From Alistipes senegalensis (lineage in GTDB: Bacteria > Bacteroidota > Bacteroidia > Bacteroidales > Rikenellaceae), in NCBI GenBank assembly GCA_023664045.1, contig JAMPGH010000001.1:426589-490588 (forward strand): a DNA stretch of 64,000 nucleotides, given 5' to 3'. The notes beneath the pieces are model-generated. The model was not told the DNA's origin and ran no database searches. It saw only the letters and a list, made by a program, of their open reading frames with translations. Positions 1 to 64,000 of this stretch are shown here, piece after piece; within the stretch, counting starts at the first letter, position 1; each line of letters opens with the position of its first letter. The position numbers and the translations under genes were made by a program.

Positions 1-1801
1 GAGCCTTCTTGGCCTCCTCGGCCTCCATAGCGCTCTTCAGCGCAGCGAGACCCGTGATGTCGCCCAGCGTGGTCTTCTCGACCGAAGCATTGATCTTCTT
101 GACGGTCGACTTCGTGGCGTCGGCGGCAGCGCGCTTCTCGGCCTTCTCGGCAGCGACGGCCTCCTTGCGGGCGTCGTCGTAAGTGCGCAGGTGCGAGAGG
201 GTGATGCGCTTGGTAGCCTTCGAGAACTCGATCACCTTGAAGTCGATCTTATCGCCGGCCTTAGGCGTCGTGCCGTCCTCCTTGACCAGCTGACGCGTCG
301 GGCAGAAGCCCTCGACGTTCTCGGCCAACGAAACGACGGCGCCCTTGTCGGTCATCTCGGTGATGGTGCCCTCGTGTACGGAGTCGAGCGGGAACTTGCC
401 CTCGATCTCGTTCCAGGGGTTCTCCTCCAGCTGCTTGTGGCCCAGCGAGAGGCGACGGTTCTCCTTGTCGATTTCGAGCACGACGACCTCGATGTCGGCA
501 CCTACCTGCGTGAACTCGCCGGGGTGCTTCACCTTCTTGGTCCAGCTCAGGTCCGAGATGTGGATCAGACCGTCGATGCCCTCCTCGATCTCGACGAAGA
601 CGCCGAAGTTGGTGAAGTTGCGCACTTTGGCCATCGTCTTCGTACCGACGGGATATTTGTTCTCGATCTCGGCCCACGGATCGGCCGAAAGCTGCTTGAT
701 GCCCAGCGACATCTTGCGCTCCTCGCGGTCGAGCGTCAGCACGACGGCCTCGACCTCGTCGCCGACCTTCATGAACTCCTGAGCCGAACGCAGGTGCTGG
801 CTCCACGACATCTCCGAGACGTGGATCAGACCCTCGACGCCGGCGGCGATCTCGACGAACGCACCGTAGTCGGCCATGACGACCACCTTGCCCTTGATCT
901 TGTCGCCGACCTTGAGGTTCTGGTCGAGCGCCTCCCACGGATGCGGGGTGAGCTGCTTGAGACCCAGCGCGATGCGCTTCTTGGCATCGTCGAAGTCGAG
1001 GATCACGACCTGAATCTTCTGATCGAGCGAAACGATCTCCTCGGGGTGGCTGACGCGGCCCCACGAGAGGTCGGTGATGTGGATCAGACCGTCCACGCCG
1101 CCCAGATCGACGAAGACGCCGTAGGAGGTGATGTTCTTGACGGTACCCTCGAGAATCTGGCCCTTTTCGAGCTTGGACATGATGACCTGCTTCTGGGCTT
1201 CGAGCTCGGCCTCGATGAGCGCCTTATGCGACACGACGACGTTGCGGAACTCCTGATTGATCTTCACGACCTTGAACTCCATCGTCTTGTCGACGTATAC
1301 GTCGTAGTCGCGGATGGGCTTCACGTCGATCTGCGAACCGGGCAGGAAAGCCTCGATGCCGAAGACGTCGACGATCATACCGCCCTTCGTGCGGCACTTG
1401 ATGTAACCCTTGATGATCTCGTCCTTCTCGAGAGCCTCGTTGACGCGATCCCACGACTTGAGCTGGCGCGCCTTCTTGTGCGAGAGGGCCAGCTGGCCGT
1501 TCTTGTCCTCGGCCGAGTCGACGTAGACCTCGATCTTGTCGCCGACCTTCAGGTCGGGGTTGTAGCGGAACTCCGAGACGGGGATGATGCCCTCGCTCTT
1601 GTAACCGACGTTGACGATCACCTCGCGTTTGGTGATGCCCGTTACGGTGCCCTCGACGACCTCGCCGACCGTTACGTTGGAGAGGGTCTTGTCATAAGCA
1701 GCCGCGATCTCGTCCTTAGGCTGGTTGTAGACGCCCAGATCGTTTTCGAATGCGTTCCAGTCGAAATTCTCGTTCGCGACTCCGTTTTTGATTTCTTCCA
1801 T
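1..1801 (-). CDS. rpsA: 30S ribosomal protein S1 (3' end cut by window edge)
   Basis: Ribosomal protein S1 binds mRNA on the 30S subunit and helps initiation, which matters in Bacteroidetes because their Shine-Dalgarno sites are weak. The minus-strand frame is open from an ATG at 1801 to the window edge, giving 600 codons without a stop. It starts MEEIKNGVANENFDWNAFE and contains about six S1 (OB-fold) repeats, each with the typical G-x-V/I-x-G...GLIHxSDLSW pattern (for example GLIHITDLSW and GLIHISDLSW). The last visible part is Lys/Ala/Glu-rich, as in the C-terminal tail of the family, so only a short piece is probably missing. A good promoter lies at 1898-1928. Large ORFs on the plus strand here are shadows. 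Confidence 0.95.
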   Translation of the reverse strand, partial: MEEIKNGVANENFDWNAFENDLGVYNQPKDEIAAAYDKTLSNVTVGEVVEGTVTGITKREVIVNVGYKSEGIIPVSEFRYNPDLKVGDKIEVYVDSAEDKNGQLALSHKKARQLKSWDRVNEALEKDEIIKGYIKCRTKGGMIVDVFGIEAFLPGSQIDVKPIRDYDVYVDKTMEFKVVKINQEFRNVVVSHKALIEAELEAQKQVIMSKLEKGQILEGTVKNITSYGVFVDLGGVDGLIHITDLSWGRVSHPEEIVSLDQKIQVVILDFDDAKKRIALGLKQLTPHPWEALDQNLKVGDKIKGKVVVMADYGAFVEIAAGVEGLIHVSEMSWSQHLRSAQEFMKVGDEVEAVVLTLDREERKMSLGIKQLSADPWAEIENKYPVGTKTMAKVRNFTNFGVFVEIEEGIDGLIHISDLSWTKKVKHPGEFTQVGADIEVVVLEIDKENRRLSLGHKQLEENPWNEIEGKFPLDSVHEGTITEMTDKGAVVSLAENVEGFCPTRQLVKEDGTTPKAGDKIDFKVIEFSKATKRITLSHLRTYDDARKEAVAAEKAEKRAAADATKSTVKKINASVEKTTLGDITGLAALKSAMEAEEAKKA

Positions 1802-1897
1802 GAGTTGGAAATTTTTGCGATACAATCGCTCGTTAAATGGTTGATAATGTGATTACTCCACCCTGCCTCGCATGCGATGCGCGCACGGGAGGAGTGC

Positions 1898-1928
1898 CAA
1901 AGATAATGCTTTTTCGGCGAATTTCAAA
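1898..1928 (-). promoter_or_regulatory. Bacteroidetes-type promoter of rpsA
   Basis: On the minus strand a TTTG (1928-1925) is followed after 19 bases by TATCTTTG (1905-1898). This is the -33/-7 arrangement of the Bacteroidetes primary sigma factor. Transcription would start near 1890, leaving a leader of about 90 bases before rpsA. Confidence 0.7.
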
Positions 1929-1943
1929 TTCCTGCGCAGCAAA

Positions 1944-3365
1944 TCATTCGGCGACGACCAGAATCTGCTGGCGGCGCGTGTTGTCGGGCTGCAGCGGACT
2001 GCCGTTCTGCAACTTGCCGATCAGCACGTCGGCCACCTTCGTGTCGAGGACGCGGCCGTCGGCGTAGCTGAGGCCCGGATAGTTTTTGAAGATGTAGTCG
2101 CTCATGGCCAGCGAGTAGGTCCGACCCTCGCGCAGCTCGTGGAACCGCACGTCGAAGGCCCGGTCGTTCTCGTCGACGAGAATCGTATAGGGCGTGGTCA
2201 GGATGAGGTCCACGCGGTGTCCCTCGCGGGTATCCTCGTTGTACTTGGCGACGATCATGCGGCGGATCTGGTCGGCGGTCATGCGCAAGGTCGCCACCGT
2301 GGTGTCGAACGGCTCCAGATCGTAGACGCGCGCCCGGCTCACGTCGCCGGCCGGGATCTCGTCCAGCCGCACGCCGCCCACGTGGTAGACGCCGATGTCG
2401 GCCCCGGCATCCTCGGCGATCGACCGGGCCATCCAATCGGCCAGACCCGCCTTGTCGGCGGTGCGGGCGAAGCTGCCGATCGAACGGTTCAGCTCGGAAT
2501 CGGCATAATAACCGGCCACCTGCTCGGCATAGGCGGCATCGGGGGCGTAGCCGTCGAGCGAAACGGTGCGGAAATCGACGCTCTCGACCTTGCGGCCCCG
2601 CATGCGGAGGGTCGAGACGCCGATGTTGGCGAGGTTGCGGCCCGTCTGCGTGAGCAGCGTACCGTTCACCAACGTATCCAGCACGACGTGCGTATGACCG
2701 CCGATGGCCAGATCGAAGAGCTGCGTCTTGTTCAACAGCTCCATGTCGCGGTCGTCGCCCATGTGCGAAAGCAGGATCAGCACGTCGACCTTCGGCCGCA
2801 GCTCGGCGGCGTACTTCATGGCCTCGGCCTGCGGATCGGGGAAGCGCAGCCCGACGAACGAAGTCTTATGGCCGGCGGGGTGTCCCGGGCCCTCGTAGTT
2901 GGTAACGACGCCCACGATGCCGATGCGGATGCCGTCGCGCCGGAGGATCGCATAAGGCGGCACCTGCGGGAAGGTGCAGGTGTCGCTGAGGCAGTTGGCG
3001 CACACGACCTCGAACTCCATGCTGTCGAGCATGCGGCCCAAGAAAGCCTGTCCGTGGTCGAACTCGTGGTTGCCGAGCGTGGCGACGTCGTAGCCCAACC
3101 GGTTCATCAACTCGATCATGGGCTTGCCGGGAGCCGGCACCTTGTCGACGAAGGCGTTGCCCGTCCAGCGGTCGCCGGCGTCGAGCAGCAGGACGATCTG
3201 CGCCGTGTCGCGGCAAGCCTCGACGGCCGCCGCCAACTGCGGGAAACGCTGGATCCGGGCGTGCATGTCGTTGGTCGAGAGAATGACGAGCGTACGCTCG
3301 CGCGGCGTACAAGCCGCCGCGATGATCGCGGCCGCGAAAAGGGCCGCACGAAAGAAATTTTTCAT
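1944..3365 (-). CDS. Lipoprotein 5'-nucleotidase/2',3'-cyclic phosphodiesterase-type metallophosphatase
   Basis: Predicted surface or periplasmic lipoprotein of the UshA/5'-nucleotidase family (473 aa), which hydrolyses extracellular nucleotides to nucleosides and phosphate. A hydrophobic signal (residues 5-18) ends in a lipobox with Cys near residue 19 (IIAAAC). The calcineurin-type metal site is complete: NDMHAR (about 31-36), LLDAGDRWTGN (60-70), GNHEFDHG (about 97-104) and GGHTHVVLD (about 223-231). The C-terminal 5'-nucleotidase substrate domain follows, with GADIGVYHVGGVR and YDLEPFDTTV. Length is normal for the two-domain family. Exact substrate preference cannot be read. It is encoded alone on the minus strand, divergent from the nucleoside kinase at 3477, so the two might act together in nucleoside salvage (inference). 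Confidence 0.85.
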   Translation of the reverse strand: MKNFFRAALFAAAIIAAACTPRERTLVILSTNDMHARIQRFPQLAAAVEACRDTAQIVLLLDAGDRWTGNAFVDKVPAPGKPMIELMNRLGYDVATLGNHEFDHGQAFLGRMLDSMEFEVVCANCLSDTCTFPQVPPYAILRRDGIRIGIVGVVTNYEGPGHPAGHKTSFVGLRFPDPQAEAMKYAAELRPKVDVLILLSHMGDDRDMELLNKTQLFDLAIGGHTHVVLDTLVNGTLLTQTGRNLANIGVSTLRMRGRKVESVDFRTVSLDGYAPDAAYAEQVAGYYADSELNRSIGSFARTADKAGLADWMARSIAEDAGADIGVYHVGGVRLDEIPAGDVSRARVYDLEPFDTTVATLRMTADQIRRMIVAKYNEDTREGHRVDLILTTPYTILVDENDRAFDVRFHELREGRTYSLAMSDYIFKNYPGLSYADGRVLDTKVADVLIGKLQNGSPLQPDNTRRQQILVVAE

Positions 3366-3476
3366 ATCGGATAGGTTTTGTGTTCGAATATCGCTTCGGA
3401 GTTGCCAAAATTACAAAATATTTCTATCTTTACGTACTTTTATTTTCGCTTGTCTTCGCGAACAACCGTTTTCCGT

Positions 3477-5147
3477 ATGACCGACACCATCCGAATAGTC
3501 TGCGAGAACCTCGGCGGCGAGATCGAAGCGCCGATGGGCACGTCGCTCTCGGAGCTGGCCGCCCGAATCGCCCCGGGACCCCGGCCCTTTCTGGCCGCCA
3601 CGGTAGACAACCGCATCCGGGAACTCAGCTACAAAATATATGCACCGGCGACGGTCCGCTTCGTGGACATCGCCTCGTTCGCGGGAATCCGCGTCTACCA
3701 ACGCACGGCGTGGTTCATTCTTCAGAAAGCCGTGCAAGACCTCTACCCTGCCGGAAAACTCCACATCCGCCACTCGCTGGGCCGCAGCGGCTTCTACTGC
3801 GAAATCGAAGGCGTGGAGCGCTTCACGCCCGAAAAAGCCGCGGCCCTGCGCCGCCGCATGAAAGAGATCGCGGAGGCCGACCTGCCGATCCGCCGCACGC
3901 GGGCCCTCACCAGCGAAGTCCGTGCACGCTACGCCGCCTCGGGATACGACGACAAGATCGCCCTGCTGGACACCCGACCGCGTCTCTACAGCGAATACTA
4001 CACGCTCGACGACACGGTGGGCTACTTCTACGGAGCGCTGGCCCCCTCGACGCGCTACGTCTCCCTGTTCGGCATCGAACCCTACTACAACGGGTTCTAC
4101 CTGGCGCTGCCCCTACGCACGGCGCCCGAGAGCATCCACACCGATTTCTATCAAGAGAAGATGTTCGGCATCTTCCGCGAATACCAGTCGTGGGCCGAGA
4201 TCATGGGCATACCGACCGTGGGCGCCGTGAACTCCAAAGTGCTGGCGGGCGACGCCGGAGGCATGATCAAGCTGGCCGAGGCGTTCCATGAACGCAAGTT
4301 CGCGTGGGTGGCCGACTCGATCCTCGAAGCCCACCGCACGCGCGGAACCCGCATGGTGCTGATCTCGGGACCCTCGTCGAGCGGCAAGACCACGTCGGCC
4401 AAGCGCCTGGGCATTCAGCTGGGCGTGCTGGGACTCAAGCCGGTGATGATCTCGCTGGACGACTACTTCGTGGAACGAGAGAAGACCCCGCGGGACGAAA
4501 ACGGCGAATACGACTACGAAGCGCTGGAAGCCATCGATCTGGAACTTTTCAACGACCACCTGCGCCGCCTGACGGCCGGCGAAAGCATCGACATCCCGCG
4601 CTACGACTTCATCACGGGCCGCCGCACGCAGCACGATGCGCCGCTGACGCTCGACGACCGCTCGATCCTGATCATCGAAGGCATACACGGACTGAACCCG
4701 CAGCTCACGCCCTCGATCCCCGACACGCAGAAATTCCGCATTTACATTTCGTGCTTCACGTCCGTGGCGATGGACAACCTCACGCGCATCGCCACCACCG
4801 ACAACCGCCTGCTGCGCCGGCTGGTGCGCGACAGCCGCCAACGAGGCTCCGACGCGCTGGCGACCCTCTCGCGCTGGGAGAGCGTGCGCCGCGGCGAAGA
4901 GAGACACATATTCCCCTATCAGGAGAATGCCGACGTGATGCTCAACTCGTCGCTCTTCTACGAAATATCGGTGCTGCGGCCCTATGCCGAGAAGCTGCTG
5001 CGCGAGGTGCCCGACACGGTGCCCGAATACGACGAAGCGCGCCGCATGCTCGACTTTCTGGACAACTTCATACCCATTGCGCCCGACGAGATACCGCCCA
5101 CGTCGATCATCCGCGAATTCATCGGCGGCAGCAGCTTCAAATACTGA
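3477..5147 (+). CDS. Nucleoside (uridine-type) kinase with N-terminal TGS/ThrRS-like domains
   Basis: A 556-aa protein combining an N-terminal TGS domain and a threonyl-tRNA-synthetase-like second additional domain (about residues 1-230) with a C-terminal P-loop phosphoribulokinase/uridine kinase domain. The Walker A is GPSSSGKTTSAKR (about 296-308). The kinase part also has SLDDYFVERE, ending in the family's usual YDxE-type segment, and IIEGIHGLNPQL. It should phosphorylate a nucleoside with ATP or GTP in pyrimidine salvage; the substrate is known for family members only in general terms. The start was set at ATG 3477 rather than the longer ORF at 3378, because the upstream codons overlap the AT-rich promoter region and are not family-like. 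The TGS-kinase fusion is widespread in Bacteroidetes (established knowledge). Confidence 0.85.
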   Translation: MTDTIRIVCENLGGEIEAPMGTSLSELAARIAPGPRPFLAATVDNRIRELSYKIYAPATVRFVDIASFAGIRVYQRTAWFILQKAVQDLYPAGKLHIRHSLGRSGFYCEIEGVERFTPEKAAALRRRMKEIAEADLPIRRTRALTSEVRARYAASGYDDKIALLDTRPRLYSEYYTLDDTVGYFYGALAPSTRYVSLFGIEPYYNGFYLALPLRTAPESIHTDFYQEKMFGIFREYQSWAEIMGIPTVGAVNSKVLAGDAGGMIKLAEAFHERKFAWVADSILEAHRTRGTRMVLISGPSSSGKTTSAKRLGIQLGVLGLKPVMISLDDYFVEREKTPRDENGEYDYEALEAIDLELFNDHLRRLTAGESIDIPRYDFITGRRTQHDAPLTLDDRSILIIEGIHGLNPQLTPSIPDTQKFRIYISCFTSVAMDNLTRIATTDNRLLRRLVRDSRQRGSDALATLSRWESVRRGEERHIFPYQENADVMLNSSLFYEISVLRPYAEKLLREVPDTVPEYDEARRMLDFLDNFIPIAPDEIPPTSIIREFIGGSSFKY

Positions 5148-5154
5148 CGCATTC

Positions 5155-5263
5155 GATGAAAAAATTAAGAATTAAAAATAATCCGTCTCTGCTTCTGTGC
5201 CCGGAACGACGAAAAAAACGATTTTTAATTTTTCATTCTTAATTTTTAATTTGAAAAACAACT
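5155..5263. repeat. AT-rich inverted repeat between nucleoside kinase and gcvP
   Basis: A GAAAAAATTAAGAATTAAAA arm at about 5158-5180 and a complementary arm at about 5225-5258 flank a GC-richer loop. The block stands out in 60% GC DNA. The same ATTAAAAATTAAGAAT word occurs at 40664-40702 upstream of clpB, so it is a dispersed family. It could act as a bidirectional terminator or be a mobile palindromic repeat. Confidence 0.6.
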
Positions 5264-5275
5264 AAACCCCGAAAT

Positions 5276-8098
5276 ATGTTCGACAACTTCTCTGCGCGCC
5301 ACATCGGCGTGAGCAACGAAACCGAGCTTCGCGAAATGCTCGGAACGATCGGTGTGAAATCGGTAGACGAACTGATCTCGCAAGTCATTCCCTCCTCGAT
5401 CCGCCTGAAAAAACCGCTGGCCCTCGACGCGGGAATGAGCGAATACGAATTCGCCGCCCACATCCGCTCGCTGGCCGACCGCAACCGACAGCTGCGCTCG
5501 TTCATCGGCATGGGCTACTACCCGTGCGCCGTGCCGGCCGCCGTGGTGCGCAACGTCTTCGAGAACCCGGCGTGGTACACCTCCTACACCCCCTATCAAG
5601 CCGAGATCTCGCAAGGCCGGCTGGAAGCGCTCCTGAACTTCCAGACCGCCGTCATCTCGCTGACGGGCATGGAGATCGGCAACTGCTCGCTGCTGGACGA
5701 AGGGACGGCCGCGGCCGAAGCGATGGCGATGATGCACTCGCTGCGCTCGCGCGAAGCGGTCAAGGAGGGGCGTAACCAACTGTTCGTAGACCGCAACCTT
5801 TTTCCGCAGACGCTCGACGTGCTGCTCACGCGCAGCGAACCCTTCGGCATCGAACTCATCGTCGACGACTACGACCAATACGAATTTACGGGACGCGAGT
5901 TCGGCGCCATCGTCCAATACCCTGCCGCCGACGGTGCGGTGCGCGACTACGGCGCTTTCACGGCGGCGGCCCACGCGCAAGGAGCGCTGGTAACGGCCGT
6001 AGCCGACCTGCTCTCGCTGGCCCTGCTGAAAGCCCCGGGCGAGTGGGGCGCCGACATCGCTGTGGGCTCGGCCCAGCGACTGGGCACGCCGATGGGCTTC
6101 GGAGGTCCGGCGGCAGGCTACATGGCCACGCGCGAAGCCTACAAACGCAACATGCCGGGCCGCATCATCGGCGTCTCGGTGGACCGCTTAGGCAACCGGG
6201 CGCTGCGCATGGCGCTCCAGATGCGCGAACAACACATCAAGCGCGAACGTGCGACCTCGAACATCTGCACCGCCTCGGCCCTGATGGCCTCGATGGCGGG
6301 ATTCTACTGCGTCTACAACGGTCCCGAGGGGCTGCGCCGCGCGGCCGAGACGGCTCACCGGGCCGCCCTGACGGTAGCCCGGGCTCTCGAAGCGCTGGGC
6401 TACGAACCCGCAGCGGGCGAGTTCTTCGACACGCTGCAGGTGGAAGCGGAAGCGGCCGTGGTGCAGTCGCTCGCCCTCGAATGCGGCATCAACTTCCACT
6501 ACCCCTCCGAGGGGACGGTGCGCATGTCGTTCGACGAAGTAACGACCCCGGCCGAAATCGAAGAAGTGGTGCGCATCTTCGCGGCGGCCAAAGGCAAGAA
6601 GATCAAGTCGGTGAAGGCGGTCGACGAGAGCTGCATCCCGGCTGCGCTGCGCCGCACGAGCCCCTATCTTCAGGAAGCCGTATTCAACAGCTACCGCTCG
6701 GAGAGCGCCCTGATGCGCTACATCAAGCGGTTGGAACTGAGGGACATCTCGCTGGCGAACTCGATGATCTCCTTAGGTTCGTGCACCATGAAACTCAATG
6801 CCGCGGCCCTGATGCAACCCCTCTCGCTGGCGGGATTCCAGAACATGCACCCCTTTGCACCGGCCGATCAGGCCGAAGGCTACATGCAGATGATCCGCGA
6901 GCTGGAGCAAGACCTGGCGACGATCACGGGACTGGCGGCCTGCTCGCTGCAACCCAACTCGGGCGCGGCAGGCGAGTATGCGGGTCTGATGGTGATCCGC
7001 GCCTACCACCAGAGCCGAGGTCAAGGCTACCGCAACATCGTGCTGATCCCGGCCTCGGCCCACGGCACGAACCCTGCGTCGGCGGCGATGGCGGGAATGA
7101 AGATCGTAACGGTGGCGTGCGACGAGAAAGGCAACATCGACGTCGAAGACCTCGAAGCCAAAGCCCGGGAACACGCCTCGGAGCTGTGCGGGCTGATGGT
7201 TACCTACCCCTCGACGCACGGCGTATTCGAGAGCCGCATCCGCGAGATCGTGGAGATCGTCCACGACGCGGGCGGCCAAGTCTACATGGACGGAGCCAAC
7301 ATGAACGCGCAGGTGGGGCTGACCAACCCGGGCTACATCGGAGCCGACGTCTGCCACCTGAACCTGCACAAGACCTTCGCCATGCCCCACGGAGGAGGAG
7401 GCCCGGGCGTAGGCCCGATCTGCGTGGCCGAGCACCTGCGGACGTTCCTGCCCTCGCACCCGATCGCGGCGACGGGCGGCGACGAAGGCATCACGGCCGT
7501 GGCCTCGGCGCCGTGGGGCTCGGCCCTGCTGCTGCCGATCACCTACGGCTACATCAAGATGCTGGGAGAAGCGGGCCTGCGCCGCGCGACCGAAATGGCG
7601 ATCGTGAACGCCAACTACATGTCGGCGGCGCTGGCGTCGGAGTACCGCACCTACTATGCTGGCGAAACGGGCCGCGTAGGCCACGAGATGATTCTCGATC
7701 TGACGCACTTCAAACATGACTACGGCATCGACTGCGGCGACATCGCCCACCGTCTGATGGACTACGGATTCCATGCCCCGACCCTCTCGTTCCCGGTACA
7801 CGAGACGCTGATGGTGGAACCCACGGAATCGGAACCCAAAGCCGAGATGGACCGTTTCGTCGAAGCGCTGGTGCGCATCAAGCGCGAATGCGAAGCGGCC
7901 GCGGGGCAGGCGGACAACGTAGTGGCGAATGCCCCCCACACGGCCGGGGAACTCTGCGGCGAATGGGAACATCCCTACACGCGCGAAGAAGCGGCTTTCC
8001 CGCTGGCGTGGATCCGCGAGTCGAAGTTCTTCCCCTACGTCGCGAAGATCGACAACGGCTACGGAGACCGCAACCTTTGCTGCGTGAACCGCGAATGA
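5276..8098 (+). CDS. gcvP: Glycine dehydrogenase (aminomethyl-transferring), P protein of the glycine cleavage system
   Basis: This PLP enzyme decarboxylates glycine and loads the aminomethyl group onto lipoylated GcvH. The 940-aa product is the long form with the P1 and P2 halves fused. The N-terminus MFDNFSARHIGVSNETEL matches the family start. The PLP lysine is in LNLHKTFAMPHGGGGPG (Lys at about residue 698), preceded by DGANMNAQVGLTNPG and followed by TYGYIKMLGEAG. The start at 5276 has a purine-rich stretch upstream. No gcvH, gcvT or lpd gene is in the window, so the rest of the complex is encoded elsewhere. A promoter-plus-hairpin module at 8108-8165 directly follows the gene and belongs to the next one. 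Confidence 0.97.
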   Translation: MFDNFSARHIGVSNETELREMLGTIGVKSVDELISQVIPSSIRLKKPLALDAGMSEYEFAAHIRSLADRNRQLRSFIGMGYYPCAVPAAVVRNVFENPAWYTSYTPYQAEISQGRLEALLNFQTAVISLTGMEIGNCSLLDEGTAAAEAMAMMHSLRSREAVKEGRNQLFVDRNLFPQTLDVLLTRSEPFGIELIVDDYDQYEFTGREFGAIVQYPAADGAVRDYGAFTAAAHAQGALVTAVADLLSLALLKAPGEWGADIAVGSAQRLGTPMGFGGPAAGYMATREAYKRNMPGRIIGVSVDRLGNRALRMALQMREQHIKRERATSNICTASALMASMAGFYCVYNGPEGLRRAAETAHRAALTVARALEALGYEPAAGEFFDTLQVEAEAAVVQSLALECGINFHYPSEGTVRMSFDEVTTPAEIEEVVRIFAAAKGKKIKSVKAVDESCIPAALRRTSPYLQEAVFNSYRSESALMRYIKRLELRDISLANSMISLGSCTMKLNAAALMQPLSLAGFQNMHPFAPADQAEGYMQMIRELEQDLATITGLAACSLQPNSGAAGEYAGLMVIRAYHQSRGQGYRNIVLIPASAHGTNPASAAMAGMKIVTVACDEKGNIDVEDLEAKAREHASELCGLMVTYPSTHGVFESRIREIVEIVHDAGGQVYMDGANMNAQVGLTNPGYIGADVCHLNLHKTFAMPHGGGGPGVGPICVAEHLRTFLPSHPIAATGGDEGITAVASAPWGSALLLPITYGYIKMLGEAGLRRATEMAIVNANYMSAALASEYRTYYAGETGRVGHEMILDLTHFKHDYGIDCGDIAHRLMDYGFHAPTLSFPVHETLMVEPTESEPKAEMDRFVEALVRIKRECEAAAGQADNVVANAPHTAGELCGEWEHPYTREEAAFPLAWIRESKFFPYVAKIDNGYGDRNLCCVNRE

Positions 8099-8107
8099 GG
8101 TACGGAT

Positions 8108-8165
8108 TTTGGAACCCGGAGTTTTTTTCGTATTTTTGGCTGTGCCGAAGATACTCCCGTCCGGC
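8108..8165 (+). promoter_or_regulatory. Promoter followed by leader hairpin (copy 1 of a recurring module)
   Basis: TTTG (8108-8111), 19 bases, TATTTTTG (8131-8138), then a hairpin with GCCG (8144-8147) pairing CGGC (8162-8165) around a loop containing AAGATACT. The same arrangement recurs near 23781, 28388 and 35179. A second -7-like TATTTTTG at 8225-8232 lies closer to slyD. Confidence 0.55.
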
Positions 8166-8256
8166 ACCCCGTGCAAGAACGGGATTTTATGAATCGACCT
8201 TTCGATTTTTACCTTAATTTTTCGTATTTTTGTCGACAGAAACAACCTGACAATAC

Positions 8257-8835
8257 ATGAAAGCAGAACAAAACAAAATGGTCGGCGTAGACTACAAGCT
8301 GACCGTCGACGGGCAGATCGCCGATCAGTCGCGACCGGGGCAGCCGCTCGAATTCATCTTCGGAACGGGCATGCTCCTGCCCAAATTCGAAGAAGCCATT
8401 CAAGGCAAGGAACCGGGCGACAAGGTGTCGTTCACGCTCAGCCCCGAAGACGGCTACGGCGTACTGATTCCCGAAGCGATCGTCGACCTGCCGAAAAACA
8501 TATTCATGGTGGACGGCAAGCTGGCCGAAGACATCCTTTTCGAAGGCTCGCAGGTGCCGATGAGCGATGCGCAAGGCAACCGCATGATGGGCATCGTCAA
8601 AGAAGTGGGCGAAGAGACCGTGAAGATGGACTTCAACCACCCGATGGCCGGCAAGACCCTGAACTTCGAAGTGGAGGTGGTGAGCGTCCGCGACGTAACG
8701 CCCGAAGATCTGCAGGGACACTGCTCCTGCGGCTCGTGCGGCGGCGACCATGACTGCGGAGGAAATTGCGGCGACGACGGCTGCGGCTGCGGCGATCACG
8801 ACCATCACCACGACGGCCACTGCAACTGCCATTAG
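8257..8835 (+). CDS. FKBP-type peptidyl-prolyl isomerase, SlyD-like, with Cys/His-rich tail
   Basis: Cytoplasmic peptidyl-prolyl cis-trans isomerase and chaperone of the SlyD family, 192 aa. The split FKBP domain is visible: V-D-Y-K-L-T-V-D-G near residues 10-20, PLEFIFGTGMLLPKFEEAI (about 30-48), PEDGYG and then the insert-in-flap domain, closing with NHPMAGKTLNFEVEVVSV. The last 40 residues carry about 11 cysteines and 9 histidines interleaved with Gly and Asp, like the metal-binding tail of E. coli SlyD that hands nickel to hydrogenase. Which metal it binds here is not known. No hydrogenase or urease genes are nearby. A GA-rich tandem repeat follows immediately. Confidence 0.9.
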   Translation: MKAEQNKMVGVDYKLTVDGQIADQSRPGQPLEFIFGTGMLLPKFEEAIQGKEPGDKVSFTLSPEDGYGVLIPEAIVDLPKNIFMVDGKLAEDILFEGSQVPMSDAQGNRMMGIVKEVGEETVKMDFNHPMAGKTLNFEVEVVSVRDVTPEDLQGHCSCGSCGGDHDCGGNCGDDGCGCGDHDHHHDGHCNCH

Positions 8836-9050
8836 GAGGGGGGGGGCTGCGGAACCGGAGCGAAAAAGCCGGGGAAAGGGCCGGAAGAAGGCACGCGGAA
8901 CCGGAGCGAGAAACGGGGAAAGGGCCGGAAGAAGGCACGCGGAACCGGAGCGAAAAACCGGGGAAAGGGCCGAAAGAAGCCCCTCCGGGCGGACCGTACC
9001 CGAAAGAGATCCCGAAGAAAAAGCGGAGAGGTGAGAAGCGGAGCTTTTCA
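8836..9050 (+). repeat. GA-rich tandem repeat downstream of slyD
   Basis: A unit of about 48 bases, recognised by GCGGAACCGGAGCGA followed by GGGAAAGGGCCGGAAGAAG, is repeated nearly three times between about 8850 and 8985, then decays. The strand is almost all purine plus C. Overlapping ORFs (at 8750 and 8766) are Arg/Lys/Glu low complexity and differ in frame, so I do not call a gene. Similar purine-rich tracts lie after ribH (16257) and after the recF operon (25381, complementary strand). The 8836-9179 gap holds only this repeat and the promoter at 9127. Confidence 0.7.
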
Positions 9051-9126
9051 CCTTTTGCTTTATGGAAGCCCCCGAGGGAGATTGCCTTAAGGAAGTACCC
9101 GGAACGCCCCGACGACGGCGTCCGAA

Positions 9127-9157
9127 TTGGATAATTGGAGGCGAATCGCTATATTTG
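9127..9157 (+). promoter_or_regulatory. Promoter of the DUF4954 gene
   Basis: TTG at 9127-9129, 20 bases, TATATTTG at 9150-9157, only 22 bases before the ATG at 9180. A very short leader is expected. Confidence 0.6.
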
Positions 9158-9179
9158 CGACTACTTTAAAGCAAAACGC

Positions 9180-10919
9180 ATGTCCCGCTTGAGAAAGATG
9201 ACCGCCGCGGAAATCGCAGCAGCCGAAGCGCTCGGAACCACGGCCGAAACGTGGTCGCAGATCCTTGTAAGCGACGATTTCGACCCGGCGCAACTGGAAC
9301 GAAGCCGGCTGGAAGGCCGCGTGGAGATCGGCCCCGGAGCCTCGATCCGCCGCTCGAGGGTGAAAAACTACCGGCTGGGCGCCCGGACGCTGGTGGAAGA
9401 CGTAACGGCGCTGGAGTGCCGCCGCCGGAGCCTGTTCGGCAACGGAGTACGCGTCGCGACGATCAACGAATGCGGCGGCCGCACGGTGGCGATATACGAC
9501 CGGCTGTCGGCGCAGGTGGCCTACCTGATGGCGCTCTACCGGCATCGTCCGCAACTGATTGCGGCGCTGGAGAAGATGATCGCGGCCCATGCTGAGAAGC
9601 GTGCGTCGGAGATCGGCGAGACGGGCTGCGACTGCCGCATCGTCGGGGCCCGCTTCGTCCGCGAAGTACGCTTGGGCGACGGGGCGGAGATCGACGGAGC
9701 CTCGATTCTTGAAAACGGCACCCTCTGTGCCGGAGCGAAGATCGGCGCCGACGTCAAAGCCTACGACTTCATCGCCGCGGAAAACAGCCGCATCGACAAC
9801 GGCTCGACCCTCGAACGCTGCTTCGCAGGCGAAAACTGCATCCTGGACAAAGGCTTCACGGCCACGGATTCGCTCTTCTTCGCAAACTCGCACTGCGAAA
9901 ACGGCGAAGCCTCCTCGATCTTCGCCGGGCCCTGCACCGTGTCGCACCACAAGTCGTCGCTGCTGATCGCCGGCATGTTCTCGTTCTTCAACGCCGGCAG
10001 CGGCTCGAACCAGAGCAACCACCTTTTCAAGTGCGGCGCCGTACATCAGGCGGTGCACCGCCGGGGCTGCAAGTTCGCCAGCGGAGCCTACGTCATGTCG
10101 CCGGCCGTCGAAGGAGCCTTCACGATGGTCAAGGGCCACCACGCCGCGCACCACGACACGGCGATCTTCCCCTACTCCTACCTGATCGAGAAGGAGGGAC
10201 GCTCGCAACTGATGCCGGGGGCCAATCTGACCAACTACGGCACGGTACGCGACATCGAGAAGTGGCCCGCACGCGACCGCCGCACGGTGGGCCGCGACGT
10301 GATCGACTACGCAGAATACAACCCCTGCATCGCGGGCGACATGCTCCGGGCGGTGGATGCGCTCCACACGCTGGAAGACGCGGCGCCCGAAGCGACGCAA
10401 TACATCCACAACAAAGCCGTCATCACGAAGACGGCGCTGCAACGCGGTCTGAAGCTCTACGACAAAGCCATCGTGGCGTCGCTGGGCGCGATGCTCGAAG
10501 CCGGAGCCCCGGATCCCCGCTACGACGGCTCGGGCCGCTGGCTGGACGTGGCGGGACAATACATCGCCAAACGCGAAGTCGACGCGATCGTGGAGGCGAT
10601 CGAAGCGGGCCGGCTGACGACCCCCGACGAAGCGGACAACCGCTTCCGGGTATTCCATGTCCACTATGCGGAATATGCCCGCAGCTGGGCGGAACAACTC
10701 TATGCGACGCTGTTAGGACACGTCCCGACGTCCGAAGAAGTGGCCGAAGCGATCGAAGCGGGCCGCAACGCCCATGCCGCGATGCGCCGCACGACCGATG
10801 CCGACCGCGACCGCGACTGCTCGCCGGCGATGTCCGTGAGCTACGGAGCCGACAGCGACGACGAAGAAGAGATCCTGAGGGACTACCGTGCGGTGAGAGG
10901 ACTGGATTCGGAACGATAA
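9180..10919 (+). CDS. DUF4954 family protein (left-handed beta-helix type)
   Basis: A 579-aa protein typical of Bacteroidetes. It begins MSRLRKMTAAEIAAAEALG and shows many short hexapeptide-like repeats between about residues 40 and 280 (for example GDGAEIDGASILENGTLCAG), as in left-handed beta-helix acyl- or nucleotidyl-transferase folds. A conserved core follows with GMFSFFNAGSGSNQSNHLFK and KGHHAAHHD. Family members have been likened to UDP-GlcNAc pyrophosphorylase-like hexapeptide proteins, but no reaction is established and I assign none. The start at 9180 was preferred over the in-frame ATG at 9135 because the promoter -7 box lies between them. It is followed directly by trxB. Confidence 0.75.
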   Translation: MSRLRKMTAAEIAAAEALGTTAETWSQILVSDDFDPAQLERSRLEGRVEIGPGASIRRSRVKNYRLGARTLVEDVTALECRRRSLFGNGVRVATINECGGRTVAIYDRLSAQVAYLMALYRHRPQLIAALEKMIAAHAEKRASEIGETGCDCRIVGARFVREVRLGDGAEIDGASILENGTLCAGAKIGADVKAYDFIAAENSRIDNGSTLERCFAGENCILDKGFTATDSLFFANSHCENGEASSIFAGPCTVSHHKSSLLIAGMFSFFNAGSGSNQSNHLFKCGAVHQAVHRRGCKFASGAYVMSPAVEGAFTMVKGHHAAHHDTAIFPYSYLIEKEGRSQLMPGANLTNYGTVRDIEKWPARDRRTVGRDVIDYAEYNPCIAGDMLRAVDALHTLEDAAPEATQYIHNKAVITKTALQRGLKLYDKAIVASLGAMLEAGAPDPRYDGSGRWLDVAGQYIAKREVDAIVEAIEAGRLTTPDEADNRFRVFHVHYAEYARSWAEQLYATLLGHVPTSEEVAEAIEAGRNAHAAMRRTTDADRDRDCSPAMSVSYGADSDDEEEILRDYRAVRGLDSER

Positions 10920-10952
10920 ATGGATAGACGAAAAAACAAAACGACGACGAAT

Positions 10953-11873
10953 ATGGAAGAAGTAAAGGTACTGATTATCGGCAGCGGCCCGGCGGGCTAC
11001 ACGGCTGCCATCTACACGTCGCGCGCCAACCTTGCGCCGGTGCTCTACGAAGGGATCGAGCCGGGCGGCCAGCTGACGACGACCACCGAGGTGGAGAACT
11101 TCCCGGGCTACCCCGAAGGTGTGGACGGCAACCAGCTGATGGCCGACCTGCGCCGGCAAGCCGAGCGCTTCGGCACCGACATCCGCACGGGCACGATCAC
11201 GAAAGTCGACCTTTCGTCGCGGCCGTTCCACGTAATCGTCGACGGCGAAAAAGAGATCTGCGCCGAGAGCCTGATCGTCGCCACGGGTGCGACGGCGAAA
11301 TACCTGGGACTTCCCTCCGAGACGAAGTACCGCGGGCAGGGCGTGAGCGCCTGCGCGACGTGCGACGGCTTCTTCTACCGCAAGAAGGACGTGGCCGTGG
11401 TAGGCGGCGGCGACACGGCATGCGAGGAGGCGACCTATCTGGCATCGCTGTGCCGCAAGGTCTACATGATCGTCCGCAAGCCCTACCTGCGCGCCTCGAA
11501 GGCGATGCAGGAACGAGTGCTCCGCACCCCCAACATCGAAGTGCTCTTCGAACACAACACGGCCGAAGTGCTGGGCGACGAGACGGGCGTAACGGGTGCC
11601 CTGCTGCGCAAGAACGACGGCTCGGAAACCACGATCGACATCGCGGGATTCTTCCTTGCGATCGGCCACCATCCCAACACGGAACTTTTCGCCGACCAAC
11701 TGGAACTCGACGCCGAAGGCTACATTGCGGTGGAAGGCGGAAGCTCGAAGACCTCGGTGGAGGGCGTCTTCGCGGCGGGCGACGTCAAAGATCCCCACTA
11801 CCGTCAGGCCATCACGGCGGCCGGCTCGGGCTGCGTGGCGGCGCTGGACTGCGAACGCTTCCTGCTGAGATAA
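10953..11873 (+). CDS. trxB: Thioredoxin-disulfide reductase
   Basis: FAD/NADPH enzyme that reduces thioredoxin in the cytoplasm, 306 aa, the usual length. The FAD-binding IIGSGPAGYTAAIYTSRA is at residues 8-25, the redox-active CATC is near residue 134 (VSACATCDGFFYRKK), the NADPH site is VVGGGDTACEEATYLA, and the C-terminal VFAAGDVKDPHYRQAITAAGSG binds FAD again. I use the ATG at 10953 (MEEVKVLIIG). An ATG at 10920, directly after the DUF4954 stop, would add 11 non-conserved residues. It is probably co-transcribed with the DUF4954 gene and the downstream rnz. Confidence 0.95.
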   Translation: MEEVKVLIIGSGPAGYTAAIYTSRANLAPVLYEGIEPGGQLTTTTEVENFPGYPEGVDGNQLMADLRRQAERFGTDIRTGTITKVDLSSRPFHVIVDGEKEICAESLIVATGATAKYLGLPSETKYRGQGVSACATCDGFFYRKKDVAVVGGGDTACEEATYLASLCRKVYMIVRKPYLRASKAMQERVLRTPNIEVLFEHNTAEVLGDETGVTGALLRKNDGSETTIDIAGFFLAIGHHPNTELFADQLELDAEGYIAVEGGSSKTSVEGVFAAGDVKDPHYRQAITAAGSGCVAALDCERFLLR

Positions 11874-11887
11874 AACCCCGTCGAACG

Positions 11888-12811
11888 TTGAGTTTCTCCG
11901 TTACGATCCTCGGCTCCTCGTCGGCCAAGCCGACCGCCGTGCGCCATCCGTCGGCGCAGGCGGTGAACGTACACGAACAATACTATCTGGTCGACGCGGG
12001 CGAGGGAGTGCAGCAACAGATGATCCGCGCGGGCATCAATCCCCTGAAGCTGCGGGCCGCATTCATCTCGCATCTGCACGGAGACCATGTTTACGGGCTC
12101 TTTCCGCTGCTCTCGACCTTAGGGCTCTACGGCCGCCGGACGCCCCTGCCGGTCTACGCCCCGGCCCCGCTGGGGGAGATACTGGAAGCCCACCTGCGCT
12201 ACTTCGACAGCGAGCTCCCCTACGAGGTGGAGTGGCACGAAGTGCGGACGACCGAACACCGCCTGCTGCTGGAGAACCGCACGCTGGAGGTATGGAGCAT
12301 TCCGCTGCGCCACCGGGTGCCGACGGCGGGTTTCCTGTTCCGCGAAAAGAAACCGCCGCGCAACGTCGACAAGTTCAAGATCGTGAAATACGGCCTTTCG
12401 ATCGCCCAGATCGCGGCGGCGAAACGAGGCGAAGAGGTGCGGCTCGACACGGGCGAAGTGCTGCCCAACGAAGCACTGACCTACGAACCCTACCGCCCCC
12501 GCGCCTACGCCTATCTTTCGGACACGGCCCGCTCGCCCAAAGCGGCGGCGCTGGCGGCGGGCGTCGACCTTATGTACCATGAAGCGACCTACGCAGCAGC
12601 CGAGAAGAAGACGGCGGCCCAACGAGGGCACTCGACCACCGAAGATGCGGCCCGCGCGGCCGTCGAAGCGGGAGCCGGACGCCTGATAATCGGCCACTAC
12701 TCCTCGCGCTACAAGGACGAGCGGATGCTGGTCGAAGAAGCCCGCCGGATCTTTCCCGAGACCTATGCGGCCGTGGAAGGGAGCACGTTCATCATAGAGA
12801 AACGACGATGA
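11888..12811 (+). CDS. rnz: Ribonuclease Z (TTG start)
   Basis: Metallo-beta-lactamase-fold endonuclease that matures tRNA 3' ends, 307 aa. The zinc ligands are in FISHLHGDHVYGL (about residues 60-72). C-terminal family motifs are also present: AYLSDTARS, MYHEATYAA, RGHSTTEDAA and LIIGHYSSRYKD. The first family-like residues (SFSVTILGSSSAKPT) are preceded by TTG at 11888, and no ATG or GTG is suitably placed, so a TTG start is chosen. The long ORF reaching back to 11360 runs through trxB in another frame and is not real. The 3' end overlaps the next gene as ATGA. Confidence 0.93.
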   Translation: MSFSVTILGSSSAKPTAVRHPSAQAVNVHEQYYLVDAGEGVQQQMIRAGINPLKLRAAFISHLHGDHVYGLFPLLSTLGLYGRRTPLPVYAPAPLGEILEAHLRYFDSELPYEVEWHEVRTTEHRLLLENRTLEVWSIPLRHRVPTAGFLFREKKPPRNVDKFKIVKYGLSIAQIAAAKRGEEVRLDTGEVLPNEALTYEPYRPRAYAYLSDTARSPKAAALAAGVDLMYHEATYAAAEKKTAAQRGHSTTEDAARAAVEAGAGRLIIGHYSSRYKDERMLVEEARRIFPETYAAVEGSTFIIEKRR

Positions 12812-13548
12812 CAAAAGCCGAAATACAACTGGTCCGCGCGCTGGCCGACAAACGCGGCCGCACGGAACATGGACTTTTCGTGGCCGAAGGAGAGAAGCTG
12901 ATCGGCGAACTGCGGGCCTCGCAGCTGCGCGTGCGCAAGATGTTCGCACTGGAGGGGATTTTCGAAGGCCCGGAGGTGGAGACCGTCTCCCGGCACGACA
13001 TGGAGCGGCTCTCGCTGCTCAAGACGGCCGGCAACTCGCTGGCGCTGGTGGAGATACCCCGCTACGAACTCGACCTCCCGGAGCTGGGAAACGACCTGAC
13101 GCTGGCGCTCGACGACGTGCAGAACCCCGGCAATCTGGGCACGATCGTCCGGCTGGCCGACTGGTTCGGCATCCGCGACATCCTCTGCTCCGAAGCAACG
13201 GCCGACTGCTTCAACCCCAAAGTCGTGCAGGCGACGATGGGGGCGATTCTGCGGGTGCGCGTACATTATGTCGATCTGAAGCGGGTGCTGCGCGAAGCGG
13301 CGGCGCGCGGAGTTGCGATCTACGGCACCTTTCTGGAGGGCGACGACCTCTACGACGCGCCGCTGACGCGGGCAGGCATCGTGGTGATGGGCAACGAAGG
13401 CCGCGGCGTAACGCCCGAAGTGGCCGCCGCGGTAACGCACAGACTTTTCATCCCGCCCTACCCTGCCGGGCGCCGCACCACGGAATCGCTCAACGTAGCG
13501 ATGGCCACGGGGATCGTCTGCGCCGAGTTCCGGCGCCGCAAGCTCTGA
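12808..13548 (+). CDS. SpoU/TrmH-family RNA 2'-O-methyltransferase
   Basis: AdoMet-dependent 2'-O-ribose methyltransferase acting on rRNA or tRNA, 246 aa. An N-terminal RNA-binding substrate domain comes first (LVRALADKRGRTEHGLFVAEG, in the first 30 residues). The trefoil-knot SPOUT domain follows with DVQNPGNLGTIVRLADWFG (motif 1), VVMGNEGRGVTP (motif 2) and TESLNVAMATGIVCAEF (motif 3). The target nucleotide cannot be read from sequence. The ATG overlaps the rnz stop by four bases, so the two are translationally coupled in a trxB-rnz-methylase operon. Confidence 0.9.
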   Translation: MTKAEIQLVRALADKRGRTEHGLFVAEGEKLIGELRASQLRVRKMFALEGIFEGPEVETVSRHDMERLSLLKTAGNSLALVEIPRYELDLPELGNDLTLALDDVQNPGNLGTIVRLADWFGIRDILCSEATADCFNPKVVQATMGAILRVRVHYVDLKRVLREAAARGVAIYGTFLEGDDLYDAPLTRAGIVVMGNEGRGVTPEVAAAVTHRLFIPPYPAGRRTTESLNVAMATGIVCAEFRRRKL

Positions 13549-13604
13549 AAACGGGGCGAGGCCGCAGGCCCCGCCCCGAAACGATTCCGCCGCAAAGAGA
13601 GCGG

Positions 13605-14843
13605 CTATCGCTCCCTTTCGGCGTAAGGCCGCTGCCAGAACCACGCATCGTTCGAAGTCGAACAGTCGACATCGGTCTCGTAGCCGGGCGGCACCAGCGC
13701 CACGTACCGCAGCGGACGCTTCCCCTCGCGATAAGTTTCCGTATCGAACTCGCTGCGGTCGGAGCAGACCACGTAGTAGAGGTTCTTGGCCATGTAGGTT
13801 TCCAGATAATCCTCCTGCGTCTGGGGCTCCTCGTTGTTCCAGTTGGCCTCGCGGTTCAAAAAGCAGGGCTTCCCCTCCCGCAGGCATTCGCGCACTTCGG
13901 CGATCGATAGCATCGTACCCTCCGAATCGGTTACCCAAGCCTCGAAAGAAGGATCGATCCATACCCATTTCCCCAACGTATTGAGATAGACGACATTGAT
14001 GACGTGGCAGTCGTTCACCATCTTGCGGGGCATGCAAGTAACGAAGCGCGACTTGAAACCCATCGCCAGATAACACTCGTTGAGAATCTGAGCCAGCATC
14101 CGGCAGTTGACGCCCCGGCCCTCGCGCCGGCAGAGCTCGATCATGGCGATGGCGTTGCGCTCCGTGGGATTATAGGAACCGCCGTCGTGGCGCACGGTGT
14201 TGTGGACCCAGTGGCAGAGGTTACGGATCTTCGATATTTCGTCGCCCGCGCCGGCGATGCTGTCGAGATTGAACTGCTGCCGCAGCCGCACCAGATTGCG
14301 GTCGTCGGGATCGGCATAACGGAACGCCGGAAGCGAATCGCACGCCTGAGCATCGTCGTAAGGCTGAGCCGCACGCAACATGCCGATGAAATCGCCCTGT
14401 CCGGCCGCCTTCAGGCGAAGGGCCTCGTAACCCTTTTCCGCCCGGATAGGATCCAGATCGGGGTCCCGAAGCATCCAACCGTAGGCGCTGTAACTCTGCT
14501 CGAAGTAACCGTGGTCGTAAGCCTTCTCGAGACTGGCGACGGCGGCCCGGCGACGGCCGGAAAGAGACTGGGCGCAAGCCAGATTGTAATACTGGCCGGC
14601 CAGCCAGTCGCCGCCGTTCCACGCATCGAGGTCGCGCCGCACGCTGTCGGGCAGCGAGCCGAAGAAACGGATCTGCTGCTCGCGACAACGCAGCAGATCG
14701 CCATAACGACCGGCCTCCTGCGCCTGCCGCGAACGCTCGGACAACGTATCCAGCGGTTTGAGGAGTTCGCTGTAATCCTGCGCTGCGACCGGGCGGAACC
14801 CGAGCAACAAGAATGAGAACAAGAGTGCGAGGTTGATTTTCAT
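13605..14843 (-). CDS. Secreted transglutaminase-like protein
   Basis: A 412-aa exported protein with an N-terminal signal peptide (MKINLALLFSFLLLGFRPVAAQ). A helical, TPR-like region follows with a D-W-L-A-G-Q-Y-Y-N-LACAQS segment (about 75-105). The papain-like transglutaminase core has Cys in GRGVNCRMLAQ (about 237), His in NDCHVINVVY (about 274) and Asp in WVWIDPSFEAW (about 291), so a complete catalytic triad is visible. Its substrate is unknown; related proteins act as peptidases or crosslinkers on cell-envelope proteins. It is encoded alone and converges with the SpoU gene, with about 56 bases between the stops. Confidence 0.75.
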   Translation of the reverse strand: MKINLALLFSFLLLGFRPVAAQDYSELLKPLDTLSERSRQAQEAGRYGDLLRCREQQIRFFGSLPDSVRRDLDAWNGGDWLAGQYYNLACAQSLSGRRRAAVASLEKAYDHGYFEQSYSAYGWMLRDPDLDPIRAEKGYEALRLKAAGQGDFIGMLRAAQPYDDAQACDSLPAFRYADPDDRNLVRLRQQFNLDSIAGAGDEISKIRNLCHWVHNTVRHDGGSYNPTERNAIAMIELCRREGRGVNCRMLAQILNECYLAMGFKSRFVTCMPRKMVNDCHVINVVYLNTLGKWVWIDPSFEAWVTDSEGTMLSIAEVRECLREGKPCFLNREANWNNEEPQTQEDYLETYMAKNLYYVVCSDRSEFDTETYREGKRPLRYVALVPPGYETDVDCSTSNDAWFWQRPYAERER

Positions 14844-14965
14844 TGCTATGATATTTTAAGTTTGCAGCAAAGCGGGGAAGCGCTTCGACGAAGCGAAAGC
14901 TCCGCATCCGGACGGAACAACGGCCGGAGCACGGGTCGAAGTTACAAAAAATCGCCGACATGGCA

Positions 14966-14995
14966 TTGTACATTGTGAATAGTTTTGTATCTTTG
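14966..14995 (+). promoter_or_regulatory. Promoter of the TPR-ribH operon
   Basis: TTG (14966-14968), 19 bases, TATCTTTG (14988-14995). The ATG of the TPR protein follows 35 bases later at 15031. Confidence 0.65.
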
Positions 14996-15030
14996 TGCTT
15001 TCCGACGCATATATTAAATATTTTATCGAT

Positions 15031-15714
15031 ATGGCAAAACAGCAGGCAGCCGGGCCGGAGTCGCTCGGCGAAGCAATGAACCGGACCGAGTTTTTCCTCG
15101 AAAAGCACGGTCGCACGATGTCCTACGCGATTCTCGCGCTGTTCGTTCTGGCGGCTCTGGTCTTCGGATACCGGGCGCTGATCGTCGCGCCGCGCGCCGA
15201 GAAGGCCGCCGCGATGATCTCCGAGGCGCAGAACCGTTTCGAAGGAGAGACCCCCGACTATGAACTTGCCCTTCTGGGCGATGCCAACGGAGCGGGATTT
15301 CTGGATGTGATCGCCCAGTACGGCTCCACCCCCTCGGGCAACCTTGCCAAGCACTATGCGGGCATCTGCTACCTCCACATGGGCGATCTGGAGAACGCGG
15401 CCGCCTATCTGGCGAAGTTCTCGCCCGTGAAAGGCATTCCCGGTCAGATCCTCAACGCCCAGAACTACGGTCTGCAAGGCGACGTAGCCGTAGACCGTCA
15501 ACAGTATGCCCAAGCCGTGAAGTTCTTCGACAAGGCCGTGAAAGCGTCGGACAACAACCTGACGGCGCCCATGTACCTTTACAAAGCAGCGCTGGCCGAG
15601 CAAGCCTCAGGCCGCGGAGCGCAGGCTGCCGAACTTCTCGAACGCATTCTTGCCTCCTACCCCATGTCGCTGGAAGCCCGCGAAGCCGAGACGGCGCTGG
15701 GCCGCGTAAACTGA
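15031..15714 (+). CDS. Membrane-anchored tetratricopeptide repeat protein (YfgM-like)
   Basis: A 227-aa protein with a short cytoplasmic N-terminus, one transmembrane helix at about residues 32-52 (MSYAILALFVLAALVFGYRA) and tandem TPR-like helices behind it, for example LAKHYAGICYLHMGDLENAA (about 108-127). The layout resembles YfgM/ancillary SecYEG translocon proteins and other single-pass TPR scaffolds, but identity at that level cannot be shown here. It starts at 15031 after its own promoter and is followed 10 bases later by ribH, the arrangement common in Bacteroidales (established knowledge). Confidence 0.75.
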   Translation: MAKQQAAGPESLGEAMNRTEFFLEKHGRTMSYAILALFVLAALVFGYRALIVAPRAEKAAAMISEAQNRFEGETPDYELALLGDANGAGFLDVIAQYGSTPSGNLAKHYAGICYLHMGDLENAAAYLAKFSPVKGIPGQILNAQNYGLQGDVAVDRQQYAQAVKFFDKAVKASDNNLTAPMYLYKAALAEQASGRGAQAAELLERILASYPMSLEAREAETALGRVN

Positions 15715-15724
15715 TCGACGCGCG

Positions 15725-16255
15725 ATGGCTACCCGGAATCATAACCTTTCCAAGTTCAACGGTCCGCTGCCGTCGGCATCCGACATGCGTTTCGGCATCG
15801 TCGTGGCCGAGTGGAACCGCGAAGTAACGGAAGCGCTTCTGGAGGGGGCCGTGCGTACGCTGAGAGCCGCCGGATGTTCCGATCTGAACATCGAAATCAA
15901 GTATGTTCCCGGAACGTTCGAACTGGCGCTCGGAGCGCAGTTCTTCGCCGAATACACCGATGTGGATGCGGTGATCGTGCTCGGCTGCGTGATTCAAGGC
16001 GACACGCGTCATTTCGACTTCATCTGTCAAGGCGTTACGCAAGGCATCACCCAGCTGCAGCTGCAGTGGAACATGCCCATCGCATTCGGCGTGCTTACGG
16101 TCAACGACATGCAACAAGCCCTCGACCGCTGCGGCGGCCGGCTGGGCAACAAAGGCGACGAAGCGGCCGCCACGGCCATCAACATGGTGAAGCTGCAGAT
16201 CGACATGGATGCCGCAGCACCGGACAAGGAACCCGACCGCCGGAACATCAACTGA
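15725..16255 (+). CDS. ribH: 6,7-dimethyl-8-ribityllumazine synthase
   Basis: Penultimate enzyme of riboflavin synthesis: it joins 5-amino-6-ribitylaminouracil and 3,4-dihydroxy-2-butanone 4-phosphate and usually forms 60-mer icosahedra. The product is 176 aa. Recognisable elements are FGIVVAEWNREVTEALLEGA (about 20-39), VPGTFELALGAQFF (about 60-73), VIVLGCVIQGDTRHFDFIC with the catalytic His in THFD-like context (about 84-102), and FGVLTVNDMQQALDRCGG. It is slightly longer than average because of an acidic/proline C-terminal tail. No other rib gene is nearby. Confidence 0.96.
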   Translation: MATRNHNLSKFNGPLPSASDMRFGIVVAEWNREVTEALLEGAVRTLRAAGCSDLNIEIKYVPGTFELALGAQFFAEYTDVDAVIVLGCVIQGDTRHFDFICQGVTQGITQLQLQWNMPIAFGVLTVNDMQQALDRCGGRLGNKGDEAAATAINMVKLQIDMDAAAPDKEPDRRNIN

Positions 16256-16256
16256 G

Positions 16257-16460
16257 TCCGAGGAGGGCCGAGAGAGGGGGCTGAAAGAGGTGAGCCGAGA
16301 GAGAGGCCGGAGAGGGACCGAAAGAGGAAAACCGAGAAAGGTGAGCCGAGAAGGGGCCGAAAGAGGTGAGCTGAGAAAGGGCCGGAGAGAGAGGCCGGAG
16401 AGGGACCGGAAGAAAAGAGGCGCGAAGAAAGTACCGAATGCTTCGGAAAAAGCCCGAAAG
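16257..16460 (+). repeat. Purine-rich degenerate tandem repeat after ribH
   Basis: About 200 bases of GAGAGAGGCCGGAGAGGGAC / GAAAGAGGTGAGCCGAGA-type units repeat irregularly with 20-40 base periods. Open frames over it are Arg/Glu/Lys low complexity and are not called. The family also occurs at 8836 and, on the other strand, at 25381. All three tracts sit directly after an operon end. Confidence 0.7.
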
Positions 16461-16462
16461 AA

Positions 16463-16499
16463 AAAAAGAGTTGCCGGATTGCTGCGGCGACTCTTTTTT
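16463..16499. terminator. Bidirectional terminator between ribH and the NSS transporter
   Basis: AAAAAGAGTTGCCG pairs with CGGCGACTCTTTTT around an eight-base loop. It has an A-run on the left and a T-run on the right, so it can end transcription of both converging genes. Confidence 0.8.
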
Positions 16500-16532
16500 A
16501 TGTTTTATGGCGACCCGAATCGGAAAAAACGA

Positions 16533-17882
16533 CTATCTGAAGAGGCCCAAATTATCGAGAAAGACCAACAACAGAACGGCCGGGCAGAAGTAACGCAACA
16601 GAAACAAGAAGACGCGCTGCATGCGGAACGGCAAAGTTTCGCCGTTGGTGATCTGCGTCCGGAGGATTCTGCGGTCGAGCCGCCAACCGACGAAGATGCA
16701 GGTGAAGAAACCCCCGGCGGGCAACAAGATATTGGCGGTCAAGAAATCGAGCGAGTCGAATAAATTCAGACCGCAAATCTGCCAACCGCTCAACAAACCC
16801 AGCGACAACGAAGCCGATGCGGCCAACGCCATAGTAGCGGCCGTCGTCGCCCAAGCTGCGCGACGGCGGCTCAGGTGCCACTCCTCGTGCAGGTAAGCTG
16901 TGATTACCTCGTGCAGCGAGATGGTCGAAGTAAGGGCCGCCACGACCAACAACAGAAAGAAAATCGACGACCAGACCATGCTCAGCGGCATGCCGTTGAA
17001 GATGCCGGGCAAGGTAATGAAGACCAGCGCCGGACCCGACGAAGGCTCGATGCCGACGCTGAAGACCGCGGGAAAGATCGCGATGCCGGCCAACAAAGCG
17101 ACGACCGTATCGAGAATCGTTACGTTGAGCGCCGTACGCCGAAGGTCGGTATCGGGCTTGAAATAAGAAGCGTAGGTTACCATTGTGCCGATGCCGATGG
17201 AGAGCGAGAAGAATGCCTGGCCCAATGCGGTCAGGACGGTGGCCGGCGTAACCTTCGAGAAATCGGGCTTCAGGAAAAACCGCAAACCCTCGGCGCCGTG
17301 AGGCATCAAGAGGGAATGGACAGCCAATGCGATCAAAATGATGAACAACAGAGGCATCAACACTTTGGCCGAACGCTCGATGCCCTTCTGCACGCCCATT
17401 GCGATGACGAAGTGGGTGGTCAGGATGAACAACGACGTGTAGAGAAGGGGCCGCCACGGATTCCGGATGAAACGGTCGAACATGGCCGCATACTCCTCGG
17501 CCGTCGTATAGCGGGCCAGTTCGCCCGTTACGGAGTGGACCATATACTCTGCCGTCCATCCCGAAACCACGAAATAGAATCCGAGGATCAAAAAAGCCGC
17601 CAACACGCCGTTATACCCCAGAAAACTCCACCTCCGGTCGAGTTTCCGATAGGCACCCACGGCATTGAGCTGCGAAGCGCGGCCCACCGAAAACTCGGCG
17701 ATCATCAACGGCAGACCCACCGCCAGCACGCACAAAATATAGATCGCCAAAAAAGCGCCGCCGCCGTTTTCGCCGGCGACATAGGGGAAGCGCCAGATGT
17801 TCCCCAGTCCGACCGAGCTACCGGCCGCGACCAGCACGGCGCTCAGCTTGCCACCCAAAGTGGCGCGTTGCGAATGAATCAT
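16533..17882 (-). CDS. Sodium-dependent transporter, neurotransmitter:sodium symporter (NSS/SNF) family
   Basis: A LeuT-fold secondary transporter in the inner membrane, probably importing an amino acid with sodium. The 449-aa protein begins MIHSQRATLGGKLSAVLVAA and has the family signature GSSVGLGNIWRFPYVAGENG (about residues 19-38), including the Gly/Asn residues of the Na and substrate sites. About eleven or twelve hydrophobic helices follow (for example LMPLLFIILIALAVHSLLMP). Substrate cannot be assigned. The start at 17882 was chosen on this signature; the ORF extending to 18461 upstream is out of context and overlaps the next gene. Confidence 0.9.
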   Translation of the reverse strand: MIHSQRATLGGKLSAVLVAAGSSVGLGNIWRFPYVAGENGGGAFLAIYILCVLAVGLPLMIAEFSVGRASQLNAVGAYRKLDRRWSFLGYNGVLAAFLILGFYFVVSGWTAEYMVHSVTGELARYTTAEEYAAMFDRFIRNPWRPLLYTSLFILTTHFVIAMGVQKGIERSAKVLMPLLFIILIALAVHSLLMPHGAEGLRFFLKPDFSKVTPATVLTALGQAFFSLSIGIGTMVTYASYFKPDTDLRRTALNVTILDTVVALLAGIAIFPAVFSVGIEPSSGPALVFITLPGIFNGMPLSMVWSSIFFLLLVVAALTSTISLHEVITAYLHEEWHLSRRRAAWATTAATMALAASASLSLGLLSGWQICGLNLFDSLDFLTANILLPAGGFFTCIFVGWRLDRRILRTQITNGETLPFRMQRVFLFLLRYFCPAVLLLVFLDNLGLFR

Positions 17883-17913
17883 ACTATTTAACCTAACCTG
17901 AACCTTGTCCGTT

Positions 17914-18564
17914 CTAACGGATGCCCCTTGCCGCAGCGATCGTCTCGGCCATCGCGAAATCCTCGGGATAGTCGATATCCAGACCTTCGATGCGGTCGAC
18001 GACGGCCATGTAGGGCCGGTCGCCGATGCGCCGATGCCGCTCGCACCACAATGCCCGCGGGAAGATGAAGAAAGCGCTCGTTTCGACGTAGACCGGCTCG
18101 ATGGTCTGCGTGCGGGGGATGTTGTCGAGCGAGTAGTTGAGCGGTCGTCCTCCGTACCAAGCGAACGTCCGGATCCGCTCGGCGCTGAAAGCCGAATCGT
18201 ACTCCCCCGAATGGACCCGCTCCAATGCGCCGTCGATCGTTTCGGGCCGGATGAAAGGCGAAGTCGCGTGTGCCAGCACGTAGAAATCGGCTTCCACCTC
18301 GGCGGTGAATGCGTCGTATATTTCGCATCCCAATGTCGTATCGCGGTCCAACATTTCGCTCCGGCGCAAAAAACGCACTCCGCCGGGCAACAGAGGACGG
18401 ATGCTTTCGTCGCTGCAATAGACGTAGATTTCGTCGATCCGCCGGCACGATGACAACGCATCGAGGATGTGGCGCAGAAGCGGTTTACCGCCTAATTGCC
18501 GGAGGTTTTTGCCCTCGACGCGCTGGCTGTTCAGCCGGATAGGTACGAATGCGACGGTTTTCAT
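17914..18564 (-). CDS. Acylneuraminate/KDO-type cytidylyltransferase
   Basis: A 216-aa nucleotidyltransferase of the CMP-sialic acid synthetase/KdsB group, which activates acidic sugars with CTP for surface glycans. The N-terminal nucleotide-binding segment FVPIRLNSQRVEGKNLRQLG (about 6-25) corresponds to the PARGGSKRIPGKN motif of NeuA. LAHATSPFIRPETID (about 96-110) and GLDIDYPEDFAMAE (about 194-207) are also typical. The sugar substrate is not readable. It lies four bases after the LuxE-like gene and is surely co-transcribed. Neither neuB-like nor kdsA-like genes are nearby, which makes the pairing with an acyl-activating enzyme unusual. Confidence 0.75.
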   Translation of the reverse strand: MKTVAFVPIRLNSQRVEGKNLRQLGGKPLLRHILDALSSCRRIDEIYVYCSDESIRPLLPGGVRFLRRSEMLDRDTTLGCEIYDAFTAEVEADFYVLAHATSPFIRPETIDGALERVHSGEYDSAFSAERIRTFAWYGGRPLNYSLDNIPRTQTIEPVYVETSAFFIFPRALWCERHRRIGDRPYMAVVDRIEGLDIDYPEDFAMAETIAAARGIR

Positions 18565-18568
18565 GGAT

Positions 18569-19534
18569 TCATTGTACTAAGAGATTGCAGCCCCGGATCT
18601 CGGCGTGGTCGATGCGGCCGTCGATTTCGAACGAACCGTCGGCCAGCACGCGGCCTACGTCCTGCGTTTCGATGAAAGCGCACGACCAGAAGTTGGCCAA
18701 ATCCGTGATGTTCAGTCCCCCGCGCGAACCTGCCGGCAACCGGTCGAACGGATCATCGACATCGCGAACCGTTACGCGCATCCATGCCGGACAACGGAAG
18801 CGGTTGCCGCCGGCCGAATAAGCCTGCGACGTAAGCTCCGCCATGCCGTATTCCGAATGTATTTCACTTACTCCGAATGCGCTGCAAAGTATTTTGTGGA
18901 ACTCCTCCTTAGGCAGCTCCTCGCGATAGCCTTTCATGCCGCCGGTCTCCATGACGATCGTATCCTGAAGTCTCGGAGCATATTGCTCGGCCAGATTCCA
19001 CAGGGCATAGCTCACGCCCAACAGGATCTTCGGTTTCGGGTCATCGGCCATATCCTGCAAAAGCGCCTCGTAATCATCGAGATAGAAACCGCCCGAACCG
19101 CAGTCGGCGATCAACCGGTCTGCCATATAGACCAGCGAAGAACCTTTGCGCTGCAAATAATTGGGAAGCAAGGCATAGAGGCTCCAGCCAGACGGCTCGC
19201 CATAGAAAGTGCGGAACGATGCCCGGAATGCCTCCTCGTAGAGAGCCAGCGACCGCATCGGGTGGCGCGAGGGGATCATTCCGGTCGTGGCGCTCGAAGT
19301 GAAGACCGCCTCCGGCTCGCCCTTGCCGCAATAGATTTCATGCGTTTTGAACAACTCGATCGGCAAGTGCGGGATTTCGGCCGACGAACGGACCTCCGCC
19401 GCCCGGACGCCGATCAATGACAGATATTCGCGGTAGGGCGCGCATTCCGCCGCCTGCCGCCGGAATATCTCCAGCGCCGCCGCTTCGAATTCGGCGTCGG
19501 TCCGGGTCCGGAATATGTCGCATCGGTCGTTCAT
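18569..19534 (-). CDS. LuxE-like acyl-protein synthetase/acyl-activating enzyme
   Basis: A 321-aa member of the LuxE family (ANL-superfamily-like acyl-AMP ligases without a full C-terminal domain). Motifs are FTSSATTGMIPSRHP (about 89-103, the Ser/Thr/Gly-rich nucleotide-binding loop), GVSYALWNLAEQ (about 160) and EIHSEYGMAELTSQAYSAGG (about 218-237, matching the YGxTE adenylation motif). In luminous bacteria LuxE activates fatty acid for a reductase; no luxC or luxD is present here. The adjacent cytidylyltransferase points to modification of a surface sugar or lipid (inference). The start at 19534 is the best-placed ATG; an ATG at 19561 would add nine residues. Confidence 0.7.
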   Translation of the reverse strand: MNDRCDIFRTRTDAEFEAAALEIFRRQAAECAPYREYLSLIGVRAAEVRSSAEIPHLPIELFKTHEIYCGKGEPEAVFTSSATTGMIPSRHPMRSLALYEEAFRASFRTFYGEPSGWSLYALLPNYLQRKGSSLVYMADRLIADCGSGGFYLDDYEALLQDMADDPKPKILLGVSYALWNLAEQYAPRLQDTIVMETGGMKGYREELPKEEFHKILCSAFGVSEIHSEYGMAELTSQAYSAGGNRFRCPAWMRVTVRDVDDPFDRLPAGSRGGLNITDLANFWSCAFIETQDVGRVLADGSFEIDGRIDHAEIRGCNLLVQ

Positions 19535-19651
19535 CGGTCGTTCTCTGCGAGGATTATCCATTCGCCGGCTTCCTTTGCCCCGACATGCTTGATAACCCCC
19601 GGCCGTGTCGATTTCAACAATCGGTATTTTATAATAGGTGATCGATAAAAC

Positions 19652-19681
19652 CATAATCGGAACCCGCAGGCTCCGATTATG
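19652..19681 (-). terminator. Terminator after thrS-infC
   Basis: A perfect 10-base inverted repeat (CATAATCGGA ... TCCGATTATG) with a 10-base loop, followed on the minus strand by GGTTTTATC. It lies 24 bases beyond the infC stop. Confidence 0.7.
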
Positions 19682-19704
19682 AATTTCCGAGTTGCTGCGA
19701 CCGG

Positions 19705-20325
19705 TTATTTTTTGGTTTTCGGCGCGAGCATCATGTTCATCTTCTTGCCGTCGAGTTTAGGCATCATCTCCACTTTGGCGACCTCTTCGAGATCGGTAGC
19801 GAAGCGCAGAAGCAGAATCTCGCCCTGCTCCTTGAAGACGATCGAACGGCCGCGGAAGAAGACGTAAGCCTTGACTTTCGCCCCCTCCTTGAGGAAGTTG
19901 GCCGCATGCTTGAGCTTGAAGTTATAGTCGTGGTCGTCGGTCTGGGGTCCGAAACGGATCTCCTTGATCGTAACCTTGACTTGATTGGCTTTCAGCTCCT
20001 TCGCTTTCTTCTTCTGCTGGTAGAGGAACTTCTGATAGTCGGCGATGCGGCAGACGGGAGGATCGGCTTTGGGCGAGATTTCGATCAGGTCGAGTTCCAT
20101 TTCGTCGGCCAGACGCAACGCGTCGCGGATCGACAGAACCTGCGGCTGTTCGATGTTTTCGCCTACCACGCGTACTTCCGGAGCGGTGATCTCCGAGTTG
20201 ATGCGGTGGGGATTCTCCTTGACGGGCGGGCGACGCCCGTAATTGCCGTTGGCCGGTCTCGGCCGGTTGTTCCCGGGGTTGAACGGCCTCGGCGGGAACG
20301 GTTTCGGTGCTGCGATAGTTGTAAT
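19705..20325 (-). CDS. infC: Translation initiation factor IF-3, apparent AUU start
   Basis: IF-3 keeps ribosomal subunits apart and checks the initiator tRNA-start codon match. Conserved N-domain ([51 protein letters not shown]) and C-domain ([20 protein letters not shown]) are present. The conserved sequence begins well upstream of the first in-frame ATG. Reading back, an in-frame TAA sits just before codons CAA TTT AAA TAC, and the first plausible initiator is ATT at 20325-20323 (then ACA ACT ATC GCA). That gives 206 aa with a Pro/Asn/Arg-rich N-terminal extension. AUU is the classic autoregulated infC start in E. coli. The gene is 50 bases after thrS. Confidence 0.9.
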
Positions 20326-20375
20326 GTATTTAAATTGTTACACGTCGGTCGGTGTTCCGGCAGAACAGCGGACCG

Positions 20376-22328
20376 TTACTCTTTTTTCAGTTTGTTGGCT
20401 TCCGTTTCGGCCTTGACCTGCGCCGCGATGCGATCGCGGAATGCTTCCATCGACATCTGGCCCTGATCGCCCTCGCCTTGCGCGCGAACGGAGACCAGCC
20501 CTTCGGCCGCTTCCTTCTCTCCGACGATCAACAGATAAGGGATGCGCTTGAGTTCGTTGTCGCGGATCTTGCGTCCGATCTTCTCGTTGCGGTCGTCGAT
20601 CTGAGCCCGGATGTCGCTGGAGGTCAGGAAGTCGACGACCTGCTGCGCATAGTCGTTGAACTTCTCCGAAATAGGCAGGACCACCACCGGATCGGGCGAG
20701 AGCCACAGCGGGAATTTACCGCCCGTATGCTCCAGAAGCACCGCGACGAAGCGCTCCATCGAACCGAACGGCGCGCGGTGGATCATGATCGGGCGGTGCT
20801 GCTTGTCGTCGGCGCCCTTGTAGGTCAGATCGAAGCGTTCGGGCAAGTTGTAGTCCACCTGAATGGTACCCAGCTGCCACTTGCGGCCGATGGCATCCTT
20901 GACCATGAAGTCGAGCTTCGGGCCGTAGAATGCGGCCTCGCCGTACTCCACCACCGTATTCAATCCTTTCTCTTTCGCCGCCTGCATGATCGCCGACTCG
21001 GCTTTTTCCCAGTTTTCGTCGGAGCCGATATACTTCTCCTTGTTATGGGGATCGCGCAGCGAAATCTGTGCCGTGTAGCTGTCGAACTTCAAGGTCCGGA
21101 AGATGTAGAGCACGATGTCGATCACGCGCTCGAACTCCTCCAACAACTGGTCCGGACGCACGAACAAGTGGGCGTCGTCCTGCGTGAATCCGCGGACGCG
21201 CGTCAGTCCGTGCAGCTCGCCCGACTGTTCGTAGCGATAGACCGTACCGAACTCGGCCAGCCGCACGGGCAGCTCCTTGTAGGAACGGGGCTTCGAGCGG
21301 TAGATTTCGCAGTGGTGCGGGCAGTTCATCGGCTTGAGCAGGTATTCCTCGCCCTCGATCGGGGTGTGGATCGGCTGAAACGAATCCTTGCCGTATTTGG
21401 CATAGTGGCCCGACGTTACGTAGAGCTCCTTGTTGCCGATATGGGGCGTGATGACCTGCTGGTAGCCGTATTCCTTCTGGACGCCGCGCAGGAACTGCTC
21501 CAGCCGGTCGCGCAGGGCGGCGCCTTTCGGCAGCCAGAGAGGCAGACCCTGACCCACGCGCTGCGAGAAGGTGAAGAGTTCCAGATCCTTGCCCAGCTTG
21601 CGGTGGTCGCGCTTCTTGGCCTCCTCCATCATTGCGAGGTATTCGTCGAGCATCGACTTCTTGGGGAACGTGATGCCGTAGATACGGGTCAGCATCTTGT
21701 TCTTCTCGTTGCCGCGCCAATAGGCACCCGCCACGGAGGTGAGTTTGATCGCCTTGATGTAACCTGTATTGGGGATATGCGGACCGCGGCAAAGGTCCGT
21801 GAAGGCGCCGTTCGAGTAGAACGAGATCGTGCCGTCCTCCAGATCGGAGATCAGCTCCACCTTATATTGGTCCCCCTTCTCGGTGAAAGTCTTCAGCGCT
21901 TCGGCTTTGGGCACTTCGCGGCGGATCAGCTCCTCCTTGTTGCGCGAAAGCTCCAGCATCTTCTGCTCGATCTTCTCCAGATCGGCCTCGGTGATGGGTT
22001 CCGGACAGTCCACGTCGTAGTAGAATCCGTTCTCGATAGCCGGGCCGATGCCGAACTTGATGCCCGGATAGAGGGCTTCGAGCGCTTCGGCCAGCAGGTG
22101 CGACGAGGTGTGCCAGAAAGCGTGCTTGCCTTCGGCATCGTCCCATTTGTAGAATTTGACCGAGGCGTCCTCCTCGATCGGGCGCATCATGTCGACCGTC
22201 GCGCCGTTTACCGAAGCGGCCAAAGAGTCGGCAGCTAAACGAGGGCTGATGCTCTCCGCGATCCGGTAGGCCGTGGTTCCCTTCTCGAACTCGCGCCGGG
22301 AGCCGTCGGGAAAAGTGATTTTGATCAT
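20376..22328 (-). CDS. thrS: Threonine-tRNA ligase
   Basis: Class II aminoacyl-tRNA synthetase, 650 aa. Domains in order: TGS (residues 1-62), second additional/editing domain with the [11 protein letters not shown] zinc motif and the later CxGPH-type site [11 protein letters not shown] (about 64-225), catalytic core (about 245-535) with motif 2 [13 protein letters not shown] and motif 3 [16 protein letters not shown], and C-terminal anticodon-binding domain ([10 protein letters not shown] onward). [10 protein letters not shown] contains the catalytic zinc Cys. The start at 22328 ([10 protein letters not shown]) was chosen by homology. It heads the thrS-infC operon, a conserved arrangement. 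Confidence 0.97.
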
Positions 22329-22411
22329 TGCGTTTATCGAATTGGTTTTCGAGGTTTTGCGACGCTTCCGCAATTACGAGACGGAATACGCCGCCGGTTC
22401 CCCGTACGTTG

Positions 22412-22419
22412 CAAAGTTA
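22412..22419 (-). promoter_or_regulatory. -7 box of the thrS-infC promoter
   Basis: TAACTTTG on the minus strand, 84-91 bases before the thrS start and overlapping the last codons of pdxA. No clear -33 TTTG is visible at the usual distance. Confidence 0.45.
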
Positions 22420-23580
22420 CGATATTTCTTCTTTACTTCGTTGCTTTTCAGCCGGAAAATCGCATTCCGGGCCGCTGCTCTCTTTCCGCGCGCGCATGTC
22501 CCGGGGCGCATGGTCGCGCGTATCCCGATTGTTGCGGTCGCGCTCCCGCTCGGCCCGGGGCAGCGGATCGGCCGACCAGCGGGCATGGGCCCGGCGCTTT
22601 TCCACGATGTCGATGGCTGCATAGATGGCGTTGCGCATAGACTGGGCGTCGGCCTTGTCGCGGCCTGCGATGTCGAATGCCGTGCCGTGGTCGGGCGAGG
22701 TGCGGACGGCCGCAAGTCCCGCCGTGAAGTTCACGCCGTCGGGCGAAAGGCTCTTGAAAGGCGCCAGTCCCTGATCGTGGTACATGGCCAAGATGCCGTC
22801 GTAACGCGTATAGGCGTCGCCGGCGAAGAGGCCGTCCGCCGCAAAGGGACCGAATGCCAGAATGCCCTTTTCGTAGGCCTCCCCGATCGCCGGACGGATG
22901 ATCTCCTCCTCTTCGGTGCCCAGCAGACCGCCGTCGCCCGCATGGGGATTGAGCGCCATGACGGCGATGCGGGGTTCCACGACGCCGAAGTCCGCGACAA
23001 GCGTGCGGCGCATGGTCTCCAGATCCTTTACGATCTTCTCCCGGGTGATGCTGCGGCTGATCTCCGAAACCGGGATATGCTTCGTTACCAGCCCGATGCG
23101 CAGAATATCGCTGCACATGATCATCAGAGGCTCCCCCTCCAGTTCGGCTCCCAGATACTCCGTATGGCCCGTGTAGCGGAAGTCGTCGCTCTGCACGCTC
23201 TCCTTGTCGAAAGGCGCCGTTACGATCGCATCGAGCTCTCCCGCTTTCAGCTCCTCCACGGCCCGGCGCAGCGCCTCTACCGCCGCACGGCCCGCCTCGG
23301 GCGTCGCCTTGCCCGGCGCGATCTGCTCCACGTCGCCGCAGGCCACGATGTTGACCTTGCCGCGGCGCGCTTCCCGGGCCGCAGCGACCGGGACGAAAGT
23401 CGTCTCTTCCAAGTCGGCGATCGTTCGGCGGTAGTGGTCGGCCGCTTTCGGCGACCCGTAGATCACCGGCGTGCACAATTCGGTCATGCGGGCATCGGAG
23501 AGCGCCTTGAGGATCACCTCCCAGCCGATGCCGTTGGGATCGCCTTGCGCGATGCCTATTTTGAGTCTGTGTTCGGACAT
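22417..23580 (-). CDS. pdxA: 4-hydroxythreonine-4-phosphate dehydrogenase
   Basis: NAD-dependent, divalent-metal enzyme of pyridoxal-phosphate synthesis (DXP-dependent route). IGIAQGDPNGIGWEVILKAL (about 8-27) is the family start. The metal-binding histidines lie in YTGHTEYLG, LNPHAGDGGLLG and MYHDQGLAPFKSL. The product is 387 aa, about 40 residues longer than usual because of a charged C-terminal tail (RAERERDRNNRDTRDHAPRD region) that overlaps the thrS promoter. The tail may be non-essential. The start is at 23580; further upstream the frame has no family similarity. Confidence 0.93.
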   Translation of the reverse strand: MSEHRLKIGIAQGDPNGIGWEVILKALSDARMTELCTPVIYGSPKAADHYRRTIADLEETTFVPVAAAREARRGKVNIVACGDVEQIAPGKATPEAGRAAVEALRRAVEELKAGELDAIVTAPFDKESVQSDDFRYTGHTEYLGAELEGEPLMIMCSDILRIGLVTKHIPVSEISRSITREKIVKDLETMRRTLVADFGVVEPRIAVMALNPHAGDGGLLGTEEEEIIRPAIGEAYEKGILAFGPFAADGLFAGDAYTRYDGILAMYHDQGLAPFKSLSPDGVNFTAGLAAVRTSPDHGTAFDIAGRDKADAQSMRNAIYAAIDIVEKRRAHARWSADPLPRAERERDRNNRDTRDHAPRDMRARKESSGPECDFPAEKQRSKEEIS

Positions 23581-23635
23581 AACTTGTTTCGTTGGCGGAA
23601 GAAGATTCCGCGGTTGTTTTCCGTTTCCAAAATTA

Positions 23636-23643
23636 CAAAGATA
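23636..23643 (-). promoter_or_regulatory. -7 box upstream of pdxA
   Basis: TATCTTTG on the minus strand, 56 bases before the pdxA ATG. The -33 element is not obvious. Confidence 0.45.
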
Positions 23644-23780
23644 GATAAAAATCACAAAACGAATCGTTTCCGGAGCGAAAAGTTTGCCGGAGTCCGCTTT
23701 TTTCGTCGGATCGCTTCCGGAGAGAGGATTTTCGGATTTTCGGCTTCGCGAAGCCCCATCGCCTTTCGCCTTATTTTTCG

Positions 23781-23815
23781 TATTTTTGACTTTGTCGAAG
23801 ATACTTCCGCTCGGC
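23781..23815 (+). promoter_or_regulatory. Promoter -7 box and leader hairpin (copy 2 of the recurring module)
   Basis: TATTTTTG (23781-23788) is followed by a hairpin whose arms are GTCGA (23794) and TCGGC (ending 23815) around an AGATACT-containing loop. A second -7-like TACCTTTA lies at 23854-23861, closer to recF. Confidence 0.5.
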
Positions 23816-23885
23816 AATGCTCGAATCGATTTGGCATTGCACTCGCTTATTCGTACCTTTACACCCTGAAACACCGCTGCACGCC

Positions 23886-25016
23886 ATGCGTCTGAAAAAA
23901 CTATCGCTGCTCGATTTCAAGAACATCGCCCGTCAGGAACTCTCGTTCTGCGACGGGGCGAATTGTCTGGTGGGCGACAACGGCGCCGGAAAGACCAACG
24001 TGGTGGACGCGGTCCACTACCTTTCGATGTGCAAGTCCTCGCTGCCGATGACCGACACGCAGAGCATCCGGCACGGGGCGGAGGGTTTCCTGATCGAGGG
24101 ACATTATCTCTCCGACGCAGAGAAAACCGAGCGGGTGATCTGCTCCTTCTCACGCAAGGGAGGCAAGGTCCTCAAGCGCAACGGCAAGGAGTACGAGCGG
24201 CTCTCCGACCACGTGGGGCTGGTGCCCGCGGTGATCGTCTCGCCCGCCGACGGCGCGCTGATCAGCGACGCGGCCGACGAGCGGCGCCGCTACTTGAACG
24301 CCTGCATCTCGCAGCTCGACCGCGGCTACCTGCACACCGTCATGCGCTACAACGCCGTGCTGGCCGAACGCAACCGCCTGCTCAAGATGCAGCCCGACGA
24401 AACGATGCTCTCGATCTACGACCGCCAGCTCACGGAGCACGGCACGAAAATCCATGCGGCGCGCGCGGCGTTCGTGGAGCGGCTGCAACCCGTGGTCGCC
24501 GAATATTACCGACGCCTCTCGGACGATCGCGAACAAGTGGAGCTGCACTACAAGTCGGAGCTCAACGAGCGGCCGTTCGAGGAGATCCTGCAGGCCGCCC
24601 GCCAGAAAGATCTGGTGAACGAATTCACCACCTCGGGCATCCACCGCGACGATCTGGTGCTCCGCATCGGCGGCTACCCCCTGCGCAAATACGGCTCGCA
24701 GGGACAGCAGAAGTCGTTCTTGATCGCCCTCAAGCTGGCGCAGTACGCCATCGTGGCCGAAGCGTGCGGCGAGCGTCCGATCCTGCTGCTGGACGACCTG
24801 TTCGACAAGCTGGACGCCGGACGCGTGGAACAGCTGATCCGGCTGGTCGCCGACGACGCTTTCGGCCAGATATTCATCACCGACTGCAACCCGACGCGGC
24901 TGAAAGCGATCCTCGACAAGGCCGGCGGCGAATACGCCCTCTTCCTGGTGGAGAACGGCGAGATCCGCACCTCCGACGACGCACACGAAGAATCCGCAAC
25001 CCCCGACGCACCATGA
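23886..25016 (+). CDS. recF: DNA replication/repair protein RecF
   Basis: ABC-type ATPase that loads RecA at gapped DNA together with RecO and RecR; recR is also in this window (32870). The protein has 376 aa. It starts MRLKKLSLLDFKNIARQELS, with Walker A GDNGAGKTNVVDA (about 35-47), signature-like KYGSQGQQKSFLIALKLAQ (about 275-293) and Walker B RPILLLDDLFDKLDAGR (about 298-314). The ATG at 23886 fits the family start. The stop overlaps the start of the DUF721 gene (ATGA), so the two are coupled. Confidence 0.95.
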   Translation: MRLKKLSLLDFKNIARQELSFCDGANCLVGDNGAGKTNVVDAVHYLSMCKSSLPMTDTQSIRHGAEGFLIEGHYLSDAEKTERVICSFSRKGGKVLKRNGKEYERLSDHVGLVPAVIVSPADGALISDAADERRRYLNACISQLDRGYLHTVMRYNAVLAERNRLLKMQPDETMLSIYDRQLTEHGTKIHAARAAFVERLQPVVAEYYRRLSDDREQVELHYKSELNERPFEEILQAARQKDLVNEFTTSGIHRDDLVLRIGGYPLRKYGSQGQQKSFLIALKLAQYAIVAEACGERPILLLDDLFDKLDAGRVEQLIRLVADDAFGQIFITDCNPTRLKAILDKAGGEYALFLVENGEIRTSDDAHEESATPDAP

Positions 25017-25303
25017 GACGCACGAAAACCATGCTGATGGGCGACCTGTTGGAGGAGTTTTTTCGCCGCCCTTACGTCGCCGCCAAAGTCGCCGAGGGCA
25101 AGCTGCCCGAGACATGGCGCGCCATCGTCGGCGACCGGGCCGCCGACCTGACGACGGAACTGCGGCTCGAGAAACATATCCTGCATGTCCGCATCCGGTC
25201 GAGCGTCCTGCGGCACGAGCTTTTCTGCCAGCGCGACGCTCTGGGCGAGGAGATCAACCGCCGCTCGGGCGTGCGGATCGTCAACGCGGTAATCATCCGA
25301 TAG
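25013..25303 (+). CDS. DUF721 (DciA-like) small protein
   Basis: A 96-aa basic protein beginning MRRTKTMLMGDLLEEFFRR. It contains the DUF721 pattern LPETWRAIVGDRAADLTTEL and LHVRIRSSVLRHELFCQRDAL. DUF721 proteins include DciA, the ancestral loader of the replicative helicase DnaB, and in many genomes lie next to recF or dnaA. That role is plausible here but not shown. The start overlaps the recF stop by four bases and a strong terminator follows the stop. Confidence 0.75.
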   Translation: MRRTKTMLMGDLLEEFFRRPYVAAKVAEGKLPETWRAIVGDRAADLTTELRLEKHILHVRIRSSVLRHELFCQRDALGEEINRRSGVRIVNAVIIR

Positions 25304-25309
25304 ATACTG

Positions 25310-25349
25310 AAAAAGCGAGGGAATCCGACGACGGATTCCCTCGCTTTTT
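25310..25349 (+). terminator. Strong terminator after recF-DUF721
   Basis: An 18-base arm starting AAAAAGCGAGGGAATCCG pairs perfectly with its complement across a four-base loop and ends in a T-run. The A-run on the other side makes it usable from the nrdJ side too. Confidence 0.9.
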
Positions 25350-25380
25350 CGGGTACCTTTCTTTCAGGATCCGGTTTTCT

Positions 25381-25507
25381 TCGCTTCCGGCCCCTCTCTC
25401 GGCTTTTTCGGGCTTCAGTCCCTCTCAGCCCCCTTTCGGGCCCCTCTCTTTTCGGACCCCTCTCACGCAGGGCCCCTCTCACGCAGGCCCCCTCTCACTC
25501 AGGCCCC
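25381..25507 (-). repeat. Pyrimidine-rich tandem repeat between recF operon and nrdJ
   Basis: Short units of CCCCTCTC(A/T)CGCAGG type repeat irregularly up to the nrdJ 3' end. Read on the minus strand this is the same purine-rich GAGAGGGG class as at 8836 and 16257. It lies downstream of nrdJ in nrdJ's sense. Confidence 0.65.
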
Positions 25508-25517
25508 CGCGGCGGTA

Positions 25518-28070
25518 TCAGCCGCACTTGGAGTAGCCGCAGGACATGCAGGTCAGGCAGCCGTTCTGATAGGCCATGTTTTCCTGCCCGCACGAGGGGC
25601 ATTTGCCTTTGGACTTGGTGCCGTCGGCGATATACTGCTTGAGGGCGCGGCAGACGCCGGTTTTCCACGTGTTGATCGACTCGCTGTCGAGGTGCAGCGA
25701 CTCGATGAGCGAGACGGTTTTCTCGATGGGCATGCCGTGGCGCAACACGCCCGAAATGAGCTTGGCGTAGTTCCAGAACTCCTCGTCGAAGAGACGCGAG
25801 ATGCCGCCGATGGTGTTGATGTAGCCGTAGCGGTCCTTGTACTGGAAGTCGTAGCGCTTGGTGCCGTCCTCCTCGCGGACCTTGATGATGAAGCCTTTGG
25901 TGATCTTGCGGGGGATGTACATGGCATCCTCCTCCACCTTGCCGGTGAAGACCTCGTAGGGACGTCCGTCCTGCAGGCCGACGAAGGCGATCCAGTCCTC
26001 CGAACCGTTCTTGAAACGCACGATGTCGGCCGGAATCGACTTCGGGCGCTTGGGCGCCTGTCCGGGGTGCTCCTCGCATTTGCGCTTCGACTTGGAACTC
26101 TTGTCGAGCAGCACGCCCTCGCGGCAGCCGTCGCGATAGACCGTAACGCCCTTGCAGCCGCACTCCCAAGCCGTACGATAGACGTCGGCGACGAGGGCTT
26201 CGGAGACGTTGTTGGGGAGGTTGACCGTTACCGAGATCGAGTGGTCGACCCACTTCTGGATCGCACCCTGCATCTTGACCTTCGCCACCCAGTCGATGTC
26301 GTTGGCCGTGGCCTTGTAGTAGGGCGACGCCTCGACCCACTTTTGGAGTTCGGCGTCGGAGATCGACGCGAGTTTCGAGGTATCGTAGCCGTTGGCTTCG
26401 AGCCACCGGACGAAGTTGTGGTGGTAGACGTTGTACTCCTGGAACTTTTCGCCCGTTTCGTCCTCGAAGTCGACATGCGTGTCGTGGTCCGAGGGGTTGA
26501 TCTTGCGGCGCCGCTTGTAGACGGTGCGGAAGACGGGTTCGATGCCCGACGTGGTCTGCGACATGAGCGACGTGGTGCCCGTCGGGGCGATGGTCAGCAT
26601 GGCGATGTTGCGCCGTCCCTTCTCGACCATCTCGGCGTAGAGCTCCGGATCGGCCTCGCGGATGCGGGCGATCATGGGGTTGTCCTTCTCTTTGGCGGCA
26701 TCGTAGACCGAGAAAGCGCCGCGCTCGCCGGCCATCTTCACCGAGGCGCGGTAGGCCTCGACGGCCAGCGTCTTCTGCACTTCGACGGCGAAGGCGATCG
26801 CCTCCTCGGAACCGTAGCGCAGACCCAGCGCGGCGAGCATGTCGCCCTCGGCCGTGATGCCCAGACCGGTGCGGCGCCCCTTGAGGGCCATCGTGCGGAT
26901 CTTCTTCCACAGATCGAGCTCCACGCGGCGCACATCCTCGTCCTCGGGGTCGGCAGCGATCTTCTCGATGATGAGCTCGACCTTCTCCAGCTCCAGATCG
27001 ATGATGTCGTCCATCATGCGCATGGCTTTGGCGACATGCTCCTTGAATTTGGGGAAGTTGAACTCGGCCCGCTCGGTGAAAGGATCGTCGACATAGGAGA
27101 GCAGGTTGAGCGCCAAGAGACGGCACGAATCGTAGGGACACAGGGGAATCTCGCCGCAGGGGTTGGTCGAGACCGTAACGAAGCCCTCGTCGGCATAGCA
27201 GTCGGGGATGCTCTCGCGGATGATCGTATCCCAGAACAGCACGCCGGGTTCGGCGGATTTCCAAGCGTTGTGGATGATCTTCTCCCACAGCTTCCGGGCG
27301 TCGATCTGCTGCTCGTACTTCGGCGCATCGGAGACGATGGGGAACTGCTGGCGGTATTTCTTGCCGGCGATGGCGGCGCGCATGAACTCGTCGTCGATCT
27401 TGATCGAGACGTTGGCGCCCGTAACCTTGCCGGTGTCGACCTTCGCGTCGATGAAGCGCTCGGCATCGGGATGCTTGATCGAAAGCGAGAGCATCAGGGC
27501 TCCGCGGCGACCGTCCTGAGCCACCTCGCGCGTGGAGTTGGAGTAACGCTCCATGAAAGGCACGATGCCCGTGGAGGTGAGCGCCGAGTTGAGCACCGGG
27601 CTGCCCGTGGGGCGGATGTGCGAGAGATCGTGGCCCACGCCGCCGCGCCGCTTCATGAGCTGCACCTGCTCCTCGTCCATGCGGAAGATGCCGCCGTAGG
27701 AGTCGGCCGGATTCTTGTGGCCGATGACGAAACAGTTCGAGAGCGAGGCGACCTGGAAGTTGTTGCCGATGCCGGTCATCGGGCCGCCCTGCGGAATGAC
27801 GTAACGGAAGTGGTCCAACAAGGCGAAGATCTCGTCGGCGGACATGGGATCGGGATACTTCTTCTCGATGCGCTCGATCTCGGAGGCGATGCGCTCGTGC
27901 ATCTGCCGCGGCGACTTCTCGTAGATGTTGCCGAACGAATCCTTGAGGGCATACTTGCTGACCCACACCGTAGCGGCCAGATCGTCGCCGTCGAAGTAGA
28001 CTTTCGATTCGGCGACCGCGTCGTTGTAGTCGACTTTCTGCGGTGCCGGAGGATTAGTAACTTTTGCCAT
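25518..28070 (-). CDS. nrdJ: Adenosylcobalamin-dependent (class II) ribonucleoside-diphosphate reductase
   Basis: Class II ribonucleotide reductase that makes deoxyribonucleotides with a radical generated from coenzyme B12, independent of oxygen. The 850-aa protein starts MAKVTNPPAPQKVDYNDAVA. It has the barrel motifs NNFQVASLSNCFVIG, GGVGHDLSHIRPTG, NPCGEIPLCPYDSCRL (active-site Cys) and APTGTTSLMSQTTSGIEPVF. The C-terminus has paired cysteines (CPSCGQENMAYQNGCLTCMSCGYSKCG region), as in the zinc-ribbon and redox tail of the NrdJz form. The upstream extension of the frame to 30164 lies opposite the fumarase gene and is not coding. It has its own 450-base upstream region and no B12 riboswitch. 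Confidence 0.96.
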   Translation of the reverse strand: MAKVTNPPAPQKVDYNDAVAESKVYFDGDDLAATVWVSKYALKDSFGNIYEKSPRQMHERIASEIERIEKKYPDPMSADEIFALLDHFRYVIPQGGPMTGIGNNFQVASLSNCFVIGHKNPADSYGGIFRMDEEQVQLMKRRGGVGHDLSHIRPTGSPVLNSALTSTGIVPFMERYSNSTREVAQDGRRGALMLSLSIKHPDAERFIDAKVDTGKVTGANVSIKIDDEFMRAAIAGKKYRQQFPIVSDAPKYEQQIDARKLWEKIIHNAWKSAEPGVLFWDTIIRESIPDCYADEGFVTVSTNPCGEIPLCPYDSCRLLALNLLSYVDDPFTERAEFNFPKFKEHVAKAMRMMDDIIDLELEKVELIIEKIAADPEDEDVRRVELDLWKKIRTMALKGRRTGLGITAEGDMLAALGLRYGSEEAIAFAVEVQKTLAVEAYRASVKMAGERGAFSVYDAAKEKDNPMIARIREADPELYAEMVEKGRRNIAMLTIAPTGTTSLMSQTTSGIEPVFRTVYKRRRKINPSDHDTHVDFEDETGEKFQEYNVYHHNFVRWLEANGYDTSKLASISDAELQKWVEASPYYKATANDIDWVAKVKMQGAIQKWVDHSISVTVNLPNNVSEALVADVYRTAWECGCKGVTVYRDGCREGVLLDKSSKSKRKCEEHPGQAPKRPKSIPADIVRFKNGSEDWIAFVGLQDGRPYEVFTGKVEEDAMYIPRKITKGFIIKVREEDGTKRYDFQYKDRYGYINTIGGISRLFDEEFWNYAKLISGVLRHGMPIEKTVSLIESLHLDSESINTWKTGVCRALKQYIADGTKSKGKCPSCGQENMAYQNGCLTCMSCGYSKCG

Positions 28071-28517
28071 ATCGTACAGATACCTTTTTTGATTATTCCA
28101 GCCATCGCGCGCTCGAACGGAGTGCCGTAACGCGCGGTTCTGCAAAGATGGCGCATTCCGACCGGAAAACCCAACAAAGCTCGTCCGAATTATACACAAA
28201 TTATCTACAAAACGCGGAGCGGCGCTCCAACCTGCTGAAACACACGCCCCGAATCCCGGACATCCGCGCAGCGTCCGCGATCCGGACCGTCGGCCGCCGA
28301 AGCCGGGAAGCGGAACCGGGAACCGCAAGGAAGAGCGGGTTGTGTTAATAAAATAACAAATAGTTGCGCAAACCGGAGAGTTTTTTGTATTTTTGGCTGC
28401 GCCGAAGATACTCCGCCTCGGCAAAAAAATCGAGTGAATTCGTTTTTTTGCTCTCTGCTTATTCGTATCTTTGCCGAACCGAATGCGCAAACACATAATA
28501 ATAATAACATAATAATC
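28071..28517. other. Divergent intergenic region nrdJ / fumarase
   Basis: About 450 bases without a gene. The right third holds the promoter-hairpin module and a second -7-like box for the fumarase gene. The left two thirds show no clear Bacteroidetes promoter for nrdJ on the minus strand, no cobalamin-riboswitch B12-box and no long repeat. Confidence 0.5.
28388..28422 (+). promoter_or_regulatory. Promoter -7 box and leader hairpin (copy 3 of the recurring module)
   Basis: TTG at 28364-28366, 21 bases, TATTTTTG at 28388-28395, then GCCGA (28401) pairing TCGGC (28418-28422) around an AGATACT-containing loop. A further -7-like TATCTTTG follows at 28466-28473, 45 bases before the fumarase ATG. 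Confidence 0.55.
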
Positions 28518-30131
<1,614 letters not shown>

Positions 30132-30184
30132 GAAAAATCCGCGACAACGAATACTAACGGGCAAAAAACCACGTTGTTCGACCG

Positions 30185-32044
30185 ATGAAAGGTTTTATTG
30201 CGAAAATCGTATTCGCGCTCCTCGCCGCAGCCGCATGGCTGCCGGCCGCCGCGGCCGAGAAGGTCTCGTTCGAGGTCTCCTCGCCGCTGATGGTGGCCGC
30301 CGGAGAAGCGTTCCGCGTGGAGTTCGCACTCAACGCCAGCCCCGACGACGACTCGTTCGTCGCCCCCTCGTTCGAAGGGTTCGACGTGCTGGCCGGGCCG
30401 GCCGTGTCGAAAGGATCGTCGATCCGCATCGTCAACGGCTCGATGACCCGGAGCGTCAACTACACCATCACCTACGTACTGCTGGCGCAGGAGGCCGGAA
30501 ACGCCACCATCGGGCCGGCCGAGATCGCCGTGGACGGCACGCTCTACCGGACCAAGCCGCTGCCCGTCGAGATCGTCGGCGAAGAGGAGGGTCCTGCACC
30601 CTCGTCGGGCCGGCAGGACGGCAACGGACAACAGGCGAGCGCCGAGAAGGCCGCGCAGGGGCAGATCGCCAAAGACGACATTCTGCTGCGGGCCGTCGTG
30701 TCGCGCACGTCGGTCTTCAAGGGCGAGCCGCTGCGGGTAACGTTCAAGCTCTACGAACGGGTCAACGTGGCCGGGTATCAGGATGTGAAGTTCCCGTCGT
30801 TCAACGGCTTCTGGGCTCAGGAACTCAACGCCGACAACGTGCGGCGCCAGCGCGAAACCTACAACGGCAAAGTCTACGAAACGATGGTAGCCCGCGAATT
30901 CCTGCTCTATCCGCAGCAGGCCGGGACCCTCACGATCGATCCGGCCGAGCTGACCGCCGTGGCGCAGGTCGTCGTGCAGAGCCAGCACGACATCGATCCC
31001 TTCTTCGGCGGCGGGCACGAAGTCTACAACGTACCCCGCAAGGTGCAGAGCCAGCGCGTCGACATCACGGTCAAACCGCTGCCGGCGGGAGCTCCCGCCG
31101 GATTCAACGGCGCCGTGGGACGCTTCGACATGCAGACCACGCTGCCTCCCGAACAACTGGCCGCCAACTCGGCCGCGACCTACACGGTCCGCATCTCGGG
31201 CACGGGCAACCTGACGTTCGTGCAGGCGCCCAAACTGGCGCTGCCCGGATCGTTCGAACAGTACAACGTGAAGACCACCGAGTCGATCGACGCGTCGGCC
31301 TCCGGAATCTCCGGCTACCGGCAGTTCGAATACCCCTTCATCGCACGGGCCGAAGGCACCTACGACATCGAACCCGTCGAATTCTCCTACTTCGACCCCT
31401 CGCGCATGGAGTACCGGACCCTGCGCTCGAAGCCTCTGCAGCTCGAAATCGCACCCGACGCCAAAGCCGGCGGCGAGGCGGTGGTCATGCCGGGCCGCGG
31501 CATATCGAAAGAGGAGGTGCGGCTGCTGGGACAAGACATCCGCTTCATCAAACTGGGCAACGCGCAGTTGCGGCCCCACCGCCGGCCGTTGCTCTTCAGC
31601 GCCTTGTACTGGGCCCTGCTGAGCGGCATCCTGCTCCTTTTCGGCGCCCTCTATGTCGCCCTGCGCAAACGGATCCGCGAGTCGCAGAACATGGCGCTCG
31701 TCCGCGGCCGCCGCGCCAACAAGGTGGCCGTGCAACGCTTCCGCGCCGCGCGGAAATTCATGGAGCAGCAGGAGCGCCACGCCTTCTACGAAGAGATGCT
31801 GCGGGCGCTGTGGGGCTACGTGAGCGACAAGTTCAACATCCCCGTGGCCAATCTGACCAAAGAGAACGTCCGCGAGGAGCTGCACCGGCGCGGCGTTCCG
31901 GCCGAAGAGTCGCAACGCTTCACCTCGATCATCGCCCGGTGCGACGAAGCGCAGTACTCGCCCGCCGCCTCGACGCGCATGAACGACGTCTATGCGGCCG
32001 GAGTCGATCTGGTGTCGCGCATCGAATCGACGATCAAACGATAG
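30185..32044 (+). CDS. batD: BatD-family protein (oxygen tolerance)
   Basis: A 619-aa exported membrane protein with a signal peptide (MKGFIAKIVFALLAAAAWLPAAAA). A long beta-rich periplasmic region with repeated immunoglobulin-like BatD units follows (F-x-V-E-F-A-L-N near 40-50, ESIDASASGISGYRQFEYPF near 365-385). A transmembrane helix lies at about 470-490 (SALYWALLSGILLLFGALYV), with a cytoplasmic helical tail behind it. BatD belongs to the Bacteroides aerotolerance (bat) operon, whose exact role is debated. Here only batD and batE are present, without batA, batB, batC or the MoxR ATPase next to them. The 53-base gap after fumarase allows read-through. Confidence 0.85.
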   Translation: MKGFIAKIVFALLAAAAWLPAAAAEKVSFEVSSPLMVAAGEAFRVEFALNASPDDDSFVAPSFEGFDVLAGPAVSKGSSIRIVNGSMTRSVNYTITYVLLAQEAGNATIGPAEIAVDGTLYRTKPLPVEIVGEEEGPAPSSGRQDGNGQQASAEKAAQGQIAKDDILLRAVVSRTSVFKGEPLRVTFKLYERVNVAGYQDVKFPSFNGFWAQELNADNVRRQRETYNGKVYETMVAREFLLYPQQAGTLTIDPAELTAVAQVVVQSQHDIDPFFGGGHEVYNVPRKVQSQRVDITVKPLPAGAPAGFNGAVGRFDMQTTLPPEQLAANSAATYTVRISGTGNLTFVQAPKLALPGSFEQYNVKTTESIDASASGISGYRQFEYPFIARAEGTYDIEPVEFSYFDPSRMEYRTLRSKPLQLEIAPDAKAGGEAVVMPGRGISKEEVRLLGQDIRFIKLGNAQLRPHRRPLLFSALYWALLSGILLLFGALYVALRKRIRESQNMALVRGRRANKVAVQRFRAARKFMEQQERHAFYEEMLRALWGYVSDKFNIPVANLTKENVREELHRRGVPAEESQRFTSIIARCDEAQYSPAASTRMNDVYAAGVDLVSRIESTIKR

Positions 32045-32045
32045 G

Positions 32046-32870
32046 ATGGCTATGAAACGATTCATCATGCTACTCTTCGCCCTGTGGTGCGGCGGCGCCC
32101 TGTCGGCGCAGGAAGAGGCCCCGGCGACGCAAACCGCCCCGGCTGAGACGGCCGCCGCGGCAGCCGAAACCTCGACGCCCGACGGGCTGTGGGATCAGGC
32201 CAACACGGCCTACATCAACGGCGACTACCGCGCGGCGGCCGACGCCTACCGACAACTGCTCGCACAAGGAACCGTCTCCGTGAAGCTCTACTACAACCTG
32301 GCCAACGCCTGCTTCAAGCAGGACCGCCTCGCGGAGGCGATCCTCTACTATCGGCGGGCCCTGCGGCTGGCCCCCGGCAACGACGACATCCGCTACAACC
32401 TGAGCGTCGCCGAAGCCCGCACGAAAGACAACATCGAACGGATCCCCGAATTTTTCTTGGCCGCATGGATGCGCGCCATCCGGCAGACGATGAGCTGCAC
32501 GGCATGGACGGTGCTCTCGCTCCTCTTTCTAGTCTGCATGCTGGCGCTGGCACTGCTCTACCTGCTGGCCCGGCGCCTGTCGCTGCGCAAAACGGGATTC
32601 TACGGGACGCTTGCGGCGGCGCTGCTCTTCGCCTGCACCACGTGGTTCGCGGCCGCCGAACGCCGGGAGATGCTCGACCGGACGCGTGCCGTGGTGATGC
32701 CGGCATCGGCAGCCGTGAAGAGCTCGCCCGACAAGTCGGCCACCGACCTCTTCGTGCTGCACGAAGGGACGGTGGTGCGGATCGCCGACCGGATCGCCGA
32801 GTGGTGCGAAATCGTGCTGGACGACGGCAAGAAAGGCTGGCTGGAAAGCGCCAAAATCGAGACGATCTGA
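32046..32870 (+). CDS. batE: BatE-like TPR/SH3 membrane protein
   Basis: A 274-aa protein with a signal peptide (ATG 32046, or 32052 for MKRFIMLLFALWCGG). TPR repeats cover about residues 45-120 (LWDQANTAYINGDYRAAADA, VKLYYNLANACFKQDRLAEA). Two adjacent transmembrane helices (about 155-180 and 185-205) and a C-terminal bacterial SH3 domain (about 215-272, ending GKKGWLESAKIETI) complete it. This is the BatE layout. It starts one base after batD and overlaps recR (TGATG), so batD-batE-recR form one operon. Confidence 0.85.
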   Translation: MAMKRFIMLLFALWCGGALSAQEEAPATQTAPAETAAAAAETSTPDGLWDQANTAYINGDYRAAADAYRQLLAQGTVSVKLYYNLANACFKQDRLAEAILYYRRALRLAPGNDDIRYNLSVAEARTKDNIERIPEFFLAAWMRAIRQTMSCTAWTVLSLLFLVCMLALALLYLLARRLSLRKTGFYGTLAAALLFACTTWFAAAERREMLDRTRAVVMPASAAVKSSPDKSATDLFVLHEGTVVRIADRIAEWCEIVLDDGKKGWLESAKIETI

Positions 32871-33466
32871 TGTCGAAGCTCCTACAGGACGTAGTCGGCG
32901 AGTTGTCGAAGCTGCCCGGCGTAGGTCGCCGCACGGCCCTGCGGCTGGCCATGCACATCCTGCGCATGGAACCCGAATCGGTGGTCGAGATGACCCGCAG
33001 CATCGACCGATTCCGCAACGATATCAAACACTGCGCGCGCTGCAACAACCTCTCCGACGAAGAGATCTGCCCGATCTGCGCCGACCGCGAACGCGACCGC
33101 AAGACGGTTTGCGTCGTGGAGCAGGTGGCCGACGTGCTCTCGATCGAGAACACGCACCAATACAAGGGGCTGTATCATGTACTGGGCGGCGTGATCTCCC
33201 CGATGCAAGGCATCGCCCCCTCCGACCTGAAGATCGACCTGCTGTGCGACCGCATCGCCGAGGGGGGAATCGAGGAGGTGATTCTGGCCATCTCGACCTC
33301 GGTCGAAGGCGAGACGACGCTCTTCTACCTGATGAACCGCCTGCGCCGGTATCCGGGAGTGAAGATCACCTCCATCGCCCGCGGCATCGGCTTCGGCGAC
33401 GAACTGGAGTATGTCGACGAACTGACCATCACCCATGCGCTGATGAACCGCCGGGAAGTGGAATAA
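32870..33466 (+). CDS. recR: Recombination mediator protein RecR
   Basis: RecR works with RecF and RecO in gap repair. The product has 198 aa, the normal length. The N-terminal helix-hairpin-helix is LSKLPGVGRRTALRLAMHIL (about 12-31). The zinc finger is CARCNNLSDEEICPIC (about 54-69), the Toprim domain starts KTVCVVEQVADVLSIE (about 79-94), and the family end is SIARGIGFGDELEYVDELTITHAL. The initiation codon shares a base with the batE stop. Confidence 0.96.
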   Translation: MSKLLQDVVGELSKLPGVGRRTALRLAMHILRMEPESVVEMTRSIDRFRNDIKHCARCNNLSDEEICPICADRERDRKTVCVVEQVADVLSIENTHQYKGLYHVLGGVISPMQGIAPSDLKIDLLCDRIAEGGIEEVILAISTSVEGETTLFYLMNRLRRYPGVKITSIARGIGFGDELEYVDELTITHALMNRREVE

Positions 33467-33626
33467 ATCGAGGAGAAAAGCAGATAGCCAAGCCCCCGCA
33501 GACAGCTCGGTCTGACGTGAAGCGTAGGCGGCCTTTGAAATCGAGAACGAAACATGACGGCCGGAAGACGAAAAGCCGGAACGCCGCAAAGAGAACCGCA
33601 GAAGAATCTATTCAATCACATACGTT

Positions 33627-34625
33627 ATGGAATTTGTTACCAATGAAAAACTGACGATCGTCGGCGCGGCCGGCATGATCGGCTCCAACATGGCCCAGAC
33701 GGCCATGATGATGCGTCTGACGCCCAACATCTGTCTCTACGATCCGTTCGCTCCGGCACTGGAGGGCGTGGTCGAGGAGCTGCGCCACTGCGCCTTCGAA
33801 GGGGTGAATCTGACGTGGACCTCCGACATCGGCGACGCCCTCACGGGCGCCTCCTACGTGGTCTCGTCGGGCGGTGCCGCCCGCAAGGCCGGCATGACGC
33901 GCGAAGATCTCCTGAAAGGCAACGCCGAGATCGCCGCCCAGCTGGGCAAGGACATCCGCACCTACTGCCCCGACGTGAAGCATGTGGTCATCATCTTCAA
34001 CCCGGCCGACATCACGGGTCTCGTAACGCTGATCTACGGCGGACTGCATCCGTCGCAGGTCTCGACCCTTGCGGCGCTCGACTCGACGCGTCTGCGCTCC
34101 GAACTGGCCAAGTATTTCAAGATCTCGCCCGACGAGATCCGCAACTGCCGCACCTACGGCGGCCACGGCGAGCAGATGGCCGTCTTCGCCTCGACGACGC
34201 TCGTGGCGGGCCGCAAACTTTCGGAGCTGATCGGCAAGGAGATGCCCGAGGAGGACTGGCACGACCTGCAGCAGCGCGTGATTCAGGGCGGCAAGCACAT
34301 CATCGACCTGCGGGGCCGCTCGTCGTTCCAGAGCCCGGCCTACCTTTCGATCTGCATGATCGCCGCAGCGATGGGCGGCAAGGCCTTCACCTACCCGGCC
34401 GGCGTCTACGTCCACAACGACGAGTTCCGCCACATCCTCATGGCGATGGAGACCTCGATCGGCCGCGACGGCGCGACCTACAAGAACGTGCAGGGCACGC
34501 CCGAGGAGCATGCCGCCCTCACCGAGAGCTACAAGCACCTCTGCAAGCTCCGCGACGAGGTGATCTCGATGGGCATTCTGCCGCCCGTCGAAGAGTGGCA
34601 CAAGGTCAATCCGCACCTGAAATAA
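33627..34625 (+). CDS. mdh: Malate dehydrogenase (Bacteroidetes type)
   Basis: NAD-dependent oxidation of malate to oxaloacetate, or the reverse in anaerobic fumarate/succinate metabolism. It has 332 aa. The nucleotide-binding glycines are in LTIVGAAGMIGSNMAQ (about 9-24), substrate binding in SSGGAARKAGMTREDLLKGN (about 86-105), NPADITG follows, and the catalytic His is in CRTYGGHGEQMAVFAS (about 177-192). The sequence follows the lactate/malate dehydrogenase fold; the malate assignment rests on similarity to Bacteroidales enzymes (my recollection). The 160 bases upstream show no strong promoter. A terminator follows. Confidence 0.9.
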   Translation: MEFVTNEKLTIVGAAGMIGSNMAQTAMMMRLTPNICLYDPFAPALEGVVEELRHCAFEGVNLTWTSDIGDALTGASYVVSSGGAARKAGMTREDLLKGNAEIAAQLGKDIRTYCPDVKHVVIIFNPADITGLVTLIYGGLHPSQVSTLAALDSTRLRSELAKYFKISPDEIRNCRTYGGHGEQMAVFASTTLVAGRKLSELIGKEMPEEDWHDLQQRVIQGGKHIIDLRGRSSFQSPAYLSICMIAAAMGGKAFTYPAGVYVHNDEFRHILMAMETSIGRDGATYKNVQGTPEEHAALTESYKHLCKLRDEVISMGILPPVEEWHKVNPHLK

Positions 34626-34639
34626 GCACCGCATACCGC

Positions 34640-34679
34640 ACAGAAAAAGACCGCCTCTCAAGAGACGGTCTTTTCTGTC
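34640..34679. terminator. Terminator after mdh
   Basis: ACAGAAAAAGACCG pairs with CGGTCTTTTCTGT around a loop of about 12 bases. T- and A-runs make it bidirectional for mdh and the converging META-domain gene. Confidence 0.85.
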
Positions 34680-34691
34680 ATGCTGCACGGA

Positions 34692-35135
34692 TCACTCGTC
34701 CACGGCCTGCAGCACGGCCCGCAGCTCGCCCTCCGACAACAGCAGCAGCATCGGCCCGTCCATGTCGTAGTGGGTCGTCGCTTCGAGGGCCTCGACGAAC
34801 TTCCCCTCCTGCGCGGGATCGGGGCACGCCCTACGCGTCGAGGCGACCGGCCCGAACTTCAGGGCCCGCGACGCATCGGTTTCGTAGCTGCCCATCAGGC
34901 GGTTGCAGGAACCGACGCCCGAAAACCGGCCGTCGTCGGCCGAGAGTACCAGCGAAAAACGCCCTTCCTGCGGCTGCACGCTCCGCCCGTCGAGCTGCAC
35001 GAGCTGCCATGCGGTACCCGTCAGCGGGCGGCGGTATTTTTTCTGGTAGGCGCGGCAGTGGCAGTTGGCGGAGCCGCAGCCGACCGCGAGCAACACGATC
35101 ACGGATAAAAAGAGAATGCGAATCGGATATTTCAT
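34692..35135 (-). CDS. META-domain (HslJ-like) lipoprotein
   Basis: A 147-aa predicted lipoprotein: MKYPIRILFLSVIVLLAVGC, with the lipobox Cys at about residue 20. The META/HslJ domain follows, with LTGTAWQLVQLDGRSV (about 38-53), FSGVGSCNRLMGSYE and LKFGPVASTRRACPDPAQEGKFVEAL. Family members in E. coli (HslJ) are outer-envelope proteins linked to novobiocin resistance; the function here is unknown. The start at 35135 was preferred over ATG 35153, whose six extra residues precede the signal peptide. A -7 box (35158-35165) sits just upstream, back to back with the ridA promoter. Confidence 0.75.
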   Translation of the reverse strand: MKYPIRILFLSVIVLLAVGCGSANCHCRAYQKKYRRPLTGTAWQLVQLDGRSVQPQEGRFSLVLSADDGRFSGVGSCNRLMGSYETDASRALKFGPVASTRRACPDPAQEGKFVEALEATTHYDMDGPMLLLLSEGELRAVLQAVDE

Positions 35136-35157
35136 TTTACCAACGGTTATCATGCCG

Positions 35158-35165
35158 CAAATATA
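35158..35165 (-). promoter_or_regulatory. -7 box of the META lipoprotein gene
   Basis: TATATTTG on the minus strand, 23 bases before the ATG at 35135. It overlaps the region where the -33 of the divergent ridA promoter must lie. Confidence 0.5.
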
Positions 35166-35178
35166 GGGTAATTTTCGC

Positions 35179-35220
35179 TATCTTTGCTGCTGCCGAAGAT
35201 ACTTTGCATCCGTATGGCCC
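35179..35220 (+). promoter_or_regulatory. ridA promoter -7 box with leader hairpin (copy 4 of the recurring module)
   Basis: TATCTTTG (35179-35186) followed by GCCGAAGATACT (35192-35203). The right arm is weaker than in the other copies (GGC near 35218). Confidence 0.45.
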
Positions 35221-35249
35221 GAATCGGAAACGACCAAACCATCCATATC

Positions 35250-35624
35250 ATGAAAAAAATCATCGCTTCGCCCCAAGCACCCAAAGCCGTGGGGCCCTAC
35301 TCGCAGGCCGTGGAGGCCGGCGGCGCACTCTACGTATCGGGGCAGCTGCCCATCGACGGGGCCACGGGCCGAATGGCCGAAGGCATCGAAGCCCAGACCC
35401 GACAGTCGCTGACCAATCTGGGACATATCCTTTCGGAAGCCGGCTACGGATTCGAACATGTGGCCAAAACCACCGTGCTGCTGCAACGCATCTCCGATTT
35501 CGCGGCCATGAACGCCGTCTACGCCGAGTTCTTCACCTCCGAGATGCCGGCCCGCATCTGCTTCGAAGTGGCGGCCCTGCCGATGGGCGCACTGGTCGAG
35601 ATCGACGCCGTAGCCGTCAAGTAA
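35250..35624 (+). CDS. ridA: RidA-family enamine/imine deaminase
   Basis: Hydrolyses reactive 2-aminoacrylate-type enamines released by PLP enzymes. The product has 124 aa, typical of the trimeric YjgF/RidA family. Signatures: PQAPKAVGPYSQAVEAGG (about 8-25), LYVSGQLPIDGATG, TRQSLTNLGHILSEAG, and the active-site segment ARICFEVAALPMGALVEIDAVA (Arg at about 104). The ATG at 35250 follows the leader hairpin. Divergent from the META lipoprotein gene. Confidence 0.93.
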   Translation: MKKIIASPQAPKAVGPYSQAVEAGGALYVSGQLPIDGATGRMAEGIEAQTRQSLTNLGHILSEAGYGFEHVAKTTVLLQRISDFAAMNAVYAEFFTSEMPARICFEVAALPMGALVEIDAVAVK

Positions 35625-35788
35625 GGCGCGGGAGCGGCGTATGCGCGGCCGGTTTCAAGCCGGCGCAGACGCAGGGCGGCCCTCCGGGCGGAAAACATCC
35701 GGGACGCACGCGGAAGAGAGCGGGCGCAGCTTCTGTTAATAATTTCACAAAAGCCCCCGAAAAAAGACCGTTATTCAAATTATTTAAT

Positions 35789-35796
35789 TAAATTTG
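35789..35796 (+). promoter_or_regulatory. -7 box upstream of fba
   Basis: TAAATTTG, 45 bases before the fba ATG, within a short AT-rich stretch. No clear -33 element. Confidence 0.45.
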
Positions 35797-35841
35797 TGCG
35801 GTTTTTGAGTGCGAACGATTCACTGCTAAAAAATAACGATT

Positions 35842-36834
35842 ATGGTATCTTACAAGGAACTGGGTCTGGTGAACACCCGCGAGATGTTTGCCAAAGCCAT
35901 CGAGGGCGGTTACGCCATTCCGGCCTTCAACTTCAACAACATGGAGCAGATGCAGGCCATCATTCAGGCCTGCGTCGAGACTTCGTCGCCCGTGATTCTG
36001 CAGGTGTCGGCCGGCGCCCGCAAATACGCCAACCAGACGCTGCTGCGCTACATGGCTCAGGGTGCCGTGGAGTATGCCAAAGAACTGGGCAAGAACATTC
36101 CCATCGTGCTGCATCTGGACCACGGCAACTCGTTCGAGCTGTGCAAGGATTGCATCGACATGGGTTTCTCGTCGGTGATGATCGACGGCTCGGCGCTTCC
36201 CTACGATGAGAACGTGGCCCTGACGAAGAAAGTCGTGGAATACGCTCACCAGCACGACGTAACGGTCGAGGGCGAGTTGGGCGTACTGGCCGGCGTCGAG
36301 GACGAGGTGGCTTCGGAGCACTCGCACTACACCGATCCCGCCGACGTGGAGGACTTCGTGAAGAAGACCGGCGTGGACTCGCTGGCCATCTCGATCGGCA
36401 CCTCGCACGGCGCCAACAAGTTCAAGCCCGAGCAGTGCACCCGCAACGCCGACGGCATTCTGGTTCCGCCCCCCTTGCGTTTCGACATCCTCAAGGAGAT
36501 CGAGAAGCGCATCCCCGGCTTCCCCATCGTGCTGCACGGCTCGTCGTCGGTACCGCAGGAGTACGTGAAGATCATCAACACCCACGGCGGTGCCCTGAAA
36601 GATGCCGTAGGCATTCCCGAAGAGCAGCTGCGCGAGGCCGCCAAGAGCGCCGTCTGCAAGATCAACATCGACTCGGACGGCCGTTTGGCCATGACCGCCG
36701 CCGTACGTACGGTCTTCGTCGAGCAGCCCGCCGAGTTCGACCCCCGCAAGTATCTGGGTCCGGCTCGCGACGAGCTGAAGAAGCTCTACAAGCACAAGTG
36801 CGAGAACGTCCTCGGCTCGGCCGGCAAGGCTTAG
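35842..36834 (+). CDS. fba: Fructose-bisphosphate aldolase, class II
   Basis: Zinc-dependent aldolase of glycolysis/gluconeogenesis, 330 aa. It begins MVSYKELGLVNTREMFAKA. Zinc and substrate motifs: IVLHLDHGNSFELCKDCID (about 90-108), VTVEGELGVLAGVEDEV with the conserved Glu (about 140-154), GTSHGANKF (about 191) and FPIVLHGSSSVP (about 232-243). Codon usage is strongly biased, as expected of a highly expressed gene. It has its own promoter and a strong terminator. Confidence 0.96.
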   Translation: MVSYKELGLVNTREMFAKAIEGGYAIPAFNFNNMEQMQAIIQACVETSSPVILQVSAGARKYANQTLLRYMAQGAVEYAKELGKNIPIVLHLDHGNSFELCKDCIDMGFSSVMIDGSALPYDENVALTKKVVEYAHQHDVTVEGELGVLAGVEDEVASEHSHYTDPADVEDFVKKTGVDSLAISIGTSHGANKFKPEQCTRNADGILVPPPLRFDILKEIEKRIPGFPIVLHGSSSVPQEYVKIINTHGGALKDAVGIPEEQLREAAKSAVCKINIDSDGRLAMTAAVRTVFVEQPAEFDPRKYLGPARDELKKLYKHKCENVLGSAGKA

Positions 36835-36854
36835 TCGGAGAGACATTGCATACG

Positions 36855-36891
36855 AAAAACGGCTGTCTGCGAAATGCGGACAGCCGTTTTT
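36855..36891. terminator. Terminator between fba and folB
   Basis: AAAAACGGCTGTC pairs with GACAGCCGTTTTT around an 11-base loop. It serves both converging transcripts. Confidence 0.9.
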
Positions 36892-36982
36892 GCATGAGCA
36901 TCGTACGATCGTCGGCCCCGAAGAGCTCTGCGGACCGTCCCCGGCAGAGGCCCGCAGGCGGCACCCGACGCCGCAACATGAA

Positions 36983-37339
36983 TCACCTCTCCAACGTAAC
37001 GCTCACGCGGTCGAGCTTGCCTCCCAAAGGCGGCGCGAGCTTCGAGACGGTGCATGCGAGGTGGCGGATCTGCGGAAAAGCCGCATAGAGGGCCTCGATG
37101 ATATTCATGGCCACGCGCTCGATCGTATGCTGCGTTACGGCCATCTGCTCGCGGACCACTTCGTAGACGGTGAGGTAGTTGACCGCCTTGTCGACACGAT
37201 CCTCCGCCGCCACGTCGCCCAACGGGACCGTGATCGCGAGGTCGACCGTGAAGCGGTTGCCCACCTTGCGCTCCAGCTCGTAACAACCGTGCAGCGCATG
37301 GAACTCCATGCGTTTCAGCTCGATGCGGTAATCCATCAT
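36983..37339 (-). CDS. folB: Dihydroneopterin aldolase
   Basis: Folate-pathway enzyme converting 7,8-dihydroneopterin to 6-hydroxymethyl-dihydropterin and glycolaldehyde. About 118 aa, the usual size. Family motifs: [21 protein letters not shown] (the conserved Glu-Phe-His region, about 8-28), [26 protein letters not shown], and [21 protein letters not shown]. It begins MMDYRIEL; the ATG at 37339 overlaps the tyrS stop codon, and the next ATG at 37336 is equally possible. Translationally coupled to tyrS. Confidence 0.9.
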
Positions 37340-38631
37340 TCGGCGATTACGAGGTAATAGTTCTTCTTGCCCCGCTGCACGAGCAGGTATTTGCCGGCGA
37401 TCAGGTCGGCATCGGTAACAGGACGCATCGGATCGGCGACCTTCTCCTTGTTGAGCGACACGCCGCCGCCCTGCACCATCTTGCGGCACTCGCCTTTCGA
37501 GGGGAAGACCTGCGTCTTCTCGGCCGCGAGATCGACGAACGGAAGCCCCAGCTCGGCACGCGCGATGCGGAACTGCGGCACCCCCTCGAAGACCTGCAGC
37601 AAGGTCGCTTCGTCGAGCTTGTGCAGCGCCTCGGAGGTCGCGCCCCCGAAGAGGATGGCCGACGCCTCGACCGCCTTTTCGTACTCCTCGCGGGAGTGGA
37701 TCATCGTGGTGATCTCCTGCGCCAGCCGCTTCTGCAGCACCCGCAGGTGAGGCGCGGCATCGTGCTCGGCGATGAGGGCGTCGACGGTCTCGCGATCGAG
37801 CAACGTGAAGATCTTGATGTAGCGCTTGGCGTCCTCGTCGCTGACGTTGAGCCAGAACTGGTAGAACTTGTAAGGCGAGGTATAGCGCGGATCGAGCCAG
37901 ACGTTGCCGCTTTCGGTCTTGCCGAACTTCGTGCCGTCGGCTTTGGTGATGAGCGGGCAGGTGATGGCGAACGCCTCGGACTCGGGCCCCAACTTACGGC
38001 GGATCAGCTCGGTGCCGGTGGTGATGTTGCCCCACTGGTCGGCGCCCCCCAACTGGATCTTGCAGTTCATCGTCTGGTAGAGGTGCAGGAAGTCGTAGCC
38101 CTGCACGAGCTGGTAGGTGAACTCCGTGAAAGACATGCCGTCGCCCTCGCCGTTGAAACGCTTCTTGACCGAGTCTTTGGCCATCATGTAGTTGACGGTG
38201 ATGCACTTGCCGATGTCGCGGATGAAGTCGAGGAAAGAGAAGTCCTTCATCCAGTCGTAGTTGTTGACCATCACGGCGGCGTTGGGCGCGTCGGACTCGA
38301 AGTCGAGCAGCTTGGAGAGCTGCCGCTTGATCGCCTCCTGATTGTGGCGCAGCGTCGCTTCGTCCAAGAGGTTGCGCTCCTGCGACTTGCCCGAAGGATC
38401 GCCGATCATGCCCGTGGCACCGCCGACGAGCGCCAACGGCCGGTGGCCGCACAGCTGGAAGTGCTTGAGGATCATCACGCCGACCAAGTGGCCGATATGC
38501 AGCGAGTCGGCCGTGGGGTCGATACCCAGATAGGCCGTCGTCATCTCCTTTTCCAACTGTTCTTCGGCGCCGGGCATGATCGTATGGATCATGCCGCGCC
38601 ATTCGAGTTCTTCGATAAATTTTTTCTTCAT
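37336..38631 (-). CDS. tyrS: Tyrosine-tRNA ligase
   Basis: Class I synthetase, 431 aa. The Rossmann core carries [20 protein letters not shown] with the HIGH-type motif (about 36-55) and [20 protein letters not shown]. The KMSKS-like loop is [19 protein letters not shown] (about 228-246), and a C-terminal S4 RNA-binding domain follows ([15 protein letters not shown]...[16 protein letters not shown]). The start at 38631 ([14 protein letters not shown]) was preferred over an in-frame ATG at 38643. It is followed by overlapping folB on the same strand. Confidence 0.96.
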
Positions 38632-38686
38632 ATCTGTTTTCATTTTATCCGAAATCCATTTCCGAACATCCGTCATCCTGAACGAA

Positions 38687-40648
38687 TCATTCCATCTCCA
38701 GATCCAGTGCCTTGCGCAGATCGGTCAGCACGGGATTCTTTTCGGTCAGATACTTCATCCTGTCCTCCGGCTTGATCGGCCGGGCGGCCCGGATATGCTC
38801 GTTGACCGTTACCTCCAGCCGCAAAGGACACATGACGCCGGCCAGCTCGGTGATGCGGATCAGCATGGCGGTCCGGGTGCGCATGATTTCGTCGTGCAGC
38901 TCCGTGGTCGGCACGCTCACCGAGATCACGTTGTTGCGGATCTTCATCCGCTCGAACGCCGGAACGAAACGCGGACGCCGCGACCGGATCAGCTCCAGAA
39001 TTCGTTCGCGGGCACTCTCCAGCTTTTCGGCGCAGGCTACCAAGTCCATATCGGGAACCGGCGTCGCCGCAGCGGCCGGTTCGGCCTTCGGTTCTTCGGA
39101 CTGTGCCGGCGAAGCCAGCAGATCGGCCAAAGAAGCGCCGGAAATCAAAGGCTTGCGCGACGACCGGGATGCGGCCGACTTCGGAGCTTCCGACGCCGGC
39201 TGCGGCGCTTTCCCGGTCTCGGCAACCGGGGCCGCAGGAGCCGGAGATTGCGGGGACTCCGCAGGCCGAAACGCTTCCGGTGCCGCGGATCGCGAAGCCG
39301 GAATTTCCGCTACCGGAGTTTTTTCCGCCGCCGCATCGGGAGCAGGGCCCGACGATGCGGGCTCGGCAGCCGGGGCCGGGATTCCGGAGGCTGCCGGAGC
39401 TTCGGCAACGACCGGAGCGGCAGGAGCCGCCCCCGGAACCGCGGATGCTGCGGGCACGGAGGCGGGTGCAACGGCGGGTTTCGCCGCTGTCCGCTCCGCA
39501 GCCGTCGGCAACTCGGGCAGCGGATAATCCTCGGAGGATGTCAGGGGTTCATTTTTTTTTTGACCGAGCCCGGAGATCTTCATCAGGCCCAGTTCGACGA
39601 GCAGTCGCTGATTCGACGACTGTCTTATTTTACCGTCGAGCTCCGTGAGGCAGGCGATGGCCCCGAACAGGAACTCGACTTCGCAGGCGCCCGCCTGCGT
39701 CCGGTATCGTTCGAGCAGCGTGCCCGTCATCTCGATGAGTTTCAGCGTATCGGCCCGCTTGGCCATGAGCAGATCGCGCATGTGGCGGTTCAAGCCGGCC
39801 ATGAAAGTCTGGCCCGAGAAACCTTTGGAGAGCACGTCGTCGAAAGCCACGAGCGCCTGCACGTAATCGCCGGCCAGCAGCATCTCCGTAACCCCGAAAT
39901 AGGTGTCGTAGTCCAGCACGTTGAGCGTGCGGGCGACGTTGCGGTAGTCGAGCGTCGTGCCGCAGAACGAGACCGCCTTGTCGAACATCGACAGGGCGTC
40001 GCGCATGCCGCCGTCGGCCTTCTGCGCGATGAGGTTCAGCGACTCCTCGTCGGCGGCGATCCCCTCCTGCGAGGCGATGTATTTGAGATATCCGACCGAA
40101 TCCTCGACGCGGATGCGGTTGAAGTCGTAGATCTGGCAGCGCGAGAGGATCGTGGGGATGATCTTGTGTTTTTCGGTAGTCGCGAGGATGAAGACGGCAT
40201 GGGCGGGCGGCTCCTCCAGCGTCTTCAGAAAAGCGTTGAAAGCCGCGGCCGAGAGCATGTGGACCTCGTCGATGATGAAGACCGAATAGCGCCCCACCTG
40301 CGGAATGATGCGCACCTGCTCGATCAGGGTGCGGATGTCCTCGACGGAGTTGTTCGACGCGGCGTCGAGCTCGTGGATGTTGAGCGAACGCCCCTCGTTG
40401 AACGAACGGCACGACTCGCACTCGTTGCAGGCTTCGGCGCCGGCCGGCGAGAGGCAGTTGATCGCTTTGGCGAAGATGCGGGCGCAGGTGGTCTTGCCTA
40501 CGCCGCGGGGACCGCAGAAGAGGTAGGCATGGGCCAGCTGCCCGCGCTCGATGGCGTTCTTGAGGGTCGAGGTGATATGTTTCTGCCCGACGACCGAAGC
40601 AAAGGTCGCGGGGCGGTACTTGCGTGCGCTGACGATGAATTCGCTCAT
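38687..40648 (-). CDS. dnaX: DNA polymerase III subunits gamma and tau
   Basis: AAA+ clamp-loader motor of the replicase, 653 aa. [21 protein letters not shown] starts the ATPase domain. Walker A is [18 protein letters not shown] (about 45-62), the zinc site is [10 protein letters not shown] (about 77-86), Walker B/sensor is [19 protein letters not shown], and the SRC finger is [12 protein letters not shown]. Domain III runs to about residue 355. Then comes an Ala/Pro/Glu-rich linker of about 160 residues and a conserved C-terminal tau-type domain (about 525-653). I saw no obvious slippery heptamer for a gamma frameshift in the linker. Confidence 0.95.
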
Positions 40649-40655
40649 AGTAGGG

Positions 40656-40663
40656 CAAAGATA
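40656..40663 (-). promoter_or_regulatory. -7 box of dnaX
   Basis: TATCTTTG on the minus strand, only eight bases before the dnaX ATG, so the message would be nearly leaderless. Confidence 0.5.
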
Positions 40664-40702
40664 CTAATTATGAATTAAAAATTAAGAATTGAGAATTAAA
40701 AA
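40664..40702. repeat. AT-rich dispersed repeat between dnaX and clpB
   Basis: GAATTAAAAATTAAGAATTG and a second overlapping copy ending TTAAAAATG. The same words form the arms of the palindrome at 5155-5263. Confidence 0.55.
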
Positions 40703-40887
40703 TGTCATTGCTTCCGCCTGCCATTCCGTCGGCCGGATGTCATGAACCGGCAATCCGGTCTGCCGGAATGGCGGAAAATGGCGGACGATCCGTGTCAAGA
40801 ACCGACACGATGGCCGAACGTCGCAGTGTGGCAGGCCATTTGCGGAAAAGCGAATCGAAACGAGCAAACGAAAAAAACCGCAGAAAT

Positions 40888-43485
40888 ATGAACATCAACA
40901 CTTTGACCGTCAAGGCGCAGGAGGCGCTGCAAGCAGCGCTCTCGCTCGCTCGCGACGAAGGACAGCAATCCGTCGAACCGCTGCATCTGCTTTCGGCACT
41001 CGTCCGCGAGGACGACTCGCTCTCGGCCTTTCTTTTGGGACGCACGGGCGTGAACGTCCGCGCTCTGCGCGAGGAGACGCAGCGCAGCATCGCCGCCCTG
41101 CCCCGCGTGGAGGGCGGGGGCGACCAGTTCTTCGCGCAGGAGACCACGCGCACGATTCAGAAAGCCGTCGACTTCACCAAGACCTTCGGCGACAAATACG
41201 CCTCGGTCGAGCACCTGCTTCTGGGGCTCGTCGCCGAACGCAGCGCGGCCTCGGAGCTGCTCAAGCGCCACGGCGCAACGGAAAAGGAGCTCATCGAGGC
41301 GATCCGCACGTTCCGCAAGGGAGCCACGGTGGACTCCCCCACCTCCGAGCAGCAGTTCGACGCCTTAGGCAAGTATGCGATCAACCTCAACGAGCAGGCC
41401 CGGGCCGGAAAACTCGACCCCGTGATCGGCCGCGACGAAGAGATCCGCCGCGTGCTGCAGATCCTCTCGCGCCGCACGAAGAACAACCCGATCCTCGTGG
41501 GCGAAGCGGGCGTGGGCAAGACGGCGATCGCCGAAGGCATCGCCCGCCGCATCATCGACGGCGACGTGCCCGAAAACCTGAAAAACAAGGTCCTCTACTC
41601 GCTCGACATGGGAGCGCTGATCGCCGGGGCGAAGTATCAGGGCGAGTTCGAGGAGCGATTGAAGGCCGTGGTGCAGGAGGTCGTGCAGAGCGAAGGCGAA
41701 ATCCTGCTCTTCATCGACGAAATACACACGCTGGTGGGCGCCGGCAAGTCGTCGGGCGCGATGGACGCGGCCAACATCCTCAAACCGGCGCTGGCGCGCG
41801 GCGAGCTGCGCACGGTCGGCGCCACGACGCTGGACGAATACCAGAAATACTTCGAACAGGACAAGGCCCTCGAACGCCGCTTCCAGAAAGTGATGGTCGA
41901 CGAGCCGACGCGCGAAGACGCCATCTCGATCCTGCGCGGTCTGAAAGAGCGCTACGAGAACCACCACCGCGTGCGCATCAAGGACGAAGCGATCGTGGCG
42001 GCCGTGGAGCTCTCGACGCGCTACATCACCTCGCGCCACCTGCCCGACAAGGCGATCGATCTGGTGGACGAAGCGGCCTCGCGCCTGCGGCTGGAGATGA
42101 ACTCCGTGCCCGAGGAGATCGACACCCTCGACCGGCGGATGCGCCAGCTGGAGATCGAACGCGAAGCGATCCGCCGCGAGAAGGACGAAAAACGCGTGGA
42201 GCAGCTGACCGAGGAGATCGAGGATCTGAAGTCGCGCGACGCGGCGATGCGGGCCAAGTGGCAGGGGCAGCGCGACCTGCTGCGCAAGATTCAGGACAAC
42301 AAGGAGAAGATCGAACGGCTCGACGTCGAAGCCCGGCAGGCCGAACGCGAGGGCGACTACGGCCGGGTGGCCGAGATCCGCTACGGCAAGATTCAGGAGG
42401 CCGAAAAGGAGATCGCGGCCTTCGAGGAGGAGTACCGGCTGGCCTCGGCGAACGGCTCGATGATCAAGGAGGAAGTCGACGCCGAAGACGTAGCCGAGGT
42501 GGTTTCGCGCTGGACCGGAATTCCCGTAACGCGCATGCTGGCCTCGGAGCGCGAGAAACTCCTGCACATGGAAGCCGAACTGCACAAGCGCGTGGTGGGT
42601 CAGGAGCAGGCCATCGCGGCGATCTCCGACGCCGTACGCCGCTCGCGGGCCGGTCTGAACGACCCGCGCAAACCGATCGGCTCGTTCATCTTCCTCGGCA
42701 CCACGGGCGTGGGAAAGACCGAGCTGGCGAAGGCGCTGGCCGAGTTCCTGTTCAACGACGACCAGATGCTCACGCGTATCGACATGAGCGAGTACCAGGA
42801 GCGCCACAGCGTCTCGCGGCTCGTCGGCGCGCCTCCGGGATACGTGGGTTACGACGAGGGCGGCCAGCTCACCGAAGCCGTGCGCCGCAAACCCTATTCG
42901 GTGGTGCTGCTGGACGAGATCGAAAAGGCCCATCCCGACGTCTTCAACATCCTGCTGCAACTCCTCGACGACGGACGCCTGACCGACAACAAGGGCCGCA
43001 CGGTCGACTTCCGAAACACGATCGTCATCATGACCTCGAACATGGGGGCCCACGTGATTCAGGAGCGCTTCGCAGCGGCGGCCGAGGGCGGAAAGATCGA
43101 CCCGGAAACAGTCGCGGAGACGCGCGACGAGGTGGTCGAGCTGCTGAAGCAGCACCTCAAGCCCGAGTTCCTGAACCGCATCGACGAGATCGTGATGTTC
43201 GAACCCCTGACGCGCAACGACATCGAGCGCATCGTCGACATCCAGCTGGGCGCCGTACGCAAGCTGCTCGCCGAAAACGGCATCGTACTGGAGTACACCG
43301 CAGCGGCGCGCGAATGGATCGCCACGGCGGGTTTCGACCCGCTCTACGGAGCACGTCCCGTCAAGCGGACGATCCAGCGCTACGTGGTCAACGACCTCTC
43401 GAAGCGCATCCTCGCAGGCGAGGTCGACCGCTCGAAACCGATCCGCATCGATGCTTCGGCCGAGGGGCTGACTTTCGAGAACTGA
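40888..43485 (+). CDS. clpB: ATP-dependent disaggregase ClpB
   Basis: Hexameric AAA+ chaperone that works with DnaK to dissolve aggregates. The protein has 865 aa. Clp N-domain 1-150 ([20 protein letters not shown]); first ATPase with Walker [14 protein letters not shown] (about 206-218); middle coiled-coil domain about 400-530, rich in Glu/Arg ([20 protein letters not shown]); second ATPase with [19 protein letters not shown] (about 604-622) and the family end [19 protein letters not shown]. The start at 40888 is chosen by homology; an upstream in-frame extension to 40702 is not family-like. No CIRCE or HrcA site was seen upstream. Confidence 0.97.
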
Positions 43486-43601
43486 TCGCCGCACGACGGC
43501 CGAAGCGAGCGTCGGGAAGATTCCCGGCGCTTTTTCGGCTTCAGGAACCGGATATTCGGAGATTTTTCGTACCTTGTCGCATCGCAGAAATCCCTCGAAA
43601 A

Positions 43602-44783
43602 ATGCAAGTCCGAATCATCGACCCCATTGCCCGCGGCTCGTTCCACGAGGTGTTCAACGCCGCCCTGCTGGCCATGTGCACGGAGCTCTTCGATCGGGTA
43701 GCGTATCACTGCCACCCCTCGCAGCGTGCCTGCGTGGAGCGGATGCTCGAACATCATGGCTACACGGAAGGGTTACGACGCACGACCTTCCGCAACATGG
43801 GGGTCGCGGGATGCGAAGGCCCCGCGGGCTGGGTGTACCGCTACGCCGCGGCGGCCATCCGGAGCGCATGGCGTCTGGCCCGATCGAAACGCGACGAAGC
43901 GGTGATCTTCAACTACAACAACCCGTTCGCGCTCGGTCTGCTGAACCTGCTGAACAAGTTCCTGCACCGACGCGTAGTCATCGTCTGCCACGGCGAACTG
44001 GAGCTGCTGACGCAACGGCATCCGTGGTGGCGGGCGCAGGAGTGGTTCGGGCGGATACTCCGCCGGATGTTCGGACGGGCGCGGCTCGACCGCCGCATCC
44101 GTTTCTGCGTACTGGGCGAATCGATTCTGCGCAACCTGAGCCCCTATCTGTCGGAGGCCAACCGCCCGCTCTTCTTCGCCATCGACCACCCGGGATTTTT
44201 CGACGGAACGCCCGTGCCGCCTGTGCCGCACGACACCCTGCGCGTGGGGACGGTGGGACAATTGACCCCGGCCAAAGGTCTCGGCCGGCTGCTCGACCTG
44301 TCGCGGCGCATCTCCGTGCCGCTGACCGTCGTAGGACGCACCTACGGATTTCGCGACCATGCGCAGTGGCCCGACGTGCGGTTCGTGGCCGGAGCGGAAA
44401 ACCGCTTCATCCCGCGCGAACGCTTCGAGGAGGAGGTCGCCAAGCTCGACTACCTCCTCTTCGCCTACGATCCCGCCGGCTATCGGCTGACGGCCAGCGG
44501 CGCGATTCTCGACGCACTGAACACAGGCCGCCCGGTCATCACGCTGCGCAACGACTATTTCGACGACGTTCTGCGGCTGCCCGTAGGCCATGTCGTCGCC
44601 GACATGCGGGAAATGGAGAGGCTGATCGACCGGCTGGCCGCCGAATATCCCGCCGGCATCGATCCGCGCTTCGCGGAAAACATCGTCCGCCTGCGCCGCG
44701 AATTTGCGGTGGAGACGGTCGCCGAACGCCTGCGGCAAGCCCTCGAAGAACTGTTGCCCGAACTGAAAAACCGACGCCGATGA
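43602..44783 (+). CDS. Glycosyltransferase (GT-B type)
   Basis: A 393-aa predicted cytoplasmic or membrane-associated glycosyltransferase. The C-terminal half has the GT-B donor-site layout: LRVGTVGQLTPAKGLGRLL (about 208-226), VPLTVVGRTYGF (about 237-248) and ASGAILDALNTGRPVITLRN (about 300-319). The N-terminal half contains FNYNNPFALGLLNLLNKFL and VVIVCHGELELL. The donor and acceptor are unknown. The next gene overlaps by four bases, suggesting joint work on a surface polysaccharide (inference). The frame is open far upstream through clpB, but the ATG at 43602 after an intergenic gap is the credible start. Confidence 0.75.
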   Translation: MQVRIIDPIARGSFHEVFNAALLAMCTELFDRVAYHCHPSQRACVERMLEHHGYTEGLRRTTFRNMGVAGCEGPAGWVYRYAAAAIRSAWRLARSKRDEAVIFNYNNPFALGLLNLLNKFLHRRVVIVCHGELELLTQRHPWWRAQEWFGRILRRMFGRARLDRRIRFCVLGESILRNLSPYLSEANRPLFFAIDHPGFFDGTPVPPVPHDTLRVGTVGQLTPAKGLGRLLDLSRRISVPLTVVGRTYGFRDHAQWPDVRFVAGAENRFIPRERFEEEVAKLDYLLFAYDPAGYRLTASGAILDALNTGRPVITLRNDYFDDVLRLPVGHVVADMREMERLIDRLAAEYPAGIDPRFAENIVRLRREFAVETVAERLRQALEELLPELKNRRR

Positions 44784-45694
44784 CCGCCTTCCAAAAAGCC
44801 GACCGCTTCCTGCGCGACCTCTACGAGACGATATACTATTTCTTGGTGATGGCCGTCAAGGAGAATTTCCGCAACTACATCCGCCGGGAGGGGGCTGTCG
44901 GAACGCCCGCCCCGACGATGGCCGTTCTGGGCAACGGCCCGGCGCTGGCCGACGAGCTGCCCGGCTTGCTGGCGCATGCGGGCGACGGGGAGCGCGACTT
45001 TCTGGCGGTCAACTTCTTCGCCGAGGACGAGCGCTTCTGCCGGCTGCGCCCGGCCTACTACGTACTCTCGGATCCGATGTTCTTCCGCCCGACGGACCGG
45101 CGCGAACGGGTCATGGCGTTCTACCGCACGCTGAACGAACGGGTCGCGTGGCCGATGAACCTCTACGTACAATATTATAATCCCGAGCGGTTCGACTACC
45201 GGGCCGTACTGCCCAACTCCCATATCCGCATCGTGAAGTTCCACACGCAAATGTACCGCGGATTCCGCTCGCTGGAATTCCGGCTCTACCGCCGCGGTCT
45301 GGGAAGTGCCAATTTCGGTACGGTGGTGCAGGTGGGCGAGTATGTCGCCCTGCTGTTGGGGTACAAGCGGATCGAACTCTACGGCGTGGACCACACGCTT
45401 TTGGAGGGGTTGTGCGTCGACGACGAAAACCGTCTCTGCCGCGCCGACCGCCACTATTACGACGGGGGGGGGCAGCCGCCGCAGCCTATCTACCAAAAAA
45501 TCCCGCGCCGCCCCTACACGATGTCGGTCTACTTGGCCGAGGTGGCCGAGCTCTTCCGCGGGCACGAAGTGCTGCGCGACTACGCGGCGACATTGGGTGC
45601 GAAGATCGTCAACTGCACCCGCGGCTCGATGATCGACGCCTACGAAAAAGCGAGGGATGAGATTGTCAAGGCAAGCTATGCCGAGCGGGAATAA
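44780..45694 (+). CDS. MptE-like/DUF115 protein (Rossmann-type, glycan-associated)
   Basis: A 304-aa protein related to the 6-hydroxymethylpterin pyrophosphokinase MptE-like and DUF115 family, which in bacteria mostly occurs in polysaccharide or flagellin-glycan clusters. Visible motifs are TMAVLGNGPALADELPGLLA (about 47-66), FLAVNFFAEDERFCRLRPAYYVLSDPMFF (about 74-102) and LLLGYKRIELYGVDHTLLEG (about 192-211). Function is not established for bacterial members. It is coupled to the upstream glycosyltransferase through an ATGA overlap. Its last codons (SYAERE) lie inside a REP-like hairpin element that recurs at 58722. Confidence 0.65.
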   Translation: MTAFQKADRFLRDLYETIYYFLVMAVKENFRNYIRREGAVGTPAPTMAVLGNGPALADELPGLLAHAGDGERDFLAVNFFAEDERFCRLRPAYYVLSDPMFFRPTDRRERVMAFYRTLNERVAWPMNLYVQYYNPERFDYRAVLPNSHIRIVKFHTQMYRGFRSLEFRLYRRGLGSANFGTVVQVGEYVALLLGYKRIELYGVDHTLLEGLCVDDENRLCRADRHYYDGGGQPPQPIYQKIPRRPYTMSVYLAEVAELFRGHEVLRDYAATLGAKIVNCTRGSMIDAYEKARDEIVKASYAERE

Positions 45695-45722
45695 AGTCAA
45701 GCCTCCTTTGGAGGCTTAAAAT
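45677..45722 (+). repeat. REP-like element with hairpin/terminator at the end of the MptE-like gene
   Basis: TGCCGAGCGGGAATAAAGTC is followed by the stem AGCCTCC TTT GGAGGCT (within 45699-45717) and AAAA. A near copy lies at 58725-58770, where the stem reads AACCTCC ... GGAGGTT, so one base pair changed on both sides. It probably terminates both converging transcripts. Confidence 0.65.
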
Positions 45723-45751
45723 GAAAGGTCGCCGCACGAAACCTTTCGCTT

Positions 45752-46714
45752 CTACCGAATATATCGGCCCACGAACTCCCCGACCCGGGCGGTGTACTCC
45801 TCGCGGTTGTCGCGGTAAGAGAGGGCGTGCGCCGCACCGGGCACGACCCACAGCTCCTTGTCGCCCTGCTGCTTGGCCTCGTAGAGCGGATAGACCATTT
45901 CGGTCGGCACGAAGTCGTCGGCATCGCCGTGGATGAACATCATGGGCAGCGTGCTCTTGCGGACCTGCTCCAGCGCCGAGGCTTCGCGGAAGTTCCAGCC
46001 GTAGCGCAGGTCGCACAGCCACCCGGCGACCGGAAGCAGCGGAAAGGCGGGCAGGCGGAAACGCTCTTCGAGCTCTTTGGCGAACTGGTCGCGGACGCTC
46101 GTATAGCCGCAATCCTCGACGAAGCACTTCACGTAGGGAGGCTGCTCCTCGCCCGAGACCATCATCGTCGTGGCGGCGCCCATCGAGATGCCGTGCACGA
46201 CCATCTGCGTATCGCCGCCGAAGATGTCGTCGGCGATCTCCATCCATCGCAGCACGTCGAGGCGGTCCTTCCACCCCATGCGGATGGCGCGCCCTTCGCT
46301 CCGACCATGATAATGGAGGTCGGGCAGGAGGATGTTGTAGCCCAGATCGTGATTGTAGAGATAGCCGATCATCAGCATGCGCAGGGCATTGTCGGTATAC
46401 CCGTGCACGATCACGGCCGTGCGGTCCGTCGGCCGGGGAGCGGCGGCATAGATGGCATGCAGGCGCTCGCCCTCGCTCCCGACGATCGTCGTATCGCGCA
46501 AGGCGCCCGTCGTTTCGAGGCTGTCGAGCCACGGTCCGAGGAAAGGATATTCGGCGATCATCTCCTCGCGGGCCGACGCATTCTTGGCCCGCATGACCTT
46601 TCCGGGCGTCAGCGAATAAGCGAGCAGATAGAGGCTGCCGCCGGCGACGACTCCGACGGTCGCCGCCACGACGACGACCGTCCAACGCAATGTTTTTCTC
46701 ATATCTTCCGACAT
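45752..46714 (-). CDS. Membrane-anchored alpha/beta hydrolase
   Basis: A 320-aa serine hydrolase with an N-terminal membrane anchor (TVVVVAATVGVVAGGSLYLLAY, about 12-33). The fold elements are HGYTDN (oxyanion region, about 102), LLPDLHYHGRSEG, the nucleophile elbow VVHGISMGAATTMM (Ser at about 175), the acid in FIHGDADDFVPTEM, and the His in PGAAHALSYRDN. The triad is therefore complete. Similar Bacteroidetes proteins are annotated as esterases or dipeptidyl-peptidase-like hydrolases; the substrate is unknown. Start ATG 46714 or 46702. Confidence 0.8.
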   Translation of the reverse strand: MSEDMRKTLRWTVVVVAATVGVVAGGSLYLLAYSLTPGKVMRAKNASAREEMIAEYPFLGPWLDSLETTGALRDTTIVGSEGERLHAIYAAAPRPTDRTAVIVHGYTDNALRMLMIGYLYNHDLGYNILLPDLHYHGRSEGRAIRMGWKDRLDVLRWMEIADDIFGGDTQMVVHGISMGAATTMMVSGEEQPPYVKCFVEDCGYTSVRDQFAKELEERFRLPAFPLLPVAGWLCDLRYGWNFREASALEQVRKSTLPMMFIHGDADDFVPTEMVYPLYEAKQQGDKELWVVPGAAHALSYRDNREEYTARVGEFVGRYIR

Positions 46715-46989
46715 TCCGATCGACCCGATGCTCCCCTCCCCGACGGCAACAACCGCGCCGGAAGGAAAGCCCCGGGACGAAAAAATCGAACCCGATTATA
46801 TACTTTGATGTACCGGTGTTTATTGCCCCTTATTTTCAAATCCGACCGTTGTAGTTCGCGGCCTTAGGCCGCGTATTCAGGTCTGACCCTCCCCTAAATC
46901 CCCTCCTCGGAGGGGACTTTGGTCGGAAAGCCGAAACTATTCACTTTCTTGACCGTTAGTACATCTAAATATATAATCGTCTAATCGAA
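46715..46989. other. Gap between hydrolase and threonine dehydrogenase with two palindromes
   Basis: 275 bases with no gene. Two compact hairpins are visible: GCGGCC TTA GGCCGC at about 46859-46873 and CCCCTCC TC GGAGGGG at about 46899-46915. Either could terminate the threonine dehydrogenase transcript that ends at 46990. Confidence 0.5.
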
Positions 46990-47943
46990 TTACCGCCCGA
47001 CGCCGAATTTCTGCCGGATATGCTCCAGCATGTCGTCGGTCATGCGCGAGAGGTCCCATTCGGGTCGCCAGCCCCACTCCTCGCGGGCGCAGGTGTCGTC
47101 GAGCGAGTTGGGCCAGCTCTCGGCGATGTCGCGCTTGACGGGGTCGATGTCGTAGTCCATCGTGAACTCCGGCAGGCGCTTCCTGATCTCGGCGCAGATG
47201 ATCTCGGGCGTGAAGCTCATCGACGCGAGGTTGAAGCTGTTGCGGTGGACGAGCTTCGCAGGGTCGGTCTCCATCAGCTCGACGCACGCACGCAACGCAT
47301 CGGGCATGTAGATCATGTCCATATAGACGTCGGCCGGCACGGGGCAGGTGAAGCGTCCCGACTTCACGGCCTCGTAGTAGATCTCGACGGCGTAGTCGGT
47401 GGTGCCGCCGCCGGGAAGCGTAACGTTGGAGATGATGCCGGGGAAGCGCACCGAGCGGGTGTCGACGCCGTATTTATGGTGGTAGTAGTTGCCCAGCATC
47501 TCGCCCGTGTACTTGCAGATGCCGTAGATGGTCGTGGGCTGCATGATCGTGTCCTGCGGCGTGCCGTCTTTGGGCGACGAGGGACCGAAAGCGCCGATCG
47601 ACGAGGGGGTGAAGAGGGCGCAGTGGTGCTGGCGCGCCACTTCGAGCGAGTTGTTCAGGGCCCCCATGTTGACGCTCCACGCCATCTGGGGATTGCGCTC
47701 GCCGACGGCCGACAGAAGCGCCACGAGGTTGAAGATCGTGTCGATGTGATAACGGGCGACGACCGAAGCCATCGCCGTGGCGTCGAGGGCGTTCAGCACC
47801 TCGAACGGCCCGGCTTCGCCCAGTTCGCGGCAGTCGCGCATGTCGGTGGCCACGACGTGCGAATCGCCGTAAATATTTCTCAGATAAGATGTCAGCTCGG
47901 AACCGATCTGTCCGCCGGCGCCTACAATCAGGATCTTTTTCAT
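46990..47943 (-). CDS. L-threonine 3-dehydrogenase, short-chain (SDR) type
   Basis: NAD-dependent oxidation of threonine to 2-amino-3-oxobutyrate, the first step of threonine breakdown to glycine. The 317-aa extended SDR protein has the dinucleotide fold KKILIVGAGGQIGSELTSYL (2-21), the catalytic Ser in FTPSSIGAFG (about 114) and Tyr/Lys in TIYGICKYTGE (about 138-148), then SVRFPGIISNVTLPGGGTTD, typical for the SDR threonine dehydrogenases of Bacteroidetes. It is unrelated to the zinc-dependent Tdh of E. coli. A general NAD-dependent epimerase is the alternative reading. Confidence 0.85.
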   Translation of the reverse strand: MKKILIVGAGGQIGSELTSYLRNIYGDSHVVATDMRDCRELGEAGPFEVLNALDATAMASVVARYHIDTIFNLVALLSAVGERNPQMAWSVNMGALNNSLEVARQHHCALFTPSSIGAFGPSSPKDGTPQDTIMQPTTIYGICKYTGEMLGNYYHHKYGVDTRSVRFPGIISNVTLPGGGTTDYAVEIYYEAVKSGRFTCPVPADVYMDMIYMPDALRACVELMETDPAKLVHRNSFNLASMSFTPEIICAEIRKRLPEFTMDYDIDPVKRDIAESWPNSLDDTCAREEWGWRPEWDLSRMTDDMLEHIRQKFGVGR

Positions 47944-48003
47944 GGTTCAGGGTCGTTTATCGAAAGTAAAGGTAGAAAATTCTTGCGAAAAACGCATAAT
48001 TTT

Positions 48004-48034
48004 TTTGTCTTTTCATTTTTCTTGTGTACTTTTG
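48004..48034 (+). promoter_or_regulatory. Promoter of tRNA-Thr
   Basis: TTTG (48004-48007), 19 bases, TACTTTTG (48027-48034), 21 bases before the tRNA. Confidence 0.75.
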
Positions 48035-48055
48035 CATCGCTCTTGAGGGCGAAAT

Positions 48056-48127
<72 letters not shown>

Positions 48128-48192
48128 CGGAAGAGTCGCGCCACCCCGATCGGGGTGGCGCATTCCGTATCTCCCGCCACGAACCGAAGATC

Positions 48193-49263
48193 ATGAACGA
48201 ACTCCTCCCGCTTCTTCCGCCCGACGTCGAAGGCCGCCGCCCGCTCGTCATCGCAGGTCCGTGCAGCGCCGAAACCGAAGCGCAGACCCTCGAAAGCGCC
48301 CGCCGGCTCTCGGCTGCGGGGGTCCGCATCTTCCGCGCCGGGCTCTGGAAACCCCGCACCAAACCGGGAGGTTTCGAGGGCGTGGGAAGCGCGGGCATCG
48401 GCTGGCTGCAGCGGGCGAAGCGCGAGACGGGCATGTACGTCGCCACGGAGGTGGCGACGCCCCACCACGTGGAAGCGGCTCTCGCGGGCGGTCTCGACCT
48501 CCTGTGGATCGGCGCCCGCACCGCGGCGAATCCCTTCGCCGTGCAGGAGATCGCCGACGCGCTGCGCGGACACGACATTCCGGTGCTGGTGAAGAATCCC
48601 GTCAGTCCCGACCTCGAACTGTGGGCGGGCGCCGTCGAGCGCATCCGCAACGCCGGCATCCGGCGCCTCGGCGTCATCCACCGCGGCTTCGCCTCGATCG
48701 AGCGTAGTCCCTACCGCAACCGGCCCGTCTGGGCCATTCCCATCGAACTGCGGCACCGCTACCCGGCCCTGCCGCTCTTCTGCGACCCGAGCCACATGGG
48801 CGGCCGACGCGAATGGATCGGCCCGCTCTCGCAGCAGGCGATGGATCTGGGATTCGACGGTCTGTTCGTCGAAGCGCACTGCACGCCCGACGAGGCATGG
48901 AGCGACCGCGAGCAACAGATCGATCCGCCGACGCTGGGCCGAATCGTCGAAAGTCTGACGATCCGCGAGACGACCGTTTCCACCGAAAACCTCGACATCC
49001 TGCGCGAACGGATCGACGAACTCGACGACCGGCTGTTGGAGGTACTCTCCGAGCGCATGCGCGTCGCGTGCGAAATCGGCCGCTACAAAAAAGAGCACGG
49101 CATGCAGGTGCTGCAACCCCGGCGTTACGAAGAGCTGCTGACCCGGCGGACGGCGCAGGCCGTCGAGCAGGGCATGGACCCGGAGTTCATGCGGAGCATC
49201 CTGCGGCTCATCCACGAGGAGTCGGTCCGCCAGCAGATGCAGGCGATCGACGACAAGGAATAG
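48193..49263 (+). CDS. Bifunctional DAHP synthase / chorismate mutase
   Basis: A 356-aa fusion. The N-terminal 3-deoxy-7-phosphoheptulonate synthase of the type Ibeta/KdsA-like group has VIAGPCSAETEAQ (about 18-30), FRAGLWKPRTKPGGFEG (Lys/Arg of the PEP site), LVKNPVSPDLELW, and DPSHMGGRREW (metal-binding). A C-terminal AroQ-type chorismate mutase spans about residues 265-356 (NLDILRERIDELDDRLLEVL, GRYKKEHGMQVLQPRRYEELL). In this fusion the mutase domain can mediate feedback control by phenylalanine or tyrosine. The start at 48193 lies about 65 bases after tRNA-Thr; the ORF upstream through the tRNA is spurious. Confidence 0.92.
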   Translation: MNELLPLLPPDVEGRRPLVIAGPCSAETEAQTLESARRLSAAGVRIFRAGLWKPRTKPGGFEGVGSAGIGWLQRAKRETGMYVATEVATPHHVEAALAGGLDLLWIGARTAANPFAVQEIADALRGHDIPVLVKNPVSPDLELWAGAVERIRNAGIRRLGVIHRGFASIERSPYRNRPVWAIPIELRHRYPALPLFCDPSHMGGRREWIGPLSQQAMDLGFDGLFVEAHCTPDEAWSDREQQIDPPTLGRIVESLTIRETTVSTENLDILRERIDELDDRLLEVLSERMRVACEIGRYKKEHGMQVLQPRRYEELLTRRTAQAVEQGMDPEFMRSILRLIHEESVRQQMQAIDDKE

Positions 49264-49332
49264 CGGGGCGATCGCCCCGAAAAAACGGTCTTGCAGGTCT
49301 TGCAGACCGATCCCGTCCGAATCCGTTCGAAA

Positions 49333-49704
49333 CTATCGCCTCCTCCGGGCGACCCGGCGATCTTCGAGAATCGCCTCCATGTGCTCCCCGGCCCAGACGA
49401 TCAGCGCACGCACATGCGGCAGCAGCGACTGCGCACGGGGCGTAAGCCCGTATTCCACGCGCGGCGGAATCTCGGGATAGGCCGTGCGGGTAACCAGTCC
49501 GTCCTCCTCCAACATACGCAAGGTAACGGTCAGCATCTTCTGCGAAATGTCGGGCAGCGCCCGAAGCAGTTCGCCGAAACGCGCCGACGGCATCCCGTCG
49601 AGCGTAAAAATCACCAGCAGAGACCATTTGTCCCCGATTCGCGCCAGCACGTTGCGGATCGGACAGTCGGGATGCAGCGCACTGCAGAGGGTCGTTCGGT
49701 CCAT
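49333..49704 (-). CDS. HxlR-family winged-helix transcriptional regulator
   Basis: A 123-aa dimeric regulator of the HxlR/YodB/HypR class, which often senses electrophiles or redox stress through an N-terminal Cys. Cys residues are present at about positions 7 and 14 (LCSALHPDCPIRNVLARIGDKW), and the helix-turn-helix covers about 25-85 (FGELLRALPDISQKMLTVTL, RMLEEDGLVTRTAYPEIPPRVEY). It is divergent from the cupin gene at 49945, and AAGTA/TACTT inverted repeats between them look like its operators. Confidence 0.9.
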   Translation of the reverse strand: MDRTTLCSALHPDCPIRNVLARIGDKWSLLVIFTLDGMPSARFGELLRALPDISQKMLTVTLRMLEEDGLVTRTAYPEIPPRVEYGLTPRAQSLLPHVRALIVWAGEHMEAILEDRRVARRRR

Positions 49705-49728
49705 ATCTCCTTATCTTTTCGATTTACA

Positions 49729-49747
49729 AAAGTAAGTAAAATACTTT
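49729..49747. promoter_or_regulatory. HxlR-type operator, site 1
   Basis: AAGTA-N7-TACTT (49730-49746), flanked by one more A/T pair, 25 bases before the regulator's start codon. The spacing matches the TACT-N7-AGTA class of HxlR sites in inverted sense, suggesting autoregulation. Confidence 0.5.
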
Positions 49748-49833
49748 CAGAAAGAAATAAGAAAGACTTTTTTCGCTCCATCCCGATTTTTTCCCTCGCT
49801 GCAATCCGCTGACGGAGAGCAATCGTTACCAAG

Positions 49834-49864
49834 AAGTAACCATCTGAATAGCAAGTAACTACTT
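49834..49864. promoter_or_regulatory. HxlR-type operator, site 2, overlapping the cupin promoter
   Basis: Two direct copies of AAGTAAC...TGAATA about 20 bases apart. The second also forms the palindrome AAGTA-AC-TACTT (49853-49864), which touches the -33 TTG of the cupin promoter. Binding there would block RNA polymerase. Confidence 0.5.
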
Positions 49865-49893
49865 GAATATTCATTTCCGGCTCATTATATTTG
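49863..49893 (+). promoter_or_regulatory. Promoter of the cupin gene
   Basis: TTG (49863-49865), 20 bases, TATATTTG (49886-49893). The cupin ATG is 52 bases downstream. Confidence 0.65.
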
Positions 49894-49944
49894 CATCCGA
49901 AAAGTAATCAACAAACTTTTAGAAATTATCAAAATAAAATCATC

Positions 49945-50394
49945 ATGAAAGAGATTCGAAAAATCGCGGCGGCGGCCAACTTCAGCGCGATCGACATGGG
50001 CAAACTCGGCGACTTGGGCGACTATCTTCTGGAGCTCGGGCCCGAAATCAAGATTCCGGGCAAGGTATTCGGCGGTGCGGCGGCAGGAACTACAGGAGCG
50101 GAGTTCTCGTTCCAGTCTTTCCGGCCGGGGAGCGAGACCGGATTCCTCCACACCCACACCGCGCACGAGGAGCTCTACTTCTTCCTCTCGGGCCGGGGAG
50201 AGTTTCAGGTCGACGGCAAGGTCTTCCCTGTCGGCGAGGGCAGCGTGGTGCGCGTGGCTCCGGCCGGCCGGCGCTCGGTGCGCAACAACGGGACCGAGCC
50301 GCTGACGATGCTCTGCGTGCAATATCGCAGCGGCACTTTCACGGCCGAGGATGCTGCCGACGGCAAGATTCTGAGCGAGCCCGTCGTGTGGTAG
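49945..50394 (+). CDS. Cupin-domain protein
   Basis: A 149-aa single-domain cupin. The metal-binding motifs are LHTHTAHEELYFFLSGRGEF (about 68-87, the G(X)5HXH(X)3,4E(X)6G motif) and VAPAGRRSVRNNGTEPLTML (about 106-125, the second motif, in which the usual His is Arg/Ser-rich). The reaction is unknown; proteins of this kind include dioxygenases, isomerases and sugar-binding regulators. It is divergent from an HxlR regulator and likely induced by whatever that regulator senses (inference). Confidence 0.8.
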   Translation: MKEIRKIAAAANFSAIDMGKLGDLGDYLLELGPEIKIPGKVFGGAAAGTTGAEFSFQSFRPGSETGFLHTHTAHEELYFFLSGRGEFQVDGKVFPVGEGSVVRVAPAGRRSVRNNGTEPLTMLCVQYRSGTFTAEDAADGKILSEPVVW

Positions 50395-50415
50395 GGCCGG
50401 CCGAAAGCCGAAAAT

Positions 50416-50453
50416 GCGGAGAATGGAAAAATCGTTTTTCATTCTCCGTTTTA
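50416..50453 (+). terminator. Terminator after the cupin gene
   Basis: CGGAGAATG-GAAAAA pairs with TTTTTCATTCTCCG around TCG, followed by TTTT. The -7 box of the riboswitch transcript (TATCTTTG, 50459-50466) begins just after it. Confidence 0.75.
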
Positions 50454-50472
50454 ATTTCTATCTTTGTCGCCG

Positions 50473-50660
50473 CAAAGGTATTCCACAACGGTCCGAGGCC
50501 GCGCGGAATGAAAAGGGAATGCAGTGAGAATCTGCGACAATACCCGTTGCTGTGAGTTCCGGCTCCCGTCGTAGGGAGCGATGAGGTTCTGCAATCCGCC
50601 ACTGGCCCCGAGCCGGGAAGGCGCAGAAGAGGAACAAGTCAGAAGACCTGCCGATGCACC
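50473..50660 (+). ncRNA. Cobalamin riboswitch
   Basis: The aptamer shows AAAAGGGAATGCAGTGAGAA, GACAATACCCGTTGCTGTGA, the GCCACTG segment (about 50598), CGGGAAGGCG, and the closing AAGTCAGAAGACCTGCC. These are the conserved B12-box and core of the AdoCbl/cobalamin family. A -7 box TATCTTTG (50459-50466) puts the transcript start near 50473. The terminator at 50802-50837 is the likely expression platform: ligand binding favours termination before the lipoprotein gene. Confidence 0.92.
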
Positions 50661-50801
50661 ATAGGATTCATCCGCCTGCGGAGTACGGGCGAGAATCGGA
50701 ACGACGACCTGCCGGCGTCCGACGACCGGAAAGCCGAACCGGCTCTCTGCAAGAGCTGCGGAAAAAGAGGAGGGGAAGTCGAAGTTCCGGATTTTCGTTG
50801 C

Positions 50802-50837
50802 ACCGTGTTCCCGGGAGGACACGGTCGACTTTTTTTG
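50802..50837 (+). terminator. Riboswitch-controlled terminator
   Basis: ACCGTGT pairs with ACACGGT around TCCCGGGAGG, followed after CGAC by a run of seven T, 25 bases before the lipoprotein ATG. The loop itself is palindromic (CCCGGG). Confidence 0.75.
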
Positions 50838-50861
50838 TCTAACTTAAATAATTCGAACGCA

Positions 50862-51680
50862 ATGAAAAAAATCTTCAGACTTCTGCCTTTCGCGCTGCTC
50901 GGATTCGCACTCGCAGCCTGCAACGACGATGACGACGCCAACTTGCCCGAGCGGCCCGAACTTCGGGTGCTGACTTTCGAGGACGAGGATTACAAGGGCA
51001 CCGACAACGGCGGCCTGGGTTACAACGACTGGTCTTCGATGATCGACAAGGTACAGTACGGCGGCGAGCTGCTCTACCCGGCTACGACCGAATGGCTCTA
51101 CAACTGGTACGACGAGGGCAACACGTTCCTCGCCTCGACGCTGACCGATAATTACGGAAACGGTTCTTACGCAGGCGGCGGCCACGCCGTATCGAACTAC
51201 ACGGATACCGACCTTTCGCACGGCGACTACCAGCATCAGCTGGCCGTCTACGGCAACGGCGGCCACAGCGGCAAGAACTTCTGCGTGCACGACGGCTGCA
51301 GCGACGCAGTGGAATCGCAGCCCTCGTTCTACTTCAAGGACAACGAAGAACGCATCGTGGACCACATGTGGGTAAACAATACGACCTACACACTCAACAT
51401 CATGCAGCACGGCGATGCGTTCGGCAGCACGCCTTTCGGCGCGGACGACTACCTGAAGATCGTGGCCACGGGCATCTCGGCCGCCGGCACGACGACCGGC
51501 ACCTGCGAGTTCTATCTGGCCAAAGGTACGGACTTCGTTACCGCATGGAGCGAATGGGACCTCTCGTCGCTGGGCAAGGTGGCCCGCATCGCCTTCAACG
51601 TGGAGGGTTCGCAAACGAGCGAATGGGGACTCAACACCCCGGCCTACTTCGCCTACGACGACGTCGCCGTGGAGTTCTGA
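50862..51680 (+). CDS. DUF4465 surface lipoprotein under cobalamin control
   Basis: A 272-aa predicted outer-membrane lipoprotein: MKKIFRLLPFALLGFALAAC, lipobox Cys at 20, then an Asp-rich export stretch (NDDDDANLPERPE). The DUF4465 domain shows LTFEDEDYKGTDNGGLGYND (about 38-57), GGGHAVSNYTD, FYFKDNEERIVDHMWVNNTTYTL and the family end WDLSSLGKVARIAFNVEGSQ...YDDVAVEF. Being behind a cobalamin riboswitch, it is probably part of B12 capture at the cell surface, comparable in role to the BtuG/BtuH lipoproteins of Bacteroides; that role is inferred from context. No btuB-like TonB receptor is adjacent. Start: ATG 50862, not the upstream ATG 50805, which lies inside the terminator. Confidence 0.85.
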   Translation: MKKIFRLLPFALLGFALAACNDDDDANLPERPELRVLTFEDEDYKGTDNGGLGYNDWSSMIDKVQYGGELLYPATTEWLYNWYDEGNTFLASTLTDNYGNGSYAGGGHAVSNYTDTDLSHGDYQHQLAVYGNGGHSGKNFCVHDGCSDAVESQPSFYFKDNEERIVDHMWVNNTTYTLNIMQHGDAFGSTPFGADDYLKIVATGISAAGTTTGTCEFYLAKGTDFVTAWSEWDLSSLGKVARIAFNVEGSQTSEWGLNTPAYFAYDDVAVEF

Positions 51681-51706
51681 TCTCCGACGACCGGAACAGA
51701 TCGATC

Positions 51707-51738
51707 GCGTCGCCCCACTTGCGGGCGACGCTTTTTTT
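51707..51738 (+). terminator. Terminator after the DUF4465 gene
   Basis: GCGTCGCC pairs with GGCGACGC around a nine-base loop, followed by TTTTTTT. Confidence 0.85.
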
Positions 51739-51796
51739 CGTGCGGGCACATGGCCCGGCATTTGCAGAGTCGCGGAGCGTGCAAATACTTTCCGCC

Positions 51797-53230
51797 ATGA
51801 AACGTTTATTCCTGCTGTTAGCTCTGCTGGCGGCGCTTCCCGGCTTCGCCCACTCGGGCAAGGCCCGCTTCCACATCGTCGTCGACACCGACGGCGCGGC
51901 CGACGATCTGCGCACGCTCTGCCTGCTGCTGGGCAACCGCGAGGCCGAAGTATTGGCCATCACCTCCTCCGAGGGGGCGCAGGATCCGCGACGTACGGCC
52001 GCCTGCGTGCAGGCTCTGCTGCGGTCGTTCCACCACGAAGGAATCCCGGTCGGTTGCGGCGAAGCGACCGGCGTCGCGGCGCCTCTCTGGCGGAAGCACT
52101 CGGAACAGATCGACTGGGGCGAAATCGAGGCTGCGCCGATCCCGGAGGCTCCGCAGCTGCTTTGCGAGACGATCGAGGGCGAGGAGGAGCCGATCGTAAT
52201 CGTCGCAATGGGCGCGTTGACCAATTTCGACAAGCTGTTCGTCGCACGGCCCGCCCTCAAACAGCGCATCGCCCGCATCATCTGGTACAACGACTGTTCG
52301 CTCCCGCTCGAAAGCGCCAACTACCGCGCCGATCCCGAAGCGGCACGGCGGGTACTGGCAAGCGGCATTCCGACGGTCATGATTTCCGCCGCCGAGCAGC
52401 CGATCGACATCGAGCCGGCATGGATCGACTCGATCGCGACCGTGTCGACGCCCTATGCCCGGAAGATCGCCGCAACGCACCGCTCGCTTCCGCTCCGGCG
52501 TTTGATCGAGGCCAGACATCTCAAAGCGTGGGACGACCTGACGGCGCTCTATCTCTTCCGACCGGAATCGTTCGATACCCAACAGTTGACTCCGACGGTC
52601 TCGGCGTGCAGATTGCGCAATCCGGAGTCGTTTTGCAGCGCGATGCTCGAGTTGCTGCGAGGACGGCCCGATTCCGAAAGCCGCGTATTTTTCGGCTTCC
52701 CGACCGCCTGCTCCTGTTACGCCGAGGATGTCGAGCCGATCGTCGGGCAGGCGCTGGCCCTCTACGGGCCGAGCGAATGGCGCGCCGCCGTGCTGACCAA
52801 CGAGTTGCACGGCCATCTGGGCATCTACGCCACCGTCGGGGTGAAGATGGGAATCCGGGCCCGCGAGTACTTCGACATCGGGGTCGACGACATCGAGGTA
52901 ACGACCTGCGCCGGGCACAGGCCGCCCGTAAGTTGCATGAACGACGGGCTGCAGGTCGGCACGGGAGCTACCGTAGGACACGGATTGATCCGCGTGGCCG
53001 AATGCGCCGCGCCGCGGCCCGAAGCGATTTTCCGATTCAAAAACAAGGCGATCCGGCTGCGGCTGAAACCCGAATACGCCGAGCGCATCCGGCGCGACGT
53101 CCGGCACGGCGTCGAGCTCTACGGCGACTGCACGGAGCCTTACTGGCAGTATATCCGCGAGCTGGCGCTCCGTTACTGGCTCGAATTCGACCGCCACGAG
53201 ATTTTCGATCTGGAGGTCGCGGAACCATGA
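51797..53230 (+). CDS. Exported nucleoside hydrolase fused to an FmdE-like domain
   Basis: A 477-aa protein with a signal peptide (MKRLFLLLALLAALPGFAHS). The first half is an inosine-uridine nucleoside hydrolase-type domain: FHIVVDTDGAADDLRTLCLL has the Asp cluster that binds calcium, and VIVAMGALTNFDK follows. The second half (about 290-470) resembles the FmdE family: LTNELHGHLGIYATVGVKMGIRA, a Cys in VTTCAGH, then SCMNDGLQVGTGATVGHGLIRV. FmdE domains usually read HGHLCPG; here the Cys is replaced (HGHLGIY), so metal binding may differ. The partner domain's substrate is unknown. It lies after the riboswitch-controlled lipoprotein but behind a terminator, so shared regulation is uncertain. 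Confidence 0.75.
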   Translation: MKRLFLLLALLAALPGFAHSGKARFHIVVDTDGAADDLRTLCLLLGNREAEVLAITSSEGAQDPRRTAACVQALLRSFHHEGIPVGCGEATGVAAPLWRKHSEQIDWGEIEAAPIPEAPQLLCETIEGEEEPIVIVAMGALTNFDKLFVARPALKQRIARIIWYNDCSLPLESANYRADPEAARRVLASGIPTVMISAAEQPIDIEPAWIDSIATVSTPYARKIAATHRSLPLRRLIEARHLKAWDDLTALYLFRPESFDTQQLTPTVSACRLRNPESFCSAMLELLRGRPDSESRVFFGFPTACSCYAEDVEPIVGQALALYGPSEWRAAVLTNELHGHLGIYATVGVKMGIRAREYFDIGVDDIEVTTCAGHRPPVSCMNDGLQVGTGATVGHGLIRVAECAAPRPEAIFRFKNKAIRLRLKPEYAERIRRDVRHGVELYGDCTEPYWQYIRELALRYWLEFDRHEIFDLEVAEP

Positions 53231-53288
53231 ATCCGACTTCTCCGGTCGTTCGCCGTCCGGAAGTTTCATTAAATTATAGGCGGGTCGA

Positions 53289-53320
53289 TTTGCAGATTTC
53301 AGAAAGTTTGCCTACTTTTG
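53289..53320 (+). promoter_or_regulatory. Promoter of tRNA-Ser (GGA)
   Basis: TTTG (53289-53292), 20 bases, TACTTTTG (53313-53320), 12 bases before the mature tRNA. Confidence 0.7.
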
Positions 53321-53332
53321 GGGCACCCAATC

Positions 53333-53423
53333 GGAGAGGTGCAGGAGTGGTTGAACTGGCCCGCCTGGAAAGCGAGTAAACGTCAAAAGCGTTTCAGGGG
53401 TTCGAATCCCCTTCTCTCCGCCA
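53333..53423 (+). tRNA. tRNA-Ser (GGA)
   Basis: A class II tRNA with long variable arm: acceptor GGAGAGG/CTCTCC, anticodon loop CTGGAAA (anticodon GGA), variable arm around AAACGTCAAAAGCGTTT, and TPsiC loop GTTCGAATC. CCA is encoded (53421-53423). The anticodon stem has one C-A mismatch (CCCGC/GCGAG). Confidence 0.93.
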
Positions 53424-53446
53424 AAGAAATCCGCCCGAGAATCAGG

Positions 53447-53474
53447 AAAACGACCGGACGATTCCGGTCGTTTT
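53447..53474 (+). terminator. Terminator after tRNA-Ser (GGA)
   Basis: AAAACGACCGGA pairs with TCCGGTCGTTTT around CGAT. Confidence 0.85.
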
Positions 53475-53520
53475 CGTTTCTTCGCATCCGCTCGCGGGAC
53501 CCAAGAAAGCTCTTGTCGCT

Positions 53521-53625
53521 CGCAACCCCCGGAAATTCGTGAGAATCCCGCCATAGGAAGATTGGGACGAGCGAAAGAGGAATTGGCTTTACTCCGCAAA
53601 GCCGATCCCTGTGCTACCGCAGGCG
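53521..53625. repeat. 105-base direct repeat, copy A
   Basis: Begins CGCAACCCCCGGAAATTCGT and ends ACCGCAGGCG. Copy B is at 53696-53800, same length, with only about five differences. Both lie between the two tRNA-Ser genes. No transposase is present; the copies may be traces of recombination near tRNA genes. Confidence 0.85.
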
Positions 53626-53695
53626 GCCATTTCAAAAAGGGATTCGAAGTGCGAAGCACTCGCGGGGCACCGATGAAAATAAAAAACAATCGCCC

Positions 53696-53800
53696 CGCAA
53701 CCCCCGGAAATTCGTGAGAATCCCGTCATAGGAAGATTGCGACGAGCCAAAGAGGAATTGGCTTTACTCCGCAAAGCCGATCCCTGTGCTGCCGCAGGCG
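53696..53800. repeat. 105-base direct repeat, copy B
   Basis: Nearly identical to copy A (53521-53625), separated from it by 70 bases of unrelated sequence. The rest of the 53424-53956 gap holds only a terminator and an inverted repeat near 53868-53930 (ACCGCCTG ... CAGGCGGT). Confidence 0.85.
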
Positions 53801-53956
53801 TCTCGACAAACAGAACAAACGCGACAAGAAAAACTTTTGCAAAGTTTCAGAATCTTATGCGAAAAAACCGCCTGCCAAATAAATTCACAGGCGGTTCTTC
53901 CGCATAAAAAACTTCGGCTCGAAAGCCGAAGTTCCTTGTCTCGTTCGTCGCGTTTG

Positions 53957-54041
53957 CGGAAAGAGAGGGATTCGAACCCCCGGAACCTCGCAGTTCAACG
54001 GTTTTCAAGACCGCCGCAATCGACCACTCTGCCATCTTTCC
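53957..54041 (-). tRNA. tRNA-Ser (TGA)
   Basis: An 85-base class II tRNA on the minus strand: acceptor GGAAAGA/TCTTTCC, anticodon stem CGGTC around loop TTGAAAA (anticodon TGA), long variable arm, and TPsiC GTTCGAATC. CCA is not encoded. Confidence 0.93.
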
Positions 54042-54046
54042 GGAAG

Positions 54047-54078
54047 CAAAAGTAACACGGATTTTCCATTTCGCCAAA
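54047..54078 (-). promoter_or_regulatory. Promoter of tRNA-Ser (TGA)
   Basis: On the minus strand TTTG (54078-54075), 20 bases, TACTTTTG (54054-54047), six bases before the tRNA. Confidence 0.7.
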
Positions 54079-54136
54079 TCTTCGCATCCCGATTTCCCGG
54101 GACTGCGGTCCGCAGGTCGATTCGGCCCGATAATTT

Positions 54137-54166
54137 TTTGTCTTTCCCGAAAAATCCCTAACTTTG
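54137..54166 (+). promoter_or_regulatory. Promoter of the HU gene
   Basis: TTTG (54137-54140), 18 bases, TAACTTTG (54159-54166). The ATG follows at 54211. Confidence 0.65.
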
Positions 54167-54210
54167 TCAGCAGTTAGGTGCAGGTATATCTTCTTTACGA
54201 CACGATCCTT

Positions 54211-54471
54211 ATGAACAAAACGCAGTTCGTCGAAGCCATCGCTCTCGACGCGAACATGACCAAAGTCGAGGCCCGCAAGGCCGTCGACGCCATGATCCGG
54301 GCCGCGGTACAGACGCTCCGCGAAGGAGATCGGCTCACGCTCACGGGGTTAGGTACGTTCAGCGTCCAGCACAAGAACGAACGCGTAGGGCGCAATCCCC
54401 GCACGGGAGCCGCCGTCAAGATCCCGCCCCGCAAAGTCATCAAATTCCGCCCGACGGTCGACATCGAGTAG
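54211..54471 (+). CDS. HU-family DNA-binding protein
   Basis: A small nucleoid protein of 86 aa that bends and wraps DNA as a dimer. MNKTQFVEAIALDANMTKVE starts the helical dimerisation part, GDRLTLTGLGTFSV forms the saddle strand, and ERVGRNPRTGAAVKIPPRKV is the beta-ribbon arm with the intercalating proline. HU, IHF or a specialised homologue cannot be separated. Its own promoter is present. The aminotransferase follows 28 bases later. Confidence 0.93.
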   Translation: MNKTQFVEAIALDANMTKVEARKAVDAMIRAAVQTLREGDRLTLTGLGTFSVQHKNERVGRNPRTGAAVKIPPRKVIKFRPTVDIE

Positions 54472-54499
54472 CCGCCGAAGCGGGAAAAACATCCGTCGC

Positions 54500-55711
54500 A
54501 TGCCCGAAATCTCGCAACGCGCCGAGCTGATGCCGGCATCCCCGATACGCAAACTTGTTCCGCTGGCCGAAGCGGCCCGCGCCCGGGGAGTCAAAATCTA
54601 TCACCTGAATATCGGACAGCCCGACCTGCCGACCCCGCAGGTGGGACTCGACGCCCTGAAGAAGATCGACCGCACGATCCTCGAATACAGCCCGAGCGAC
54701 GGCTACCGGTCGTTGCGCGAAAAGTTGGCCGGATACTACGAGCAATACCAGATCAAACTCTCGCCCGACGACATCATCATCACCACGGGCGGTTCGGAGG
54801 CCGTGTTGTTCGCTTTCATGTCGTGCCTGAATCCCGGCGACGAGATCATCGTCCCCGAGCCCGCCTACGCCAATTACATGGCATTCGCCATCTCGGCCGG
54901 CGCCACGATCCGCCCCGTCGTCTCGTCGATCGAGCAGGGTTTCGCCCTGCCCGATGTCGCGGAGTTCGAGAAACTCATCAATCCCCGCACGCGGGGTATC
55001 CTGATCTGCAACCCCAACAACCCCACGGGCTACCTCTATTCGCGTCGCGAGATGAACCGCATCCGCGATCTGGTGAAAAAATACGATCTGTTCCTCTTCT
55101 CCGACGAAGTATACCGCGAGTTCATCTACACCGGGTCGCCCTATATCTCGGCCTGCCACCTCGAGGGCATCGAGCAGAACGTGGTGTTGATCGACTCCGT
55201 GTCGAAGCGTTACTCCGAATGCGGCATCCGCATCGGCGCTTTGATCACCAAGAACAAAACACTGCGCAACGCCGTGATGAAATTCTGTCAGGCGCGTCTC
55301 TCGCCGCCGCTGCTGGGGCAGTTGGTCGCCGAGGCGTCAATCGAGGCTCCCCGTTCCTACAGCACGGAGATCTACGAGGAGTATATCGAGCGGCGCAAAT
55401 GCCTGATCGACGGTCTGAACCGCATTCCGGGGGTCTACTCTCCCATTCCGATGGGCGCGTTCTACACCGTGGCACGCCTGCCGGTCGACGACAGCGACAA
55501 GTTCTGCGCATGGTGCCTCTCGGAGTTCAGCTACGAGAACGAAACCGTCATGTTGGCTCCCGCATCGGGTTTCTACTCCGATCCTTCGTACGGCCGCAAC
55601 GAGGTCCGCATCGCCTACGTCCTCAAAAAGGAAGACCTCGAGCGTGCGCTGCTGATTCTGCGCAAAGCGCTCGAGGCCTACAACAGCCGCAAAGGCTCTT
55701 CCGCTCGCTGA
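54500..55711 (+). CDS. Class I/II PLP-dependent aminotransferase (aspartate aminotransferase-like)
   Basis: A 403-aa fold-type I aminotransferase. VKIYHLNIGQPDLPTPQVGL (about 32-51) is the N-terminal substrate segment, GSEAVLFAFM binds PLP phosphate, CNPNNPTGYLYSRRE holds the conserved Asn, FSDEVYREFIYTG the Asp/Tyr, and the Schiff-base Lys is in LIDSVSKRYSECGIRIG (about 235-240). The C-terminal Arg is in NEVRIAYV. Amino-acid specificity is not readable; aspartate or aromatic substrates are likely. It is directly downstream of the HU gene on the same strand. Confidence 0.9.
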   Translation: MPEISQRAELMPASPIRKLVPLAEAARARGVKIYHLNIGQPDLPTPQVGLDALKKIDRTILEYSPSDGYRSLREKLAGYYEQYQIKLSPDDIIITTGGSEAVLFAFMSCLNPGDEIIVPEPAYANYMAFAISAGATIRPVVSSIEQGFALPDVAEFEKLINPRTRGILICNPNNPTGYLYSRREMNRIRDLVKKYDLFLFSDEVYREFIYTGSPYISACHLEGIEQNVVLIDSVSKRYSECGIRIGALITKNKTLRNAVMKFCQARLSPPLLGQLVAEASIEAPRSYSTEIYEEYIERRKCLIDGLNRIPGVYSPIPMGAFYTVARLPVDDSDKFCAWCLSEFSYENETVMLAPASGFYSDPSYGRNEVRIAYVLKKEDLERALLILRKALEAYNSRKGSSAR

Positions 55712-55755
55712 TCCCCGCCCCTCAGAGGCAGGTTGCGGATTTCCCGCCACGGCCG

Positions 55756-56970
55756 CTACAGCGGCCACTTCAGCTCGTCGGGCGTCGTCGCTGCAGCGGC
55801 GTCGGCCGGTTTCTTGTAGGGAATGAACTTGCGGTAGTAGGGCGTGAAACGTCCTTTTTCCAGCAGCCACGGATTCCGCTCCACCAGCTTGCGGATGTAG
55901 TTCTGGCAGCAAAGGTGCCGCATGTAGCCAAGATAGGAGTTCACCGTGGCCACCATCAGTTCTTGCGGTCGATAGGCCGCACTGCTCAACTGACGGTTGA
56001 TGCGGCGCTTGGTCTTGTTGACAAGATAGCGGCGGTAGGGCTTGATGTTGGCTCCCAGAAAGTTGACTCCTTTGGTTACTTCCTGAAGATAGATCTTGTC
56101 GGGGTGTAGTTGCAGACCCAGTTCTTCTTTCAGAAAATTCCGGATGACGGGCACCAGCTGCATCAGCCGCGCACGGTCCGTGCCGACAAGGTAGAAGTCG
56201 TCGACATAGCGGCCGTAATGTTTCACCCGCAGCGTCCGTTTGATGAAATCGTCCAGCTTCGACAGGTAGACATTGCTGAATAGTTGCGAGGTCAGATTGC
56301 CGATCGGCAGACCGCAGCCGTCCGGCGTATGGAACAGACTCTTGGAGGGCGGCAGGCCGATCCATTGTTTCTGGTTGCCGCGGACTTCGCAGTTTTCGGT
56401 CGGGTCGTTGAAGACGATCTCGCGGGCAAGGTAGCGGATCAGGTCGTAGTCCAGAACTTCGCTCCACGTCTTTCCGTCGTAGGCTTTGCGCGGGGCGAAG
56501 CGGTCCAGCTTCTCCATGATGATATTGAAAAGAAGTTCCCGGTTGATATTCATAAAGTAGCCTTGAATATCCAGTTTGAGCAGGTAGCACTTCCATTGGT
56601 AGTTGTTCGAGCACGAGCGGATGTGGTGTTCCAGCCGGCCGATTCCGAAATGGGTGCCCATGCCTTTGCGGCAGGAGTAGCTGTCGGTGATGAAGGTGCG
56701 TTCGAACAGGGGGCTCACATAGTTGCACAGCAGGTGATGCACCACGCGATCGCGGAAATCGGCCGCAAAGATCTCCCGCTTGACCGGGATGTTGGTCATG
56801 AAGCAGATGCTACGGCCCACATGGTAGCGGCGTTCGTCGATTTCATGGTAAAGTTCCATCAGGTTGTCTTCAAGATTCATCTCGAAGCGCAGTTGGCTGA
56901 GGGTGTTGCGTTTATTTTGCCGGGCATCATAATACGCATTGAAAAGGTCGGTCAGTAGTTTTTCATTCAT
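55756..56970 (-). CDS. Diversity-generating retroelement reverse transcriptase
   Basis: Group II-intron-like reverse transcriptase, 404 aa, of the DGR clade, which copies a template RNA with errors at adenines and replaces a variable repeat in a target gene. Motifs: RYHVGRSICFMTNIPVKREI (about 50-70), FRDRVVHHLLCNYVSPLFER, YLLKLDIQGYFMNINRELL (domain 3, catalytic Asp), GLPIGNLTSQLFSNVYL (domain 4, the (I/V)GNLTSQ signature that separates DGR enzymes from other RTs), HYGRYVDDFYLVG (catalytic YVDD, about 200-212) and LGLQLHPDKIYLQ. The start at 56970 (MNEKLLTDLFNAYYDAR) was chosen by homology; the frame extends upstream into array unit 1. It is the last gene of the MSL-avd-array-RT locus. Confidence 0.93.
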   Translation of the reverse strand: MNEKLLTDLFNAYYDARQNKRNTLSQLRFEMNLEDNLMELYHEIDERRYHVGRSICFMTNIPVKREIFAADFRDRVVHHLLCNYVSPLFERTFITDSYSCRKGMGTHFGIGRLEHHIRSCSNNYQWKCYLLKLDIQGYFMNINRELLFNIIMEKLDRFAPRKAYDGKTWSEVLDYDLIRYLAREIVFNDPTENCEVRGNQKQWIGLPPSKSLFHTPDGCGLPIGNLTSQLFSNVYLSKLDDFIKRTLRVKHYGRYVDDFYLVGTDRARLMQLVPVIRNFLKEELGLQLHPDKIYLQEVTKGVNFLGANIKPYRRYLVNKTKRRINRQLSSAAYRPQELMVATVNSYLGYMRHLCCQNYIRKLVERNPWLLEKGRFTPYYRKFIPYKKPADAAAATTPDELKWPL

Positions 56971-57055
56971 AAATCGATCTTGTTTTTTATTTCGGGTGAA
57001 TAGCGGCCGGACAGTGCGCGACTTCCGGCATGCAAAGAATAAAAAGCGGCTCCTG

Positions 57056-57265
57056 CAGATGCTGGACGCAGCGCACAGGGAAGCCGTAAGCACGGTTGTT
57101 ATTGTTCAGCGGGTTCACGTTCGTCGGGTTGAAGTCAAGATAGCCGGCATTGGCACTGCCCGACGTAGGCGAAGAAGACCAGGCATAGCCGTTCGTGCCG
57201 ACGCCCCACAGATCTCCCGTCGTGTTGTTGCGGAGGCCCGAAGCAACTGTAAAGCAATCGCTGGA
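57056..57265 (-). repeat. Array unit 1 (nearest the reverse transcriptase)
   Basis: The core reads RNNTTGDLWGVGTNGYAW ... NNNNRAYGFPVRCVQHL. It is the most Asn-rich copy at its 3' end but has TGG GGC at a site where other units have AAY, so it is not a simple parent of the others. It is followed, 26 bases on, by a distinct hairpin GCCGGA/TCCGGC (57006-57029) before the reverse transcriptase gene. Confidence 0.8.
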
Positions 57266-57569
57266 ATGGATGACGCAAAGAATGCGGAGAGTTGAACGAG
57301 GAGCGGTCGATAATGGATATTTTCCGCAAAGACAAAAATAAGGATCCACTATTCGTTCTTCCTCATTCATCGGACCGCAGGCTCCGCGGCAAACTGGGAT
57401 GAATAACTGACGGTACGGCAGGGGATGAGTCTGCACGGTGCGTACCGCCAGCGGATCGCTGAATCTGCAAACCTCGCTGACGAAAGCCGTAGCCTCCGCC
57501 ATTCCGGGTCGCGGAGCCGCTTTTTACGGATGTGCGGATTGCCAAAGCGAAAAATAAAACGACTTCGCG

Positions 57570-57786
57570 CAGATGCTGGACGCAGCGCACAGGGAAGGCG
57601 TTAGCCCGGGCGTTATTATTCTGCGGGTACACGTTGCCCGAGTTGAATTCAAGATAGCCGGCATTGGCACTGCCCGACGTGGGCGAAGAAGACCACGAAT
57701 AGCCGTTCGTGCCGACAACATTCAGGGCTCCCGTCTCACGGTTGCGGTTGCCCGAAGCAACTGTAAAGCAATCGCTGGATTGAATG
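57570..57786 (-). repeat. Array unit 2
   Basis: The core reads GNRNRETGALNVVGTNGYSW. The nucleotides of GNRNRETGALN are identical to those of units 5 and 6, suggesting recent copying between units. The downstream hairpin element is at 57449-57509, with a weakened stem. Confidence 0.8.
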
Positions 57787-57973
57787 CCGCAGAGAAGCGT
57801 ATGGCTCCGCAGCAGGCTGGGATGAATAGCTGGCGGGATGCCGCCAGCGGATTGCGGAATCTACGGACCGCGCTGACCGGAGCCATAGCCCCGGCCATTC
57901 CGGGTCGGAGAAGTCGTTTTTTTGGTAACCGAGCGGTCATTCAGGAATCCCGGAAAGGATAAAAGCAGCCTCG

Positions 57974-58193
57974 CAGATGCTGGACGCAGCGCACAGGGAA
58001 GGCGTTCGCGCGATTGTTGCTGTTCAACGGCGTCATCTCGCTGGCCAGAAAGCGCAGATTGCCCGCATTGGCGCTGCCTGCTGCGGCCGGCGAGGAGGAC
58101 CAGGAGTAGCCATACGTGCCGACGACATTCAGGGCTCCCGTCGTGTTGTTGCGGTTGCCCGAAGCAACCTTATGGCAATCGCTGGATTGAATG
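57974..58193 (-). repeat. Array unit 3
   Basis: The core reads GNRNNTTGALNVVGTYGYSW, then a strongly altered stretch LRFLASEMTPLN where others have F-N-S-T-N-V-N-P. The downstream hairpin element is at 57845-57905. Confidence 0.8.
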
Positions 58194-58438
58194 CGGCGGC
58201 GAAGGGATCGACACCGTCGCAGGCTGGGATGAATAACTGCTTCTTTCGAATCGGGGCTCCGACCGTCGGAAGAGGGTCGGATCCACATTCTCGGAAACCC
58301 GTTTCTCAACGGGCCGGGGCAGTGGATTGCGGAATCCGCGGACCTCGCTGACCGGAACCGTAGCTTCGGTCATTCCGGGTCGCAAAGGTTGTTCTTATCC
58401 CGTTCCGGGGCTCCGGAGGAATAGTAAAACAGTCCCCA

Positions 58439-58656
58439 TAGATGCTGGACGCAGCGCACAGAGAAGCCGTTGGCCCGATTGTTATTGTTCAGCGGGTTCA
58501 CGTTCGTCGAATTGAAGTTCAGGTTGCCCGCATTGGCATTACCGGCTGCGTAGGGCGAAGAGGACCAGGCCCAACCGCCCGAGCCGACACTCGACAGGGC
58601 TCCCGACGTACGCTCGCGGTAGCCCGAGGCTGCGGTAAAAGACAATCGCTGGAATG
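58439..58656 (-). repeat. Array unit 4
   Basis: The core reads GYRERTSGALSSVGSGGWAW and ends NNNNRANGFSVRCVQHLWG. The downstream hairpin element is at 58320-58380, with stem ACCG/CGGT variants. An AT-rich palindrome is inserted between this unit and unit 5. Confidence 0.8.
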
Positions 58657-58724
58657 GATGCCGGAAAGAAAACCTTTCTTAATGAACTTTACGAATGAGC
58701 GAGGGCAAAGACCGCTTGCGGACT

Positions 58725-58770
58725 CTGCCGAGCAGGAGTAAAGTCAAACCTCCGCAGGGGAGGTTTAATA
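58725..58770 (+). repeat. Second copy of the REP-like hairpin element
   Basis: TGCCGAGCAGGAGTAAAGTC followed by AACCTCC ... GGAGGTT. About 80% identical to the element at the end of the MptE-like gene (45677-45722), with a compensatory base-pair change. A short plus-strand frame ends at the equivalent TAA here too. Confidence 0.65.
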
Positions 58771-58872
58771 GTTAATAGTGAATAATTATCAAAAGGAACA
58801 GAGACCAATAGTTTTTGCGGATTTGTGAACTCACAAAAAATTATTCACTATTCATTATTAACTATTAATTAA
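58766..58872. repeat. AT-rich palindrome inserted in the array
   Basis: Arms around TTAATAGTTAATAGTGAATA (58766-58791) and the complementary TTCACTATTCATTATTAACT (about 58848-58868) enclose about 55 bases. AT content is far above the surroundings. A partial relative is at 60147-60225. Confidence 0.7.
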
Positions 58873-59092
58873 GGTTGCTTCCCGTCAGGCTGGGATATAC
58901 ACCCCGCTTGGCAGGGCAGGGACAGAGGAGACCGAACAGAAAGAACCGGCTCTATCTCCCCTTGAAACCCCGCTCTCAGCAGGGGGATTGCTGAATCTAC
59001 GGACCGCACTGCCGAAAACCGTGATCTTCGGCATTCCGGGTCGGGGGACTGTTTTTTCCGGGTGGACCGAACGATAGAAATACAGCCCCACG

Positions 59093-59316
59093 CAGATGCT
59101 GGACGCAGCGCACGGTAAAGCCGTTAGCGCGGTAGTTGCTGTTCATCGGATAGGACTGACCCGAATTGAACTGAAGATAGCACGCATTGCCACTGCCGGC
59201 TGCTGCCGGCGAGGAGGACCAGCACTCGCCGTACGCGCCGACATTGTTCAGGGCTCCCGTCTCACGGTTGCGGTTGCCCGATGCGAAGCCATAGCAGGCA
59301 ATCGCTGGATTGAATG
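59093..59316 (-). repeat. Array unit 5
   Basis: The core reads GNRNRETGALNNVGAYGECW. The only open frame spanning hairpin, FIPA block and core without a stop is here (148 codons from 59443), but the same layout is frameshifted in other units. The downstream hairpin element at 58980-59042 has stem GCCGAA/TTCGGC, a full compensatory variant. Confidence 0.8.
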
Positions 59317-59493
59317 CGGCGGCGAAAGGATCGACACCGTCGCAGGCTGGGATGAATAGCTGCGATCGCCGGGATATCGCCCGGAGGGGCAGCGGATTGC
59401 GGAATCTGCGGATCTCGCTGGCCGGAGCCGTAGCCCCGGTCATTCCGGATCGGGGCGGGGCCGTTTTCTATCGGAAAGTCGAAAAACAGCCCG

Positions 59494-59712
59494 CAGATGC
59501 TGGACGCAGCGCACGGTGAAGCCGTTCGCGCGATTGTTGGATTGCTCCGGTCGCACGTACGTGGAGTAGAACTCCATGTTGCTGGCGTTGGCACTACCCG
59601 CAACGGGCGACGAAGACCAGCAGCCGCCCCACGTGCCGACGTTATTCAGGGCTCCCGTCTCACGGTTGCGGTTGCCCGAAGCAGCTGTAACACGGCAATC
59701 GCTGGATTGAAT
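59494..59712 (-). repeat. Array unit 6
   Basis: The core reads GNRNRETGALNNVGTWGGCW, then ANASNMEFYSTYVRPEQ. The downstream hairpin element is at 59390-59450, with stem ACCGG/CCGGC. Confidence 0.8.
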
Positions 59713-59899
59713 ACCGCAGAGAAGCGATGGCTCCGCGGCAGGCTGGGATGAATAGCTGCCATCGCCGGGGATATCGGCCGGGCAGCGGATTGCGGAATCT
59801 GCGGACCTCGCTAACGGGAACCGTGATCCCCGTTATTCCGGGTCGGAGGCTGTTTCTCTCCTATATCGTAAGGATCGAGTCGATAAAAAACAGCCCTCG

Positions 59900-60122
59900 C
59901 AGATGCTGGACGCAGCGCACAGGGAAGGCGTTGGCACGATTGTGGTCCGGCACGGGACCCACATACGTCGAGTTGAAATTCAGGCCACCGGCATTGCCGC
60001 TGCCCGATGCAGGCGAGGAAGACCAGCAGAGGCCCTGCGCGCCGACATTGTTCAGGGCTCCCGACGTGTTGCCGCGGTTGCCCGAAGTCAGACGTAAACC
60101 ATGAGGAGCAATCGCTGGAATG
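59900..60122 (-). repeat. Array unit 7
   Basis: The core reads GNRGNTSGALNNVGAQGLCW, then LNFNSTYVGPVPDHNRANAF. It has the longest spacer (23 bases) between CGATTG and the core. The downstream hairpin element at 59783-59842 has stem ACGGG/CCCGT, another compensatory variant. Confidence 0.8.
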
Positions 60123-60146
60123 GAAACCGAAAAGGAGACCTTGTCG

Positions 60147-60225
60147 AGTGAATAATGAATAGGAATAATTCCCAAGATGGCGAAAAACGATTGTTCACTA
60201 TTCATTCTTACTTATATTCATTCGA
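60147..60225. repeat. Partial AT-rich palindrome between units 7 and 8
   Basis: GAGTGAATAATGAATAGG and a complementary TTCACTATTCATTCTTAC about 45 bases on. Related to the palindrome at 58766-58872. Confidence 0.55.
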
Positions 60226-60385
60226 AATCAGCTTCCCGGCAGACTGGGATGAAAAACTGACGGACAGAAAGACCGCCAGCGGATTGCTGAATCTACGGAC
60301 CGCACTGGCAGGAGCCGTAGCCCCGGCCATTCCGGATCGGGAGGGCTGTTTTTTCGCTCGCGGACTGAGTGGAAACAGCCACGCG

Positions 60386-60602
60386 CAGATGCTGGACGCA
60401 GCGCACGGTAAGGCCGTTGCTGCGAGCGCCGCTGTTGAACGGGTTCACGTTCGTCGCGTTGAATCCCAAGTAGCCGACATCGGCACCGGAGGACTGCGGC
60501 GAAGAGGACCAGCAGTAACCATTCGCGCCGACATTCGTCAGGGCTCCCGTCGTACGGTCGCGGAAGCCCGATATACTGCCTTAGAAAGCAATCGCTGGAT
60601 TG
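60386..60602 (-). repeat. Array unit 8
   Basis: The core reads GFRDRTTGALTNVGANGYCW, then QSSGADVGYLGFNATNVNP. A TAA lies in frame four codons before the core's SerGly, so this core cannot be the end of a longer protein. The downstream hairpin element is at 60277-60336. Confidence 0.8.
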
Positions 60603-60777
60603 TGCTGACGCAAAGAATGCGGGGAAATATCGGGTCGCAGGCTCCGCGGCAGACTGGGATGAACAGCTGGCGGATCATGCCGCCCGCCAGTGCGGGGATC
60701 GTTTCGGGGTGCTCGCAGATGCCGAGTTCGTTCCGCCGCGGGGCGGGTCTTCCTCTCCGACCCGCAGATAAAAAGTG

Positions 60778-60998
60778 CAGATGCTGGACGCAGCGCACGG
60801 GGAGCGCGTATGCCCGCTCGCCATTGTTGAGCGGATTGACGCCGCTCGCACGAAACCAAAAGTCGCCTGCGTTGGCAATGCCGGCTGCAAGGGGCGACGA
60901 ACTCCAGCATCCGCCCTCGGTGCCGACAACACCCAGAGCTCCCGTCTGTCGGTCGCGGTAGCCCGAGGCAGGCGCGAGTAGCAATCGCTGGGGGTGAA
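60778..60998 (-). repeat. Array unit 9
   Basis: The core reads GYRDRQTGALGVVGTEGGCW, with the WSSSP serine encoded by AGT instead of TCN. It is the most diverged unit, and its downstream hairpin element is not recognisable. Confidence 0.75.
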
Positions 60999-61270
60999 TG
61001 TTCCGAAGAAATCTCCGCAGGTCGCAGGCGGAATCCAGCTCCGAAACAGACTGGAATAGGATAGCTGACGATTCGGGTTCGGAATGCGGCCGGAGCCGGG
61101 CTCCGGAGTTGCTGCACGTTCCGTCCCGAAATACCGCCTGCGAGCGGTTCTCGGCGTCAGCGGATTGCTGAATCTACAAATCGACCGCGCTGACCGGAGC
61201 CGTAGCCCCGCCATTCCGGGTCGGAAACATGCTTTTTATCTCAGGGTCGGGCAGAGGATAAAAACGGAAG

Positions 61271-61492
61271 TAGATGCTGGACGCAGCGCACGGGGAAGGC
61301 ACTGGTACGGTCCGTATTGTTCAACGGGTTCACGTTGCCGGAGTTGAAGTTCAGATAGCCGGCATTGACATTGCCGGCAGCTGCCGGCGAGGAGGACCAA
61401 CAGAGGCCGTTCGTGCCGACAGCGGTCAGAGCTCCCGTCGTGCAGCTGCGGAAACCCGAAGCAGTCGTAAGGAACAATCGCTGGATTGAATG
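61271..61492 (-). repeat. Array unit 10
   Basis: The core reads GFRSCTTGALTAVGTNGLCW, then VNPLNNTDRTSAFPVRC. The downstream hairpin element is at 61158-61220, with a short insertion in the second stem. Confidence 0.8.
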
Positions 61493-61614
61493 TTCCGGAG
61501 ATGTTTTCCGGAGCGTCGGGGTCGTTCCGGATCGGAAATGCTGTTTTTTATCAAGTCGTAAAAAATCAGGGTATCAGTTTTGTCAAAGAGCCTGAGAATA
61601 AAAACAACTTCAGG

Positions 61615-61837
61615 TAGATGCTGGACGCAGCGCACAGTAAAGCCGTAAGCACGGGCATTGCTGTTCTGCGGGTTCACGTTCGTCGAATTGAAATTCAAGT
61701 TGCTCGCATTGGCATTGCCTGCAGCGTAAGGCGAGGAAGACCAGTAGACGCCTGTTCCGCCGACACTCGTCAGGGCTCCCGTCGTGTAGGTGCGGTAGCC
61801 CGATGCAGGCCGTCGAAGCAATCGCTGGAATGAATGG
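61615..61837 (-). repeat. Array unit 11 (nearest avd)
   Basis: The core reads GYRTYTTGALTSVGGTGVYW, then FNSTNVNPQNSNARAYGF. Only a remnant of the downstream hairpin is left (about 61519-61539). Upstream, a full hairpin element at 61986-62046 lies directly after avd with no core before it. Confidence 0.8.
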
Positions 61838-61985
61838 CAGGAAAAGTTTTTCGAGGCAAGCCGATAACGAAGGATTCCGCGACACGGAAAATTCATTCTT
61901 ACGGCTTATCGTCGTACGCTTCCTGTCAGACTGGGATGAAAAGCTGCGGGCACGGCAGGGGATGAGTCTGCATCGGAGAGTGCCG

Positions 61986-62046
61986 CAGCGGATTGCTGAA
62001 TCTACGGACCTCGCTGGCCGGAGCCCGTAGCCCCGCCATTCCGGGT
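61986..62046 (-). ncRNA. Candidate structured RNA element (first copy, after avd)
   Basis: Representative of about ten copies in the array. On the minus strand GACCCGGAATG leads into a stem (GCCGGGG/CTCCGG type), then CAGCG ... CGCTG enclosing GATTCAGCAATC. Between copies the first stem changes in a compensated way (ACCGG/CCGGT, ACGGG/CCCGT, GCCGAA/TTCGGC). DGR template RNAs need structured sequence downstream of the template, so this may be that element (inference). Confidence 0.55.
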
Positions 62047-62073
62047 CTCGGAGAAGCCGTTTTTCTCTTATTC

Positions 62074-62472
62074 TCATTCCGTCTCTCCGGGCGCCGACGC
62101 GGGTTCCGGAGTTCGGGATTTCGTTTTTTCCTTAAGCAGGTATTTCTGCCATGCGCTCAGTTGATGCGATATGACATCGAGGTGTTCGCAGAGCATGGCG
62201 TATTGTTTGGTGGAAAGTTGCTGGGTGTCGTGCAGCAGGCGGATCAGCAGTTTGATCGGCACGAGCGCCTCGCGGGCCTGTTCGATCAGAGGACCTTTTT
62301 CGGCCGTGAGGTTGGCCCGGTAGATGCAGATGCACAGTCCGAGAATCTCTTTTTTGAGCGACTCGCCCAGCGTATAGCGGGCGTCGCGCCGAATGTTGAC
62401 CGAGAGTTTCACCACCTGCAACAGCAAATCGTACGTAGCCTTGAAAACAGGCAAATTGTCATAGATAGCCAT
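62074..62472 (-). CDS. avd: Avd-like accessory protein of the DGR
   Basis: A 132-aa all-helical, basic protein of the Avd/S23-like four-helix-bundle family, which forms a pentamer that binds the DGR reverse transcriptase and template RNA. Typical segments are LPVFKATYDLLLQVVKLSVN (about 7-26), RYTLGESLKKEILGLCICIY (about 32-51) and LIRLLHDTQQLSTKQYAMLCEHLDVISHQLSAW (about 75-107). Its start overlaps the 3' end of the MSL-like gene by 14 bases, so the two are coupled. The array begins right after its stop. Confidence 0.85.
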   Translation of the reverse strand: MAIYDNLPVFKATYDLLLQVVKLSVNIRRDARYTLGESLKKEILGLCICIYRANLTAEKGPLIEQAREALVPIKLLIRLLHDTQQLSTKQYAMLCEHLDVISHQLSAWQKYLLKEKTKSRTPEPASAPGETE

Positions 62473-63550
62473 CGATCTCTTTTTTCAAATCTGCAACAAA
62501 CAAAACACATTCCACGGGTGTCGAGGCTTCGAGGCGGAATTCGCGGATCAGCCGGGCCACCCGTTCTTCTCTGGTCTCGGAACGGCCGGCGGGCACTTTG
62601 CGGAGGGATTCGCGATCGCCCGGTCGCAAGCGGCACTCGGACGATTGCGGGCTTTGCGGTCCGGGAAGTTCCGCCGGCCCCGAAAGCCGGGGTTCCGCGG
62701 ATAATCCCGCCCGGTCCGACCTATCGGCTGCCGCAGGTTGCGATCCGGCGGCTTCGATTTGGCCTATATCACTGATTCCCAATACTTTGCATGCCAGCTT
62801 CCGCAGCCACTCCGGACGGCGGCGCTCGCTCGCCTCGCTGCCCGCTTCCGAGGATCGCCGCAGCCTTTCTCCGGACCGAGCTCCGTCGCCCGTTCCGCAG
62901 GAGCCGTCCACAGCCCCCCTTCCCCCCGTCGTCAGCTCCGGTCGGTCGCTTCCGTTCCGTTGCTCGGGATCGCCCGTCCGCAGCTCTCGCAGCAGACGAG
63001 AGCGTTCTTCCGACAGAAGCTCCGGCACCCCGGCGTTCAGGGCCTCGGGTCCTGCCACAGCCCCCCTTCCCCCCGTCGTCAGCTCCGGTTGTTCGGCCCC
63101 CGTCGTGCCGGTCATGATAGCGACCGGAGCATCGGGCAGCAGGTCCGCAGGATGTACGAAGAGGTTGCCTGTGCGACTGCGTCCCAGCGTCGCGATGTAG
63201 GCTTTGCTGGTTCCGCGGGGCCGTCGTTCCCTCAGGGGGAGCGAGGACTTCCACGTCCGGCAGGCATCCGCATCGATGCGATCCTTGAGTACGATCACGA
63301 CCCGGCCGTCGGGCAGGGGTCGCGGCGCCGTGGGGAAGTACTTCGCGAGTGCGGCAGCCGGGAAACCTATCGAAGCGACCTCGCGAGCGCAGTACTTGAT
63401 GCGTTTCTTGGAGGGCTTGAAGGTCGGAATCCGGTTTACGCATGCGAATGCCGACCGGTCGTAAGCCTTGTAAAAGAGACCTTCCGGATAGAGGACTATT
63501 TCGTTCTCGTTCCGGCTCTCCCGGTTGGCGATTTCCTCGAAAAAGCGCAT
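62459..63550 (-). CDS. MutS N-domain-like DGR accessory protein (MSL type)
   Basis: A 363-aa protein starting MRFFEEIANRESRNENEIVL. The first 100 residues resemble the mismatch-binding domain I of MutS: IVLYPEGLFYKAYDRSAFAC matches the F-x-M-G-D-F-Y-E region, and EVASIGFPAAALAKYFP matches the AGVPxHALDxYL region. MutS-like (MSL) accessory genes are known beside avd in some DGRs. A low-complexity linker follows, with PELTTGGRGAV present twice (DNA direct repeats at about 62909 and 63056). The C-terminal 50 residues are charged and helical (EERVARLIREFRLEA ... VADLKKEIDGYL). No MutS ATPase domain is present. Start: ATG 63550; the frame extends to 63646 but that part lies in the repeat-bearing leader. 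Confidence 0.75.
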   Translation of the reverse strand: MRFFEEIANRESRNENEIVLYPEGLFYKAYDRSAFACVNRIPTFKPSKKRIKYCAREVASIGFPAAALAKYFPTAPRPLPDGRVVIVLKDRIDADACRTWKSSLPLRERRPRGTSKAYIATLGRSRTGNLFVHPADLLPDAPVAIMTGTTGAEQPELTTGGRGAVAGPEALNAGVPELLSEERSRLLRELRTGDPEQRNGSDRPELTTGGRGAVDGSCGTGDGARSGERLRRSSEAGSEASERRRPEWLRKLACKVLGISDIGQIEAAGSQPAAADRSDRAGLSAEPRLSGPAELPGPQSPQSSECRLRPGDRESLRKVPAGRSETREERVARLIREFRLEASTPVECVLFVADLKKEIDGYL

Positions 63551-63651
63551 GTAGCTCTGGTTCCTGCTGGAAACCTCGGGCGGCGGATTTCGGATTTTTT
63601 TCGCAAGGCCGATCCGGCTATGTCGCGACCGAAAGCTCGATCGCACAGGAT

Positions 63652-63713
63652 AAACGACAGGATAACTCGGGAGAAGACAAGATAAAATGTCGGGTTATCT
63701 TGTAATTGCAAGA
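63652..63713. promoter_or_regulatory. Cluster of ACARGATAA repeats in the DGR leader
   Basis: ACAGGATAA occurs twice (about 63652 and 63664), ACAAGATAA once (63677-63685), its perfect inverse TTATCTTGT once (63695-63703) and GCAAGATA once (about 63707). All lie between the promoter (63779) and the MSL start (63550). They look like operator half-sites or an RNA hairpin. Confidence 0.55.
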
Positions 63714-63778
63714 TAGCTGGGGATGACGCTTACGGAAAAGAACGGCCGAAAAACACACTACTCAGTGGTTTCCGATAG

Positions 63779-63809
63779 CAAATTTAGACGTTTTTTCGAT
63801 AAATTCAAA
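63779..63809 (-). promoter_or_regulatory. Promoter of the MSL-avd-array-RT locus
   Basis: On the minus strand TTTG (63809-63806), 19 bases, TAAATTTG (63786-63779). A start near 63772 would give a 220-base leader. No other good promoter was seen within the array, so this one may drive the whole locus. Confidence 0.65.
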
Positions 63810-63830
63810 TATTCGGGCGCTTTTTTCGGC

Positions 63831-63858
63831 AAAAAAAATTTGCCGCCTGAACGGCGGC
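63831..63858 (-). terminator. Second terminator after the right-edge gene
   Basis: GCCGCC pairs with GGCGGC around GTTCA (minus strand), then AAATTTTTTTT. Confidence 0.8.
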
Positions 63859-63865
63859 ATTTAAA

Positions 63866-63893
63866 AACCGGAGCGCCCTGAAGCGCTCCGGTT
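63866..63893 (-). terminator. First terminator after the right-edge gene
   Basis: AACCGGAGCGC pairs with GCGCTCCGGTT, followed on the minus strand by TTTTTAAA. In tandem with the terminator at 63831, it isolates the right-edge gene from the DGR operon. Confidence 0.85.
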
Positions 63894-63936
63894 GATAAAA
63901 CATTTTTGATGCGTTCGTCTCGCTTACGCTCGCTCA

Positions 63937-64000
63937 CTATTTATTCTGGACGCAGCGCACGGAGCGCCCGATCGCCCGGCTTCCCTCATTTAACGGATTG
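63937..64000 (-). CDS. 3' end of a probable DGR target (C-type-lectin/FISUMP-like protein), cut by the window edge
   Basis: The last 20 codons of a minus-strand gene read NPLNEGSRAIGRSVRCVQNK, then TAG (63939-63937). The end matches the array cores (NPLNNNNRANGF.VRCVQHL) and shares the 15 bases GTGCGCTGCGTCCAG exactly. It then differs: AATAAATAG here, CATCT in every array unit. In DGRs the target (IMH) and template (IMH*) differ in just this way at the 3' boundary. The codons at hypervariable sites (AGC, ATC, CGC) are not those of any array unit. Whether this is a diversified target or a non-variable FISUMP protein needs the upstream sequence. Confidence 0.6.
   Translation of the reverse strand, partial: NPLNEGSRAIGRSVRCVQNK

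What the first reader, a model, noticed from the sequence alone, without database searches (positions are those of the whole stretch)
55756..63550. DGR locus in which the template position holds an 11-unit tandem array
Seen: MSL-like gene, avd and DGR reverse transcriptase on one strand, with eleven divergent copies of a TR/VR-like core between avd and the RT, where a DGR usually has one template repeat. Known: DGR RTs (GNLTSQ motif) with Avd copy one template into variable repeats with adenine mutagenesis. Inference: this is either a multi-template DGR, able to send different templates into one or several targets, or a DGR that keeps an archive of variable-repeat cassettes. I know of no described DGR with such an array.
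Basis: partly seen in the sequence, partly recalled or inferred. Interest (0 to 1): 0.93.

Follow-up and report, generated by a model that had tools for sequence, protein, structure and literature searches.

The report
Retroelement with a genome-wide template library
A gut bacterium's protein-diversifying retroelement does not own one template but a library of dozens, partly lined up beside its reverse transcriptase and mostly scattered round the chromosome, and close relatives show scattered templates copied, with targeted mutations, into one pilus-like gene.

Summary
In detail: accessory gene, avd, eleven template-like units and a DGR reverse transcriptase lie on one strand. In this Alistipes genome (one RT, one Avd) the units' 15-bp 3' end occurs 49 times: 11 in the array, 1 in the target gene, 37 dispersed. 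Five of 61 sampled genomes of the genus carry 20-89 such cores.
Array and dispersed units share one anatomy: a structured leader (40 pairs, 27 with double changes; related to Rfam RT-7 RNA), a stop-free core and a template-type end. The target is a fimbrillin-like pilin.
DGRs change only template adenines, so the template in use can be read off. G007: 22 of 39 A changed, 0 of 148 other bases. G076: 6 of 34, 0 of 153. Alistipes muris (isolate): 12 of 26, 0 others over 143 bp. All three templates lie on other contigs than the RT. In the window's genome the 40-bp target remnant equals a cassette 140 kb away and fits no array unit.
So this is a multi-template DGR with trans-acting templates. Use of array units is shown only outside Alistipes. 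Transcription and activity are untested. No held paper found describes it.

The parts
55756..56970 (-). DGR reverse transcriptase (404 aa)
   Evidence: Pfam RVT_1; GNLTSQ/YVDD motifs in translation; only copy in the genome
57062..57250 (-). template core 1 (RT-proximal)
   Evidence: 15-mer, open core
57253..57513 (-). structured leader of core 1
   Evidence: model R1 E 5.9e-26; Rfam RT-7 E 6e-17
57576..57764 (-). template core 2
57767..57909 (-). leader of core 2
   Evidence: R1 2.3e-34 (in the seed); RT-7 2.2e-20
57980..58168 (-). template core 3
58174..58384 (-). leader of core 3
   Evidence: R1 1.3e-26; RT-7 2.5e-12
58445..58633 (-). template core 4
58910..59045 (-). leader of core 4, set apart by an AT-rich insert
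   Evidence: R1 1.6e-13; RT-7 9.5e-8
59099..59287 (-). template core 5
59297..59454 (-). leader of core 5
   Evidence: R1 7.9e-30 (in the seed); RT-7 7.1e-15
59500..59688 (-). template core 6
59694..59847 (-). leader of core 6
   Evidence: R1 3.7e-31 (in the seed); RT-7 8.8e-17
59906..60094 (-). template core 7
60107..60341 (-). leader of core 7
   Evidence: R1 1.7e-27; RT-7 4.3e-14
60392..60580 (-). template core 8
60587..60766 (-). leader of core 8 (weak match)
   Evidence: R1 5e-6; no RT-7 match
60784..60972 (-). template core 9
60980..61225 (-). leader of core 9
   Evidence: R1 1.6e-21; RT-7 1.1e-15
61277..61465 (-). template core 10 (no leader match)
   Evidence: no R1 match
61621..61809 (-). 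template core 11 (avd-proximal)
61817..62050 (-). leader of core 11
   Evidence: R1 1.7e-24; RT-7 2.1e-12
62074..62472 (-). avd
   Evidence: bAvd, DivGenRetAVD, both below cut-off; only copy in the genome
   Evidence: no Pfam or NCBIfam family; frames that begin alike (MRFFEEIA) at the same place in L091, L158 and L160
63937..64000 (-). 3' end of the target gene (end of the variable repeat, target-type tail, stop); the rest lies beyond the window behind an assembly gap

Best explanation
A diversity-generating retroelement with many templates. One RT-Avd machine reverse-transcribes any of dozens of template RNAs. Each template unit has a folded leader, a core that encodes the variable part of a C-type-lectin-like domain, and a template-type 3' end. 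Eleven units form an array between avd and RT; about three times as many are scattered over the chromosome. The adenine-mutagenised cDNA replaces all or part of the variable repeat at the 3' end of one pilin-like gene beside the machine. The cell thus combines choice among inherited templates with targeted hypermutation. Shown from sequence: anatomy, one RT per genome, the adenine-only relation between dispersed templates and the target in three genomes (over part of the core in one), identity to a dispersed cassette over 40 bp in the window's genome, a mosaic target in Rikenella, purifying selection on cores. Inferred: transcription of units, the leader recruiting RT-Avd, the fold of the core, use of array units in Alistipes, and switching between templates in living populations.
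For: G007: dispersed cassette C25:16155 to target C40:26964, 22 of 39 template A changed, 0 of 148 others, Fisher 2.2e-18; next best of 19 cassettes has 36 non-A mismatches or gaps. G076: C7:97308 to C1:65502, 6 of 34 A, 0 of 153 others, 2.5e-5; next best of the 63 compared has 46. A. muris: dispersed L239, 12 of 26 A, 0 others over the 3' 143 bp. Window genome: target remnant equals the cassette at C1:342669, no array unit fits. One RT in each of 5 genomes. Leader: 40 pairs, 27 with compensatory changes; found upstream of 34 of 36 complete dispersed cores of G000 (9 of them at a distance of 326-442 nt), 13 of 13 of A. muris and 11 of 11 of G007, none of these in the model's seed. The same leader precedes templates in other Bacteroidales: in 6 of 16 loci examined the sequence after it matches a variable repeat with A-only changes over 157-194 bp. 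Pooled dN/dS 0.29 over 16 chosen orthologous unit pairs. No stop in any of 269 listed core rows.
Against: No transcript, cDNA or time-series data. In no Alistipes genome with a readable target is an array unit the clean match: 0 of 4 (G000, G007, G076, A. muris); in a fifth, L181, none of 5 array units fits and its dispersed units were not looked for. A. muris and G007 share an orthologous template, so one or a few templates may do most of the work. In A. muris the 5' part (about 45 bp) of the target repeat fits no unit in a run of 40 bp or more. In G076 63 of 88 units were compared. The window genome's own match is over 40 bp, shows no changed A, and both copies border assembly gaps. In 10 of the 16 loci no long A-only match followed the leader. 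Some template-type units follow long open frames (up to 727 codons).
Confidence: 0.88

Rival explanations
1. Silent-cassette gene conversion, as in pilS/pilE or vls systems (recalled): the units are donors for RecA-type recombination into the pilin, and the RT is incidental.
For: Units are coding fragments under purifying selection. Two G000 units share an identical core with unrelated flanks and no A change, so core transfer without mutagenesis does happen.
Against: Template-target differences fall only on template adenines (22 of 22 and 6 of 6; 12 of 12). Units and target differ by the same C/A switch after the repeat (GCAT versus GAAT) as TR and VR of the single-template Parabacteroides DGR. 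Units carry the leader found on single DGR templates.
Confidence: 0.05
2. One active template plus a graveyard: the array and most dispersed units are relics, and a single dispersed template does all the work.
For: No array unit matches the target in 4 of 4 readable Alistipes genomes; A. muris and G007 use orthologous units. Many dispersed G000 units have few AAY codons, 1-11 against 4-12 in the array. Units without a core exist.
Against: dN/dS 0.29 pooled, array pairs 0.13-0.46 and dispersed pairs 0.27-0.46 by pN/pS; no stops in 269 core rows; leader pairs kept by compensatory change. G076 and G000 use other units than G007. Array units do serve as templates in L184 (158 bp, 17 of 47 A) and in a mosaic Rikenella target.
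Confidence: 0.2
3. The units are themselves recipients: an archive in which earlier target repeats are stored.
For: G076 array unit C1:60611 differs from its neighbour C1:61032 at 15 of 33 adenines and 6 of 154 other bases, Fisher 5.8e-9, 0 of 18 adenines in reverse.
Against: It is the only such cassette pair found among 3841 unordered pairs, tested where identity was 0.8 or more. Units carry template-type ends and leaders, not target-type ends.
Confidence: 0.08

Closest known systems
Single-template DGR of Bacteroidales (here Parabacteroides goldsteinii, L169)
   Same: Target with C-terminal variable repeat, leader, template and RT on one strand; adenine-only changes (18 of 49 A over 194 bp); same end switch between TR and VR
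   Different: One template beside the RT, against 11 in an array plus 37 dispersed here
DGRs with remote targets or trans activity (Treponema denticola, PMC4891356; Thiohalocapsa PB-PSB1, PMC10907252; passages seen)
   Same: Parts of a DGR act at a distance
   Different: There, in the passages seen, a template serves remote or several targets. Here many templates serve one target
DGRs with several predicted TRs (Yan et al., PMC6642488; passages seen)
   Same: More than one TR per predicted DGR is reported: 216 of 271 multi-VR DGRs have only one TR, so about 55 have more; examples are 6 TRs in Pseudomonas costantinii (called atypical, few A-to-N substitutions) and 2 in Stenotrophomonas
   Different: No array with leaders, no dispersed library and no single target fed by many templates in the passages seen
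RT-7 RNA, Rfam RF03028
   Same: Leaders match it: 9 of 11 window units with E 2e-20 to 1e-7, below the gathering score; one L162 leader above it (125.1 against 116.8 bits)
   Different: The Rfam line as printed says only 'RT-7 RNA', gene, sRNA; here it is the 5' leader of DGR templates, in dozens of copies
Chicken immunoglobulin pseudo-V gene conversion (recalled)
   Same: Many inherited donors, one expressed gene, targeted hypermutation
   Different: Works by DNA recombination and cytidine deamination, not reverse transcription

Membership tests
Diversity-generating retroelement | Reverse transcriptase of the DGR type | tested here: met
   RVT_1; GNLTSQ and YVDD read in the translation (that these mark DGR RTs is recalled); relatives sit beside template-target pairs. 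Against: no DGR-specific RT family was hit, NCBIfam listed other RT families, all below cut-off
Diversity-generating retroelement | Avd accessory protein | tested here: met
   bAvd E 1.2e-8 and DivGenRetAVD E 1.4e-13, both below curated cut-offs
Diversity-generating retroelement | Template and variable repeat that differ only at template adenines | tested here: met
   In G007, G076 and, over 143 bp, A. muris; in the window's own genome only 40 bp can be read, without changed A
Diversity-generating retroelement | Variable repeat at the 3' end of a ligand-binding gene with C-type-lectin-like fold | tested here: inconclusive
   Repeat at the very end of a 759-aa protein in G007 that matches FimA, DUF4906 and, below cut-off, Fib_succ_major over the end. 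No structure was predicted: the machine was busy
Diversity-generating retroelement | Mutagenic cDNA synthesis and homing in cells | not testable with these tools
   Needs culture work
Classical single-template DGR | One template repeat next to the RT | tested here: not met
   11 units in the array and 37 further copies of the 15-mer with template-type ends
RT-7 RNA (RF03028) | Score at or above the family's gathering score | tested here: inconclusive
   Window units below it (9 of 11 with E up to 1e-7); one relative's leader above it
Silent-cassette gene conversion | Donor-recipient differences not restricted to adenines | tested here: not met
   40 of 40 changes at template A in the three matched stretches

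The most novel reading that the evidence does not exclude
A bacterial repertoire system: a germline-like library of about 20-90 inherited template RNA genes, each with its own structured leader, from which one RT-Avd machine draws to rewrite a single surface-pilus receptor by whole or mosaic replacement plus targeted hypermutation. New templates arise by duplication and by mutagenic write-back into the library. RT-7 RNA is the handle that makes a template usable from anywhere in the genome.
Probability: 0.5. Interest if true: 0.95.

Novelty: new variant of a known kind. Interest (0 to 1): 0.88.

Why it matters
DGRs are usually described as one template feeding one or a few targets (background knowledge and the passages seen). 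Dozens of interchangeable templates for one receptor would change what they can do: jump between inherited binding-site families and then fine-tune by mutation, much like antibody repertoires. It would also give a function to an RNA family named only for its neighbour (RT-7) and suggest how templates work at a distance. DGR finders that look only near the RT (DiGReF's default is 5 kb on each side; PMC3521204, passage seen) would miss the templates used here. A cultured carrier exists (Alistipes muris DSM 112343), so the ideas can be tested.

Tried and rejected
Array units as current templates of the window's target: rejected, all 11 have at least 11 non-A mismatches in the 40 bp. Dispersed cores as C-terminal ends of full-length target genes: rejected for G000, where none of the 47 complete cores has more than 159 upstream in-frame codons and 48 of the 49 copies have the template-type end. 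In other genomes some template-type units do follow longer open frames (up to 727 codons). Dispersed units as recipients of homing: rejected except for one array pair in G076. An own promoter (Bacteroidales -7 motif, recalled) before units: 16 of 151 with the motif against 9 expected from shuffles, no fixed position; inconclusive. N letters in the L181 target repeat as a sign of population variation: dropped, N is scattered over that locus and the N columns are not all A in the array units. G012: target and array are interleaved in a 7.66-kb duplication, possibly an assembly artefact; not counted. 'MSL' label: no family found. Structure prediction of the target: six attempts, machine busy, not done.

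Rows dropped: two G000 cores interrupted by gaps and one 3' fragment (V342669, V490534, V1539877) from alignments and counts; three gapped pairs from dN/dS, and of the A. muris-G007 pairs only eight with clear orthology were used. The codon lists and of some controls (L093, L176, L179) were printed out of frame; only base counts were used from them. In one search one site was listed twice; the count given here is of distinct sites.
Full report
WHAT IS THERE. On the minus strand of window 55756-64000 lie, in the direction of transcription, the end of a target gene (63937-64000), an accessory gene (62459-63550), avd (62074-62472), eleven repeat units (57062-62050) and a DGR-type reverse transcriptase (55756-56970). 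Each unit ends in the same 15-mer and reads through 63 codons without a stop, of the kind ASGNRNRETGALNNVG...WSSSP...NANAGYLNFNSTNVNPLNNNNRANGFPVRCVQ. RT and Avd have no second copy in the genome.

A GENOME-WIDE LIBRARY. In the whole genome (1.97 Mb, 86% complete) the 15-mer occurs 49 times exactly; with up to 2 mismatches there are 70 matches against 7 for the pattern read backwards. Eleven are in the array, one ends the target gene, 37 are dispersed. Of the 49, 47 have a complete core and none of these has a stop. None of the 47 has more than 159 in-frame codons upstream, so the dispersed ones are not ends of large genes. Of 61 genomes of the genus, own included, 14 have matches: five are rich (G000 47, G007 20, G009 38, G012 86, G076 89, targets included) and nine have 1-3. 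The isolate Alistipes muris DSM 112343 (L158) has 22: 8 in the array, 13 dispersed and one target.

THE TARGET. In G007 the gene upstream of the accessory gene encodes a 759-residue protein with matches to DUF4906 (E 2.8e-18), FimA (6.9e-7) and, below cut-off, Fib_succ_major (3e-4) at its variable end. Its three upstream neighbours match fimbrillin-like families, one of them only below cut-off. It looks like a pilus component with a variable end. In the window's genome the target is cut by a 100-N gap.

WHICH TEMPLATE IS USED. DGR mutagenesis changes only template adenines, so each target can be traced. G007: dispersed unit C25:16155 against target C40:26964 over 187 bp, 22 of 39 template A changed and 0 of 148 other bases (Fisher 2.2e-18); the next of 19 units has 36 other mismatches or gaps. 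G076: unit C7:97308, in a small second cluster on another contig, against C1:65502, 6 of 34 A and 0 of 153 others (2.5e-5); the next of the 63 units compared, out of 88, has 46. Read the other way round, 0 of 17 (G007) and 0 of 28 (G076) adenines of the target differ, which gives the direction. A. muris: dispersed L239 fits the 3' 143 bp with 12 of 26 A changed and no other mismatch; the 5' part fits no unit in a run of 40 bp or more, so the target may be a mosaic or have drifted. L239 and G007 C25:16155 are orthologous (93% identity; 3' flank alignable, 5' flank weakly). Window genome: the readable 40 bp of the target are identical to the dispersed cassette at C1:342669, about 140 kb from the RT. 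A pattern allowing only A-to-any changes, with up to 2 further mismatches, hits these two places alone, and all 11 array units have at least 11 non-A mismatches. Both places border assembly gaps and no A has changed there, so this case is supportive, not conclusive.

IS THE ARRAY USED? Not shown in Alistipes: 0 of 4 readable targets point to it, and in L181 none of 5 array units fits (its dispersed units were not sought). Since most units are dispersed, four out of four is not surprising (about 0.23 if all units were equally likely; my estimate from the unit counts). In G012 a 51-bp stretch of the target fits array unit 13990 with 3 of 8 A changed, but that region looks misassembled. Outside Alistipes array units do serve: in L184 the first of two units matches the target over 158 bp, 17 of 47 A changed. 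In Rikenella L171 the target is a mosaic: 92 bp fit one of five array units (6 of 22 A), and the 3' part fits another over 58 bp (3 of 14 A); its 5' end fits neither.

THE LEADER. Upstream of nearly every core lies a leader of about 105-360 nt. An alignment of 42 array leaders gives a 5' hairpin, two further hairpins and a closing helix; of 40 pairs, 27 have at least one sequence with both sides changed and the pair kept. A covariance model of it finds a leader at 10 of 11 window units, upstream of 34 of 36 complete dispersed cores of G000 (25 directly before the core, 9 ending 326-442 nt before its 3' motif), 13 of 13 of A. muris and 11 of 11 of G007; these dispersed ones were not in the seed (tally). 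It also finds 8 of 8 array units in A. muris and in G007, some of which were in the seed. Rfam scores it as RT-7 RNA (RF03028): 9 of 11 window units with E from 2e-20 to 1e-7 but below the gathering score, and one L162 leader above it. In 42 RT loci from outside the clade (38 of the 80, plus 4), 29 have at least one leader (E up to 0.01), 8 of them two to six, 13 none; 54 of 55 hits at E up to 1 are on the RT strand. Of 16 of these loci examined, in six (L093, L169, L176, L179, L184, L207) the sequence straight after a leader fits a variable repeat with A-only changes over 157-194 bp; the other ten gave shorter runs or none in the stretch held. This is a positive control: the leader marks real DGR templates. 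RT-7 RNA is therefore best read as the 5' leader of the DGR template RNA. What its discoverers wrote about it I could not check (paper not held).

TEMPLATE-TYPE AND TARGET-TYPE ENDS. After the shared 3' motif, units continue GCAT and targets GAAT, in Alistipes, in Parabacteroides goldsteinii (one TR, one VR) and, with one GTAT unit, in Rikenella L171. By this mark 48 of the 49 copies in the window's genome are templates and one is a target. In the 154 units collected from four genomes (seven of them exact repeats in G012) the 14-mer is invariant, and the element CCAGCGATTGC stands upstream of every one with at most 3 mismatches.

SELECTION AND TURNOVER. Sixteen ungapped orthologous unit pairs, chosen by reciprocal similarity or flanks, give a pooled dN/dS of 0.29 (pN/pS 0.13-0.46; three gapped pairs dropped); seven of the pairs are dispersed units. 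No stop occurs in any of the 269 core rows listed (targets and partial rows included). Unit order in the array is largely kept between G000 and G009, with replacements. Five of 13 dispersed A. muris units have an ortholog in place among the G007 units fetched, the other eight not. At 34 of 44 distinct sites with a call, the neighbouring upstream gene points the same way as the unit (crude gene calling), which would allow read-through transcription. One pair of neighbouring array units in G076 has the A-only signature itself (15 of 33 A, 6 of 154 others): a template can apparently be written by the system too. No other cassette pair does among 3841 unordered pairs, tested where identity was 0.8 or more. 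Two distant G000 units share an identical core with unrelated flanks.

MECHANISM, AND WHAT IS INFERRED. Shown: anatomy, copy number, A-only template-target relation to dispersed units, one mosaic target, selection. Inferred: units are transcribed; the leader presents the core to RT-Avd from any locus; cDNA replaces all or the 3' part of the target repeat; templates are exchanged over time.

COMPARISON AND NOVELTY. It is a DGR by Avd, template-target relation, RT motifs and gene order. It differs from the DGRs I know and from those in the passages seen by having a library of templates for one target. Searches of the held library found no description; most subscription papers are not held, and a large DGR survey (gkx1150) could not be read. 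Yan et al. (PMC6642488, passages) do report DGRs with several predicted TRs, so more than one template as such is not new. I therefore call it a new variant of a known kind.

Noticed in passing
G076:C1:60591-61203 (L097): Array unit 60611 looks like an adenine-mutagenised copy of its neighbour 61032 (15 of 33 A, 6 of 154 other bases): write-back into a template, or an archived target repeat.
   Followed up: partly
G000:C1:526127 and G000:C1:997145 (L021, L027): Two dispersed units about 470 kb apart share an identical core but have unrelated flanks: the core was copied between units without adenine mutation.
   Followed up: partly
L143:4306-4476 (G007:C15) and G000:C1:1539877 (L036): A leader joined directly to the tail with no core, and a 3' end without core: units that lost their core.
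   Followed up: no
L147 (G012:C85:5000-24500): Target gene and array interleaved in a 7.66-kb identical duplication; either an assembly artefact caused by shared sequence or a real transfer of several units into the target.
   Followed up: partly
G000:C5:2987-3066 (L261): A contig ends inside the 5' half of another template core, perhaps broken where template and target share sequence.
   Followed up: partly
L167, L171, L164, L166 (Rikenella), L174 (Prevotella sp.), L178 (Mediterranea sp.): Three to six leader-bearing units around the RT: multi-template DGRs probably exist outside Alistipes.
   Followed up: partly
window 58640-58900: AT-rich stretch with inverted repeats inside the leader of core 4; similar AT-rich inserts lengthen leader loops of dispersed units.
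   Followed up: no
L181:6172 region: The target repeat of this MAG holds 10 N in about 200 bp; N is also scattered elsewhere in the locus, so this is at most a hint of population variation.
   Followed up: yes
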